Assembly: GCA_033439795.1 (NCBI GenBank)
Contig: JAUTDP010000001.1
Coordinates: 2,480,001 to 2,544,000 of the forward strand
Reading direction: 5' to 3'
Length of the DNA stretch: 64,000 nt
Origin: Sordaria brevicollis
Lineage: Eukaryota; Ascomycota; Sordariomycetes; Sordariales; Sordariaceae
Shown: positions 1 through 64,000 of the stretch, one piece after another
How the letters are laid out: every line of letters starts with the position of its first letter
Numbering within the stretch: position 1 is the stretch's first letter
The notes under the pieces: generated by a model
The model's database searches: none
Seen by the model: the letters and a program-made list of their open reading frames with translations, nothing else
What the model was told of the DNA's origin: nothing
Made by a program: the position numbers and the translations under genes

Positions 1-2135
1 TCCGGCTGGCCATGATACCAAGGAAACTTGGTCCCAGCAAAGATCAACACCCCCAGTCCCCTCGGCTGCCATGTAAAGAAATCCTTCCACAGGATCCGAT
101 ACGTCTCGTCAACCGGGAGCTTGTAATCCGGTACCCCTCCTGGCATCGACAGCTGGGCGCCGCACACTTTCAGCACGCCAAAAAGGGAAAATGCCTTATC
201 ATGCGGATCATAACATTGCCGTTCGCGCAGCGCAATCAGCATCCCGCGCCATAAGAGCTCCTGTGGGTTTCCAGGGTTGAGCTGAGGAAACCGGATATTG
301 GGGAACTCGCGCAGGGCACCGCGGCCAAAGAAGGTGATGTCGAGGAGGTTGAAGAAGTTGCCAAACAGACTGTAGGTACCCCAGCTGACGAGCAGCCAGG
401 CAAATACGTAAGAGATCCAGATGAAGACTTTGCCGAGAATTGCGCGCCAGTGGTTACCTGGGAGGACGGCGCTGATGCGGGGGGCGATTCTGGTTCCAGA
501 TAGGTAGGTTAAGTAGCCATAGGGAGCAAAGATGAGAATGATAAGTGCCAGCGTGAAGAGGGCGTGCAAGACACGGAGTTGCCAGGGGGAGTAGTTCTTC
601 GTTTTCCGTAAGTGGTCCAGATGTTCACGGAACGAGGGGGCAAGCTGTTGTTTGTGTTGTAATAGTTCAACAGCTTCCTCTTTCTCCGGCACATTCTTCC
701 CCTTCTTCCTCTCCACTGGCATATTATTCGCATGATACGGTCTCGGGAGACTTAACCACAACTCGACAATCGAAAGCCAATGCTCCAACAGCGCAGGCGA
801 AGTCTCCGAGTTCGGCGCCGTATACTCATAATCTCGATGCGTGTAGATAGTCGACACCAGCTCATCCCACGTCAGCGAGTGGTTCCCGCACACAATAACC
901 GGGTTGCTAGCCAGGATAATCTCCTGGAACGTCCACGCCCTTCCAATCCATCCCCGACCCAGCACAGCATCAAAGCTTGCAACCTCCGTGCTCGATCTCG
1001 CCTTCTGCCACGCCAGGAAGTTTCCAACTCGAGAAGTAGGATGCCGTTTCATCCACGAACCAAAAACTTGCAACGCAACGGTATGAACCCGTAATCCTCC
1101 CAGCTTTGGTCGTCGGACTCGTATCCTATCTTTTATCATACCGCGTTAGCTTTTTCCTGACCCCCCGCCACAACCTGATAGTATTGGGAGGAACTTACGG
1201 TCAAAATCCCCCCACCCCCTCCCCACCAACTCCCCCTCCCTCTTCCTCCTCTCATCCCCCGTAACAGCAGCCGCCACCCCCAACGGCAACCGTCTAAACA
1301 AACACGCCCTCATTTTTATATACCTCATTATCTTGTCGCTCTCATCATCCCCCTCCCCCAACCAGACATAAACGCAAGAAGCCAACATGTAAATCTCTTC
1401 CATCAACGGGATTTGCACTTCCTTTTCGTTGTTGAGGGGGGAAGGGGATTGGTTGATGCAGAGGGCGTCTACCCAGATTGTTAAACCGTGGGTAGTTGTG
1501 AGAGGGGAAGGGGAAGAAGGGGAAGAAGGGGAAGAAGGGGAAGAAGGGGAAGAAGGGGAAGAAGGGGAACAGAAATGGGAGAGGAGGTGGGTGAGGGCGG
1601 AGTAGCAGTTTGGTGTTAGGTCTAGCTCGTAAGTTTGTTCTTCTTGTCTTTCCCGCTGTTCCTGTTGGCGGGGTTCTTCCTGGTTTTGTTCTTGTCCTTC
1701 CCGTTGTTCCTGGTGTTGGGATGAGGAGTGGATTCTGGACTTGGAAGGGGAAACAGAAATGCTAATACGGTATGGTGAAGGAGAGGAAGGCGAGGAAGCG
1801 CCCCAGACGTAAGACAGCGCTGTGAACACGGGAGGGGGTGTGTCGGAGAGGTTAACGACCCTTAGACGACCGGTCAATTTTGCAGGGATCCCATCGTTGT
1901 CCACGTGGGACTGTGGCTGAGGAAGAGGGTCGAGGTCGAGGACGCGGATGCAGCGTGGGTTTGTTGGTGGAAGGGGGAGAGCATAGTAGAGGTCGTCGGG
2001 GGTGTTGTTGTTGTTGGTTGCTGTCACGGTTGGTCGTGGTTCTGTGGTGGCTCTGCTAGTGATAGTCTGCTGTTCTTCTTCGTCTGCGGTTTTTTGCTGG
2101 AGTAAGGGCACGGTGATGATTGCGTCGCCTTCCAT
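1..2135 (-). CDS. HET-domain protein, 3' end cut by the window edge
   Basis: Heterokaryon-incompatibility (HET) family protein; members act in non-self recognition and regulated cell death after hyphal fusion. Exon 1 (2135-1199) holds the first conserved blocks: a 'TALSYVWG' motif and 'IWVDALCINQ', then the 'EIYMLASCVYVWLG' block. A GTAAGT donor follows at 1198; the acceptor near 1130 keeps frame and skips an in-frame TAA just after a CTAAC branch site. Exon 2 (about 1129 to the edge) carries the third block 'GRGWIGRAWTFQEI' and further on 'RERQCYDPHDKAFSLFGVL', typical of HET proteins. Two hydrophobic stretches between these (bases about 560-500 and 440-350) look like membrane segments. Exon 1 also carries a Ser/Pro repeat and a Gln/Glu-rich stretch. 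The C-terminus lies outside the window. Family assignment is firm; the target of recognition is unknown. Confidence 0.87.
1507..1570. repeat. 9-bp minisatellite GAAGGGGAA inside the HET gene
   Basis: About seven tandem copies of a 9-base unit. On the coding (minus) strand they encode repeated Ser-Pro-Ser within the linker between two HET motifs. The unit length keeps the reading frame, so copy-number change would lengthen or shorten the linker without breaking the gene. Confidence 0.85.
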
Positions 2136-2706
2136 TTTGGTGAGTTTTGTGGGGGTTGCTGCTGAAATTTTGCAGAGCCCAGAAGTTGATGATGATAGAT
2201 AGTCCTACCGCCCGTGAAGAGGTTGCGATATATAACTTCAGTCGCGAGTGAGGAGTTGTTGCGTAAGAACCCCTGGCATATATCGCAGCCAAGAGGTGGC
2301 ACAGCCGCGCTGAAGGGCGTGTTAGGAATGGAGTAAGCAGTAAGCACTATACCTTCTTCAGGTTGAGGACGGCCGCCATCCCTTCTGATCACACGCTTTC
2401 TCGTCATTATGAATATCTAATACTACTATACATCTGCGAAGCAACAAGGGTAGCACCCTATTACAATATCAATACTCGTTGTCATCAGCCCTACCCAAAA
2501 AGATTTCATGGTTGGGGTAGGAAGAGGTCCATCACCTCGCGGAGGACTCTGTTGCCTTCTGTCCTTTCCTCCCCTCTCGTTGTCATTTCCCATAGGTATT
2601 TGCCCATCCATCTAAGCCATCCCACCCGTTTACCATAACCCATCTATTATATATCATTTAAATATTCGTCAAAATCTTTCATCTTCGTATCATCAAGTTA
2701 CGGCAC
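2136..2706. other. Intergenic: HET upstream region and PX-gene 3' side
   Basis: Upstream of the HET gene (minus) and downstream of the PX-domain gene (minus). Short open frames here overlap one another in several frames and resemble nothing known. I see no RNA gene or repeat. Confidence 0.5.
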
Positions 2707-5700
2707 TCAATGCGTGACCGTCCTCACAGCCTGCAATATCACTCCAAACATCAGGCCCCTCGCCACCTCCTCGATCTGCAAACAGTCGAACAACCGTCCA
2801 AGTGCCTCGCCGGTAGCCGACTGTCCCATGACACCCGACAGAGCAGCAGGGACTCCACTCTCAATCAACAGCTTCCTCGCCTTGATCCTCAACTTCTCCT
2901 TCTCCTCGTTGCTCATCTCACCAGGCCAGTTCGCCCGCTCTTCCTCAGTGGGGAGGGCATTCTCACGAATCTTGCGCAAGTGCGCGGCAAGTCCCTCGTC
3001 AGAAGTGTTGGCGTCCAAGACGGACGACTGGATCATGGACTGGATGGAGGAGAGCGAGGGGTTACCGGGACGAAGGAGGAACGACTTGGCAGCCGCGAGA
3101 AGGGTTCGGCGGAAGTTCCATGCGGAAGACAAAGTGTAGAGCTCGTTAATGACGGCGAAAAGGAGCTCCACTGCCACACGAGTTTCTTCTTCCGAGAGCT
3201 TGGGGTACGTCTTAAAGCCCTGGAGAGGAGCGGCGCCAGGTCCGGGACTGCGGCTTTGGCTTCTCGAGTGGGATCCATGGAGAGTAGGCATGGTCAACGA
3301 GCGGTTATGGTGGGGTGAGTAGTCGTTGATGCGGGAGCTAGGCGCAGGGCTGACGGGGGAGTTCGCGTAATTGTCTGGCATCATATCGGGCGGAGGAGGG
3401 AGTCTGAGAGACTCGAGCGTGAGACTGAGTGATGAAGGAGAACGAAGGGAGGGCGGTGCTCGGCTAGAGGCACGACTTTGTTCACGGCTGTCACGCGCAG
3501 ATGTCCTTCCGTAACGGGCTGATTCCACCTCAGTGCGGTAGTCGCAGCTTGTCCGACGATCCATAGGGTCGACCTTGCTGGGTTGCGTAGAGATGATGGA
3601 GGATCGCTGGCTGTCCATGCTTTCACGAATCCGGTTCAAGGATGCACTACTGTCAGGCCTCGGGATCGTTGACATAGAGAGACGACTAGCCGCAGTCACG
3701 TCTTGAAGAGCAGACTGTGGTGCGCCAGACGCCGTTGTGTTTCCGCTTGCAGATGAAGCCGCGTTTTTCTTGTGTCCGAGACCGATAGTCCCTAGAACAC
3801 CGGTAAAACCGTCCACCAGGGCCTTAGAGCCTTCGAGCGGAGCACTGGTCATGACGTCAAAGACGCCCTTTCCAATCTTCTCGAAAGCTTCGAATCCGGA
3901 CTTTGGCCGGACAGGCATGTTAGCCGTATCTCTCTCGAGGAACTTTTTCATGCCCTCACTCTCCGCCAACGGCTTGAAAGAGCAAGCGTCTTTAACATAA
4001 CGTTCTAGGTCCTCTCTGAGAGAGTTCCTGGTAGCCCCCTTCCATTGTGGTAGTGTTTTGTGCTTAGTGTTGAACTCTGTGGCTCCCGAGATGGCAGCAA
4101 TACGGCGCAGAACTTCGTGAAGACGCTCAAAGTCGGGATATTTGCGGACAATCATCCAGCCAGGGTAGATGGATGCGGCAGGCTCGATCTGTACAAGATA
4201 ATCCCAACCAGGCTTAGAGCCGAGGTTTCGGTCACCCGGCTCGTCCAAAATAGTAATGTTGGCGTTGTGCAATGTAAGGGGTGGTGGCTTGGGCTTTTCC
4301 ATTTCATCCGGTGTCTCTGCCCGCGCAGGAGGGACAATCTGATCAAAGCTGGTAAATCGAGAGGGGCCATCAGGACGAGGAGGTGCCTGTTCAGGTGTGG
4401 GGGAGCTCTTTCCAGAGAGAGGCGTCAATGGTGTTTTCATGGCGGTTGAACCCCCGCTAGAGGCATTGCTTGACGTTATACCCTTTGACTCGGGTTCGGT
4501 ACGGGCCGCGATGGGTTGCACAGCATGTTGGTGATCCTCAGAACTGCGCTTGAAAGCATCGGCAAACTGATCCGGCTCTTCCGCCACTACAGTTTGCTGT
4601 AAAGGTTTGGGAGCGGCTGACCCTGACTTGGCCATGATATCCTTGGCCTCCTTGTCGCGTTTTGACTCTTGTTCAGCAATCATTTGGTTGAGCTTCTTCA
4701 TCTCTTCCATGAGCTCCGCCTCTTCGTCGGCTTTGCTAAGCTTCTTTTTGTGGGACATGGCAATGGATTCCTTGCGGCGCACCTTTTCCGTCTCGAAAGA
4801 GTTTCTGTTGCCTTTGGTGAGACCAATGTTGCCCATGTTCCCGTCGAAATCCGCAAAGACGGCATCAGCAGCAGCAGGGCCGGTCTGCATGCCCTCGTCA
4901 ATAGCTTGGCTAAAGTCCGGTTCTCCCGCTTCCAGCAAGTAGACAATCCACGAGTTGATCCATTCTGGCTTGCAGCAGTTTTCCAGGGACATTTCGAGGA
5001 CAACTCCGGCAATAATCTCCCTCAGAAACACCCTGGCAGGATCACACTCGTAGGTGGGCTTGTCCAAGAAGGCCAGCAGGTCCTCGGCAACCATCCTAAA
5101 CTTGCCGGCCTGCTGTCTCTTGTTGAGCAGTTGAGCAAGGTTCGAGTCGGGATTGGCCGCAAGGTAGGTGTACAAGGCATCAGGGGCGGGGACGTTGACC
5201 TCGGCGGGGAACTCGGAAAAGGCATTGGTAAGCTCGGAGAGGAAGACAATGACGATGGAAGACGAATTTGTCAAGAAGTCTAGAAAGGCGTCCGCTGGCC
5301 TTTTCCTCTTGAGATGGTTGGAGATGGCAAGGATGAAAGAGGTCAAGGTTCTCTTGCAAGCCAGAGGGAAGAACTTGTCCGACGGCACAAGCGGAGAGTA
5401 CCACCACTTGACATAGCCATTGATGACGGCATCGATTATCTCGTTGATGGCTTCACGGGTTTCGGGCTGGAAGTCTTCAAGGCGGAGAGCCAACGCAGCT
5501 TCCTGCTTGTCGGCGTCCTCTTCACTCTGGGTAGCCTCGGCCTTGGTCTTGGTCTCCAGTAGCCTCGCAATAAGATCTACACCCTTTTCTCCCTTGAGGG
5601 CCCGAGCTACTTCGGCGTTGCGCTGTTCCCATTGTATGTAACCGACGACACCTCCGAATGCCCCTATCAAGACAAGTCCGAGAGGGCCTAGCACAAAGTA

Positions 5701-5994
5701 TGTAACTGCTCCGAGACCAACAGCAACTCCGCCGAGTGTCCCGGGGGTTGCGGTGGCCAGAAAACGGAAAGCCTGTGTTGCTAGGTCCTCCTCCTTGTTG
5801 GTGGTGGTTGTGGATGCCGTATCCGAGGCGGCCGAAGGGAATCCTCCACCGCCTTTCTTCTCGTCATGGAAGTAGTCGTCGTCTGCTTTCGCTTGCGGGA
5901 CGGGATCGGCGGCAACGGGGTCTTTAGTTGTCGTGGGGGAGCTCATAGTGTCGTCGGGTATGGCGCCCGGTGTGGGCGCATCTTTGTCGGTCAT
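2707..5994 (-). CDS. PXA / PX / Nexin_C sorting-nexin-like membrane protein
   Basis: Single-exon protein of 1095 residues in the Mdm1/SNX13 group, which tether membranes (ER, endosome or vacuole) and bind phosphoinositides. Hydrophobic residues about 86-120 form a membrane hairpin. A PXA domain spans roughly 180-370 (contains 'NGYVKWWYSPLVPSD'). A Lys/Glu-rich coiled coil lies at about 420-455. A PX domain covers about 575-690, with a basic 'VRKYPDFERLHEVL' helix and a 'KTLPQ' lipid-site motif. A Nexin_C domain covers about 960-1085. Between PX and Nexin_C lies a long Ser/Pro/Arg-rich, probably disordered region. I see no RGS domain between PXA and PX, unlike yeast Mdm1 or SNX13, so it belongs to a shorter fungal subgroup. 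Start ATG at 5994 is the first in frame and is followed by a plausible acidic N-terminus. Confidence 0.88.
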   Translation of the reverse strand: MTDKDAPTPGAIPDDTMSSPTTTKDPVAADPVPQAKADDDYFHDEKKGGGGFPSAASDTASTTTTNKEEDLATQAFRFLATATPGTLGGVAVGLGAVTYFVLGPLGLVLIGAFGGVVGYIQWEQRNAEVARALKGEKGVDLIARLLETKTKAEATQSEEDADKQEAALALRLEDFQPETREAINEIIDAVINGYVKWWYSPLVPSDKFFPLACKRTLTSFILAISNHLKRKRPADAFLDFLTNSSSIVIVFLSELTNAFSEFPAEVNVPAPDALYTYLAANPDSNLAQLLNKRQQAGKFRMVAEDLLAFLDKPTYECDPARVFLREIIAGVVLEMSLENCCKPEWINSWIVYLLEAGEPDFSQAIDEGMQTGPAAADAVFADFDGNMGNIGLTKGNRNSFETEKVRRKESIAMSHKKKLSKADEEAELMEEMKKLNQMIAEQESKRDKEAKDIMAKSGSAAPKPLQQTVVAEEPDQFADAFKRSSEDHQHAVQPIAARTEPESKGITSSNASSGGSTAMKTPLTPLSGKSSPTPEQAPPRPDGPSRFTSFDQIVPPARAETPDEMEKPKPPPLTLHNANITILDEPGDRNLGSKPGWDYLVQIEPAASIYPGWMIVRKYPDFERLHEVLRRIAAISGATEFNTKHKTLPQWKGATRNSLREDLERYVKDACSFKPLAESEGMKKFLERDTANMPVRPKSGFEAFEKIGKGVFDVMTSAPLEGSKALVDGFTGVLGTIGLGHKKNAASSASGNTTASGAPQSALQDVTAASRLSMSTIPRPDSSASLNRIRESMDSQRSSIISTQPSKVDPMDRRTSCDYRTEVESARYGRTSARDSREQSRASSRAPPSLRSPSSLSLTLESLRLPPPPDMMPDNYANSPVSPAPSSRINDYSPHHNRSLTMPTLHGSHSRSQSRSPGPGAAPLQGFKTYPKLSEEETRVAVELLFAVINELYTLSSAWNFRRTLLAAAKSFLLRPGNPSLSSIQSMIQSSVLDANTSDEGLAAHLRKIRENALPTEEERANWPGEMSNEEKEKLRIKARKLLIESGVPAALSGVMGQSATGEALGRLFDCLQIEEVARGLMFGVILQAVRTVTH

Positions 5995-7028
5995 TAATAT
6001 CGGTTGTGATGATAGTACGCTAAGATCGGTCGGTCGGGTAGGGCAGAAGAAGTCTGGGGAATAATGATCATGGGGTTGTCGTGGCCGTTGTCGTCAGTCG
6101 TATCATGGCACTCGGTCGGTCGGAAAGGCGGGGAGAAAGACGACGGGAAACAGAATGCATGAAAGTCGTGGAGCTAGTCAGGCAGTTGTTCGTCTTATGT
6201 GTTATAGGATGGAAGATGAGAAAAACAGAACAGGTCGTGGCGGGGGAGAAGGCCGATCGTGGTCAAAGTTGGGGAAAGGTCCGTGGGACAAAGAATCAGA
6301 AATAGGAACTGGGGAAATGAAGAAGGTCAATCATGCCGTGTTTCGAGAAGTCTGGTGCGAGCAACGTTCCCTGTCTCCCCGGAGATTCCACTTCTTCTCA
6401 ACAATCGTTCGTCTCAGAAGATGTCCAGGTTCCAGGCACAGCAAAGTGGTGACATTTTCAGGGGGATCTACCCGGGGGTTCAACGGGCTCCTTCCACCCC
6501 GGGCCCCGTACGGAGCATTCTAGCGCCCGGGGTGTTGGAGCTTGTTTCCTTGTGACAGCTGCCCACCAAATGCAGCCGGAGACCCCCTGTCCTCCGCCCC
6601 TTTTGGGGTCCAGAATCTGCACAGTGCACAGTTACAGGGCTGGCTGCCAAGCGCGACTTCGACATCGCTAACGCGCACTAACATCTGCACTAACAATTAC
6701 AACAACGACCCCTCCACGACGGCAGCTTCAGTTCACGTGTGGTCGCGTCGATATCAATTAAGGGAGGAACCATCGACGTCACTGCCCTTTGCGTTTGTCG
6801 CGTTGACTTTTTTTTCCCTCTCGTGCCTTCCACTTCCCAAGTCACCGGTCGCTCATTTTACTCTTCAAATTTTTCTCACTTTTCAGTTGTGTGAACTTCC
6901 ACTTTCTCCCACCGCTCACCCAGTCCGTGGTTGTTTCCTCATCACTCAGTTCTCGCTACAACTGAACTCGGCTCGGATAACCCAATCACTCTTTCCACAA
7001 GTTTACACCACTCCATTCAACAGCCATC
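5995..7028. promoter_or_regulatory. Shared divergent promoter region of the PX gene and sub1
   Basis: About 1 kb between two divergently transcribed genes. The right third is pyrimidine-rich (runs of CTTCC and TCTC) and looks like the 5' leader of sub1. An open frame of 174 codons crosses it, but it overlaps the sub1 start in another frame and has a leader-like composition, so I do not call it a gene. Confidence 0.5.
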
Positions 7029-7657
7029 ATGCCTCCCAAAAGAAGACAAGTCGACGACAACAGTGATGCTGAGCCTCAGTATGCCAAAAAGTCAAAGGGC
7101 AACAGCGGAAAGGCCCAACCTCAGGAGCTGACCAAGGGATCTGATCAAGATGGCAACACTTTCTGGGAGGTTGGTTCACCAGCTCATAGTTATCAGGCAT
7201 GTTGAAGATGGACGCATACTGATATGATTAACAGCTTGGGAACAATCGCCGAATTAGTTCTTCGGCGTTCAGGAATGCTACCCTGATTAATATCAGGGAG
7301 TATTATAACGCTGATGGAAAGATGATGCCCGGCAAGAAGGTGAGACCATATCTAACACTTCTCTCATCTTAACCAGTCAACTAACACCACCAACAGGGCA
7401 TCTCTCTTTCCCTGGCCCAGTACCAGAACCTTCTCAAGGTCATTCCCCAGCTCAATGCCGATCTCCGCAAGCAAGGCCACGCCATTGAGGACCCAGAGTT
7501 CGCCGAGGTGGCCGAGAAGACCGACGATCCCGTTGAGACTCCCCAGGTCAAGGCGCTCGAGTCCAAGAAGGAGAACAAGAAGAAGCCCCGCAAGTCCAAC
7601 ATTGACGTTACTAGCGACGAAGAGGAAGCTGCCGAGGACGAGGACGACGACGAGTAG
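7029..7657 (+). CDS. sub1: Transcriptional coactivator PC4/Sub1 homologue
   Basis: Three exons (7029-7169, 7235-7339, 7397-7657) give a 168-residue protein. Introns have GTTGGT..ACAG and GTGAGA..ACAG ends. The PC4 domain starts at 'FWELGNNRRISSSAFRNAT' (about residue 46) and runs through 'GKKGISLSLAQYQNLLKVIP' (about 80-100). This fold binds single-stranded DNA and helps RNA polymerase II transcription and DNA repair in the nucleus. A basic N-terminus (PPKRRQ, KKSKGNSGK) likely carries the nuclear signal. The C-terminus is acidic (DEEEAAEDEDDDE). The start ATG has a good context (CCATCATGCC). Identification is strong from domain length and order. Confidence 0.92.
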
Positions 7658-8214
7658 AGCAAATCGGTCCGCCAAGCAAAAAAGCTTTGGGCGTCGCAGC
7701 CATGGTAGCGTCACTGGACAAACTCTTTGTTGCCGACCGATCGTCGTCTTTGCAGGCACGCTGCAGATGCTCTGCCCTGTTCTCTCTGTTTGCTTGGCGG
7801 AATTTTGGCTCGTCGAGTGCGTATGATCTTTTCGTTTGTTTCTTGATCATTGGCATTTCAGCTGCTTTGGAGGCATCGGGGCGTTGGTTCTGGTTCTTGT
7901 GGATATGGAGCGATGGGTACGATGCGATATTGGTTGTCCAAGTTACGACTTGTTGTGCTTATAAGGGAACAGGGAAACGGCGTTGTCGGCTTATATCGAG
8001 GTCTTCACGGTCTATGGACATGTCTCACGACATTTAGACATAGCAATCAATAGGCTTTTGTCAGGTAAACAAAAGTCAAATTCAAGGAAAACTCTCCAAA
8101 CCGTTAAACAAGTTAAGCACACTTTTCGAATCCCGTTGCTTTATCCGTCCTGTCCCCTACCTCTCAAACCTCCTCCATTATATCCCATCCCTCATCCTTA
8201 CCCCTATCGCTAAA
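7658..8214. other. Convergent intergenic region (sub1 / GNAT gene 3' ends)
   Basis: Holds the 3' untranslated regions of two convergent genes. The right end is strongly C/T-rich and the left part T-rich. I see no gene or RNA here. Confidence 0.5.
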
Positions 8215-8973
8215 TCACTCTTCCATCTTTCCACCCTCCCCGTCCTCGCTCTTCTTTCTCTTCTCCCTCAGTTGTTCCCACTCCCCCTCCAACATCCCAA
8301 ACCTGACCAAATCCCACCACCTCCTCTCAAACAACACACTCTCCCTATCCCTCCCCTCCTCCACAAACCCCAGCTTCCTGTAAAGCCTACAAGCCCTCTC
8401 ATTAAACTCAAAAGCCGCCAGCCAAATCCTATGCAACCCAAGTCTTCCAAACCCCCAATCCAAAACCCAATCCACCGCCTCTCCCCCATACCCTTTACCC
8501 CTCCACTCCGTCGCTATCCCAACCCCAATCATCGCATTCCTATGATGCCCTTGCTCCTCCAAGCCCATTGGAGGACACAACGTCACGACACCAATCGGTT
8601 TCGGTCCCGGTTTCGGAAACTCCATTTTTAGTTTTTCCACATCCAACACACCCAGGGTACTCTTCTCGGCTTTCTCAGCGATGGCAGCTTCCCATTGCGA
8701 TATCTCTTCTTCAGTGGGTGGCAAGCAGATGAAAGCGCGGATGTGAAGAAGGTGAGCGTTTTCGTAGAGGCGTTGGCCAAAGGTTATGGGTTGTGGGGAG
8801 AGGGGCCGGAGGGAAGACATGGCGATGGCTACGGGGTCGGCGTCGATGAAGGTGTGCAGGGTTAGGCGGTCGGTGGGGGTGTCTTCGATGGCGCGGTAGA
8901 GGAGGCGGGGGGAGCGCCAGGCGGAGAGGAGGGAGGGGGGGTAGTGGTTGTCTTGAGTGGCGGTGGTGGACAT
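8215..8973 (-). CDS. GNAT-family N-acetyltransferase
   Basis: Single-exon protein of 252 residues if started at the ATG at 8973 (context CCAAAATGTCC); the same frame stays open upstream to an ATG at 9102, which would add 43 Ser/Thr-rich residues. The RimJ/RimL-type GNAT domain runs over most of the length. The acetyl-CoA pyrophosphate loop is visible as 'GIATEWRGKGYGGEA', matching the R-x-x-G-x-G/A signature. It is followed by 'HRIWLAAFEFNERACRLYRKLGF', the usual motif B. The C-terminus is Lys/Glu-rich. Substrate unknown: family members acetylate protein N-termini, antibiotics or small amines. The neighbours give no hint. Confidence 0.85.
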   Translation of the reverse strand: MSTTATQDNHYPPSLLSAWRSPRLLYRAIEDTPTDRLTLHTFIDADPVAIAMSSLRPLSPQPITFGQRLYENAHLLHIRAFICLPPTEEEISQWEAAIAEKAEKSTLGVLDVEKLKMEFPKPGPKPIGVVTLCPPMGLEEQGHHRNAMIGVGIATEWRGKGYGGEAVDWVLDWGFGRLGLHRIWLAAFEFNERACRLYRKLGFVEEGRDRESVLFERRWWDLVRFGMLEGEWEQLREKRKKSEDGEGGKMEE

Positions 8974-11272
8974 TTTGGTGGTGGAGTTGGGTGTTAATGA
9001 GGTTGACGTTGACGCTATGGTTTGGCTTGAAGTTGAAACTGGGTCACCGTCTATGTTGATAGCAGAGAACGACCCAAAGAAATATGTCAAGTAGGTGGGC
9101 ATGTAACGTCGTATTTGTATGACTCCTCAAACTCCCAAGTGTCAGATCTCGACAAATACCCGGTGGAGAGAGAAGAGGAAGCAGGCAGGTCTTTTTGGGA
9201 CATGAACACTACTTACACCTCCCCTTTTATATCTAGGAGTCAGAACAATACAACCCTGGTAAGTGGGTTGAGTGAGTGAGTCAGCAAAGCCACCACCTCC
9301 ACCACCATCTTCAGTCACACATCCATCCCCCCATCCTTTTTTTTTCCTCTTCCCACCTCCCGCGGAAATCCTCCGTGATCGTTTGTGGCTCTGCCGCCAC
9401 TTTCCACTTTCCAACCCCCATCATGAACTTAGGAAACCAGGATTCATAACAAAACACCTCCTAGAGAGTGAAAAACGAGTACGAGTCACACAGCTTTGTC
9501 TCGTCCTGTCAGGGCTCAGTAGCAGTCCAGAGGTACAAACTCCCAAACATCTATCTATCTTCTTGCCAGATCTTGCACGAAAATTGATGTAACTTGTGTG
9601 CAAAATATCCAGTCATCCAGTAAGAAACGAAAGGGCAAGTAACTAGGCAACTTGACTCTGATTGCTCCACCTATAGCTACTTGATCCAGGATCTGTTCGG
9701 ATTAAGACCGAATTCGTCAAACATCTACCTACATATGTCTAGTCTTGTCTGTCGACCCCCCTAGGCTATCTGTTCACATGTGAAATGTGAAACTCTCCAT
9801 GCTATCCATCCCTTGCATAAACCACGAACTCGGTTCAAGTACCCCTTTCGACCCTAGAGGCAGCCACCACACCGGAGATTTCAGAAAACCAGGTTAAGAA
9901 CAGCTCAAACCTGAACCGAGGAACTGGGTCACTTAGAGCTTCCCCTTTGTTCCCAGCTCTCGGGGAGGGGAGGGGAGGGGTCGTGGTGGCTGTGCCTTGC
10001 TTTTGGTGATCTGTACACGGCATAGCTTCGATGAGCTGTGCTATCTGGATGCTATGCCGTCCAAGATGGGAAAGTTCCATGTGACACAACACTCTCAGGG
10101 AGAGAAGAACAATGACATGATACTTAGCGAGGGTAATCATTGTTTCGGTAACCAATCATTATACACCATTGGCGAAGAGAATCTTGCATATTCTCTGAAA
10201 TCCCAGAACATCATCACAATTAATTGAAGATTCTTGAAAAATGTTAAAAGTCAGCAATTTTAGGAGAGCAGTCTTGCGGGGTGGGTGAGTATTTCTTATA
10301 CCTATGACTGATAACTATGATGCTTCCTAACATTCCGTTTTAGGCAAGTGGGACATGCTGCAAGACGACACCAACGACGATGACTCCCACAACTCCCACT
10401 CATAAACCCTTCAACAAGCTCGTAGACTTTCGTGCTACGCCGGCAACTTCCATTTGATTTGACATCCAGGGTCTAGTCTAGACCATGAAAACACAAAATG
10501 CAGGTCCAGTCCCATGGATCTGGTGCTCTTCCACACATGTGCCGCGATAGCCATTGTTCTTTCCACCCAGCCTCCCAGCCCGATACGTAGTTGGCGTTTT
10601 GACTATGAGGAGCTTAACTTGATTTTCGATTTTCCGATCGGTCGGAGCTCCGAAACCTTGCAGCTCAAAGGTACATAGACAAGCTGCCGGTTGCGGTAGT
10701 GAGCTTCAATTCAAGTTGGAACCCCAGAATTTAGGGAAGGTGCCTAGGCCCAAGTTGGGTTAATAATGTTTCGTTACCATTGTGCATTGTCCCGGCGCAA
10801 GCTCCGATAACCATTGTTGTTACATAGCCACCGCCAGGTTTTGGCTACCCTAGCATGAGATAGAGAGTAACCCGTCAGATCTACCAAACCAACCATCTCT
10901 ACCTCCGGGGGAAAAGAGGAGTAGGTACCATTGGTATGGAGTGCGAACAAACGATTCATTGGTATCATATAATAAAAAACAAGATAAGTCCCGACCAATC
11001 CATCCATCCATCCGTCCATCATCCATGATCCATGATTCTCCCATCTTTCCCTTTCATCTTGAAGCATTGAAGCCACTTCCTTTCGCCTACCGAGGCAAGG
11101 CTTGAGCAACACATGCCCGGAGAGGGAACCAACCATATGACCAAACCCCAAAGCATACATACACATGTGAAGAAGAGGAACCAATATCCTCTTCTAAGAA
11201 ATACATGTACAGAAATCGTAGAATAAAGCAACAAAAGGTACAGCTCGCTAAAAAGACAAGATCATCGAAAAA
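8974..11272. other. 2.3 kb intergenic region
   Basis: Between the GNAT gene start and the kinesin 3' end, both on the minus strand. Contains a G-rich run (about 9960-9980) and a T run near 9340. At 10261-10404 on the plus strand there is a splice-like layout (GTGAGT, CTAAC, TTTTAG) followed by a short open exon ending in TAA, but no convincing start was found. Nothing else recognisable. Confidence 0.4.
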
Positions 11273-14200
11273 TCAAGATTCGCTGGAGCGATCTGACCGA
11301 TCCTTGATGGTCTTCTTTGTAGACTTTGCTGTTCCGATATGAGTGTTATGTACCTGTGGTATCATCATGTTAGCAATCATGCCCTACCAAACCACCTGGG
11401 AAACCGGCAGTAATGGAAAAACTCACCTTGGTAGCAAACCTCAAGCTGGTAATCGTCTCCTTCAAGTGCGCCTCCAACGGGCTCACCATGACAAACATCA
11501 ACGTCTTCGAGTTACCACCCAGCGAGTACTGCAAAAGGTGGGTCAACTTGGAGTTCCTGTAAGGAATATGCGATGACCCTCTGCCTAAAGCCTCAATCAC
11601 ATCGCCCAAGCACGCCAAGCTCTTGTTGATGTTCTGTGTCTCCTTCATCCGCTCTCCTTCGGCCTGCGAGTGCTTCAGCCGCTCCGAACCAGCCAGGTCG
11701 ACCAGGTTCAGGGTACCCTCGCATCGCTCGTTGGTAACCGAGTTTTCGCCCACAAGCTTGAGGATGAAGACGGAGTGGGAACGCGAGGACCGCTCGTTGG
11801 CCTTGGTCGCTGCGACGCTGCGGTTATTTTGCGCCTGCTTGAGCATCATCTCCACCTTGTCGGCCGTGTCGAGGGCGACGGTCTTGCAGTTTAGTACGGT
11901 TGTCTGCTTGCGTACGTCGTCGTGGCGAATCTCGAGCTTCTTCTTGCTGTTGTTGCTACCATCAAGCAAGTCGTGAAGCTCTTCGTTGTATACCTCGACG
12001 AAGCTGCCCTCCATGGTGTACGTCCACGATTTATCCCTAAGTTTCGTGATGGTGTCGTATATCATGTGGGTTGCTCGCGGGATCATTCCATCTGGTGACG
12101 ACATGGTGTATGTCTTGCCGGAACCGGTTTGGCCGTAGCAGAAGATGCACACATTGTAGCCGTCCAACGCACTCTGCACCAGCTGCGAGATCTCGTCAAA
12201 GATTTCCTCATTGTGTACTGATGGGGCAAAGACACGGTCGAATTCGAACGGTAGCACCTTGCGGTTGATGGTGCCAAAGCTGCTCTTCTCCTCGAGCCCG
12301 GTCACTTCGATCTGGGCGGACGACGTTTTCGCATCGGGAAACATAATCTTGGCCTCGTTACCTTCCGTTTTGCTGAGTGCAGGACGGACTCTGCACATGA
12401 CCCGGATGTTGCCTTTGAGCTCCTGATACTTGTTGAACAGTATTCGCCTTTCCGTCTCCTCCTTGATGAGCTTCTGCTTGGCGTTCTCCGCGATTTCCAG
12501 GGCCTCTCGCAGCCGTGCCTCCATCTGCGCAAACGAATCCGATTGTTGCTTGCTATCGGATTCAAGGAAATCGATTTGCGCCCTGAGTCCTTGGTTTCGA
12601 GCCTCGAGTTTCCCATTAGTTGTTGCCATTTCGCCGATCTGTTCCTGCAGTGCCTTTTTGCTCCTTTGTTCCTGGCTGAGCTCTGATCGCAGATCGTCTA
12701 GTTGAGACCGTAGTTGTCGCAGTTCTCGCTCTCTTTCTAGGAGTGTTTTGTTGATGTCTTGCTGTTCGGCCCCAAGCTTCTGTCGTAGATCTTCGACCTC
12801 TCTTGCCGCCTTTGCTTTTTCACCCTCCAAATCCGCCCGACATTGTCTCTCAAAGGCCTCCTTCTCCTCGCGATTGATTCGTTGCAGTCGGTCGCTTTCG
12901 TCTCTCAGCTTTCTTTGTAGTTCTTGAACTTCGTGTTCGTGCTCTCTTGACTTGTTCTGAAGTTGATATTCATGGTCCATCTTCTGTCTTTCGAGTGTGA
13001 GGGTCAATTGCTGGAACTGCTGTCGTAAGGCATCCATTTCCTTTTGCAGCAGTTCATTTCTCTCGTTCAGTTTCTGTCGCTCCAGTTCCAGTGTATCCAC
13101 TAAGACTTGTTAGTCAGTCCGGTCAAGTTGGTCTTTGTGCTGCCACGCACCTTGACTCTTCGCCATCTGAACTGCCGTTTCCATAGCCTTCTTGTCCTGC
13201 AAAGAAATGTTAAAAGCTTCCTTCATCACCTTCCATTCCGCATCAACCTCATTGAGTCGCTCGTCGACGTCTATGCCTGTGAATTGGGTGTTATTAGAGT
13301 CCTTGGTGAGAAAAGAAAGCTTGACAGGTGAAACAGATTTTCGGGCCGAGGCAGTCTTATGGGCGGAGACGGCAGAGTTGAGAATGACATCGAACCGCTC
13401 CATAGCCGCTCGGGGGTTTTCCATTCTTGACTTTGCGGTAGGGGTCTCTGGATACGCCGCTGTCGACTGTCGGAGAGAGGACTGGCGTCGTGCAGGTACG
13501 CCTTCAGTCATTCGTCTTGGTCTAGCAGGCTCCGCCTTGGCATCCGACTAAGACGCCTTGGAGGCGGGCTGCGAGGCCTTTCGAGGCGTCACTTGACTCC
13601 CGTTGGGGATGTTTTCCTTCTCGTCATCACAGATCGACAAGTCCTGCATGCGTCTGCTCAGACCAGAGATGGTCCGTCCCTTCTCTTTCTCTTTACCCGT
13701 CGTTGAGGACCGAGGTGAGGGAGATGGTCTCGTCTTCTTGGGCTTGATCTTGGGTCCGGGGATGGGTAGAGAAGATGGAAATTCCGTACCATTAGGCGGT
13801 TGGGTCGGCGCTGGCTGGGTAGGTGCTACACTGGCGTCTCTCGAAGGTCCATGGCTGCTCATCGCTGTCGCTGGTCGTGGCTTGGAGATGGATCGTGATC
13901 GGTTGGTAGATTGAGTGAAGCTGGGTTGTCGCAATCCTGTCACTGGTGGTCGGCTTGAAGGTCCTAGGCTCTTAGCAAAGTTGGACTGGGTTGTCGAGGT
14001 ATATGTTGGTCGGTGACCAGTCGCCGAGCTTGCGCGCGGGAGCGCTGATGTGGTCGCCTTGTTCGCATTTCGAGCCTACAAACACATTGTGTCAGAACCA
14101 GTCTAGGCCATACCATGCGCTTGACAATCCCGTATGAACATGTCTCGCGATGCTGTGCTGTGGTATGGTATATTTCTCGTATGATGGGATCGGATTTGTC

Positions 14201-14861
14201 GCTGTGGCTCAATTCGACCACGAACGGTATGACTCGCGAGACGTTGTGTTGATGAACGGATATTAGACCTACATTAGCCAACTGGACGATTGATGAGCCG
14301 GTTATGGTGCCTGTGAGAAAGGCACTCGTTGGCGTCGGCGCCGGTAGTTGCGACTTTGGCTGGATCGGCTCGCCAGCCCTTTCGACGAGGGTTTTTCGCT
14401 TCGGCTCGGGCGGCGCGACTGAAGAACAATGCATGTCAGCCACAGAGGCCATTGACATTGGCATGGACAAAGTTATGATGTATACATGTGTTGGATGTTG
14501 TGGTCTGGCTGGAAGTGGAACAAGAGTAAAGAAGGGGGTGTCTTACCACCGCTGTCGTTTGCGGCGCGCTTTGTGGGAATGGACGACATTTGGGCTCGCG
14601 CGTTGCTCTGGGAGTCGGAGATCTCTTTGAGGCCGGTTGAAGTGGCAGAAGCAGCAGTCGCGGTGGCCGTGGTAGCCGTGGTAGCCGTGGCGGCGTAGGT
14701 GGTTGGAAGTCGCAACTTGGTCGAGGCTGGTGGGTTTGTGAGGGCGTTCTACAATTTTCGATCAGCGGTGCCATGCGGTAGGGATATCGTCAGCACAGAA
14801 CAGGCCCTTCTCTGGAGACTGGAGAGATGAAACATACCCTGTGGTTCTCGGAGCTCTCCAT
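11273..14861 (-). CDS. kar3: Kinesin-14 (Kar3-like) C-terminal motor with an in-frame TAG in exon 4
   Basis: Six exons by consensus splice sites: 14861-14838, 14748-14547, 14418-14273, 14075-13151, 13099-11427, 11353-11273; phases agree throughout and total 1,016 codons. A Ser/Pro/Thr-rich N-terminal region is followed by a long coiled coil and then a C-terminal motor starting near 'ELKGNIRVMCRVRPAL'. P-loop 'GQTGSGKTYT', switch I 'NERSSRSHS' and switch II 'LVDLAGSE' are intact. A neck before a C-terminal motor marks kinesin-14, minus-end-directed motors of spindle and nuclear fusion. Oddity: codon 300 (13550-13548) is TAG, in frame with coding-like sequence on both sides. An ATG at 13511 after the stop would give a 704-residue product that keeps coil and motor, close to yeast Kar3 length. 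The stop may be genuine, a sequence error (CAG to TAG), or skipped by a 45-base intron with weak signals. Confidence 0.85.
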
Positions 14862-15572
14862 GGTGAGCGTGCGCATGCGAGGGATGATGTTGTTCACCAG
14901 CACACACGAGCCGAGCAGCAACGCCCCGGCAGATGTCGACGACAGTGATGGCGCCGTTGTGAAAGCCGTTGAGGTCTTCGGTTCATGCGCTTCCGCTTCC
15001 CACTTTCTCAGCGACGGCGTGCCGGCTCCAGAGCGTCGATTGGCGTACAAGCTTGGTCGGGTGGGACTTGCGATTTGGGCCCGGTCCTGACCCTGCATCG
15101 GTTTGTTTACTTCACCACGGCAACCATTTCTCCTCGACTGCGCTCTGTCCAATCGTTCGATTTCGAGCAAAGCAGACGAGCGGGGCTCACAGTGCGCAGG
15201 GGCCACTCTTCCAAAAGGGTACGTACCTCTGGGTAAGTACCTGACGCTAGGCCAATTCTTCGCAACGCCAAGACTTTGGCTTTCCTGTCGGTCTCATTGT
15301 CCCGACCTTCCATTCTACTTCTTGCATGGACACAACTTGACACTTTCAACACCCTCACAACAGCATCGCCATGGCTCGAACTCAAAAGGTCCTTGGGAAT
15401 GATCATTTGTACCCCGGATGGTGTTCGTTCTTTTACCATCACCATCCCCTCTGTAACGGACTCACCCTTTGATCCTTACACTGGACAGCATAGCAGTCAT
15501 CGACACCTTCATGTTCACACCATCTCTTTCTCCGATGCTCCTTTATAGACTCAGGTTATGGCCATCTTGAGT
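14862..15572. other. Intergenic between kinesin and 5S gene
   Basis: Contains the kinesin upstream region. The overlapping short frames on both strands resemble nothing known. Confidence 0.4.
15543..15548 (+). promoter_or_regulatory. TATA-like box of the left 5S rRNA gene
   Basis: TTATAG about 29 bases before the 5S start. Neurospora 5S genes are known to need an upstream TATA-like box near -29 as well as internal control sequences. Confidence 0.6.
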
Positions 15573-15691
15573 ACATACGACCATACCCAGTGGAAAACTC
15601 GGGATCCCGTCCGCTCTCCCATAGATAAGCCACCGAGGGCCAGACTAGTAGTTGGGTCGGTGACGACCAGCGAATCCCTGGTGTTGTATGT
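15573..15691 (+). rRNA. 5S ribosomal RNA, copy 1
   Basis: 119 bases starting ACATACGACCATACCCAGTG and ending GTTGTATGT, so both ends can pair as helix I. It contains the conserved 'GTAGTTGGGTCGGTGACGAC' and 'CAGCGAATCCCTGGTG' segments of Neurospora 5S RNA. Transcribed by RNA polymerase III and built into the large ribosomal subunit. It is a lone gene rather than part of the rDNA array, as expected for Neurospora. It differs from copy 2 at one or two positions only (CCACCGAGG here, CCACTGAGG there). Confidence 0.95.
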
Positions 15692-15702
15692 TTTTTTTTT
15701 TT
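15691..15702 (+). terminator. Pol III T-run terminator of 5S copy 1
   Basis: Twelve T residues directly at the 3' end of the 5S sequence, the standard polymerase III stop. Confidence 0.85.
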
Positions 15703-16442
15703 CAGTTTTTCTTCTTTTCTCCAGTTTGTGATTTGTCCACCCTTTCCTTTGTTCTTGAACCTTCTTTCTACCGGCATCTTGTCATTTGCGTCTCAAGTAT
15801 GAACGAAAAGATATTCGTCCCCGGAACTGGGCAGCTCGGATCTTCAGATCCAGCAGTCTCCTCTCTACAACATCCCAAAGCTTCACAATGGCATGGATTC
15901 CACTAGGACACTCATAGCGATGACCCCAACATGCTTTGCTCGAACGTGAATAAGTGAGATATTTTGCTCGATCGGTATTTGTTGTACCTTACACTCGAAT
16001 CACTACCTCCCTGAACCAAACCCCATGTAGCAAATAGGGGAAAGCGGCAAAGTCACACATGCGTTTTCAGATAACGTCCTTGCGAAGCTTGGGTGCGTAA
16101 GGACTCCCCTCGAATTAACGACTGGGAGATAACTACTTACATAGCCAAACTTGCCAATAAACAGAAAGATTGACCAGAAAGTGCGGAGTGAAATGATGAT
16201 CTGGACATGCCAATAGTACCTGCCTGTTCTATGAATCCATACAGCATGACATTAGCTCTCTAGACCCCAAAGAAGCAACTCCTTGAGCAACTTCATATGC
16301 TCATCTCCCGCTTGTCAGGTGTTGATCCACAATAAAGCCATAAGCCCATCGATGGAGGTGGTACCGCTATGTGCCTTCCATTTCCTTTCCATGGTACCTA
16401 ACAGACAAAAGACCTACACCAGGTAGTAACTATTTTGCTTTC
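15703..16442. other. Intergenic, no gene seen
   Basis: Mixed composition with stops in all frames. It includes the 3' side of the 16.4-17.2 kb gene. No RNA gene or repeat recognised. Confidence 0.4.
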
Positions 16443-17240
16443 TTAGCGCCAGACTCGTTGCAAAGCATGCTGGCGCGGCCCGTCGTAGCGCCGAAATCCA
16501 CGAGGCGGGAGCAAGTTACCAGAGGAACTCCTCTCGACCAGCATCGTCTTGAATAAGCCCCAGTATTGCTGCACCTTGGGCCCGTCCAACTCGCCAAAGT
16601 CGATGCTACCTATTTCCTTATTGTAGCCGGCATGGTGCAATACTCCCATTGAATCTGCAACGTCGAAAGACTCGCATGTGGTGTTCACTACCCGATGTAC
16701 CTCTCGTGCGAGCCTCCACCTCGTGATGCGGTTGCACTGCTTTGGCTCCTGCTCAAAACATTTCACCATCTCCTTTTTAACATGCCGAAAGGTGGCGCCG
16801 CCCACATCATGTGCCAGGGTCCATCCAGTATTTTTGTACTGTTTGCTGGTGTACAGAAGAGCCAACAAGAAGGCGTAGTTGCCAGCTGCATTGATCGTAG
16901 CGCTGCCGGTGGCTGTCAGGTTATCGGCTCGATACTGCGGAAGTTCCCGGTATAAAGAGAAAAATGACTCTGTGTCGAGCCAGGACTGCATCAGGACATA
17001 GTACACGAAGATAAACTTCTTGTTCTTCTCTGTGGAGAGAAAGACGTCGGCTCCGTCGTTGCCTAGTGTGGCTTCCTCGTACGAAGGCGGTGATGGCGGC
17101 ACCAGTGATGATGTTTCAGAGAAGGAGCGGGAAGACTTGGAGGTAGATTTGTAAGAGCTCTTGTCGACCTCGGTCCCGGGGCTTGTGGGCTCACGGTCAA
17201 GCCCTGGAAGGAGTTTGCGAATTAAGTCTCGGATCGTCAT
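16443..17240 (-). CDS. Conserved-looking protein of unknown function
   Basis: 265 residues from the ATG at 17240 (context GCCATCATGAC). The frame stays open further up, but a GTTTGT donor and TTTCTAG acceptor just before the ATG suggest a leader intron, so I choose this start. An N-terminal amphipathic segment (TIRDLIRKLLPGL) and a Ser-rich region with a PPxY-like 'PPSPPSYEEA' motif (WW-domain ligand type) come first. A compact, helix-like region of about 180 residues follows, rich in aromatic residues (FVYYVLMQSWLDTESFFSLY). I do not recognise the family and see no membrane segment or signal peptide. Confidence 0.65.
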   Translation of the reverse strand: MTIRDLIRKLLPGLDREPTSPGTEVDKSSYKSTSKSSRSFSETSSLVPPSPPSYEEATLGNDGADVFLSTEKNKKFIFVYYVLMQSWLDTESFFSLYRELPQYRADNLTATGSATINAAGNYAFLLALLYTSKQYKNTGWTLAHDVGGATFRHVKKEMVKCFEQEPKQCNRITRWRLAREVHRVVNTTCESFDVADSMGVLHHAGYNKEIGSIDFGELDGPKVQQYWGLFKTMLVERSSSGNLLPPRGFRRYDGPRQHALQRVWR

Positions 17241-18059
17241 GATGGCGTGCGAGTCTTGCCTAGAAATAAAATGAGCACGAGCAAAGAGAGTGGGCGAGTT
17301 GGAGTGGTGGAGTAGTCGAGATGGCGGGAACAAACCTTGATTGAAAGAGTTGCCGAGGCGGGAAGGAGATAGCAGAGACGTTGATGTAGAGAAATAGAGA
17401 GGAAGGTGGGAGGTGAGGGACACCTGCCCTTAAATATCAAAGGTAGTCACATTGATGCATGAACGCATCCGACATTTGAGGCAAGTACCCTATGTCGAAC
17501 AGCCTCTCGGCTCCGATTAACCACCGGTGGGCAGTTGCAGGCACAATTTCGGGTTATGGTCGTGTGCAGGAAGGTACATGCTTACACTACGCCCGCAGCA
17601 AGACCTTAAATAACTTCCACATCCTCCATCTCTTTTTCCTTTTCTCTTCTCTTCTATCCTTCAGCCACTATCACCACACCACAACACCACCAAGGCAAGA
17701 CAACAGCAATGACAACAAAAGCCACAGCCACTGCCACTGCCACCCATCACTCCCCGCACAGATCTTCGACCAGAATCGCCGTCAAGCGGAGCTGGGTCAA
17801 CTCTTCACCACGTCTCCTGTGGCTGCAACTCCATCTTCCCAGCAGCCATGTCGTCTCAACGGCCATATCGTCCCCGCTACTCTCATTACAACTACCACCA
17901 CCAGAACAGCAATAACAACAAGAATAACAACCACCCCTACCGCACCACCACCACAACACCACTATCACAACCGACAAACCTACTTTCGTAAGTTTATGCC
18001 TTTTCGACAGCAAACTACCATTATTCATACTGACTAAAATGCGTCGCGGGAAAGTAAAA
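17241..18059. other. Intergenic / upstream regions with C- and A-rich low complexity
   Basis: From about 17,640 on, the sequence is rich in CAC, ACA and CCA triplets that create long open frames coding Thr/His/Pro runs. These look like low complexity rather than genes. A GTAAGT at about 17,989 and a CTGACTAA at about 18,028 could belong to an intron in front of the small frame at 18,060. Confidence 0.4.
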
Positions 18060-18254
18060 ATGTCGGAGGCTGAGCAGAAGATTTGGGGCTGGGGGAGCAT
18101 TGCTGGGATCGGCGTCGCGACGTTAATCGGGGTATGCAGTATCGGCCTGTCCATCATTATATACCGCGAAAACAAGGCGGCCAATGAACGCGCGAGGGCG
18201 GAGGAGTTTATACATATCTTACAGCAAGATCACTTCCTGCGTGGGGGTGGATGA
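18060..18254 (+). CDS. Possible 64-residue single-pass membrane protein
   Basis: Short frame from ATG at 18060. It has a charged N-terminus (SEAEQKIWGWG), one clear hydrophobic segment of about 22 residues (IAGIGVATLIGVCSIGLSIII), then a charged amphipathic tail. The topology looks like a small tail- or N-anchored membrane protein. Just downstream (18,309-18,390) a related 'IWGWATVVG' segment appears in another frame, as if part of the frame had been copied and decayed. No family recognised; the region may be non-coding. Confidence 0.35.
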   Translation: MSEAEQKIWGWGSIAGIGVATLIGVCSIGLSIIIYRENKAANERARAEEFIHILQQDHFLRGGG

Positions 18255-18754
18255 GCTTCATTAGGGCCCTGGGGGGGCCAAAATGTCTATATCTGTAACC
18301 GAACAGAGAGGATTTGGGGCTGGGCGACCGTGGTTGGGGCCTTCATTGCGGATGTGCACTCTCGCCGTGGCGATTTTCATGTGCTGGTTCTAGGGGTTGT
18401 TTTTTTGGTGGTATTGTAATGGGAGAGGGAATATGAAATAACGGAAGACACTGAGATTCGACCTGGATTCATTCACTACTATCTTTGGGGATGGGACAGG
18501 AGCAGATTCTGACATTGCTGCGGGAAGATCATTAGGCATATGGATTTCTTATTGATACCTTTCATTTTAGACTTAAGCCATAATCCTACTTTGAATATGT
18601 CTTTTAAGAAACTCAACATGCCTTTTCAAATCATTGCAATCCCTTTTCAACAAGTAATTAGCCATATTGTCTCTTCGTTCACAGGTTTTGCGCAAATCCA
18701 GACGCATCTGCGTATCTATTCCTTGCCTCGTAACTGCTTGATATTCACACAAGC
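18255..18754. other. Intergenic, 3' side of dpb2
   Basis: Holds the possible decayed copy mentioned above and the 3' end of dpb2. Nothing else recognised. Confidence 0.4.
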
Positions 18755-21371
18755 TCAGAATGTACACTCCCTGACCCTCCCTCCACCCGTCGTCCCCGGT
18801 CCTCCCACTCCCGGTAACTCGTACTCCACCCACCTCGCGGCTCCCTTCCGCCCCGGCACCAGTATGCTCCCCGGATTCATGACATGGCATCCCTCGTACG
18901 TCACGCAGAACGGCGGCGCCGTTGTGTCCACCAGCACCATCGCCGTCGGTAGTGGGTACAGGTACATGGCCGATGTGTAGTCCCAATGAACAGGCCTAAT
19001 AGCTTGCCGGAAAGGAGCGAGATAGCCCTGGTCGAGGATAGTTTTCACTAGCTTGCGAGCGGCGAGGACGTCGTAGGGTATTGAAGGCGGAGGCGGCATG
19101 GCGATCTTTGGGTTAGGGGCAGGGCCGGAATCGTCAACGTCCATGGCGTCATGCATGGTTGTGTCGGCCATGTCTTCATCTTCATCCGGAGGAGCATCAG
19201 GAAGGGATGATGACGGACACAGGTTGTCCATTGCCGTGTTGTTGTTGGTAGTTGGTTGTGGCTCTGCTTCGACAGAGGCCGCGGCGGCTTTGTTCGTGTT
19301 CTTAAGACGGACGGAAGCTCGTCGTAGTCGGGCCGAGATGTCATCTCTGAACAACACCATTTCGTGGCTGGGTCCGAAGAGGGATATCCGGCTTGGGTTG
19401 GTGGTCCAGATGGCTTCGCCGCCTTTCCGCTTGCCAGCGTCCTTTTCTGTTTCTTTGCCGGGGTTGGCTAAGCCGGCTTCGGCGTTCGCTGCTGCGAATA
19501 CTCTCCTGATGCGCGAGGTGAACAGGTCTGGGACGGGTTTCCTCGGTAAGGGAGTTGCTGCACCGCCGGAGAAGGCGGACACCCATCCGTCGTTGTCGCC
19601 GGGTACGAAGACGAAGGTGGCTGTTGTGAGCAGGCTGGGGAAATCTGCCAATGTCGAGGCTAACGCGTCGAAAAATTCCTTGTACTCGATACTACCACCG
19701 CTACCGCCCCGCGCCATGACAGCGTGCTGCGTGAAGTTACCCGTCAGGACGAACGTCATGGGGGTACACCCCTCGGGGTCACTAGCGTAGAGACCCAAGA
19801 TCTTTCTGAGTGCTTGTAAACTCCTCGGCTGATCTAGGTTCAGTTCGCCAATGATCACCGCCCTGCCCCTTGACGGCCTGCCATCTTCCAACAGTGCTGG
19901 CTGCCGGAGAATCCTTTGCTCCAACTTGCGCATCTTGGACCCGACTGCCCTCTCGCTGCCAACGCCCAGGAAGTCGATCCAACCAAACCCGCCGCCAATC
20001 GTGTGGTCAGCGCCGGTACCATCGGGTCCACTAACACCGAGAGTAACGCGACGCTTTTCGCATGGTGGTTGGCCGATGAAGAAACCTTGGAACCGGCCGC
20101 CGATGGTACCGCCCACGCCACTGCTCCCGCTGAGACCGTTGCCCAGGGTCATTGTCTCCTCCTCCTCTTCGTAGACGCCGTCAATGAGGACAATCATTCC
20201 CGGTGTGAACCAGGCAGAATCTTCGGGGATGGCGACAGCGTGGGAAAGGTCGAGAGTGATCGTGCCTGTGAGATCGCTGATGGCTAAGGAACCGGTAGGA
20301 AGGACAACGAGCATGCCTAGAAGCATGTGGTGTGTGCCGTGGCGGCCGAGCAGGTTGGCGATTGGTGTGATTTTGTGGGAAGAAAGACCGCTGGCGTTGG
20401 TCTTTTGGCGCAGACTGGCGCCTTGGACGGAGGAGGATTGGAAGGCTTCGTTACGGAGGATGCGCTGATGTATAACGTTGTATCGGTTTCGAAAGGCATC
20501 GGTCTTGTGTGAGGCGGCCGGTAGTAACGAGGGTTTGGAAGGATCCCTACACTGGTTAGCTGTGATCCAAGATCCCTGCGGCTGGGAAGACATGCCTCTC
20601 GAAATGTTTCTTGCCAACATTATACGTCAACCGTGGTTGTTCAAAGGCATGTATAACCTTGAGCCACCTCCTAACATCCCTTACTGTGTCGTCTTCCGGC
20701 TCTTCTGTGAACTCCAACCCAGACATGCCAAAACTGGTGTTGCTATCCTCCCGCGTTAATGACTGTACAGGCCGGAGTCCCAGTCGCGTATGCGCATGCT
20801 GTTCGTCTTGGTCGGGCTCTAGCAAGAGACTGTTTTGTCTGCTCAACGTTCGTGGCCCCGTCAAGATCTTTCCTCCGCTCATGTTACCCTCGAGGTTCTT
20901 GAGAATGTCCTTCAGCTCGGCGCTGTTGCCTTCGACGATGACGCCGCCATTGCGGTTCTTCCAACTCCTTGCCACCTCTTCTAGCACCTTTTCTGCCAGC
21001 CCTTCTTCCCTCCATCCAGAGCCACAGTGTCTGCCGATAAAGGTTGCGAGCTCTTGTAGTGCCGTCGAGGTAAGTGTCAGGCTGTGCTTCTTGGTAAACG
21101 TTCGGAAGGCGAGTGGTCGTAGTGTTGCTGGAGGTAGGATAATGGGCAGAATTGCGGCTTTTGTGAGGACTGGAGGCTGGAACGGCTTCAGTGGATGTAC
21201 TGGAGTAGCGAAAGCGGGCGAGGACGACGGTATCGGGTTGGACTGGGCTGCTGGGTTCTTGGGCGCAAAGAAACCGGCGGCAGCTGGTGGTGGTGGTGGT
21301 CGAGATGGTCCAGCTTCGGTGTTGCTCTGGCCGGGTTTTGACCGTTTTGGGCGGGGACTTTGGACAATCAT
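18755..21371 (-). CDS. dpb2: DNA polymerase epsilon subunit B
   Basis: Two exons (21371-20596 and 20546-18755) give 855 residues. The 49-base intron begins GCATGT and ends GTGTAG, a GC-AG intron; no GT donor keeps frame. A Pro-rich N-terminus is followed by a helical domain, then 'HKTDAFRNRYNVIHQRILRN', a hallmark of Dpb2/POLE2. An OB fold comes next ('TPIANLLGRHGTHHMLLGML'), then the calcineurin-like inactive phosphoesterase domain ('VIIGELNLDQP', 'TFVLTGNFTQHA', 'FVFVPGDNDGW', 'NPSRISLFGPSHEMVLFRDD'). An acidic insert separates the last two blocks. The subunit links polymerase epsilon to the CMG helicase at replication forks. The C-terminal end has the usual 'VLVDTTAPPFCVTYEGCHVMNPGS'. Confidence 0.93.
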
Positions 21372-21737
21372 GATGTCTGTGGGATGTGTACTTCAACGCG
21401 ACTCCTATAAGACCAGGAAGAAGTACAATCGATCTTTTGCTGGTGAGTCCGTGGTGATGATGGCTGCTGACGACAATGTCTGGAAGACGCGTAAATTGAC
21501 AAACGAAGCAGGGGACCAGACGCGTTTTGGTGGGGCTCACCCCAGATTTTAGCCAATGCGAGCTCCACAATGTCAGGAACAGGGCCATCAAGGGCCACCC
21601 TAGTTGCCGCCGGCAGCGCTAGAGGAGGTACCTACAGCAGGTACCTGGACGCACTAACACCACCAGAGTGACATCAACTAACTTTTGACGCCATCACCAA
21701 CCATTTCGTCTTCGATATCAGCAAGAAGTCGGACAAG
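21372..21737. promoter_or_regulatory. Divergent promoter, dpb2 / mitochondrial protein gene
   Basis: 366 bases between two start codons pointing away from each other. A compact bidirectional promoter; no clear TATA box seen. Confidence 0.5.
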
Positions 21738-22634
21738 ATGTTGCTAGCTACCAGATTCCGTTTCGTGTCTCAGCTACCAAAAGCATTCCGGTCCTTCACG
21801 ACATTGGAGTCCAACCCAAACATCGTAAGTCACCCACCTCCACCAACAACCCCACCTCTCACTTACACCACCATCGCCATCACCATCACCACCAACCCTT
21901 TACCTCATCCTCGTCTCCCGTTTCTGAAATCACCCTAGCTCCCTAATTAACTCATATTAACTCCCACCCAGAAAGTCTTCCCCCTCCCCAACAACACCCA
22001 CCTCCTAACCCTCCTCCCCACCACCCCTCCCACCCCTCACCTCTCCATCGGCACCACCACCACCCTCCCCCCAACCCCTCAATCCTTCACCACAAACCCT
22101 CACTTCCTCACCATCCTCACCTCCGTCCTCTCCGAACACGCCTACTCCGACCCCGGTCTTCAATCCCAAGCCCAAGCTTTCGCTTCCCCAGCCGGCTTCT
22201 CCTTCCTCCCCTCCTCATCCACCAGCAGCAGCAACAAAACAGGCAGAAGACTAGGCAAAAAGGGCAACGACACGGGCGCGGGCGGTGCTTCAGCCGAGGG
22301 AGGTGCAGGGGGGGCAGGTAGAGGTGGATGGGTACATCTAAGCGATGAGAGGACGCCGGTGGATTTTGGAAGGATTGCTTGGCCGGAGGATATCTTTGGG
22401 AGTGTGGAGGTTGATGGCCAAGGGAAGATTATTGGGGGGACGTTTCAGGGGAGTGGGACTTATAGGGTTGTTACTAATCAGGGGATGTGAGTATTTCCCT
22501 ATCTGACCTTCTGGGAGGTGTGGTGGTGGGCTAATGTGTTGATGTGCTACAGCTTGGGACTTAGTCCGTTTTTGATGGAAAAGTTGGTTGCGAGGTTGAG
22601 AGAGGAGGAGGAGAAGGAGAGGCAGAAGGCTTGA
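21738..22634 (+). CDS. Small protein with a mitochondrial-type N-terminus, function unknown
   Basis: Three exons (21738-21824, 21972-22486, 22553-22634) give 227 residues. Introns have GTAAGT..CCAG and GTGAGT..ACAG ends and the frame closes. The N-terminus (LLATRFRFVSQLPKAFRSF) is basic, amphipathic and lacks acidic residues, a typical mitochondrial import signal. A Gly/Ala linker leads to a well-formed C-terminal block: 'RTPVDFGRIAWPEDIFGSVEV', 'GTFQGSGTYRVVTNQG', then 'LGLSPFLMEKLVARLREE'. I think this block is conserved among filamentous fungi but know no assigned function. Codon use is very C-rich in the first half of exon 2. Confidence 0.8.
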
Positions 22635-22884
22635 GAGGATGGTGGTTATGGTGACTAGGAGAGTTTGTGGACGAAAGGGAGGGCGAGGTTGGGGTGGATA
22701 GGTGGTGTACGATACGCAAGTTGTTGACGACTCTCACTCGGCTAGGATTACAGGACTAGAATATGTATCTTCGACGTACGTTCAAGCAAAAAGAAAACAA
22801 GAAATGGGACACAGTCTCGGGACAAACATGGCCTAGGAGTTTGACAGTACCTGGCATACCGTAGTAAAAATCGGAAAAAGATCG

Positions 22885-22891
22885 AAAAAAA
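22885..22891 (-). terminator. Pol III T-run terminator of 5S copy 2
   Basis: Seven T residues on the minus strand at the 3' end of the 5S sequence. Confidence 0.75.
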
Positions 22892-23009
22892 CATACAACA
22901 CCAGGGATTCGCTGGTCGTCACCGACCCAACTACTAGTCTGGCCCTCAGTGGCTTATCTATGGGAGAGCGGACGGGATCCCGAGTTTTCCACTGGGTATG
23001 GTCGTATGT
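22891..23009 (-). rRNA. 5S ribosomal RNA, copy 2
   Basis: 119 bases, almost identical to the copy at 15.6 kb but in opposite orientation. Same ends (ACATACGACC and TTGTATGT) and same internal control segments. A TATA-like ACATAAG lies about 30 bases upstream. The upstream flanks of the two copies differ, so the genes were spread as short units rather than by a large inverted duplication. Confidence 0.95.
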
Positions 23010-26000
23010 GCTAGTACCGTCTAGAGCAGGTGCTTATGTATCACAATTCCGAGTTAATGATCTCGGAAGGGTATAGAGGTAACCATCTGGGGTTTCCTCG
23101 TTCAAGGTGAAGGGCTAGGTTGGACCACTCCTCACTTACACGCCCACCAGAGGAGACCTTTGGTTAAGAAAGGTTTCCTCATGCATATGAATGTTTAAAG
23201 TTTTCATTCTCAGCTTTGGGTTGAGAGAACCCCAAGAATTGGGTTGTTGTGATGCAATGGGATGGCAAGGTGGAAAGATGGGGTTGTTTTGAGCGCCTGG
23301 CAAAGATAATTCATATGATTGTAATGTATTATCTTTTATCCTAGACATCTCTCTATGATCAATATTTCTATATTTACTTCATTTCCCTAGACTGCTTTTA
23401 TTTGTGGATAGTACTAGTTTAACAGATACTCATACTTCCTCTTCGCCCCTCCTTCAACGTTTGAGACACTGTCTTTCCCCAGTTCGGTTTCTTCTTCCTA
23501 ATCGGTCGCCGCATTTCAGTTTCGGCCTCGTTTTTTCTCATGAGCTTCGCTAAGCGAGTAAAACTGAGGCTCTTATAATCCCTGCACATGAGGTGATACC
23601 TACGTGAGGATCGGGCTTGACGCCCTCAACAACCGAGACAATATGGGGAACTTTGGGAACCAATAGAATGTCTTCGACCCCTGAAGATCAAAAAGTGGTT
23701 ATTGGAGCGGGAAAGAAACCCCCGCTCGCCTCGGACGGAGCCTTGTGCTACTTTACGTACGCGAAGGTGTGGGAAGATTTTGGTTGCTCAGAGTTATTGT
23801 TTCGTTGTTCTTGCTTTAGGGTAGAAGTGGACTCCAGAGGTTGGTGTTGAAGTGTTGTCATCTTAACAAGGGCAACGAATATTTCCACTGTTGACGCCCA
23901 ACGTGAAATCCTTGATGTGTTGTTCGCAACTATGTTGAGCGGATGTTCCAAGATATTACCCCGGTATGAGTTGTTTGGTTTTAGTGTTGTTTGGCGTTGT
24001 GTTATTTTGTTATCCCAAGGCGGAATTACGGAGTTCAAAATATGGAATTGTGTGGCCGGAGCCCAATTGCATGATATGAATTGGCCACTCAGCAAAAACA
24101 AGGACAAGGCTACGATCTCCATCCTGCAGAGGTTTCCCCACGATCGTTAAATCGCTCCTATCACATACAGTATGGGTGGTGAGTTGATCGAGAATGCCTT
24201 GGGTATACCTCCGCGCGTGAACTATTGCATCGACAGCCGGACCAACTGCCACTTGCAAAGGATAAATGAAGACTTGGCTTGCATAAAGCTCACCTTGATT
24301 TGTACGTGTAATAGGGATCGCCATGCATAAATCACCGTGTTTGAAGCCTCACGTCAGCTCATGTGTTGTAAGCACTAAGGGCAGTTCATGAATATGCGCG
24401 GATGATCATCAAATCGGGGAGTTAAGTGGAGGTGATGAGGCTCTGTTGTTTGAGGCTGTCATTTGCATATTGGGTTAAGAAACTTGACGAGAACATGGAT
24501 GTGGGGGGGTGTGCCGTGATTCAATATGACTGGATAGCCAGCCCTATTGGGAACGTCAGCTCTAGACAACGTCGTGAAGTCAGGCTGGGGCGAGCAAGTA
24601 GGGTAGAAGCGGGTAAGGTGGTCGACGGAATTCCCCTTACTCGGATCCAGCAGAACGGGATCATCTGTTGTGTACCGCAAAGAGCCGGAACGTACGTAAA
24701 ATGAGGCTCAAAGTGCCATTTTAGAGATGCTACCACACGTGGAGGAATGTTGGTGTATCCAGACCTCGAAGATTTTACGTAGTACCTCCGAAAAGAAACG
24801 GTCGATATTGACGTCGACAGCTTTAAGTAGGAACTTTTATTGGAATAGACCAGTTCTCCTCCTGCGCAGCTTTTAGGGTTCACTATGTAAGTGAGTCCGA
24901 TTGCCTATACTACATCACAGCCTCAACAAACGATTCAGGGGCATTGTTTGCTGACTCTATACTGAATGTGTTGACCCCTCATTGACCTATTCATTTTCAT
25001 TGTTCCCCCTGAGGTTTGCGTACCCAGTCGTTGGAAGTGTCAAAATAGGCATCGGGCTTGGGCTGCTGAGTTCGGTCCCGCAAACTGTCTTGCGTCCATG
25101 TTCGACATGCCTTGATCCTCTCATGAACTCAAACTGGCTGGCTGATTACCGCGATGAATATTTTTGGTGTCGTTGAGTGTTTAAGTCGTGGTTTCTATTG
25201 AAGGTGCCACGCGAGTCTCTGCTCTTTGAGGCGGGTGACTTGTCATATCGAGCTTCGTGGACCTGCAAATGTGCGGCTTCTGCCCAACTCGTAGAAACAG
25301 GGTATTTGGCCCAACACCAGCCATCTCTGTGTCAGCGTTGTGTTTGCAGTCTGACACCGCTAACTTTGTTGTTGGTAGTCAGGTGCTGGCTTGGTCTTAG
25401 CACACCTTACTCGTCTCGTTCCCATCTGACCCTTGCGGTCGTAGGGTCAGTCATAGAATCCATGAACAGCCCATTCATAGTGGTAGAAACTTCACCCAAC
25501 CTCCGAGAGCGAGGATTAGGTGCCAGTCGGGTCCATCCATCTGTAAGGTCTCGGTTTGATGTGCTGGTGATGGGATCGGCGTCAATGGCGTGGAACTGTT
25601 GAGAAGAGGGAATGGTCTATAATTAATTAGCTGTGTGATGGCAAAACCTGCGGGGACAATTAGAGATGGGTGGGCTAGATGATGAATTGCTAGGTGGTAA
25701 AAGCATTCTTGCATTCCCCTCCACACGACTCCGTTTGTATCGGGCTCGGGCTGATGTGGTTTGCTGATTTCCACTTGCTTGAGATTGGGTAAGCACAGTG
25801 GCACCGCAAGGCCTCATCGCAGAGCCGCATCGCTCTCACACCAAGGATCAAGGATGAAGAAAATGAGCGGTGTCCGGACCGAACAAATGTTATACTTATG
25901 GCCGAGAGCTTTTAATGAGGTGTGACTGGGGTCGCAAATCGTTGTACCACGCCAGCGTGTAGGTATACCCAATCGTCATCATAGCAGCGGCTCGGGGCAG

Positions 26001-27232
26001 TCTCGTCTAGGAGTTGGAGTAATCTGGAGTGATGGTTCAGAACAACAGCTTTGTCATTGTACAAGAAGAGGTCCGTTGACCCCAAAGGCCGAGGGAGTGG
26101 AGTTGAAGAAGAGGAGTGAGGCAGAATAAGATGGTGAACAATCAAAGTTGGAGGAAGGAAGTCCGGAAAGATGGAAGGAGTTGGAAGGGGGACGGGAATG
26201 GGCCCAACACTTCGTTCAGTGCGGGGTGCAGTTGACGCGGGTGATGGAGGCTCAAAATGGTACTGTGAAGTTTGCTCTTGTTAAGCCACAAGTACTTCAA
26301 GGTTTCTCCACGGACATTTTGGGCGAAGATGTACTTTTAAAAACCTATCACCAATCAGAGCAAGAACACGCTCTACCTGCCCCTACATGCACTCCCAGTT
26401 GCTGTCACAGTATCCTCCACGGTACCTGCGCCAAAGGGAACGGTCACCTTGCTGCAAGGTCACAACGACGGGAAACCCTTCCGGCAAGCTGAATGGAACC
26501 CAACGCGGTACAGTATCATCCTGGGAACTCGTATCCCTTTGCATTTCCCTCCACGGTCGCCGCATTCTTGCGCGTTACAATCAACAATTTCCACCTCAGC
26601 CCTGGTCGCAGAGCCTCAATGAACAACCCCATGTGAACCATCACGGGTGATGGCGTCCTGGGCCAAGTGCCCCGGGCCTGGGCCTAAAATGTCCCCACAA
26701 TCCACATACCATCATCATCACCTTGGTGTTTGTGATGTACTCATTGTAATCACCAGACAGTAAGCTTAATCCCGCTTCACTCGTACGAATACAAATGAAC
26801 ATTATCTAACATTCAGCAGGCCCAGTGGATAATTCATATCATCATGATAAACTGATATTGTGCGGTGAGCCCTAGTCAAGGCCTGGGAGCGGGGCCGGTG
26901 TTGGAGGGATCCTTCCTCAAAGGGCAATCAAAGGCCAACTTTCAAGTCGAAAACCAACCGGGAGGAAGGTGACTTGAACAGGCCCCGTCATTTCCACTTC
27001 TCCTCGCTTCTCTTGCTCAACGGCATAACTGCCCGGAACAAGATCAAGCATTGAGGCAATTGTAAGCTCCTCGAGCTTGCTTTGTTGGTAAGCTGTTTGA
27101 CCTCTTCTACAGTGGTTAATTGTCTACTGGCATTAGACTCCCTGTGTCATAAACATCTACTTCCATCTCAACCTTTCCCCTCACTTCTCTTCCTCCCTCC
27201 CTTCACCCGTTTTGGATATTTCTGCTATATAT
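23010..27232. other. 4.2 kb stretch without a recognisable gene
   Basis: Stops are spread over all six frames; the longest frames (120-141 codons) have no recognisable domain and no consistent splice layout. Composition is not strongly AT-rich, so it does not look like a heavily RIP-mutated transposon. A segment near 24,010-24,324 (minus) reads somewhat protein-like but I could not place it. No RNA gene, terminal repeat or tandem array seen. Confidence 0.4.
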
Positions 27233-27274
27233 ATGGCATATGCCCATTCCCAAACTCTTCCAGGTCCAACCAGC

Positions 27275-29489
27275 ATGTCGCCGAGAACAGCTACCGACAC
27301 CATGTCACTGCTCAAGTTGCCATATGAGATGGTCAGCTATGTGCTGGACGACCTCGAACTTGACGATATTTGGCAACTCAGCCTCACCTGCAGACATTTA
27401 TGGTCTCTAGTAACAGAATCATACATAGCAAAACGATTGCTTGAGGTGCTGTCTCGCCCCATGGTTCCCATCTACTCTTCATTTGTGGACATAACTGACT
27501 TTCCATGCCTGTGCACAGAGAAAAGCACCAGCAGCAAAAGAGACCAAAGATGCCCACGTTACCAAAGACTATGCCCGACAACTCCGACGACTGATGAAAC
27601 GACGCCAATCCATCTCTTCAGTCACTCCCTACTTGGCCGCCGTTGTTGGTTTGGGCGAGGATTGGATATACCGAAACGGTGTACTCTGTTATATCCGACA
27701 GGGCCAACTCCGATTGTTGGACCTACATGGGTCCGCAATTGACGAGACGGTTGTTAATATCCGACTTCTCCTCGACGAGGCTGTCCCAGATTGTCGCAAC
27801 GTACGCAATTATCGACTTCGGCCGCTCAACGTTTCGAACAGCATCGTTTCTTGTTTGTATTACTACAAGCGGCCATGCTCTTGTTTCTCCGCCAGGAATT
27901 CTTGCTCCCGTATCTGCAATGCCTACGTGGGCTCGCTTGTCGTTTTTAATGCCCAGACGTGCAAAATTCTCACTGCGCCTTATCTGGTTGACTTGGACCC
28001 TAAGAAGGTCATCGTACGAAACGACGACAAGGTCCTATATATCATTAGGACTTCTCATCACCATGGAGGACTAGCTATAGGCCCGGAAGAATACGATATT
28101 GCAGCCGACAAATGGGATAAGATCGACTTTTCGCTGTTTAATAACAGACAAACCCTAAATTACGATCCATACTATGACTTTCAGCCAGTCGATATAAACA
28201 TCACCAACAGCTTTGAAATTTTCGATGACGGATTCTACTTTCTTTCAAATGATATCGAGCTCGAAGAAGATGAAAGGGATTGGACGAGTCAATATGCTGG
28301 TGTACATATCCATCCTCCGTTTCATTTTGTGGCCCAGGCCGAGCCTCTGCGCCAGTTCCGCAGGGACCATCTGGACGGACCAATGGACCATAGGTGGACA
28401 TTCATGAAGATGTTCAAGGATGAGGGAACTGGGGAGATCAAGGTTGTGGAATCGAGAACGGAATGGATCAAAGGCAGCTCCTCGACAGTACGCTCCTACT
28501 ATACAACTACAATCGAATCGCCGAATGCACGCATAAATGATCGAGCAATCGGCTCCGGAGGAGATAATTCCGATGGATATAACTTTGATGGACACAACTC
28601 CGTCACTGACAGCATTAGCTCAAGTCATCCTGGCGTTTCGGGTCACCAATCTCATCATGGTGGTATGGAAGTCCTGCGTGGTAATGGCCGATCAGACACC
28701 GCTAAGTCCGGATCGTACGACCAAGGCGATACGATACCAGGACTCACACACCCCAGAGATCCTCAAACTGTCCATCCTGGAAACGACAGCTCTAAAGGGC
28801 CGATGTTTCTTCGCAACAAATGCCCGATTCTATCATATCATCCGTCTTGCCAAACGTTCCTTGACCTTGTGGACCTCTCCCCATCATGTTCGGGTCAACG
28901 GCGGATGCGCATTCGGGGAGGCACGCGACGTCGTCGGAGACCAGAAGAAGTCGAGAATTGGAACGGTTCTGCGGAAGGAGAAGAAAGAACATTGTCGGTT
29001 GCAGAGAAACACTTTGAAGAAGTATTCAAAATGTACAAACACGAAGAAGCCGTTATCTGGCCACCCGACCAAGACGCCAAATCCCCAAATCCAGCTTTGG
29101 CCGAGCTCCACGAAATACTTAGCCCGCCAAACTACGCGGGCGAAATCACTGGCGATTGGGATGAACGGTCGTTTGTGTATGCTGCGGGTGCGTCTGGTGG
29201 CGGCAAGGAAAAGGCTCTTGTCTTCATCTCCTTTGACCCGTCCATTTCACTCGTGGGAACTTTGCCATACCCGGGCTCGACGGTCTTGGGTCGCCCACAG
29301 TCGGTCGATATGAATGCCCCTACGACTACGGACAATATGATGGGGCAGAGACACTTATTGGCGACGACAGGAAGGATTGCACCAGTGAAGGCGACACAGA
29401 GGCATAGCACCGAGACTACTGCTGCGTGGTGCACTATCGAGCCAGCGCAGTATCAAGGCATCAAAAAGGGGTTTCATTTCTGTCTTTGA
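27275..29489 (+). CDS. F-box protein
   Basis: Exon 1 (to 27445) and exon 2 (27519-29489) are joined over a 73-base intron with a GTGCTG donor, AACTGAC branch and CACAG acceptor; 713 residues. The N-terminal F-box is clear: 'LLKLPYEMVSYVLDDLELDDIWQLSLTCRHLWSLVTE'. F-box proteins bind Skp1 and bring substrates to SCF ubiquitin ligases. The remaining 650 residues contain no named repeat (no LRR, no WD40). They include a beta-rich part (residues about 130-330), an Asp/Ser/His-rich linker and a basic RGGTRRRRR stretch. ATGs at 27233 and 27302 are alternative starts; the latter has the better context (CACCATG). The substrate cannot be told from sequence. Confidence 0.82.
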
Positions 29490-30342
29490 AATGGACGCGG
29501 GACACCAAGGGGGAATAAGATAAGAGGGCTTGGAAAATGGGCAGCGATGTAATTATGGTATGGTATGGCTGTTAGGGAGCCATACACGCAGTGTGCACTG
29601 ATCACAACTACTTCACTAGTTAAATGCGTATGTTGAGTATAAAACAGCGATTCATTCACGGCCTGGTCTCTCGTGATATGTTGTGTGATTTAGAGATTTC
29701 CTGATTGGGCCACCGATATTCTGAAACACAAATAATCAAATACCGATGTCATACCCTATATTCGATACATCTTGTTTTTACAGGTTGGGCAGAGGTTGAA
29801 AACTTGTTTAGGTTCATGAGATTCGATATGACAGGTCACACCCAAAGAACAGAGCCTCGCGTTGCACCTTCAACAGCGACCGTTATCATTACACGCAACA
29901 ACACCATAGATCTCCCTTCTATCATTGAGCTTCAAACCACAAGCCATCTGAGCTCTTTGCAGCACCAATTGGGTGGAACTTGTGCAGCAAGATGTTCTGT
30001 GAGACATGTTTAAGCAGCTCAAGCGACTCAAGCATATGGTAGATTGTAATTTCGACCCTTTAACCACTTGGCTCAACGACAACAAAAACACATCGTTCTA
30101 ACTCTCTGTTATACAATGTCACTGATACGGGGCCGAAGTATTTTTGGATGAACATCCATTGATCTATGTGGTATCATTCTAATCTACCCCCAACTCTTGC
30201 TCAACACAAGATACAAAGAGCGGCAACTTCTTTACCGCAACCCTTCTCCCCGCCCGAAACGGCCTTATAATTACCTGCTTCCTACTTGCGCTTCCAAAAC
30301 AAATGAAACAGGCAGAACAGCAACCCATTCATTGCCCACCCC
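29490..30342. other. Convergent intergenic region
   Basis: Between the F-box gene (plus) and the MOSC fusion gene (minus), both ending here. AT-rich in the middle. No feature recognised. Confidence 0.45.
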
Positions 30343-31905
30343 TCAAATCTCAATCACGATCCTCCCCACGCCCCTACTAACACAAGCCAACATCGCCCCC
30401 TCCTTCTCCTCAGCACTTAATGCCGTTCCCCTATGTTCCACCCTCCCCTCCTTAAGGCCAACTTTACAAGTCCCACAGTTCCCTACACAACAACTCCCCT
30501 CGACTTCCTCATCGCCAAACTCCCTTTGCAAAACCTCCAACAACGTCTCTTCCTGTTCCACCTTCAGCGTCCGAGACTCCTTCCGATTAGCAACCACAAC
30601 CTCGAACGGATCACCACTAATATCAGCCTCAAAAGCCTCAAAGTGTACTTCCCCCTCCGGCACCTGATATTTCTTCACCTGCTCAGCAGCATCCAGCATC
30701 AAAGACCTCGGACCGCAAAAGTAAAGCATCGAGTTCCACGGCAACTTTTTCACCACGTCCTCTTCGATGTTGAGCCTCTGGCCCTGGGATTTATCGTATA
30801 TCTTGACAGTGCCCGGAAGTAACTTGTCGAGCCGCTCGCGGAAGGGTATGTCATCCGCGCTTGACCTCACGGCGTAGTGCAGCTCGCACGAGACGTGGAT
30901 ACTCTGAAAATGTTCGAGCGAGGTCAAAAACGCCGTGAGGCCGACGCCACCGGCTACGAAAATGTGGTGGCTGATTCCGGCGGCCTTCATCCCGCTTGTC
31001 CCCTGCGGCAAGGCGTTGGTGAAGTTTGCGCTTACTTGCATGGTGTGGCCCTCAAAGACTTGCGAGTGCAGGAACTTGGAGCCGCCGCGCGAGTTGGGCT
31101 CGAGCGCGATGGCTAGTTGGAACTTGTTGACGCTGGCCGAGGGAGAGGGAAACGAAGGGCCGGTGACGGAGTACGCCCGGACAAGACCATTCCCCAGCTT
31201 AACCCGCGCGTGCACACCCGGTTTGAGCAAGATGCTCTTCTCATCCCCCTCGGGAGGAACGATGGGGTCGACAGCTTCCAAGACCAGCGAAATGATCCTC
31301 CCGGTCTCTTGCTTCCGTTCCACAACCCTAAAATCCCGCCACCGCTCCACCCCCTTCTTATTCTTCTTCTTCCTCGCTTCCGCCCTCGCCACGCGCGCCT
31401 TGAACGCATCCCTACTTTCCGCCCCCAACTGTTCTATAGAAGCCAACTCGGCATTCATCTCCTCGTTTTCCTGATCCCGATGCAAGTACTCTTGTATCCT
31501 CTCAATCGTCCATTGGGGATGCGGCCTGCTGACCAGCCGGATCTCATCCCCCGCTTGCACGTACCCCGGTCTTAAGACGCGGTAGTACCACCCCGTGCGG
31601 GAGAGCTTCCAGGTTAGGGGCGCGAATTTTTTGAGTTGGAAGCGGTGGTTGAGTTTGAAGCATGGTTGACGGGGGAGGGAGACTTCAAGAAGCAAGCAGG
31701 AGTCCGGGTTGGTGGAGAGAGCGGAGGGGGGGCCGACGAGCATGGTGTCCCCGATACAAACGTTGCGCTCGTTCATGTGAGCGGTGACGAGGTTTTCGCC
31801 GAAACCGCCGGGGACGAAAGATGATGCGGCGGAGGGGTGTTCGGATGCCCAGAGGGGGTAGTGGGAGGAGCAGTCTTGTACCAGTAGAGCATAAAGTTAG
31901 TCTAG

Positions 31906-31974
<69 letters not shown>

Positions 31975-32226
31975 GGAAGGCAAGATGTGCAAAATCTTAG
32001 ACTTACACCCGTGAACGGCCTTGTCGATGCCGCCGTGGAAAGTTGGATCGCTCTCGTCGCCTTCTAAGCCGGTGCGGCCGACGTAGACGGGGCCGTCGAT
32101 GATGGTCTTGTCGATTCCGGACATGACGTTGAGACCCCTCATTTTCTTCATCTTGCTGGCGCGCACCTCGAGGATGGTGTCGCGCTCAAAGGGCGCATAG
32201 AGGTCTACCACTTTGGGTTCTGCCAT
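30343..32226 (-). CDS. MOSC domain - ferredoxin reductase - [2Fe-2S] ferredoxin fusion
   Basis: Exon 1 (32226-32007) and exon 2 (31874-30343) give 583 residues. The N-terminal part is a YiiM-like MOSC domain ('YVGRTGLEGDESDPTFHGGIDKAVHG', then 'FGENLVTAHMNERNVCIGD', 'LEVSLPRQPCFKLNHRF', 'GWYYRVLRPGYVQAGD'). MOSC proteins handle molybdenum cofactor; the conserved Cys of 'RQPCFKL' fits a molybdenum ligand. Next comes an FAD/NAD(P) reductase ('VRAYSVTGPS', 'FVAGGVGLTAFLTSLEH', 'YFCGPRSLMLDA'). A plant-type ferredoxin ends the protein, with Cys spacing C-C-V-G-N-C-G-T-C and a later Cys near 'AMLACVSRG'. This suggests a self-contained electron chain from NAD(P)H to a molybdenum site, perhaps reducing N-hydroxylated or similar compounds; the substrate is inference. 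Confidence 0.9.
31908..31972. repeat. 65-base T homopolymer in the intron of the MOSC fusion gene
   Basis: Uninterrupted T run on the plus strand, A run in the transcript. It lies wholly inside the 132-base intron, between the donor and the CTAAC branch site. If unspliced it would encode a long Lys run and then an early stop. Confidence 0.9.
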
Positions 32227-33084
32227 GGTGAATTTACTGATGTTAATCTGGCTTGGTGAGGATACCTAGGCAGGTTGGTCACAGGAAGAGATGTTTTGGG
32301 GATATGAATGCAGAAGAAAAATCGGCAAGTTCCAAAAGCGCAGTTGTTTAGTATATGTATATGGGCCGATCGCTGTGAGGTGAGGGGATTCACCGAGTGA
32401 CTAAGTCTAGTCGTTCGGCAGTTGTTCCCGAGAAGCCAAGGTTTTTGGTTTCCCAAAGTCGCCACGCCTTTCTAATTCGATGACAAGTTTGGAATTAAAA
32501 AAACACGAGCAAGTAAATAAGCCGATGACAATGGGCTTCTTAAAAGCAAATGGTGAGGAGTGATGAACTTGTTTCCTTCGCGCACGTTGTTGGAAAGTTG
32601 GTCAAGGTTCAAGGTTACAATAAGCCCGCACTGAAAAGTCTCCGGGCATTTGTGAAACCGCTCCAAAATAATCCCCCATTGGGTTGGTTTCCGCCGTCTG
32701 ATTGGCCAATTTCCTGTACAGATCCAATAATGCACTCGAACGCTGGTTAATTCGTTAGCGCGGTACTTTGGTACATGAACCATCCTTCGATCTAATCAGA
32801 CATCCGGACTGGTAAAAAAAAATCTTACAATGAAGGGATGATATAATTAACTGCTTTTCGAAAAAGGGTTATGTATTTTTGAAAGGGAATGTTGTCTACC
32901 ATGGAAGACATATTCAGACCAAGATTATGACTCCATCATGAACATTGATGTCCAAGAAAATCGAGCCGAGGTGTCGAGCTAACAAGTAGAGATCTCAGCA
33001 AGTAAACTTGTATTGGATTGTACGATGATATATTGATGTCATTGGGAATACTAGTATATTTCAACGAATATCGCAAGTTGCTTC
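32227..33084. other. Intergenic upstream of the MOSC fusion gene
   Basis: Contains the promoter side of the MOSC gene and AT-rich sequence. No gene recognised. Confidence 0.45.
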
Positions 33085-33370
33085 TAGGGTCGACATACCG
33101 TCTTCTGCCCTTTAGCGGAGGTTGTCTGTAGACGATCTTCCTCGCTCACTACTCCTACCAAGAATATTACCATATATAACAATTCGAGCATTACCGACAG
33201 TAGCAAGGTGAATAAGCCGTCCACCAAAACTGAGATTATCAACAACAGCAGCCCTCAGAGCGGCATCAAATCCAGCAACAAGACTCCTATCACCAACATC
33301 ACCACACTGTCCCCCACCCCCAACAGTACTGGGCAGGGTTAGAAGACCCCTTTTACGTTAATATTAGATC
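33085..33370 (+). pseudogene. Broken, inverted fragment of the first Gag-like gene
   Basis: Read on the plus strand, the frame from about 33,122 gives segments that match the Ser/Thr/Asn-rich middle of the protein encoded on the minus strand at 34.5-36.6 kb. Shared pieces include 'NNSSITDS', 'SSPQSGI' and 'KTPIT', in the same order and spacing (parent bases about 35,790-35,510). A TAG at 33,340-33,342 interrupts it, matching sequence continues after the stop, and a frame change lies near 33,120. Only about 285 bases remain; the Gag-like domain and C-terminal repeats are missing. It is a partial duplicate in opposite orientation, not a working gene. Confidence 0.8.
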
Positions 33371-33811
33371 CGAGTGTGTGTTGTGCCGTAGTTCACCCAA
33401 CTTGTTGAGAGATGTTGACCAGAGATGCCTATACCTTGCCAATTACAAGGATCAACGAAGCGTCGAACTACCATTGGGATGGGCTGACTAGACTTGGATA
33501 TCAGAATAATTGTGGGAGGCTATTGTACTGCATTTGAAATCACGAATTGGTTTCTTAAAACTCGTATATCACTTCTGTATAGTACAGTCTTAGTTTAATC
33601 ATGCTCATACATGAGGCCTAGGTGGCCAGACAAATCGGTGTGCATGGTCGACTCTCTAACAAAACCTCATAGGTAATAGTCACGGGTTAGAGACACTAGG
33701 TTTGGTGGCATTTGACTGCTTGTGCAAATGCCCTGTATCACCACAGAGAACTTGCAAGTTGGATTACTTAGCCAGATAAGCACATAACTGCACAGAACGG
33801 ATATACGAGTT
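33371..33811. other. AT-rich intergenic spacer
   Basis: No gene, RNA or repeat recognised between the gene fragment and the small frame at 33.8 kb. Confidence 0.4.
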
Positions 33812-34261
33812 TCAAGGGATTATACGGTACACCATCAATTGGGCACGTACTGGGCCGCGTCCCATGTTGGAGTTCTGAAGCTTGACAATCCTTCCCGGCT
33901 CTCCATTGTAAGGTTCCTCCTGCATCCACGAGTAGTCTCGGCCAGAGACGTCGTCGAGCCACTCAGCCGGCATGCTGATGATGCGGTAGTCGTAATCAAC
34001 GGGGTTTTGAGGCACGATGAGGGGGCCCAGGGCCCAGTGGCATGGCACGTAACAGGCGATCTCTTCGGGTGTCTGCATCCGGTCGCCAGGCCACTGGATA
34101 GGAGTGAACTTCTTGTAGTACCGGACGTGCTCGCAGGCGCCGGTCAGCACATTTCTGGTCATGTCGGTGTCGGGGTCTGGGTTCACGGCGTACTTGTTGC
34201 CTCCACGACTCACGGAGAAGATGCACTGGGTTAGAAAGTCAAAGAGCAAAACTGTATTCAT
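33812..34261 (-). CDS. Possible small protein of unknown function
   Basis: 149 codons from an ATG at 34261. A hydrophobic start (MNTVLLFDFLTQCIFSV) could be a weak signal peptide. Alternatively it is intron sequence: a CTAACCCAG lies at the point where 'CIFSVSRGGNKYAVNPDPDTD' begins, and an upstream exon-like piece ('IVQYGVQVIGRKEYG') sits between a TTTTTTCAG and a GTGAGC. The rest is protein-like (aromatic and charged residues well mixed, 'PAEWLDDVSGRDYSWMQEEP') but fits no family I know. It lies directly downstream of the first Gag-like gene on the same strand. Confidence 0.45.
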   Translation of the reverse strand: MNTVLLFDFLTQCIFSVSRGGNKYAVNPDPDTDMTRNVLTGACEHVRYYKKFTPIQWPGDRMQTPEEIACYVPCHWALGPLIVPQNPVDYDYRIISMPAEWLDDVSGRDYSWMQEEPYNGEPGRIVKLQNSNMGRGPVRAQLMVYRIIP

Positions 34262-34511
34262 TCGAGCTTCAGACTTTCAAAACATCAACTATGAGACCCT
34301 GAAACCCATGCTCACTCCATACTCCTTCCTGCCAATGACCTGCACTCCATATTGAACGATCTGAAAAAATTAAAAAAAAAAACTGAAGAAAATGAAAAGA
34401 AATCGAACGACCCGAAAACAAACCAACGAACTGAGCTCCAAGCGAAAATACAATGAAAGCAATAAAAAACCACGCGATATCAATCTGTCCACCTCAATAT
34501 TCGTCGACGAT

Positions 34512-36635
34512 TCACCAGCGACGGGGGTCATTAAGTCCCATCTTCTTTCTGGTCACCCTCAGGAAGGGGCACTTCTCTTCGACCTCCACCCAATACGAAC
34601 AAAAGGTGTGAGGGCCAAAATCTCTGTACCAGTCCGCCCGCGCCTTGGGGTCAAGACCACCGACCCAGTCCGGAATGTCATGAGGCTTTGGCTGCCTCGC
34701 TGGGGCAGCAGCAGGGAGAGCAGCATACTGCTGCCTCACAGCGGGCGGGAAGTGACTAACCGAAAGTGAAGACATGACCGAGATAGTCTTCGCGTACTGA
34801 GTGTTTTGGAAAACGCAAGCAGGCGGGTTGACAATGCTCTGCTCGTCCTCGGCCACATTGGGATCGAGCCAAGCGGTCTCATCGGTGCCGACCTGAGGGA
34901 TACCATCAAGCCATTTGTAGACATGCTTGTTGCGGCTCGCAAGGAAGGCGGCCAGGATGCTGGCGTCATCGACGGGTTTGGGCCCATTCTGAGGGCCAAT
35001 CTTGGGACCGTTGTTCCCGTTGATTGAAGGACGACCAGCATCCGGTGAAACCTTCTGGGCATCTTGACCGGAATGCTGAGGACCGTTGTTGCCATTGAGG
35101 GCAGGACGAGCGCCATTTAGCGGACCGGTGTTGCTGTTGATCGAAGGACGAGTTGCGTTGGGAGCGACCTTCTGACCAGCATTCTTGACGGCATTCAGAG
35201 GACCATAGTTGCCGTTAATAGGACCAGCGCCATTCTGGGGAACCTGTTGAGGACCCTTGTGTGTGGTGTTTTGAGCACCGATGTTGACGTTATTGGCGAC
35301 ACGACGAGGACCAAAGCAACTAACGTGCTGAGGAGTGTTGCCGGTTTGGTTACCAGTTTTGGCGACCGAGGAGGAAGGCTTCATGTTGGAGGGTCTGTAT
35401 GCGAATGGGTTGAATGCCTGGGCAGCAACCTTGGGCCTGTAGGCAAGTGGGTTGAAAGGTTGGGAAGCAACCGTGGGCCTGTAGGCGTTTTTGTTGAAAG
35501 GTTGGGTAGAAAAGGCAATAGGGGCTTTCTGGCTCTGTTTGGCACCGTTGGGGGTTGGGGACGGTGTGGTGATCTTGGTGATGGGAGTCTTTTGGCTCGA
35601 GTTGATGCCGCTCTGAGGGCTGCTGATGTTGTTATCAGCTTTGGTGGATAGCTTATTGACATTGTTGCTGTCGGTGATGCTAGAATTGTTGATTGCGGCA
35701 GTGTCTTTGATTGGAGTGCCGACGATCGAAGAAGGCTTGAGAGTCTTCAAATTGTTGGCTTCAGCCGGAATGTCCTCATCGAGAATAGATGTAGCAGAAT
35801 GAACAGTCTTGGTGATGCGAGTGTTATTGCGAGTCTCGTTCGGAACGATGGTCTCGGTGTGAGCGCCCCTTTCCTTGGGAGTCTTGGTCTGGTCGACAGG
35901 AGCAGTTTGAGCACTCTTTTTCTCGTGAGTCTTGATGACCTTGACTTCAGTGCCCTTCTCCTCGGTAGTCTTGATGGGGAAGATGTCCTTGGAGGTATCA
36001 GTGATGATCTTTTGCTCACTGGCCTTCTTGGCAATCAATGAAGCCACACCCTCGGTGAGACAGCCGGTGTCCTTGTTGTGAAGAATCATCTTGACCCAGA
36101 CGTCATCGTAGGAGCTGATGCCCTTGAGCAGCAACATGTCCATGAACTCGTCAGAGACATCGAAAAAGACACTCTGAAGGCGGCGACGCAGCCACAAGGC
36201 CCTGTCCAGGAAGGCGTCGAGGTTGGGAAAGTCGGAATGCTTAATCTCGGTGAGCTCCTTGACAAGGCGAAACATGTGCGCGGCAGAAATATTGCTGTAC
36301 CACCGAACCACAGCGTCGAAAAGGGAACGCGGGTCGATGGGATTCTTGGCGGTTTTGTCAATGAGACCCATGGCCTCAAGTTTGCTCATGATCGGCTTAA
36401 TGCTGGTGGCGATCATGGTGTACGCCAGAATCTGCTTCATCTTGAAGTTCATCTGAACGCCGGGTGAGGAGGTGGACACAGGAGCCTTCTGCTTGCCCAG
36501 GACGATGTCGTCGAGGTCGTGGTAGATGAGGTGAGAAATGAGCGCATCATACCACGCTTCATAAGCTTCTTCGCCGGTCAAGTCCGGCAGCTTGGGCAAC
36601 TGAGGCAACTCAGCGTTGGTGGCTTTGGCGGACAT
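34512..36635 (-). CDS. Gag-like protein 1 (Ty1/copia-type Gag domain with repeat-rich tail)
   Basis: 707 residues from the ATG at 36635; the frame is open further up to 36887, but that part is leader-like. Residues about 9-215 carry a copia-type Gag/UBN2-like domain: 'LPDLTGEEAYEAWYDALISHL', 'SLFDAVVRWYSNISAAHMF', 'LVKELTEIKHSDFPNLDAFL', 'DRALWLRRRLQ'. A Lys/Thr-rich linker follows. Then comes a triple repeat of about 15 residues with core PFN..AYRP (bases about 35,510-35,390), and an Asn/Gly/Pro region with repeated PSINxNxGP units. No zinc knuckle, protease or polymerase motif is present. It is the largest of four paralogues in tandem here. In retroelements this domain builds the capsid; here it stands alone, so a host role is inferred. 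Confidence 0.8.
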   Translation of the reverse strand: MSAKATNAELPQLPKLPDLTGEEAYEAWYDALISHLIYHDLDDIVLGKQKAPVSTSSPGVQMNFKMKQILAYTMIATSIKPIMSKLEAMGLIDKTAKNPIDPRSLFDAVVRWYSNISAAHMFRLVKELTEIKHSDFPNLDAFLDRALWLRRRLQSVFFDVSDEFMDMLLLKGISSYDDVWVKMILHNKDTGCLTEGVASLIAKKASEQKIITDTSKDIFPIKTTEEKGTEVKVIKTHEKKSAQTAPVDQTKTPKERGAHTETIVPNETRNNTRITKTVHSATSILDEDIPAEANNLKTLKPSSIVGTPIKDTAAINNSSITDSNNVNKLSTKADNNISSPQSGINSSQKTPITKITTPSPTPNGAKQSQKAPIAFSTQPFNKNAYRPTVASQPFNPLAYRPKVAAQAFNPFAYRPSNMKPSSSVAKTGNQTGNTPQHVSCFGPRRVANNVNIGAQNTTHKGPQQVPQNGAGPINGNYGPLNAVKNAGQKVAPNATRPSINSNTGPLNGARPALNGNNGPQHSGQDAQKVSPDAGRPSINGNNGPKIGPQNGPKPVDDASILAAFLASRNKHVYKWLDGIPQVGTDETAWLDPNVAEDEQSIVNPPACVFQNTQYAKTISVMSSLSVSHFPPAVRQQYAALPAAAPARQPKPHDIPDWVGGLDPKARADWYRDFGPHTFCSYWVEVEEKCPFLRVTRKKMGLNDPRRW
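35390..35510 (-). repeat. Three tandem in-frame repeats, core PFN..AYRP
   Basis: Three consecutive units of about 45 bases coding related 15-residue pieces (QPFNKNAYRPTVAS, QPFNPLAYRPKVAA, QAFNPFAYRPSN). They lie in the tail of Gag-like protein 1. Confidence 0.85.
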
Positions 36636-37249
36636 GTTGAGTGATTGTTGGAGTTTTGTTGACGGGAGGATTGTCGAGAAAGAGTTGAAGGTGGGGTAAT
36701 GAAGTGGAAGTGACTTGAAGTCAGGAAAATGTAGACGGGTAGTGTAGACGTGGTATGAGGTGAAGTGCCTGTAGGCGTTGGTGTGAGATTGCAGTATTGC
36801 TTGACGATGGATGTCTGAAGACGAGAGAAGTGAGATCAGAAGAAGTGTGGTGTTTTTGTTGTTGCTAGGGGAAAGATTCGATGGCAAGAAATTGTGCGAG
36901 GGGGTTTTGAAGGAGGGGGGCCATGGTCCAAAACTCGCAAAGTGGGCGAGTCCACCACCCGTCTATTGACGTGCCGCAACAATAGGAGAGATGGCTGGGG
37001 ATCATGCAGAATTCCTCGTTTGCCTTTCATCCCAAGTCGAACAGGAGTCATATTTTTGATCTGTGCACGGGCAAAGTGCTGGTCTCTGGCAGAGAGGGAA
37101 GGTGCGGTTCGTCTTGTCGTGACTGCCTTGAACTTTCCGCAAGTCAATTTTACACCAGATGAAACAAGGAGTGTAAAATACACCTGGATGAATACGGACA
37201 CAATATATAGAGTTACCCAGTCTAGAATAAATAGTCCAAACCCCCTCAT
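36636..37249. other. Upstream region of Gag-like gene 1
   Basis: Contains the probable leader and promoter. A frame continuous with the gene extends to 36887 but has leader-like composition. No terminal repeat recognised. Confidence 0.4.
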
Positions 37250-37436
37250 GATCTGCGGGAAATCGAGCAACTGGGCACCGGCTTCCATGTCCCACGCCTC
37301 GATGTCGGTATCGTAGCTACCGGAGACAAGTCTACCGGACGCGCTGTCTACATTCAGAGAGCGGACGAGGTAGCCATGGGCCTACATCTAGCGCGCACAC
37401 TCGCCAGTGTTGGTGTCCCACACGTGTAGGTCGCCT
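37250..37436 (-). pseudogene. WD40-repeat gene remnant
   Basis: On the minus strand the sequence reads 'DLHVWDTNTGECAR', two TAG stops (37390-37388 and 37384-37382), then 'AHGYLVRSLNVDSASGRLVS' continuing with 'GSYDTDIEAWDMEAGAQL'. This is the pattern of one WD40 blade end and one full blade (GH-x-SGSxD-xxxxWD). No start, no further blades downstream and the internal stops show it is a remnant. A short in-frame piece near 37,740-37,780 ('THLTSLVTLEKP') could be an earlier blade. It may derive from a WD40 protein of the NLR type common in these fungi; that link is inference. Confidence 0.75.
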
Positions 37437-38341
37437 GGCTACGGCGATGAGTAACAAAAATGAGAGTCGATACCATTGCGTACGGTCATGTTTCGAGAGG
37501 TGTTATCTTTCCGGTGACATACCCTCAAAGATCACGCCGCGAACCAATGACAGGGAGCAACACCGAGTGCAGAATTTGCAAAGGTTTCCATCCCATGTGG
37601 AAGCAGCTCGAAAAGGAGGTCGTCGGCACCGAAGGAGTCCTGCTCTCCGAACACCGAGTTTTCATCCCATCCTTCCCAGTCTCCCATCGCGCGGTATCCT
37701 ATTGTCCCTCACCCACATCAATAACACACCCTTGTCCTAGGGCTTCTCGAGGGTGACCAGCGAGGTAAGGTGCGTCATTTGACCTAGGTGTGCGTTTGCA
37801 AGTTGAGTTTCCTGTGGGTCATGGAACCGATGTATTGTAGGAGGGCATGCGGGCGGGGTTTGGCTGATAACGAGTGAGTGCGTGTGAGGAGCTTGAATAG
37901 GATAAGCTAGTATGGATACCTTTCGGTTTTGGCATCGTCTTGAGGGTGACGCAGGTGGTGGACGTATATCATCTTTTGAGGTGTGGTGTGTGCAAGACGT
38001 CAGATGAAGCTGAGGTGAGAGGAGAATTTTCATCGACACTGGGAAACAACTGGAAGTGACGAAAGGTCTTTCCTCCGAGCCCGCGGTTCGATCGAAGGCC
38101 AAAGTGTACGTCGGCGGTGTACATGGCGTAGATAGCCGTCTTGTAGGTCTATCACTTCAAGCTGATATCCAAGCAATGGAAGTCGTGAAATGGAGAATGG
38201 TTAACCGCATGACAAGAAGTGAGCAAGTGAATGAAAAGTGATGACTTTCGAGGTTGATCCCCCGCAGATGGGACTGGGCGCGAAGAGGCATGGTAGGGAC
38301 AGTAATGTATATATATGGTGCTTCCTCAACCCGGCGCTGAC
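37437..38341. other. Intergenic, possible further WD40 debris
   Basis: No intact gene. One short piece resembling a WD40 strand near 37,740-37,780 on the minus strand; otherwise nothing recognised. Confidence 0.35.
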
Positions 38342-39315
38342 TTAACGACGAGAAGCGTAGTGCTTGGTAACGCCAGTGTGTCTCTGATGATGACCTTGGG
38401 CGTTGCCGCGTCTCTTGTTGTTTTGCCGCCTCCTGTGGTTCCTGTTGTCGCTGTGTTCGGTCGGCTGGGCACAGTTGCCACGGACGTTCCGTTCTCGGTT
38501 CATGATCGCTTCGTCGGCGATCAAGCCACGAATTGCTCTAATGACCGTGTCGAAGTCATGGCCTTCTCCATACTTGAGACGCATGTTCATGGAGATTGTC
38601 CAGGTCGTATGGCGGGTACGTAGGCCTTGTATCACAAAGCTCGCCTGCACATCCCCAGGGATCTCCAGCTTGACTGCCCGGAGACGGTGATGGAGCCACA
38701 GAACCCTCTCAAGATACTCCTTGAGGTCCGCGAACTGATCAAGATCGATGTTGCTAAGTTCCTTCAGGTACTTGCACTTGAGCTTGTATGGGACTTCAGT
38801 GTTCCAGCGTTTGATTGCTTCCCACAGGACCATCGGGTCTTTGTTTGTGACTTGCTTGTGCTCATTATATAGGGGCACCCAAAAGCCTCCTTCCTCAAGG
38901 TCGTACGAAATCGGTTGGATGCCGAGAGAGATAATTCGAAAGGCACAGTAACTTCTTTGCTGGAAGACCCAAAGGTTGTGTTTGTGAATGGGGTCGTCTT
39001 CATCCCACCACTTGGGAGGACTCTCCGTACCGAAAATGAAACCAACGAGGTCGAGTGCATAGAGGATATGCTGGATCTGGTCGCTCCAATCATTGAAACT
39101 CTCGTCGTCTCTCAGATCCGGAATTGGATATTTGAAGCCTTCATCAAATGGGTTCTTCCAGCCAGGCCACAGCTCTTCGGCCTCTTCGGAAGAAAGTCTC
39201 CCATAACAGTCATAACTGATTCGTGACAACCGCGTCAGCCAAAATGTCACCCAAATGATGGAGGAGGCGTGCAAATGAAAATATGTGGTCACCTGTCGAC
39301 TGAAGAAGCGGTCAT
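38342..39315 (-). CDS. Gag-like protein 2 with Arg-rich tail
   Basis: Exon 1 (39315-39293, 23 bases) and exon 2 (39215-38342) are joined over a 77-base intron (GTGACCAC donor, GGCTGACG branch, ATCAG acceptor); 298 residues. The Gag-like domain shows 'IPDLRDDESFNDWSDQIQHI', 'FIFGTESPP', 'VLWEAIKRWNTEVPY', 'YLKELSNIDLDQFADLKEYL' and 'ERVLWLHHRLR', aligning block by block with the other three genes of the cluster. The last 50 residues are rich in Arg, Asn and His (NRNHRRRQNNKRRGNAQGHH), a likely nucleic-acid-binding tail like that of Ty1 Gag. No pol sequence follows. Intact frame and clean intron argue for an expressed gene. Confidence 0.78.
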
Positions 39316-39620
39316 GGTGACGCGGGCGATACGGCTATGGCGATTTTGAACGTTTTGTGATGTGTGGAATGGACGATGTAGTGGGATGTGAAGTGGAGGA
39401 GCAACAAGCTCATCACTAATTCTCCAGACTTCCGTAACCAGCGGTGAGCCCCGGTAGTTAGGCTAGTTGACCCGTAAACGCAAAAAATATTTCAATATAA
39501 TGGCCATTGCGGCAAAGGGGTTGGTTGATATGCATATAAAAACTAGCTTCCGGGAGTGATACGCAGCTGAGCAGCTAAGATATGCGGGTAGGCCCGCTAA
39601 GACCTTAGCGTGGATTGACG
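39316..39620. promoter_or_regulatory. Spacer between Gag-like genes 2 and 3
   Basis: 305 bases holding the promoter of gene 2 and the 3' end of gene 3. No recognised repeat. Confidence 0.4.
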
Positions 39621-40775
39621 TTAACCCTGAAGCCATCGCCCTTCGGCCGTTATTTGCTGACGGAAAGCGCACCTTTCGCAAAAGACGCCCCCGTCGAATT
39701 CTCGTTGATAAAAATCAAGCGAGTAGGAGTCAATCTGGAGTTGGCCGTTATCCATCATGCCCTTCACGATCTCCTCTACAAGCGCGTCAACTCGGCTCTC
39801 GTGGAGCTTCTCGATGCGCCCCTGGTCCTCCAACTGGCGCCGGACTTGACGACGAGCTTCGCGAAGGTCTTTCATGGCCTGTTCTCTTTTCGCCATTATC
39901 ATGGGGCTGTGGAGCCTGCATCTGATTGCTCTTTCGACTTCGTCGGCGGTGCTGAATGTTCCCTTATCCAATTCCACGTGGAGGTAAATCTTCCAGTACA
40001 CATCAAAACCTTCCAGGCCGGTGATCATGGTGGTGGTGTATTCCCGATCGGAGAGCGGAATGCCCAGCCGCTCAAACCGCATACAAATCCAGTTCCCTCT
40101 AGCAAGGTAAGCGTCTACATCTAAGCCATGCTGGCAGGGGCACATGCTGATGAACTCCTGGCGTAAGCGGTCCCTGTACGAAAATGGGCGGTCGGCATCC
40201 CAGCTATGGATGGCGTCCCAGAGGGCTTTAGGGTCGCGGTCGTTGGCGAGGTCAGCAGTCCAATGCTGCGAGTCACGGAACTCCGGCCAGACCGGACCAA
40301 TGCTGTTGAAGATCATGTTGAAGGCGTATTGTCTTCTTTCGGCAAAGGACATTTGCTTCAAAATGGCTGCAAGAATGTGGCCTTCCGCGCCTGGGAACAG
40401 CGCGTTGCTAGTGATGAAAGGGTTGAGACCGCAGTCGTAGAGGTTGACCACGACGCTGGATCTCCAATCTTCGAAATTTTCATCACCTCGAAGGCCCGGA
40501 ATGAGCGAGAGGGGCTGGACACAGAAGTCACATTCCGAATCGTCATCATCCCATTCATATTTAGACAATAGCACTTCGGGTCCCTGATGAAAAGTGGGTG
40601 GGGCGATGCTGGTGCGGGAGATGGTTAGCCTGATTTCAGTGCAAAGCAAAGTTACGAGGATTAAGGGAGAACGACGATCTCTTTGAGATTGCTCCAGAAA
40701 TTCGAGACGAAGAACGTAAGATGACATGTTGTCAAATGGAACAAGTGGTCACCTTTCGGTTTTGGAAGCAGCCAT
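39621..40775 (-). CDS. Gag-like protein 3
   Basis: Exon 1 (40775-40753, again 23 bases) and exon 2 (40608-39621) are joined over a 144-base intron with the same GTGACCAC donor as gene 2; 336 residues. The first exon codes MAASKTE, close to MTASSVD of gene 2. Domain blocks are 'IPGLRGDENFEDWRSSVVV', 'RRQYAFNMIFNSIGPVW', 'ALWDAIHSWDADRPF' and 'DVDAYLARGNWICMRFERLG'. The C-terminal part differs from its relatives: a charged coiled coil (EQAMKDLREARRQVRRQLED) and then an ordinary acidic/polar end with two Cys, without the Arg-rich tail. It is the most diverged member, which may mean a changed role. Confidence 0.76.
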
Positions 40776-41032
40776 CGTGACCGAGGCGCGAGAAGTCGGG
40801 TCAAGGCAGGATATTGTTGAGGGAGAATGAGATACGTGATTGAAGACAAAGTCATTTACTATTAGTAAAGAGATAAAGAAGGCTCGCAGATATGACTCGG
40901 ATGAGATGTTCGGAACGGAAGTAGTCTGTTCCATGGTCGATTCCATGCTGTCGGCAAGAAGCCTGTATCAACGGAGCAGGCGGGTCAGCCAAGCGGACCC
41001 TCAGAGATGCTTGCTTCGCTAGTGCCCTGTTA

Positions 41033-41852
41033 TTAGCGACGACCGCGTCGCCTCGAACCACCGCGATGTCCGGAAGATTGCCCATTGTTGTTGCGGGGCC
41101 TGTTGGCCTCTTGTTGCTCGCGTTGGTATTCGTCTGCCTGGCGATCGAAAATGTATGTGTGCTGTCTAATTCGAGAAATTAACCCTTGCAGGTCCAATTC
41201 ATCGTACTGCGCTACCAACAGAGTTTGCAACGACCTGCTGGGGTGCTGAATAAGACCTCCAAAGAGGCATGTTTTCATCATTTCGTCCGAAATTGGCATA
41301 TTGAGACCCCCAAGGCGCTGTTGAAGGTATACTGCTCTATCTAGCAGCGCATCGATGCCCTTGAACTGACGATAATCGATGTTGGTGAGCTCCTTCAGCA
41401 ATTCCCGTTGCCGGAAAGGACCAATTTTGTAATACCAGCGTTGTAACTCGTCCCATAGCAGTTTGGGATCGTAGCGTGCCAATTCAAGGTGAAGGTAGCA
41501 CCCGCGGATGTGAACATTCTTTCCGCTCAACGAAAGATTGAACACTCGTGTAGATGACATTCCAAGCCTGGAACTTTCTGCCATGAAACTTTGCCAGCAG
41601 CGTCTTCACATCTTCGGGCGTATTGCCGACGGGGGGTTTCTCAGTGCCCTTGATGAACCCGTCCAAGCCAAGCTTTTGGAGGTATCGTTCAGCGAAAAAC
41701 TTCCACATCTGAAAATTCTTTTCTCCTCGGAGCGCCGGAATTTCGGGGGCGTGTTCTTCGTCTGATGAGGAATCGTACATCGCGACCGAGTTGTCAATGT
41801 TTCTATGAAGGAAGCAGTCTGCTTTCAAAGTTAGCATACCTCGAGAGGGCAT
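41033..41852 (-). pseudogene. Gag-like gene 4, frameshifted
   Basis: Two overlapping frames together cover one Gag-like protein. The upstream frame (41852 to about 41,490; the likelier start is ATG 41780) gives 'IPALRGEKNFQMWKFFAERY' and 'FIKGTEKPP'. The downstream frame (about 41,520 to 41033) gives 'LLWDELQRWYYKIGPF', 'LLKELTNIDYRQFKGIDALL' and an Arg/Gly-rich end (GHRGGSRRRGRR). The frames differ by one base, and no intron with usable splice sites fits the overlap, so I read a single-base insertion (or two-base loss) near 41,490-41,530. A sequence error is the main alternative. Apart from the shift the domain is complete and close in layout to gene 2. Confidence 0.72.
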
Positions 41853-42354
41853 AGGATATTTAGTTGGGAAAACGGAGGAACGTCATGAACCAGTGTCAGG
41901 GTCAACGTACATTGAGGAGCGTGCCAGTTGACTTCACAAGTCCAAAGAATTGAGGAGCGTAGGAAAGTTATATGCTTATATTCGGGTCACAGCGAAATAG
42001 AACAGTTGATATATTTCCGGGAGGTATTTAACGAGGGTGGACGTGATATTGTAAGTCATGACGAAAACTCAAGTGTTTACACGTAAAAGTGTGAAGTGTT
42101 TCAGTTGCAGGGAATGCGGGAGGTGTTGTTTTTCGGAAAGGTACCGAAATGCACGAACGGTACGTACTGCTTCCAGCCAATCATATAGCGCGATGACTTT
42201 ACAAGGCTGAGATGTGGGGCGCAAAAGTTTCCTGGAGACGGCGACGAAATGCAGAACAAATGGTTCCCATCATCGCTTCAATCTGCAATCCCCAAAGCAA
42301 ACCCGATATTTCCACATTTGTCAACCACACATTTGTGTCCAGATAACTTCCAAA
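41853..42354. promoter_or_regulatory. Divergent region between Gag-like gene 4 and rrp7
   Basis: About 500 bases between divergent starts; no clear motif. Frames open into rrp7 from 42214 but the better start is 42355. Confidence 0.4.
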
Positions 42355-43326
42355 ATGGCGCCTTCACCACAAACGATAGGCGAATTCAGCGTCCTCCCGA
42401 TTTCGATCCCTCCCGTCCCGTCATTCCCTCGCAATGTCGTCCACTATCTCTACGTCCGACGAAACGCCCCCAAGATCCCCACAGCCAACGACTCCAGGAG
42501 TCTCTTCCTAGCGAACGTCCCCGTCGACAGCACAGAACTTCACCTGCGCGCACTTTTCGCATCACTAGTCGGCGCCGGTCGTTTCGAGAGCGCTTCGTTC
42601 GAGGATGAGAGGAAGGAGGCCGAGGCCGTTGCCGCCGCCCTAGACGCCGCGCCCGCACAGGCAGTACGATTACTAGCTGCCCACGGCAAGAAGAGAAAAC
42701 GCGAGGACCAGGAGGCTGCTGAGAGAGCCGAGGAAGAAGCTGCCGCCCGACTACCCAGCACATGGAGCCGACCACTACGAAAGAGCGGCAGCACTGCCGT
42801 TGTGCTGCTCGCCGACGAGAAGAGCGTCCAGCAGGTTCTGAAGGCCATCGCGAAGGTTCACAAGTCGAAGAAATATCCTACATGGGGCGGCGACGGAAAC
42901 ATCGTGGCCGAGCGCGTACCACAACTCGGCTCCGTCTGGCTCAAGGCGCACAACCAGCTTTCCTACCCCGACCGCGACCAGCTACAAGCCGCCGTGGACG
43001 CATTCTCGACCATGTTCGCCAGGAGAGAAAGGGAAGCGGCCGAGATTGCCAAGAGGCTGCGCAACGAGCCGGACGAGGACGGTTTCGTCACGGTGACACG
43101 CGGTGGAAGAAGCGCCCCGGCCTCTACCAAGGAAGCCGAGGAGGCCAAGAAGAAGATGATCGAGAAGGCGGAGAAGAAGAAGCAGGAGATGACGGACTTC
43201 TACCGGTTCCAGATGAGAGAGCGCAAGAAGGCCGAGCAGGAGGAGCTGGTGAAGAGGTTCGCGGAGGACAGGCAGAAGTTGGATGCTATGCGCCAGAAGC
43301 GCGGCAAGTTTGTCCCCGAGGCGTGA
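42355..43326 (+). CDS. rrp7: Ribosomal RNA-processing protein 7
   Basis: Single exon, 323 residues from ATG 42355 (context AAAATGGC); an earlier in-frame ATG at 42214 would add 47 residues of leader-like sequence. An RRM-like N-terminal domain ('RSLFLANVPVDSTELHLRALF', later 'GSTAVVLLADEKSVQQVLKA') is interrupted by a charged insert of about 60 residues, as usual for Rrp7. The C-terminal Rrp7 domain has 'DEDGFVTVTRGGR', a long Lys/Glu helix, and ends in 'DFYRFQMRERKKAEQEEL...LRQKR/GKFVPEA' style (here 'LDAMRQKRGKFVPEA'). Rrp7 works in the UTP-C/CURI complex in the nucleolus, needed for 18S rRNA processing. Confidence 0.93.
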   Translation: MAPSPQTIGEFSVLPISIPPVPSFPRNVVHYLYVRRNAPKIPTANDSRSLFLANVPVDSTELHLRALFASLVGAGRFESASFEDERKEAEAVAAALDAAPAQAVRLLAAHGKKRKREDQEAAERAEEEAAARLPSTWSRPLRKSGSTAVVLLADEKSVQQVLKAIAKVHKSKKYPTWGGDGNIVAERVPQLGSVWLKAHNQLSYPDRDQLQAAVDAFSTMFARREREAAEIAKRLRNEPDEDGFVTVTRGGRSAPASTKEAEEAKKKMIEKAEKKKQEMTDFYRFQMRERKKAEQEELVKRFAEDRQKLDAMRQKRGKFVPEA

Positions 43327-45312
43327 GAGGAATAACGAACCGACAAATATCATCAGGTTTGCGACTCCTTCAGCAATTCACGGCCACATTTTTGGGGCAA
43401 GTCAAACTCTTGCTGCCAAGCTATCATGGGTAGCACAGCACTACGCGACAGGCCTGTTGGAGAGAGGGCCCTGTATGAGCATGCGCAAAACATCGCAAGG
43501 TCTCTCCAAACTTACCATAGGTGTGTATTTTTGTCTTTTTGTTTGCTGCTATCTTATCAAGATTCCATGATGACGGCCGCGGGGCCATCAGATGTCTTTC
43601 TCAGCTCTGGGTCCAATTCCCTTGGTTGGAAAGCCAAACGCTGACAAAAACCGCGTTATAACCAATCTTCTCAAACTTTCTGAATTGTCTTGCACACACA
43701 CACACACCGGTTCCCGCTCATGCTACGGATCTGCCGTCGTACATGAACTTTGTGCTAACATCTGAGACCAGGAGAGCGTCTTGGCATCAATCGGATGTCA
43801 TCCTTCATTCCCGCCTTGACGGTCGTTATCGTGATATAAAACCGCGAAACACCATATACCCAATAATCACGACCGAGGCGGGAAAACGTGGTGCGACTGG
43901 CCGTCATCGTTCATGGCTGCACAGCAGAAACCACATCAACAACAACATCATCATCACCTGTGTGAAGAAATGGCCGGGAAAAGATTCGTACAAATGGGAT
44001 AGAAAGATGGGCAAAAAGGGACAACCGGAGTTCAAAAAGGATTGGAAAAGCTATTCCTATATTTTCGAGGCTGGCAATTGTAACATTTTTGCATTGCATC
44101 TTGTCGTCGGAGTCAAGTGGAAGGCGGAGAGTCGGGATCATCCGTCAATCGTTTTTCTGCTGACAAGCCTGCAGCTCCCCTCTGCCAAATGCAGGTGTCG
44201 GATCATCACGCACCAAAAGAGGGCGGAGGAGGGAGGACAGTGGATGAGGAGGGATCAGTATCAGGGGTCAAACCACCATTCATAAGCTATATACGGGCCA
44301 GGGTTAGGGCTATAGCTGTCTGTTTACTTGATGTTTCAGCTTGTTCCTCCTGGCTTCCTTTCTTCAGGTTCCGCTTCCCGCTTCGTGTAGGTGTCGCCGG
44401 CGGTGTTGTTTGTGACGATGCGGTGTGATGGGCTACGTAGCGGTGCCGCTGTGGTTCAGCTCCCCTCAAAAACAACGCTGTGGGGAGCAGCCATGGAGCC
44501 CATGCCAGTTGTCCCGTCGTAGTGAAGCCCGCCAGTTGGGTGATCCGGGCCGGGGGGAGGGATACGGAGGTTATGGATTGCTACAGCAACGGCCCCACCA
44601 AATAAACATGCGTGATGCCGGTCCCGTAGTTGATTCGAAGATTCGCTCTTGTTTTTTCCACTTCTGCCACCCACAGCGCTGACACACACACACACACACA
44701 CACCCACCCGACCACCACCACTGCAGCTGTGTGTTGCATTCGCCAATGTGAAGTCGGGAAAACAAGACACAATCCAATTGATTGATCTCCAGCGATTGAC
44801 GCCTTAACGCCGCCCATCCGACACCCGCCCACACCACACACACCCACACACGAGCTTGCCGACCTCCAACAAGGGACCTTTCTACCGTACATTCATACCA
44901 CGCGTTGTATGTAGGTCTCTTGTCGGGTGTGTGTGTCCAGCGCGTTGAGACCCCTTGACAGCTTTGACAATTGACCCCTAACGGTTTTCTGCATTGCCGT
45001 TGCTGTTGTCACTGTCAGGTTCCAGTTCAGTTCTCTCCTTCCGAAACCTTGACGGCCTGACGTCGCCAACCCACATTCACGACTTCGACTTCGACCTACG
45101 ATAGTGTAATCCGGCAGGTCCGACCGGAAGGAAACCCTACAAGGAACTTGAATGCTACGAAGTCGACACACTCGTTAAACACCATCACCTCCACAGCCGA
45201 CCTCGGAATGATCACGAATGTACCTCTAAACCGCCTTCTACACCGCCAAGAACAACCACCACCACCACTACCGCAATCACTGTCGCAGTCGCAGTCGCAG
45301 TAGTAGCCCAAC
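43327..45312. other. 2 kb intergenic region with CA microsatellites
   Basis: Contains the rrp7 3' end and the long leader/promoter of the ADIP gene. Two CA/AC dinucleotide runs (43,693-43,708 and 44,682-44,703). A 180-codon frame at 43,743-44,285 has no recognisable features and I do not call it. Confidence 0.45.
44682..44703. repeat. AC dinucleotide microsatellite
   Basis: Eleven AC units in the region upstream of the ADIP gene. Confidence 0.85.
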
Positions 45313-48300
45313 ATGATAATCTCAGACAACCTCCGTACAGCATCCATATACATCAACAACCAGCTCCTCTCTCGCGGTCTTCTACGCGATGGCGACACCA
45401 TCGACTTTGCCTACCCAGCTTCTGGGGTGGTCGACAACGATAATGGCGGCGAGCTGGCCGACACAATGGGTCGAATAATGGGGGTAGTTAACGACCTGAT
45501 CCTCCGGCGCGACGTTTGTCCTCCCTTCCCCTTCCCCTTCCCCCCCTCCTTACCTTAACTAACACCCTCCCTCCCCGATTCCAGCGCGACGCCGAAACCC
45601 GAGAATCCCTCTCCCAAACCATCCGCTCCCTACGCGCCGAATCGCTGCGTCAAACCACCGACATCGTGCGCCTGTCCGACAAACTGACGGACGCGACGCG
45701 CAAGACGGCTTTAGCCGAGCAAGAAGCCGCGCATGCGCGCGCCCAGCTGAAGCAAGCCGAGCAGATGGTGTCGAAACTAAAAGAGGAGACTGCCCGCCAG
45801 AAGAGTTTGGTTCAGCAGACGAGGAACGCGTGCGCGAATGAGATACGGAAGAGGGATCGGATGATTGAGGGACTGAAGAAGGCGGTGGCGGATGCGGGGA
45901 GGACGAGGGGAACGGGGATGGGGCATGTGAGGGGGATGTCGAGGGATGGGGGGATGGGAAGTGGACAGGGGGGTGTTATGAGTATTGTTGTGCAAGCTGG
46001 GGAGGAGTATAATGCCGAGGCTGGGGGGAAGATGGGGGTTCCGCAGGGAATGACGGGGAGCGAAGGGTATGATTTGAGGATGGAGACGAATGGGTTTCTT
46101 GCGGAGCTGGCGAAGGGGCTTAGTGAGGAGAATGAGGTTTTGTTGGGTTTGGTGAGGAGGACGGTGAGGAGGATGCAGGAGATGAGTGGTTGGGATGTTG
46201 TGGCGAATGTTGTTGCTCAACAGCAGCAGCAGCAACAACAACAAAAAGATGAGGGAGGGGATGTCAACATGGAGGGTTTTGGTGAGACAAGGAAAGAGGA
46301 GGACCTGGACGAAGCGGAAAGGCATGCGGTGGTAATTCCCACTAGCTGTGAAGAACTGCAGCGGGATCTGGAAAACGTGTTGGAGCACATGCGCATCATC
46401 TTGACGAACCCGTCGTTTGTGCCCATCGAAGAGGTGGTGGTACGCGAGGACGAGATTCACAGGTTGCGCGACGGTTGGGTCAAGATGGAGAGCCGATGGA
46501 AGGAGGCTGTCCATCTGATTGACGGCTGGCGCAATAGGATGCAGGTCAGTGGTAGGCCCGTCAACGTGGAGGAGCTCAAGATGGGCTTGCGACTTAGCCC
46601 GGTCAAGGTTAAGAACGTGGCGGAGACGGCGCATGGGTTGCAGCTGGAGATGCCGAGTGTAAGGGAAGAGGAGGATGCCGAAGAACAGGCGGATCGCGAG
46701 GAGGTCGAACGGTATTTGGAGAAAGAGAAGGCTGATGCTGCTGCTACCGCTACTGCCGCTGCCGCTGCTTCCTCGAATAATGCCTCAGGTCCTAGGTCTC
46801 GGGATAGCTCGCTTCATCTTGTGCCGGCACCACCGGGAGGCGTCCCGGACGATCCTATGGATGAGGACAGCGACCAGTCGAGTATCTACGAGGATGACGA
46901 CCTCAATCTGGATGACCTGGAAGATGACGACGAGGAGCCCAACGTCGAGGTTTTAGGGCATTCGCTAATGTTGAGTTCGCCTCCACTACCTGTGCCGCCA
47001 CAAATGAGTCCGCTCAAGGACTCGCCGGCAGCTGGTAATCGAGGCGGTTTCGGACAGCCTAACTTGCGTCGAGGAGGCGGAGACTATACCAACGACCTAC
47101 GAGGTGCGGAGATAGGCCCTCCTGTACCACCGCATGCCGATAAGACTAAGAAGTCCATCCGGCCGGTGCGACAACAAGAGGGTGATGCTTCCTTGTCGGA
47201 GAGGGAACAGTCACGCCCATCTACTGCACCATCTACTACATCAGCCGGCAGCATCAAGCTGGTGAAGGCAGAGACATCAGGACCTAAATCGGCTGCTGCT
47301 GCGAGAAAGCGGCCAGGGACAGCCACAACGACAACGTCTGCGACAGGTCCTACTGCCAGGACACGTTCACGTACACGTACGGCTGAGTCCGATCGAGATG
47401 CCCCCGCTGCTCCTGTGACCAGATCGCGAGCCCGTGAAGAAGCTGCTACATCTGGTGGAACTGGGAGAGCGCAGACGGCAGCAACTGCGAGGAAACCGGC
47501 CACTGATAGGTCTAGACCGCCCATCACACGTGCTGCAACCACCAATACCGCACCAGGAACAAGAGGCAAGAGCCAAACCCGATCACTAACATCGTCCGGG
47601 AAGGGTAAGGAGACCGAGAGCAAGACAGGTCCCAAGTTTGTCCCCGGTCATAGGAGGACCAACTCGGAGAAGACAACCTATTCGACAGCCAGCGGCCCTG
47701 GCACTCCTGGAAGGGAGAGAGACATTGTGGGCAGCAACTCCCGACCTACCACCTCCAACGGGCTTACCAAGACAAGGGAAGCCACACTGCTCTCCCAATC
47801 ACCCAAGTTGGCACCATCACCCAGGCTCGCCAGAGGCCTAGCCACGGCCAACAACAGCGAGAACGGCAGCTCAACTGACAGCGCTAACCGCAGCGGCGGC
47901 GGTGCCATATCCCAATCGCCCATCAACCCCAACCGCTCACCAAAGAGAACCGGCAACTCGCGTCTCCCGCTCCCTAGGACGGGGCTCGTTAACACGGCTG
48001 CCCTCCAAGCACAGCAGACGCCGCTCAACGTGGCCACCATCGCCGCAAAGCTTGCTGCTTCTGAAAGAGAAGCCGACGCGGCTCGGGTTAGGGCCAAGCT
48101 GAAGGCCATGAAGATGTCCAAGCAGGGAAGCACAACAGGTCCTTCCCAGTCTCAGAGGTCTACCAATGGCGCCAACCAGCAGCAGCAGAGACAAAGCAAG
48201 AACCAAAGCCAATCCCAAACCCAGCCTCCATCTGAAGAGAACCAACCCATCACCAACGGCCGCGCCACACCAATGGACATGGAGCTCGACGACGAGAACG

Positions 48301-48752
48301 AATTAAAGGTTTCACGCCGCCGCGCCGCCACACCTGGCCGGTCACAGGGACAATCCGGCAGACAATCCAAAACGCCCAAAACCGCCAGCCGCGCAGCCCG
48401 CGAAGAGGAAGCGGAGCTTTTCGAGTTCGAACAAGACCAACTTGAACAACAACAAGAAGAAGAGGATGAAGGACTCGACGAACTGGCCGGTCCCGAGACA
48501 ACAAACAACAACTACTACGGTATGGACATGGGAATGGAAAAGTTGCATGTTCAGAAACGTAAGAGGGAGAAGATGAGGACTAGCAGGACGGCAAGCAGAA
48601 GAAGGAGTACGCTTAACCCGTGGGAACTGCAGAGTTTGTTGCAGGGGAGTGTGAATGTCCCTCCTCCGGTGCCGCAGGTTCCTCAGAATCCGATGACGGC
48701 TGGGATTGGAATGGGGATGGGGATGGGGGTGGGGGATGCTATGGAGAGCTAA
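45313..48752 (+). CDS. ADIP-domain protein (Msd1/SSX2IP-like)
   Basis: Exon 1 (45313-45513) and exon 2 (45585-48752) are joined over a 71-base intron (GTTTGT..CCAG, phase 0); 1122 residues. The N-terminal afadin/alpha-actinin-binding (ADIP) domain spans the junction: 'LRTASIYINNQLLSRGLLRD', 'RIMGVVNDLILRRD', 'RDAETRESLSQTIRSLRAE', then a coiled coil to about residue 180. Fission yeast Msd1 and animal SSX2IP of this family anchor microtubule minus ends at spindle poles; I infer the same. A polyGln run (9 Q, near 46,220) and a long, probably disordered Ser/Thr/Arg/Pro-rich C-terminal half follow. Near the end, 'NPWELQSLLQGS' after a basic 'KRKREKMRTSRTASRRRS' may be a short conserved motif. Confidence 0.84.
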
Positions 48753-50144
48753 GCTATGGTAGCCCACGGGCAGGAGAGCATGGGTAGTAAAGGGTAGAAT
48801 GGATGGGTGGATGGTGTGATGGGCATGGTTCATGATTGCATTACTGCATAGTGTTGGTGTTTTTGCGTGTTGGCTTCTTTGACTGATCATGTTTGTGGTC
48901 TTGGCTGGTGGTTTGATTTGTAAACCAAGGAAGTCGGTCGGCTTACTCCCGGCAGCAGCCATGGTCTTGGGTTTTTGCTCTTGGTATGGTATATATAGGT
49001 TATAGGTTCAAAAAGGTATCGTTCTAGTTACCTTTTCATGGCATGGTATAGAGTTAATGATGATAATGACTTTTCTGGTTGGCTTGTTCATGGCCGTTGT
49101 CCCTGGGTCATTAGTAAGGTACCTCAGGATGACTTGTGTATAGACAGATATTGATGATAGTATATAGAGAGAAAGATGCATGGTTTCGGATCTGAAAGAA
49201 GCTGTCTGCCCTGGGAGCCTTGGCTGAAGGGTTTGCAGTATCAACGTTCAGCTTCCACGCACATCTTGGTGTCTATCATTGGTGTCCATTTGATCCATTG
49301 AACTCTAAACCAACAGAGCCTCGTGCTGACATTCCTCTCTTGATCTGAGTCACTTCAAACTTGACAAAAGCTGAGAAGGTCACATCAAGAGTGCTTCAAC
49401 TCCCGAGTCCAGGGGTAACAACACCATCGCAATGTTACCCTCTTTCTATCCTTCCTAAGTCCGTTCCGCAAACGCCCGGCGGATTGGTGATAGAAATGAC
49501 ATGTTCATGTTGTCGGTGTTAATATGTCCAAAGTTGATAGGAGGGACGTTGAACGATGGCGGCGTTGAATGCGGGGTAAATTCGTGGGATAAAAAAGTGG
49601 GGTTAGGCCGTCGTCAGCCGCCGACTCCGAGAGGCCGATAGAGCTCCGGGGTGCATGCCTCTTTCGGGTTACCACTCATTCACTATTCTCCAACAAGCAA
49701 GTACGAATCAGCCTATACAGCTCGCCGGAAAGTACTCTTTCTTTTTACAGCTCTGTAAGTCCTCTGTGATAACTGAAAGACGAGACAGGGCAGCGGGACT
49801 AGTGCTGATTGGGTTATGCATGTTGGAACCGTGCAGTAAGTGTGGAAGTTTCGCTAACATCCAATTACCTCTCTTTGGCAGTGAGAGTTGGGGTTGAGTG
49901 ACGATCACGACGTCGATGACTTCTCACTTTCTCTCTACAACGACACTGAGAACTGACTCACGATTCATAGAATCCGTGTGAGACCGAAAGACGCCCAAGT
50001 ATAAAGAGAGAGGAAAACACCATCGTTGAAGAGAGAGATAGAGACCATCACTCACTTCAACTCATCAACCACCATCATCACATAAACCCCCTCTCTCCAC
50101 CGGATACACACGCACACAAAGACGTCATCATCATCACCACCACC
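48753..50144. other. 1.4 kb intergenic, promoter side of the oxoprolinase gene
   Basis: The right end (50,020-50,144) is a C/A-rich leader with CATCACC repeats before the start codon. No gene recognised elsewhere. Confidence 0.45.
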
Positions 50145-53100
50145 ATGGGATCCTCACAACAACAACAAAAAGACCGCGGCGTACGCATCGCCATCGACAG
50201 AGGCGGCACCTTCACAGACTGCGTCGGCAACTACAACGGCGAGGACATCGTCATCAAGCTCCTCTCCGTCGACCCAGCCAACTACGACGATGCGCCCCTC
50301 GAAGGAATCCGGCGCATCATGTCGCACTTCCTCAAGAAGGAGATCCCGCGCGGCCAGCCATTAGACACGGCCAAGATCGATTCCATCCGCATGGGCACCA
50401 CAGTCGCCACCAACGCCCTGCTGGAAAGGAAAGGCGAGAAGATCGCCATGGTCGTCACCAAGGGCTTCAAGGACTGTCTCGTCATCGGCAACCAGTCCAG
50501 ACCCAAGATTTTTGACTTGGCTATTCGCAAGCCGGAAGTGCTTTACTCGGCTGTTGTGGAGGTGGATGAGCGCGTCACGCTTGAGGACTATGCCGAGGAT
50601 CCAGAGCGACATCTCACAAAGGTGGACGTCAAAGCCGGGACCGCTCAAGCTAAAGAAGCCGATGTAGTCATGGGTTTGTCAGGAGAAGCCGTCCGGATTC
50701 TGCAGCGGCCAGAAAAAGAGACGATCCGGGCCAAGCTCCAGGAGATTTACGACAGCGGAATCAGGAGCATAGCAGTCTGCTTGATGCACGCCTACACCTT
50801 CCCCGACCACGAGGCCTTAGTAGGCGAGGTAGCCCGCGAAATCGGCTTCACGCACATCTCCCTTAGCCACGAGCTGATGCCCATGATCAAACTCGTCTCG
50901 CGTGCCACTTCCGTCTGCGCGGACGCTTACCTCACGCCCGCCATCAAGAAGTACATTTCCGGTTTCCAGAAGGGTTTCGCCGGTGGTTTGGGTACCAAGG
51001 GTGTCAAAGAGTCGGAGGGAGCCAAGGGTGCTCGATGCGAGTTTATGCAGTCCGACGGCGGTCTGGTAGACGTCGACAAGTTCACCGGTCTCAAAGCCAT
51101 TCTTTCCGGTCCGGCCGGTGGTGTGGTTGGTTACGCCATCACTTCGTACGACGAGAACACCAAAATCCCCGTCATCGGATTCGACATGGGCGGTACCAGC
51201 ACGGACGTCTCCCGCTATGGCGAGGGCCGGTATGATCACACCTTCGAGACCACCACTGCGGGCGTGACGATCCAGTCACCACAGCTGGACATCAACACCG
51301 TCGCTGCCGGCGGTGGGTCTATGCTCTTCTTCAAAAACGGCCTCTTCGTCGTCGGCCCGGAGTCTGCTAGCGCACACCCCGGTCCTGCGTGTTATCGCAA
51401 GGGTGGTCCGGCTACTGTTACCGATGCGAACTTGTTCCTGGGCAGACTTCTCCCCGAGTTCTTCCCCAAGATCTTCGGCAAGAACGAGGACGAGGGCTTG
51501 GACCCGGAGGCAAGCAGGATCAAGATCCAGGAATTGGCAGATCAAATCAAGGCAGAGACGGGCAAGGAGATGGATCTTGACGAAGTCGCTTACGGTTTCC
51601 TAACTGTGGCCAACGAGACCATGACCCGCCCGATTAGAAGCATCACTGAGGCCAAGGGTCACGATACCGCCAAGCATCGTCTTGCGACTTTCGGTGGTGC
51701 TGGTGGTCAGCACGCCGTTGCTATTGCTGAGTCGTTGGGTATCAAGCAGATCTTGATCCATCGTTACTCTTCCGTCTTGTCGGCCTACGGCATGGCGTTG
51801 GCTGATGTTGTTGATGAACGCCAAGAGCCTGACTCTTCGGTCTGGAAGGCCGATGATCAGTCCGTCATCCAAGGTCTCAAGGACAAGATGGAGGCTCTGA
51901 AGGAGAAGTCCCGCCAGGCACTTCGCGACCAGGGCTTCGAGGACGACCAGATTGTGTTTGAGGAGTACCTCAACATGCGCTACCGCGGCACTGAGTCAGC
52001 GCTGATGATCATCAAGCCCACTGCCGAGGACGCTGAGAAGTACTACAACGGAAACGACTGGGACTTTGCCAGTGCATTTGTGCGTCACCATAGATACGAG
52101 TTCGGCTTCACGCTTGAGGAGCGTGATATCGTGGTCGATGACGTCCGTGTCCGTGGTATCGGCAAGAGCTTCCGCTACGAGGAAAAGAGCGTGGATGAGC
52201 AGCTCAAGACTGTGGAGAGGAAGGATGTGAATGTCCAGAGCAAGCACAGCGAGGCCAAGGTGTACTTTGAGGGTGGACGCATGGATACGCCCATCTACAA
52301 GCTCAGCGATCTCGGTGTGGGAACTGTGATCAAGGGCCCCGCCATGTTGGCTGATGGAACCCAGACTATTGTGGTCACCCCCAAGAGCACTGCCTTGGTG
52401 CTGGAGACTCATGTCGTGGTTGACATCGAGGAGACGGGCAAGAACAAGGATGAAAAGGGTGATGGCGAGCGCGAGGTTGATCCTATCATGCTTAGTATCT
52501 TTGGCCATAGGTTTATGGCTATTGCTGAGCAGATGGGTATGGCCCTACAGAAGACAAGTGTCAGCACGAACGTCAAGGAGCGTCTGGACTTTTCGTGCGC
52601 CATCTTTGATGCCAATGGTGGTTTGGTTGCTAATGCTCCTCATCTGCCCGTTCATTTGGGTAAGCCTTTTCTCTCTTCTCTTGTGAGGTGTTCCTCAACT
52701 GACAAATTCCAGGCTCCATGTCCACCTGCGTCCGCCGTCAAGCCGAAATCTGGAAGGGCAAGCTCCGCAAGGGCGACGTCCTGATGACCAACCACCCTTC
52801 CTATGGCGGCACCCATCTTCCCGATGTCACCCTCATCATGCCCGCCTTCAACGAAGCCGGCGACAAGATCCTCTTCTACGCCGCCTCTCGCGCTCACCAC
52901 GCCGACATCGGTGGCATCACCGCCGGCTCCATGCCCCCTCACTCGCGCGAGCTCTACCAAGAAGGCGCGGCCGTCAAGAGCGAGAAGCTCGTCTCCGAGG
53001 GTAAATTCAACGAAGACCGGGTCATCGAGCTCTTCCACAAAGAACCCGCCAAATACCCCGGCTGCTCCGGCACCCGCTGCCTCGCCGACAACATCAACGA

Positions 53101-54304
53101 CCTTCGTGCCCAAGTATCCGCCAACCAAAAGGGCATCTCGCTCATCGAGACCCTAATCGCCGAATACGGCGAAGAAACAGTCCAATTCTACATGATCGCC
53201 ATCCAAAACAACGCCGAGCAACAAGTCCGCAACCTCCTCCGGACCGTCCACAAGCGCTTCCAGGGGCGCGACCTTTCCGCAATCGACTACATGGACGACG
53301 GCTCCCCCATTCAACTAAAAGTAACCATCGACCCCGAAGCCGGTGAAGCCGTCTTCGATTTTTCGGGAACCGGCCCTGAAGTCTACGCAAACATCAACGC
53401 CCCCGAAGCCATCTCCTACTCCGCCATCATCTACACCCTGCGGTGCATGATATCCGAGGACATCCCCCTCAACCAGGGTTGTCTCAAGCCCGTAACCGTC
53501 AAGATCCCTCCCAAGTCTTTACTCTCCCCCTCCGATAACGCCGCGGTGGTAGGCGGCAACGTCCTCACTTCCCAGAGAATCACAGACGTGATTTTTAAGG
53601 CCTTCCAAGCGTGCGCTGCATCGCAGGGGTGCTGCAACAACCTGACTTTCGGGTTCGGCGGCAATGTCGCGGGTGAGAAGGAAGTTAAAGGGTTTGGTTA
53701 CTACGAGACCATCGCCGGCGGATCTGGCGCCGGTCCGACGTGGGAAGGGACGGATGGTGTGCATGTGCACATGACCAACACTAGAATCACCGATTCGGAA
53801 ATCTTTGAGCGGAGATACCCTGTCTTGCTGAGGGAGTTTTCGATTCGTAAAGGTAGTGGTGGAAGGGGCAAGCATAGAGGTGGTGATGGCGTGGTAAGAG
53901 ATATCGAGTTCCGACTGCCGCTGCAGGTTAGTATTTTGAGTGAAAGGAGGGTGTACAGACCGTATGGACTTGCGGGGGGTGAGGACGCGGCGTGCGGGTT
54001 GAATTTGTGGGTGAGGAAGGTGAAGAAGGCGAGGTGGGAGGATACGTTGCGGAAGATTCAGAATGGGGAGCAGGATCGGGAAGACGATAACGAGGATGAT
54101 GGGTATGAGGAGAGAATCATTAATTTGGGCGCGAAGAATAGCGCGCCGATGAAGGCGGGGGATAGGATTATTATTTGCACGCCGGGTGGTGGTGGTTGGG
54201 GAAAGAGTGGCGAGGAGAGGGCAGTGGATGAGATTCGGGATCCGATGGGCACGTGGAAGAAGGGAAGTCATGGGGCGAGGATGGATTTGGCGCTTCAGGC
54301 TTGA
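50145..54304 (+). CDS. oxp1: 5-oxoprolinase (ATP-hydrolysing)
   Basis: Exon 1 (50145-52659) and exon 2 (52713-54304) are joined over a 53-base intron (GTAAGC..CCAG); 1368 residues, slightly longer than the usual 1,280-1,300. It opens 5-oxoproline to glutamate with ATP, in the glutathione (gamma-glutamyl) cycle. The hydantoinase A half shows '[19 protein letters not shown]', '[17 protein letters not shown]', '[20 protein letters not shown]', '[17 protein letters not shown]' and '[19 protein letters not shown]'. The hydantoinase B half starts '[20 protein letters not shown]' and has '[20 protein letters not shown]', '[20 protein letters not shown]' and '[11 protein letters not shown]'. All expected blocks are present. 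It is convergent with an MFS permease only 180 bases away. Confidence 0.95.
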
Positions 54305-54485
54305 TGCCTGTGGCAGTCATGAGTGATGGTGTGAAGAAGTGGTGAGCTTAGCGGGAGTTAAACTTTCTTGGTATGTATATCAAACGAAAATATGAACAAC
54401 ATAATCTGCAACCTCCCGTCAGGGACCACTCCGACAATAAAACAAGAACAACATCAAACAAGGCATCGCCCCAACCTCCCTTTGC

Positions 54486-56355
54486 TCAAAGCTTAAACCT
54501 AAACCCCTCAACATTAATAGCTCCATCCACCCACTCTCCCCTCGCCAACTTCTTATTCTGCCTACTCAAGATGAACCTCATTACCGTCGCAGCGCACACC
54601 GCAATAAAAGCCGTCACACAGTTCACCACCATCGCCACCGTATAATGCGGCGCCGCACTATTCGGATACAAGTAACTCGCATAGATACTGCTGCAGTTGC
54701 TAACGGCATTGATAAACGCCAACGCCGCAGCTCGCTTCGCCGGCGGTCTCGGCATGGTATTCGAGATCCAAGCCAGGGCCACCACAAAGCCCGAGTAGAC
54801 GGAGGGGACCATGAGCATCATGCTCAGGTAGCGGGGAGCAATATGGGTGGTTGTGGCGGCGATGATGTAAGCAACGATGGCGACGCACATGGGGATGGCG
54901 ATGTGGAAGTATCGCTCGCCTGTCTTGTCGGCGTGCCAGGCGTTGGCGAAGGTGACGATGACCGCCAGGACGTAAGGCGGAGCGGTGAGGAGGAGGGATT
55001 CGATCCGGGGGTAGCCGAGGGTGTTGACGACGGTGGGGAAGAAGTTGGTGACGGTTCCCGAGGCGACGATGCAGAAGACGAGGATCATCTGTTGGTCGCT
55101 GTCAGTCTCACGCTCTCCATCACTCCAGAGGTTGCAAAGAGTGAAGCAAAGGAGGAACTCACCAAAACATAAGTCCTATAATCCGTAAACGCCATCTTGG
55201 CCCCCTGCCAAAAAGTCTGCTCCTTCCGTCCCACCCAATCATCAGCGCCCACATCCTCTTCGAGCCTCCAAACCGCCAACGTCCTTTCTTCATCCGTCAA
55301 CCAGCTCGTCGTCCTCGGGAAATTCGGCAACACAAAGAAACACGCAAACGCGATAGCAATAGTCGCGACGCCCTCGATAATGAAGAGCCATTGCCAGGCG
55401 CTGTAACCCTTTGCGCCATCCAATCCGCTGACTACGCCGGCTGAGATCAGACCTGAGAAGGCGCCCGAGATCAAAGCGCCGGAGTATAAGATCGCGGTAC
55501 GCAAGCCGAGTTCCGAGCGGGTGTACCAGCAGGATAGGTAATAGAGGCAGCCGGGAAAGTAGGCGGCTTCGACGAAGCCGAGGAAGAAACGGACGGCGTA
55601 GAGACCACCGGCTGAAGTGCAGGCGGCGGTGGCGGCGGAGATGGTGCCCCAGATTATCATCTGTGGTTAAGGGTGGTGTGTGAGTGGGCGGATCAGAGGG
55701 TGGAAGGTGGAGTGGTTGAGTTAGAGCAGGATAAGGAGAGAAGAAGAGGAAGGACTTACACAGCATGGAAGATAGATGGCCGGCTTTCCGAGCTTGTTGA
55801 GAAACAAGTTCGAAGGGATTTGCATCAGAAGGTATCCGACAAAGAGGATACTGACGGAGGTTTGGTACTCGACTGAGGAGAGGTTGAGGTCGCGCTCGAG
55901 GTTGGCGAGTTTGGCGGCGGCGATGTTATTTCTGGTTCGTGGTGTAAGTGTAAGTGACTATTCCCAGTTTCTTTCTTGCTATTTTCCCAACTGTCTTTTT
56001 CGGAGGTCGTCGCAAACCTCTTTCTTGTCCCACGTAAAAGAAGATAAGAAAGACCCCTGACTCACCGATCAATGTAGTTCAGGATATACATGATGATAAT
56101 AGCCGGCATCAACCTCAAGTCGATCTTCCTCTTCAATTTCTTCTCCAGGTTATGACGCTCTTCCTGACTCAGAGCTGCGATCCATGGAGGCGCTTGAAGA
56201 GCCGGCTTCTGGCCATGTTGAGGGTCAGGTTGACCAACAGAGGGAGCCGTTTTGGCATGTTCGACGTTCTCGACATCCGGAACTTTGGTACTATCACCGA
56301 GTGATGGCGATAAAGACCTTTCGGTGGTCTTGGGATTTGCTGTTGGTTCTGCCAT
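54486..56355 (-). CDS. MFS permease, anion:cation symporter (Dal5-like) group
   Basis: Four exons: 56355-56066, about 55931-55760, 55660 to about 55,165, and about 55,085-54486, with GTGAGT, GTAAGT and GTGAGT donors. After a hydrophilic N-terminus of about 80 residues comes TM1 'LRLMPAIIIMYILNYIDRNN', the typical start of the allantoate/vitamin permease group. The motif 'LGKPAIYLPC' follows, then 'YAVRFFLGFVEAAYFPGCLYYLSCWY'. 'WQWLFIIEGVATIAIAFACFFVLPNFP' is the family's TM6 signature. A central loop and six further segments ('LAWISNTMPRPPAKRAAALA') complete 12 TMs. Group members import allantoate, ureidosuccinate, pantothenate, biotin or similar organic anions. Its place beside 5-oxoprolinase makes an N-containing carboxylate a reasonable guess for substrate; that is inference. 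Confidence 0.9.
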
Positions 56356-59300
56356 CTTGAGTCAAAACTGAGTTGCCTCTATCCGTGAGAATTCGGGAGC
56401 AGACGGCAGGTTATTCCTCCTCCACAAAGGAGCGGCAGAAAGGCCGGTTATATACTCGTCCCGTTCTGTTCGTCTCGTTCGTCCGGGTGTATGTCACTGA
56501 TGTCACGTACGGAGACCCTTGACCATACCATAAAGAAAGAGTCGAAGCTAGTACCTAACCGAGCTTGGAGATCGTTGCATCCCAACCCCAGAAACGGTCG
56601 AGTCGAGGAGCTACAATCCTGGCAAAACCTGGGGTAAGAAATCCGGGGTAAAAGCTTGAAAAGGTTGGGGCTGGAGCAGGCAAGGAACAGGGTGGAGGAG
56701 GAGAAGAACCACGATACTTGAACCTTGATGACTTTACACAATATCTCTTGTCCCTCTTCTCTTCGTCCCAACCTCGTTGACCCAAGTGCATGATTCCCCA
56801 ACACATTATGCTCTCCACGCATTGGATGTACGACTTACTGAGCATCACAGGTTACATGGCATATGCTTGGACCAAGCACAATTGCACCGAACCGCACTTT
56901 TGCGTTCTGGTAACACCACTGCACTACGGCGCATTGGGATTGATGATAGGATCGGCGGGAATTGCTACCGTTCCTAACCTAGGACAGAGAACAGATGATC
57001 TGGAGAGCTCATGAGCTTGAAATCTCCTCTTCTTTGTTACCCAGTTACCCCGCGATTTCGAAACAGGTTCTTCGCGATTTCCAGTCGCATGGTCCAAAAG
57101 TTCGGCAATTGGGTAGGCGAAACGATCCAAGATGGACAATTCTTCCACAGCCGAACCTTCCTTCTCCAACTGCTTCTTCCCCTCTTCGGCTGGGAGTGCC
57201 GAAGTCTATCATTGTCCTTTGTCGTTGCACACCTATCGATGCGATCGGCAAGTCTACCACCATGATCTTAGCACCTTCCGTTCCGAACGTGGTCATTTGT
57301 GGTACCTGCCCTGGATCCGGATGAAGAGATTGGAGCGCTTGGTTGTGCGGAAGGTGGGGGGAGCACTTCGTCAATGAGTTAAGTTGGAGACTTGGAGAAG
57401 GAGCCATCGCCAACGTGGGGAACGATACATGACGCGGATGGCATTCCGTCTTCCTTTGTTCCTGACTTTCGATGCCGAATCTAGAGAAAACCTCCATTCC
57501 AGTTCAATCTTGAACATGATCAGATTGAGACGTTTCGGACTCTGACCACCTCGTCAACGATCAATACTAGCCTCCGAGTCTGAGTTTCTTCACAACCCTC
57601 TTCGAAGGGAAATGGGACCCTACACTCCCTCTCCCTCGAGCGCAGTCCTCACGGAGTCCACTCCGCCAAAAAAGATCACACTCATCACATGATGCCAGTC
57701 CCGCATGTTGCCTACCTACCTAGCTGTACATTTGCATCCCATCTCAAAATCAACCGAAACCGCCGACCCAACCCATCGCAGTTTCACGTCCAGATAGACT
57801 TCGCTACTTATGACCAAATAAAGCCATGAAATGCGACTACTAGTGGGTGTCCAACATCACAAAGTGATCAATCATCTAGTTATATAATGCTTGTCTTGTT
57901 ATTGGCACCGGTAGAATTAGAGCTATAAGCCTATATCAGCCATCAACCGACATAAAACCGCAATGCAACAGTAAACTTTGCGTCCTGTGCGTTGATGGCT
58001 GATATTGGTGGCAGCAAGCTGCCCAGTAACCCGCCCAGTAGCCCAGTAAGGGATCTCAACCTACATAGCCGAAAGCGATGAGGTACGTTGACGGTTAGGT
58101 CCGCTTGACAGCTCGGGATGTGAGGGCGTTTTGGACAGTGTCATTTTGCCAGACTTTGAGACGAGTGCGAAAGAAAGGGCCAACATCGAAAGTGCTCAAG
58201 TGTCGACTGTGTTTTGTTGTTGTAAAGCCGCAGAAATTTCAGAGAGGATATGCCGGGACCGAACTGGAAATTCGCACGAACTGAAGACATCCGATCGGAG
58301 TCATTTAAATAGGAGACCAAATCCCATGATACCGCCTCATCGCCTCAAGTGGGATGAACAAAGAACACCACCCAGATGGCTTGAGACATATGGTGGTCAA
58401 TGACAACAAAAGTTGGGGGTCGACAACCTGGCCAAAGATGGAAACCTCGATGGTATCACGAAGTTGGCGTCATCTGTTGCTAGAGAGGTTGCTAAGGATG
58501 TGGTGCAACAGTCTGATGTTCCGCAATCCGGGTTATCAAGGGATCCGAGATCTGGTCTTTTCTGGAGGGTCTGCCTTTGGTGTTGAGCAACGTTCAAGTG
58601 TTTTGGATTAAGAGGAATGAAGCACGAGCTTGGACAATCCTGGTTTGAAGATAACTTGACTTGACACTCAAGTTCTCTATTTGTGGGTTTCGCCAGCAAA
58701 TTATCCCTTCCGACATTTTTGTTTTTCTTTATCTTCCGTTCTACCACGAGCAGCGAGCGACAGTTCTACCATAACAATCAAATCTTTCCTCCACGACAAC
58801 AAAGTGACTGTGCTTTTCCATCCGTTAAATCAGATTCAAAGTCTATCTATTTCCCGCCCAAAAGGGTATCGCAAAAAATAACCATGTAGCCACCATAGCT
58901 TTCTTGACCAGTCTGCCCAAACCACATGTCTGGCTTCTGCCTATCATGTCTCCTCCTAATCCCGAAAACAATCCTCAAGATGTGGTACATGCATCAATTA
59001 AAGCCAACCGAACTTAACACATGTTCAACTCGCCCCTGCTTTTAACGACAGTGTTGTCCCTGGGTTCTAGATATCTAAGCCAGTACAAACAGGACTGGCA
59101 AACTCGACCAACAAGTCTTGTGGTATGACATCCGAAACCTGGTGTTGATGTGTCTGGTGTGCTGGTGGATCTGTGTGGACAGGGCCTCCTTGACCAAAGC
59201 CAGATATTGTTCCTCCTATCGAACAGTTCAAAAGTATTAACCATGCCGAAAACGAGGACGCCCAACAGTTGTAGACTGTGTCAACATGGACAAGAATGGT

Positions 59301-59416
59301 AGGAATGCATCATAAACCCAACAGCCATAGCTGCATCAAGGTCCAAATCAGTGAGACAAGAAGAACGCCAAAGGGTGTAAGCAACCGCAAGCCATTAAAT
59401 CAATTTCTGGGGCACC
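56356..59416. other. 3 kb intergenic region with one strong hairpin
   Basis: Between the permease start and the 3' end of snf1, both on the minus strand. Open frames of up to 150 codons lack recognisable features. The only structure I can support is the inverted repeat at 57,933-58,005. Pyrimidine-rich patches near 57,560-57,660. Confidence 0.45.
57933..58005. repeat. 15-bp perfect inverted repeat with 43-base loop
   Basis: ATATCAGCCATCAAC at 57,933-57,947 is mirrored exactly by GTTGATGGCTGATAT at 57,991-58,005. Parts of the loop (CGACATAAAACCGC and GCGTCCTGTGC) can extend pairing imperfectly. It could be a very small MITE-like element or a transcribed hairpin. Confidence 0.7.
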
Positions 59417-61976
<2,560 letters not shown>

Positions 61977-63049
61977 GGCGGGCGGAGTGGTCGCTTATAA
62001 CGCAACGCAACGGGCACTGAATCGCGGATCGAAGATCGTTCGTTTCTGTGACGAGATGTCGTCCGAAGAGCTGGTGGGGAAGTCGTTATGGAGGAAATGG
62101 GGGAACGGAGGTCCAGGCCGTATAGTTCTAGGAGGTCCGTCGATTGAATCCTGGGCGTCAATGAGGTCGCTAGCTGATATGAAGCTACTACGTCAAGGCT
62201 CGGTAGGCTGCTCGTGAAAAAAGTCGTGGTTGTGGTTGCGTCGGTCGTGGATGTGAGAAAGGTACCGCCTTGCTTGTTCAGGATAACATCATGTATCGAA
62301 TGCGCAATCGGGTCAATGTTCGGTTGTCAGGAGGCCGACAAGAATCAGCAATCGCGGTGGACAGCAACAGTCTTGGGAGCTGTTAGCAAATGGTGGATAA
62401 GCGAAACAGCGGGGCAACAAGCGATGGAGATGGGAAACGGGGTGGAAGGAGTCGGCGGGGATCTGGGGTGGAAGAAATGGGGGGAATTAGTGGAGGAAAT
62501 GGAAGGATGCAGGGACGGCATACGGCAACACCGCGGGGTCAGAGCGCTCCGGAGTGCGGCCTACTACGGGGGGCTGCCGAGCCGGACGCAAAGTTCCATC
62601 ACGACAGCTACAGGGGGCCGTTCAGAGCTTCAGGGACCTCCGAGCCAGTTATTCGGTTACCGCCAGGCCGAAGGAAGGTCATCCGGTTCGGTCACAAGAC
62701 CATTGTCGCAAGCCCGAAAAAAGTCTCGGAGACACACGTGTCTACCGGCACAGCATCATGCCCGGAAGTGGTAACAAATCAGATTCATACCTTCTTTGTA
62801 CGACGTTCTTGTGTCCAACCTACAAAGGGTGTTGAGCCGGGCTGGTCTTTGGTCCCATGTCTTGAACTGTGGACGCTCGGATTGAATGAGAACCTCAATG
62901 GGCAATCGCGCCGGCCTTTGCTAAGGTAGTATCGTCCAAATATAGTATAGGCCTAAGCTGTCCGAAGTCGAGACGCACATGCGATGAAAATGATAGCTCT
63001 CATATGTCATTATTAACCTATCCAATATCTCCCTATAAAGTTAACTACC
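61977..63049. other. Upstream region of snf1 and 3' side of the TMEM19-like gene
   Basis: About 1 kb. Plus-strand frames of 179-186 codons here overlap each other in different frames and have leader-like composition. No gene called. Confidence 0.45.
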
Positions 63050-64000
63050 CTACGTCCACCAAGGCGGCAGCACGGATTGCAGAGGAACTCCCCAATACCA
63101 CGAAGCGACCGCCATCGCTCCCACGCTCATGCCAAATGCCATCATGAAGTTGACATCGTTGTTATCAAGCAGGTCCCATCCGTTCTCCACTACTCTCGAG
63201 TGCCCCTCATTTCCAAGGCTCGACCTTCGCTGCTTGTTGGCGGAAGCTGTGTTCTTGCCACTGGCCTTTCCGGTACCCTTTACATCCTCCACCGCATCTT
63301 CACCCTCACCAGAGAGGACAGCAGCCTTGATCTCCGCCTTGGTACGACCGGCAACGTTGTTGGGGTTCGTAGCGTTCGAAACCAGTACCCTCACGCCACC
63401 CTCGCCCTCGACAATCTTGCCCGTACGGACGTCCTTGACACTGGCCTGGAAGAGCCCACCCAGGATGCTGTCCACGACGCTACCCAAGAAACCCCAGAAT
63501 GTGAGACCGAGAATAAGCCAGCGGCGCTGTTCCAGTGACCAGCCTGCAGCACCGCCAAGCCTTGTGGCCGTCTCGTCGGTGCAAAGAGGTAGAAGAAGCA
63601 TCGACGCAGTGACGATGACCATGCTTCCGAGCAGACCAGCACCGAGACCGACGAGGGAGACGCCGCCGTTGGTGCCGCGTGGTACCTTGCGCAAGTTCCA
63701 GCTTGTGATCAGGCGCGGCTCGCCCTTGGACAGGATGCCCAGCTCGGAGCTAAAGGTATCGGCCGCGACGCAGGCGTAGTTGGCAATGATACCGATCACC
63801 AGAAGGTCGCCGCCCCAAGAGAAGCAAAGGCTGCCGGTTCCAGTGCTAGTCGGGTTGGCGATCAAGGTTTGCTTGCGAACGTGGAGTTGGTAGGCGTGGA
63901 GGAGAGAGAAGATGGAAGCCGTGAGCGAGTTGGCAAACACTTGGATGTGGTTTCGTGGGCCTTCGCCGCCGGAGGTGCCCTTGGAGTGCACCGTGAGCTT
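63050..64000 (-). CDS. TMEM19 / DUF92 integral membrane protein, 5' end cut by the window edge
   Basis: The frame is open to the right edge, so the N-terminus lies outside. Typical TMEM19/DUF92 blocks are present: 'GEGPRNHIQVFANSLTASIF', 'YACVAADTFSSELGILSKGE', 'PRLITSWNLRKVPRGTNGGV', 'LVGLGAGLLGSMVIVTAS' and 'GFLGSVVDSILGGLFQASV'. Five or six hydrophobic segments are visible, plus a hydrophilic loop rich in Lys, Ala and Ser before the last one ('NFMMAFGMSVGAMAVASWYW'). Related proteins in plants (VTE6) are phytyl-phosphate kinases; the fungal role is not established. No intron is seen within the visible part. Confidence 0.9.
   Translation of the reverse strand, partial: KLTVHSKGTSGGEGPRNHIQVFANSLTASIFSLLHAYQLHVRKQTLIANPTSTGTGSLCFSWGGDLLVIGIIANYACVAADTFSSELGILSKGEPRLITSWNLRKVPRGTNGGVSLVGLGAGLLGSMVIVTASMLLLPLCTDETATRLGGAAGWSLEQRRWLILGLTFWGFLGSVVDSILGGLFQASVKDVRTGKIVEGEGGVRVLVSNATNPNNVAGRTKAEIKAAVLSGEGEDAVEDVKGTGKASGKNTASANKQRRSSLGNEGHSRVVENGWDLLDNNDVNFMMAFGMSVGAMAVASWYWGVPLQSVLPPWWT

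Follow-up and report, generated by a model that had tools for sequence, protein, structure and literature searches.

A candidate host gene family derived from Ty1/copia Gag in Sordaria brevicollis

The analysed stretch of Sordaria brevicollis DNA (64,000 nucleotides, referred to as the window) was found to contain four homologous genes, G1 to G4, on the minus strand at 34512-41780. Fold models, the matching of decayed copia Gags by a sequence profile and the lack of RVT_2 or LTR-like repeats nearby support the assignment of these genes to a pol-less family derived from Ty1/copia Gag, in agreement with the original prediction, which was made from the sequence of the window. The descent of this host gene family from the Gag of Ty1/copia retrotransposons is considered very probable.

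Organization of the four-gene cluster

The cluster comprised the following features (coordinates of the window):

36635-34512, minus strand: G1, one exon, 707 aa
36635-36012, minus strand: CA domain of G1 (NTD and CTD, residues 1-208), predicted fold
38342-39315, minus strand: G2, exons 39315-39293 and 39215-38342, 298 aa, CA NTD and CTD with a basic tail
39216-39292, minus strand: intron of G2, same place as the G3 intron
39621-40775, minus strand: G3, exons 40775-40753 and 40608-39621, CA NTD and CTD (by homology) with a longer C-terminal tail
40609-40752, minus strand: intron of G3, same place as the G2 intron
41033-41780, minus strand: G4, open frames 41780-41487 and 41605-41036, which overlap and are separated by a frame shift
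33136-33360, plus strand: inverted copy of part of the G1 tail, corresponding to G1 residues 302-375 (85% identity over 150 nt)

The proposal of four Gag-like genes on the same strand was borne out by six-frame homology searches of the whole genome (53.1 Mb, 27 contigs), in which mutual matches reached E-values down to 4.8e-13. This lowest value was obtained for G2 with the G1 query, which also matched G4 (2.6e-11) and G3 (5.8e-10). The G2 query matched G1 (5.6e-13), G3 (3.0e-12) and the second frame of G4 (6.7e-9), and the G3 query matched G2 and G1, not G4, at E ≤ 0.01. Judging from these comparisons, the similarity among G1-G4 is far above chance. The shared ordered motifs quoted in the original prediction were present, with FIFGTESPP in G2 and FIKGTEKPP in G4 near the N-terminus and the variants LFDAVVRW, LWEAIKRW, LWDAIHSW and LWDELQRW in the middle of the domain; G3 departed from the pattern in the later blocks (QEFISM and LARGNWICMRF).

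The tail of G1 was 499 aa long, rich in P, A, N and T, and ended in DPRRW. The NCBI model of this gene (B0T20DRAFT_388517, 897 aa) reads beyond the stop at 34512 into 34369-33115; the 707-aa form was preferred because all six relatives of G1 described below stop at DPR[H/Y]W. The NCBI model terminates within the inverted copy of the G1 tail. The spliced G2 product was 100% identical over 298 aa to NCBI B0T20DRAFT_8755, and its final 50 aa contained 13 K+R vs 3 D+E. The G3 start was placed at the ATG at 40775, whereas the NCBI model B0T20DRAFT_8767 puts it at 40946.

The introns of G2 and G3 each follow a 23-nt coding stretch and have the donor GTGACC. The alignment score of the 5' ends of both genes was 35 vs a null maximum of 27, a value reached by none of 350 random segments. 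Because G2 and G3 have one intron in common, DNA duplication and not retrotransposition would explain the origin of the copies. A possible start of a fifth gene near 37.9 kb, with 15 bases identical to G3, was not claimed, as 1 of 336 null segments was equally good and ten pairs had been compared.

The two frames of G4 were searched separately. The CA NTD was located in frame 41780-41487, and the CTD with an arginine-rich tail (9 K+R vs 2 D+E in 30 aa) in frame 41605-41036. An intron-split gene was rejected in favor of a frame shift because the G1-aligned blocks on either side are only 43 nt apart for 12 residues, which leaves too little room.

Between G1 and G2, a WD40-like fragment (36836-37381, minus strand; PF25173, E 3.8e-5) was noticed, far under the cut-off. 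The cluster is flanked by ordinary genes encoding a MOSC/ferredoxin-type oxidoreductase (30346-31896, minus strand) and RRP7 (42211-43323, plus strand).

Capsid fold and relation to copia Gag

The structure models of G1 and G2 adopted the capsid fold anticipated in the original prediction, of the copia type with NTD and CTD. The Foldseek lists were headed by copia and Ty1 CA, with weak E-values. In the comparison with Gag families proposed earlier, PF14223 (Retrotran_gag_2) gave sub-threshold matches in G4 and one C12 gene (E 0.02-0.03) and DUF4219 (PF13961) in the member G8, and among the members scanned none reached the curated cut-off of a Pfam copia Gag model (best PF14223 score 14.3 bits vs cut-off 27). 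No PF14223 match was found in G1 or its relatives in the Pfam scan. The sole match in the PDB sequence search was a dynein light chain (E = 0.17). A CCHC zinc knuckle was absent from G1, G2, G3 and the second frame of G4; Ty1 Gag is not known to have one either.

A profile constructed from the cluster and four G1 relatives matched eight loci with E-values from 1.8e-15 to 4.2e-8. These loci represent seven decayed copia Gag elements (two loci come from one element), earlier retrieved with the member G6, and their Gag frames carry stops and the RIP signature. In six of the seven elements, RVT_2 was matched on the same strand 3018-3258 bp downstream, and no such match accompanied the remaining one (C27:2749533). 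Negative controls were clean, with none of 72 reversed frames reaching E 1 and a best value of 2.2 among 400 shuffled frames. Of four further gag loci found by PF14223 (L001-L004), the strict profile detected L001 (2.4e-4) and L002 (0.0069), and no match at E ≤ 1 was obtained for L003 and L004. Moreover, a C12 gene matched decayed copia Gag directly (E 1.1e-4). The weakness of the Foldseek and Pfam scores would suit an unrelated helical protein family merely resembling capsids, but such a coincidence is hardly credible in view of the copia and Ty1 CA heading the fold lists and of a sequence profile that picks out Gag frames upstream of copia RT.

Search for a mobile element around the cluster

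The genome-wide search for pol parts was confined to the reverse transcriptase (RVT_2, PF07727). None of the 79 matches was located within 1.2 Mb of the cluster, the nearest being 1.26 and 1.30 Mb away, and 78 of them contained stops. At 33-43 kb, no direct repeat longer than 49 nt was detected apart from repeats internal to G1, in a search that repeats below about 65% identity could escape; the 49-nt pair corresponded to the gene starts of G2 and G3. Flanking LTRs and pol remains, which the original prediction linked with ordinary dead copies, were therefore not encountered in these searches. The RIP index ranged from -0.28 to -0.99 for 16 members of the capsid family and from +0.27 to +1.58 for 11 copia gag loci. 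The survival of the capsid genes amid RIP-damaged copia elements therefore separates host retention from element survival.

Gag-only non-autonomous elements exist, and the four genes could accordingly belong as gag to a mobile element, still alive or only recently dead, with pol located elsewhere. This reading is very improbable, as it conflicts with the lack of LTR-like repeats at 33-43 kb, the introns of G2 and G3, and the freedom of the family from RIP damage in a genome with heavily damaged copia Gags. Six-frame genome searches with G1, G2 and G3 also revealed no near-identical copies of these genes.

Further members in the genome

The four-gene cluster proved not to make up the whole family. 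At least 12 more members were identified at four other loci, which brings the S. brevicollis family to at least 16 members at five loci:

C12: G5, intact 662-aa frame, E 2.6e-6 with the G1 query
C1:1320354-1321148: G6 (L019/L027), 265-aa frame, E 0.001 with the G1 query
C8:741281-750287, both orientations: C8 cluster (L044 and L028), six capsid-like frames in 9 kb, of which five comprise the NTD only
C12:3081538-3095728: C12 cluster (L046 and L047), four NTD-only frames, one of which (C12a) is split into two

Ten of the 12 extra members were matched by the strict profile with E-values from 2e-13 to 0.0021. The membership of the two weaker ones, L028:18-494 (0.035) and L046:4945-5202 (0.32), rests on links to neighbours (2.1e-4 for the former, 1.0e-6 and 7.6e-5 for the latter). 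The NTD alone was matched in nine of the 12, and no CTD frame of at least 20 aa was found near these nine. At its N-terminus, G6 carries a hydrophobic stretch (Kyte-Doolittle mean of 2.37 over 19 residues) ahead of the capsid domain. In the tree, it grouped with copia Gags (support 96/94), from which in this genome it differs considerably (18-24% identity), and the placement of G1, G2, G3, G5 and G8 was unresolved with long-branch warnings. The presence of at least 16 non-RIPped members of several architectures at five loci could mean that Sordariaceae run a host capsid-gene system of copia origin, a reading judged less likely than not.

Conservation of G1 in Sordariaceae

Scoring of 7989 candidates yielded six intact relatives of G1 (475-580 aa) with alignable CA and tail, among them those from N. 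crassa, N. tetrasperma, N. intermedia and Pseudoneurospora amorphoporcata. Identity to S. brevicollis G1 was 56-66% in the CA and 32-53% in the mid-tail. The difference between CA and tail was tested for four of 21 pairs, with p values of 6e-6, 0.003, 0.003 and 0.31, the last for N. crassa vs N. tetrasperma. The coding DNA of S. macrospora and N. crassa is about 89-90% identical according to PMC2851567, and with a CA identity of 56-66% G1 therefore seems to be fast-evolving. Since Neurospora and other relatives possess the gene, it is probably in use by the host.

The description of the cluster as old and kept held for G1 with its six relatives. It did not extend to G2 and G3, for which no relatives outside S. 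brevicollis were found in a search requiring shared 5-residue words, nor to the frame-broken G4. These observations, together with the splitting of C12a, would fit a history in which G1 is the sole real gene and G2-G4 and the NTD-only frames are non-functional old copies in drift. Such a history is improbable, as G2 and G3 are both intact at about 25% mutual identity with spliced annotated models, and the C12 paralogues gave dN/dS values of 0.50, 0.55 and 0.34, although part of this constraint could predate capture. A neutral simulation of the G1 CA with substitutions only also speaks against it, with 52 of 2000 frames still open at 56% identity. The paralogue dN/dS for G1-G3 was saturated.

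Proposed mechanism

After capture, tandem and dispersed duplication would have produced members with different tails. The resulting architectures would be a disordered tail (G1 and G5), a basic tail (G2 and G4), an N-terminal hydrophobic segment (G6) and an isolated NTD (C8 and C12 clusters). The two intact capsid lobes, the basic tails carried by G2 and G4 and the retention of G1 with its conserved last motif suggest that two-domain members may self-associate via CA-CA contacts, forming oligomeric scaffolds or else small shells resembling capsids. In G2 and G4, the basic tail could take over the RNA binding of a nucleocapsid, partners could be recruited by the G1 tail and its conserved terminus, and the NTD-only proteins might modulate assembly. 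The chances that the copia-Gag origin and this scaffold or shell mechanism hold together are judged to be even.

The chief rival is the restriction of copia, in which host capsid genes would act like Ty1 p22/Drt2 and poison copia particles by co-assembly, with the NTD-only genes as dominant inhibitors. The NTD-only clusters speak for restriction or something similar, and the possibility of a lone CA-NTD serving as an inhibitor or regulator is raised in PMC12530519. Nevertheless, this role is rather doubtful. The specificity of Drt2 depends on few residues, and G6, at 18-24% identity, is too distant from the local copia Gags for easy co-assembly. Little remains to be restricted with stops in nearly all RVT_2 matches, yet G1 has been kept. 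Furthermore, Drt2 and p22 consist of the CTD only, and a CTD-only member was seen nowhere here.

Comparison with known systems

The Drosophila Copia capsid (PDB 8vvw and 8s41; PMC11835246) resembles G1 and G2 in the NTD and CTD fold across nearly the whole domain. Copia, however, is a full mobile element equipped with pol and LTRs, which the S. brevicollis genes lack, and their tails are different.

Ty1 p22/p18 and yeast Drt2 (PDB 7nlg-7nli and 9rxy; PMC10951436 and PMC12530519) are likewise fungal and derived from copia-superfamily Gag, and the CTD of the G2 model superposed on these structures at 2.5-2.7 A. Drt2 is a CTD fragment of the Gag of its own species, whereas the genes reported here comprise the whole CA or the NTD alone, are very diverged and include G1, common to Sordariaceae. 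None of the members was a CA-CTD alone, near-identical to a restricted element.

Arc, PNMA and RTL of animals are also host capsid genes without pol, and PNMA2, MOAP1 and Arc appeared in the fold lists, Arc and PNMA2 below Ty1 and Copia CA. According to PMC11011659, they derive from the Gag of Ty3/gypsy (Metaviridae), unlike the copia-type S. brevicollis family, whose profile matches sit upstream of RVT_2, the copia-type RT.

Most known domesticated capsids are Ty3/gypsy-derived genes of animals, and Drt2 is a fungal copia-type case within one yeast species. Among the titles and abstracts listed from the open-licence literature, no gene family of copia capsids was described for filamentous fungi, and the words gag, capsid and retrotransposon are absent from a study of Neurospora lineage-specific genes (PMC10684091). 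A multi-member family in filamentous fungi, with one member shared with Neurospora, would make the fate of captured capsids testable in easy genetic models, and the NTD-only clusters would provide a natural experiment to show whether a CA-NTD by itself can act as an inhibitor or regulator. If Sordariaceae do run a host capsid-gene system of copia origin, a gene family would have arisen by domestication of capsids from the second great superfamily of LTR elements, possibly with shells that carry RNA and with free NTDs acting to tune assembly or to block transposons.

In the viral structure library, no match was obtained at E ≤ 0.001. The best match of the G1 model was BFVD A0A3G5AHH0 from Sylvanvirus (Foldseek probability 0.99, E 0.2), and this uncharacterised giant-virus protein may have a copia-like capsid fold.
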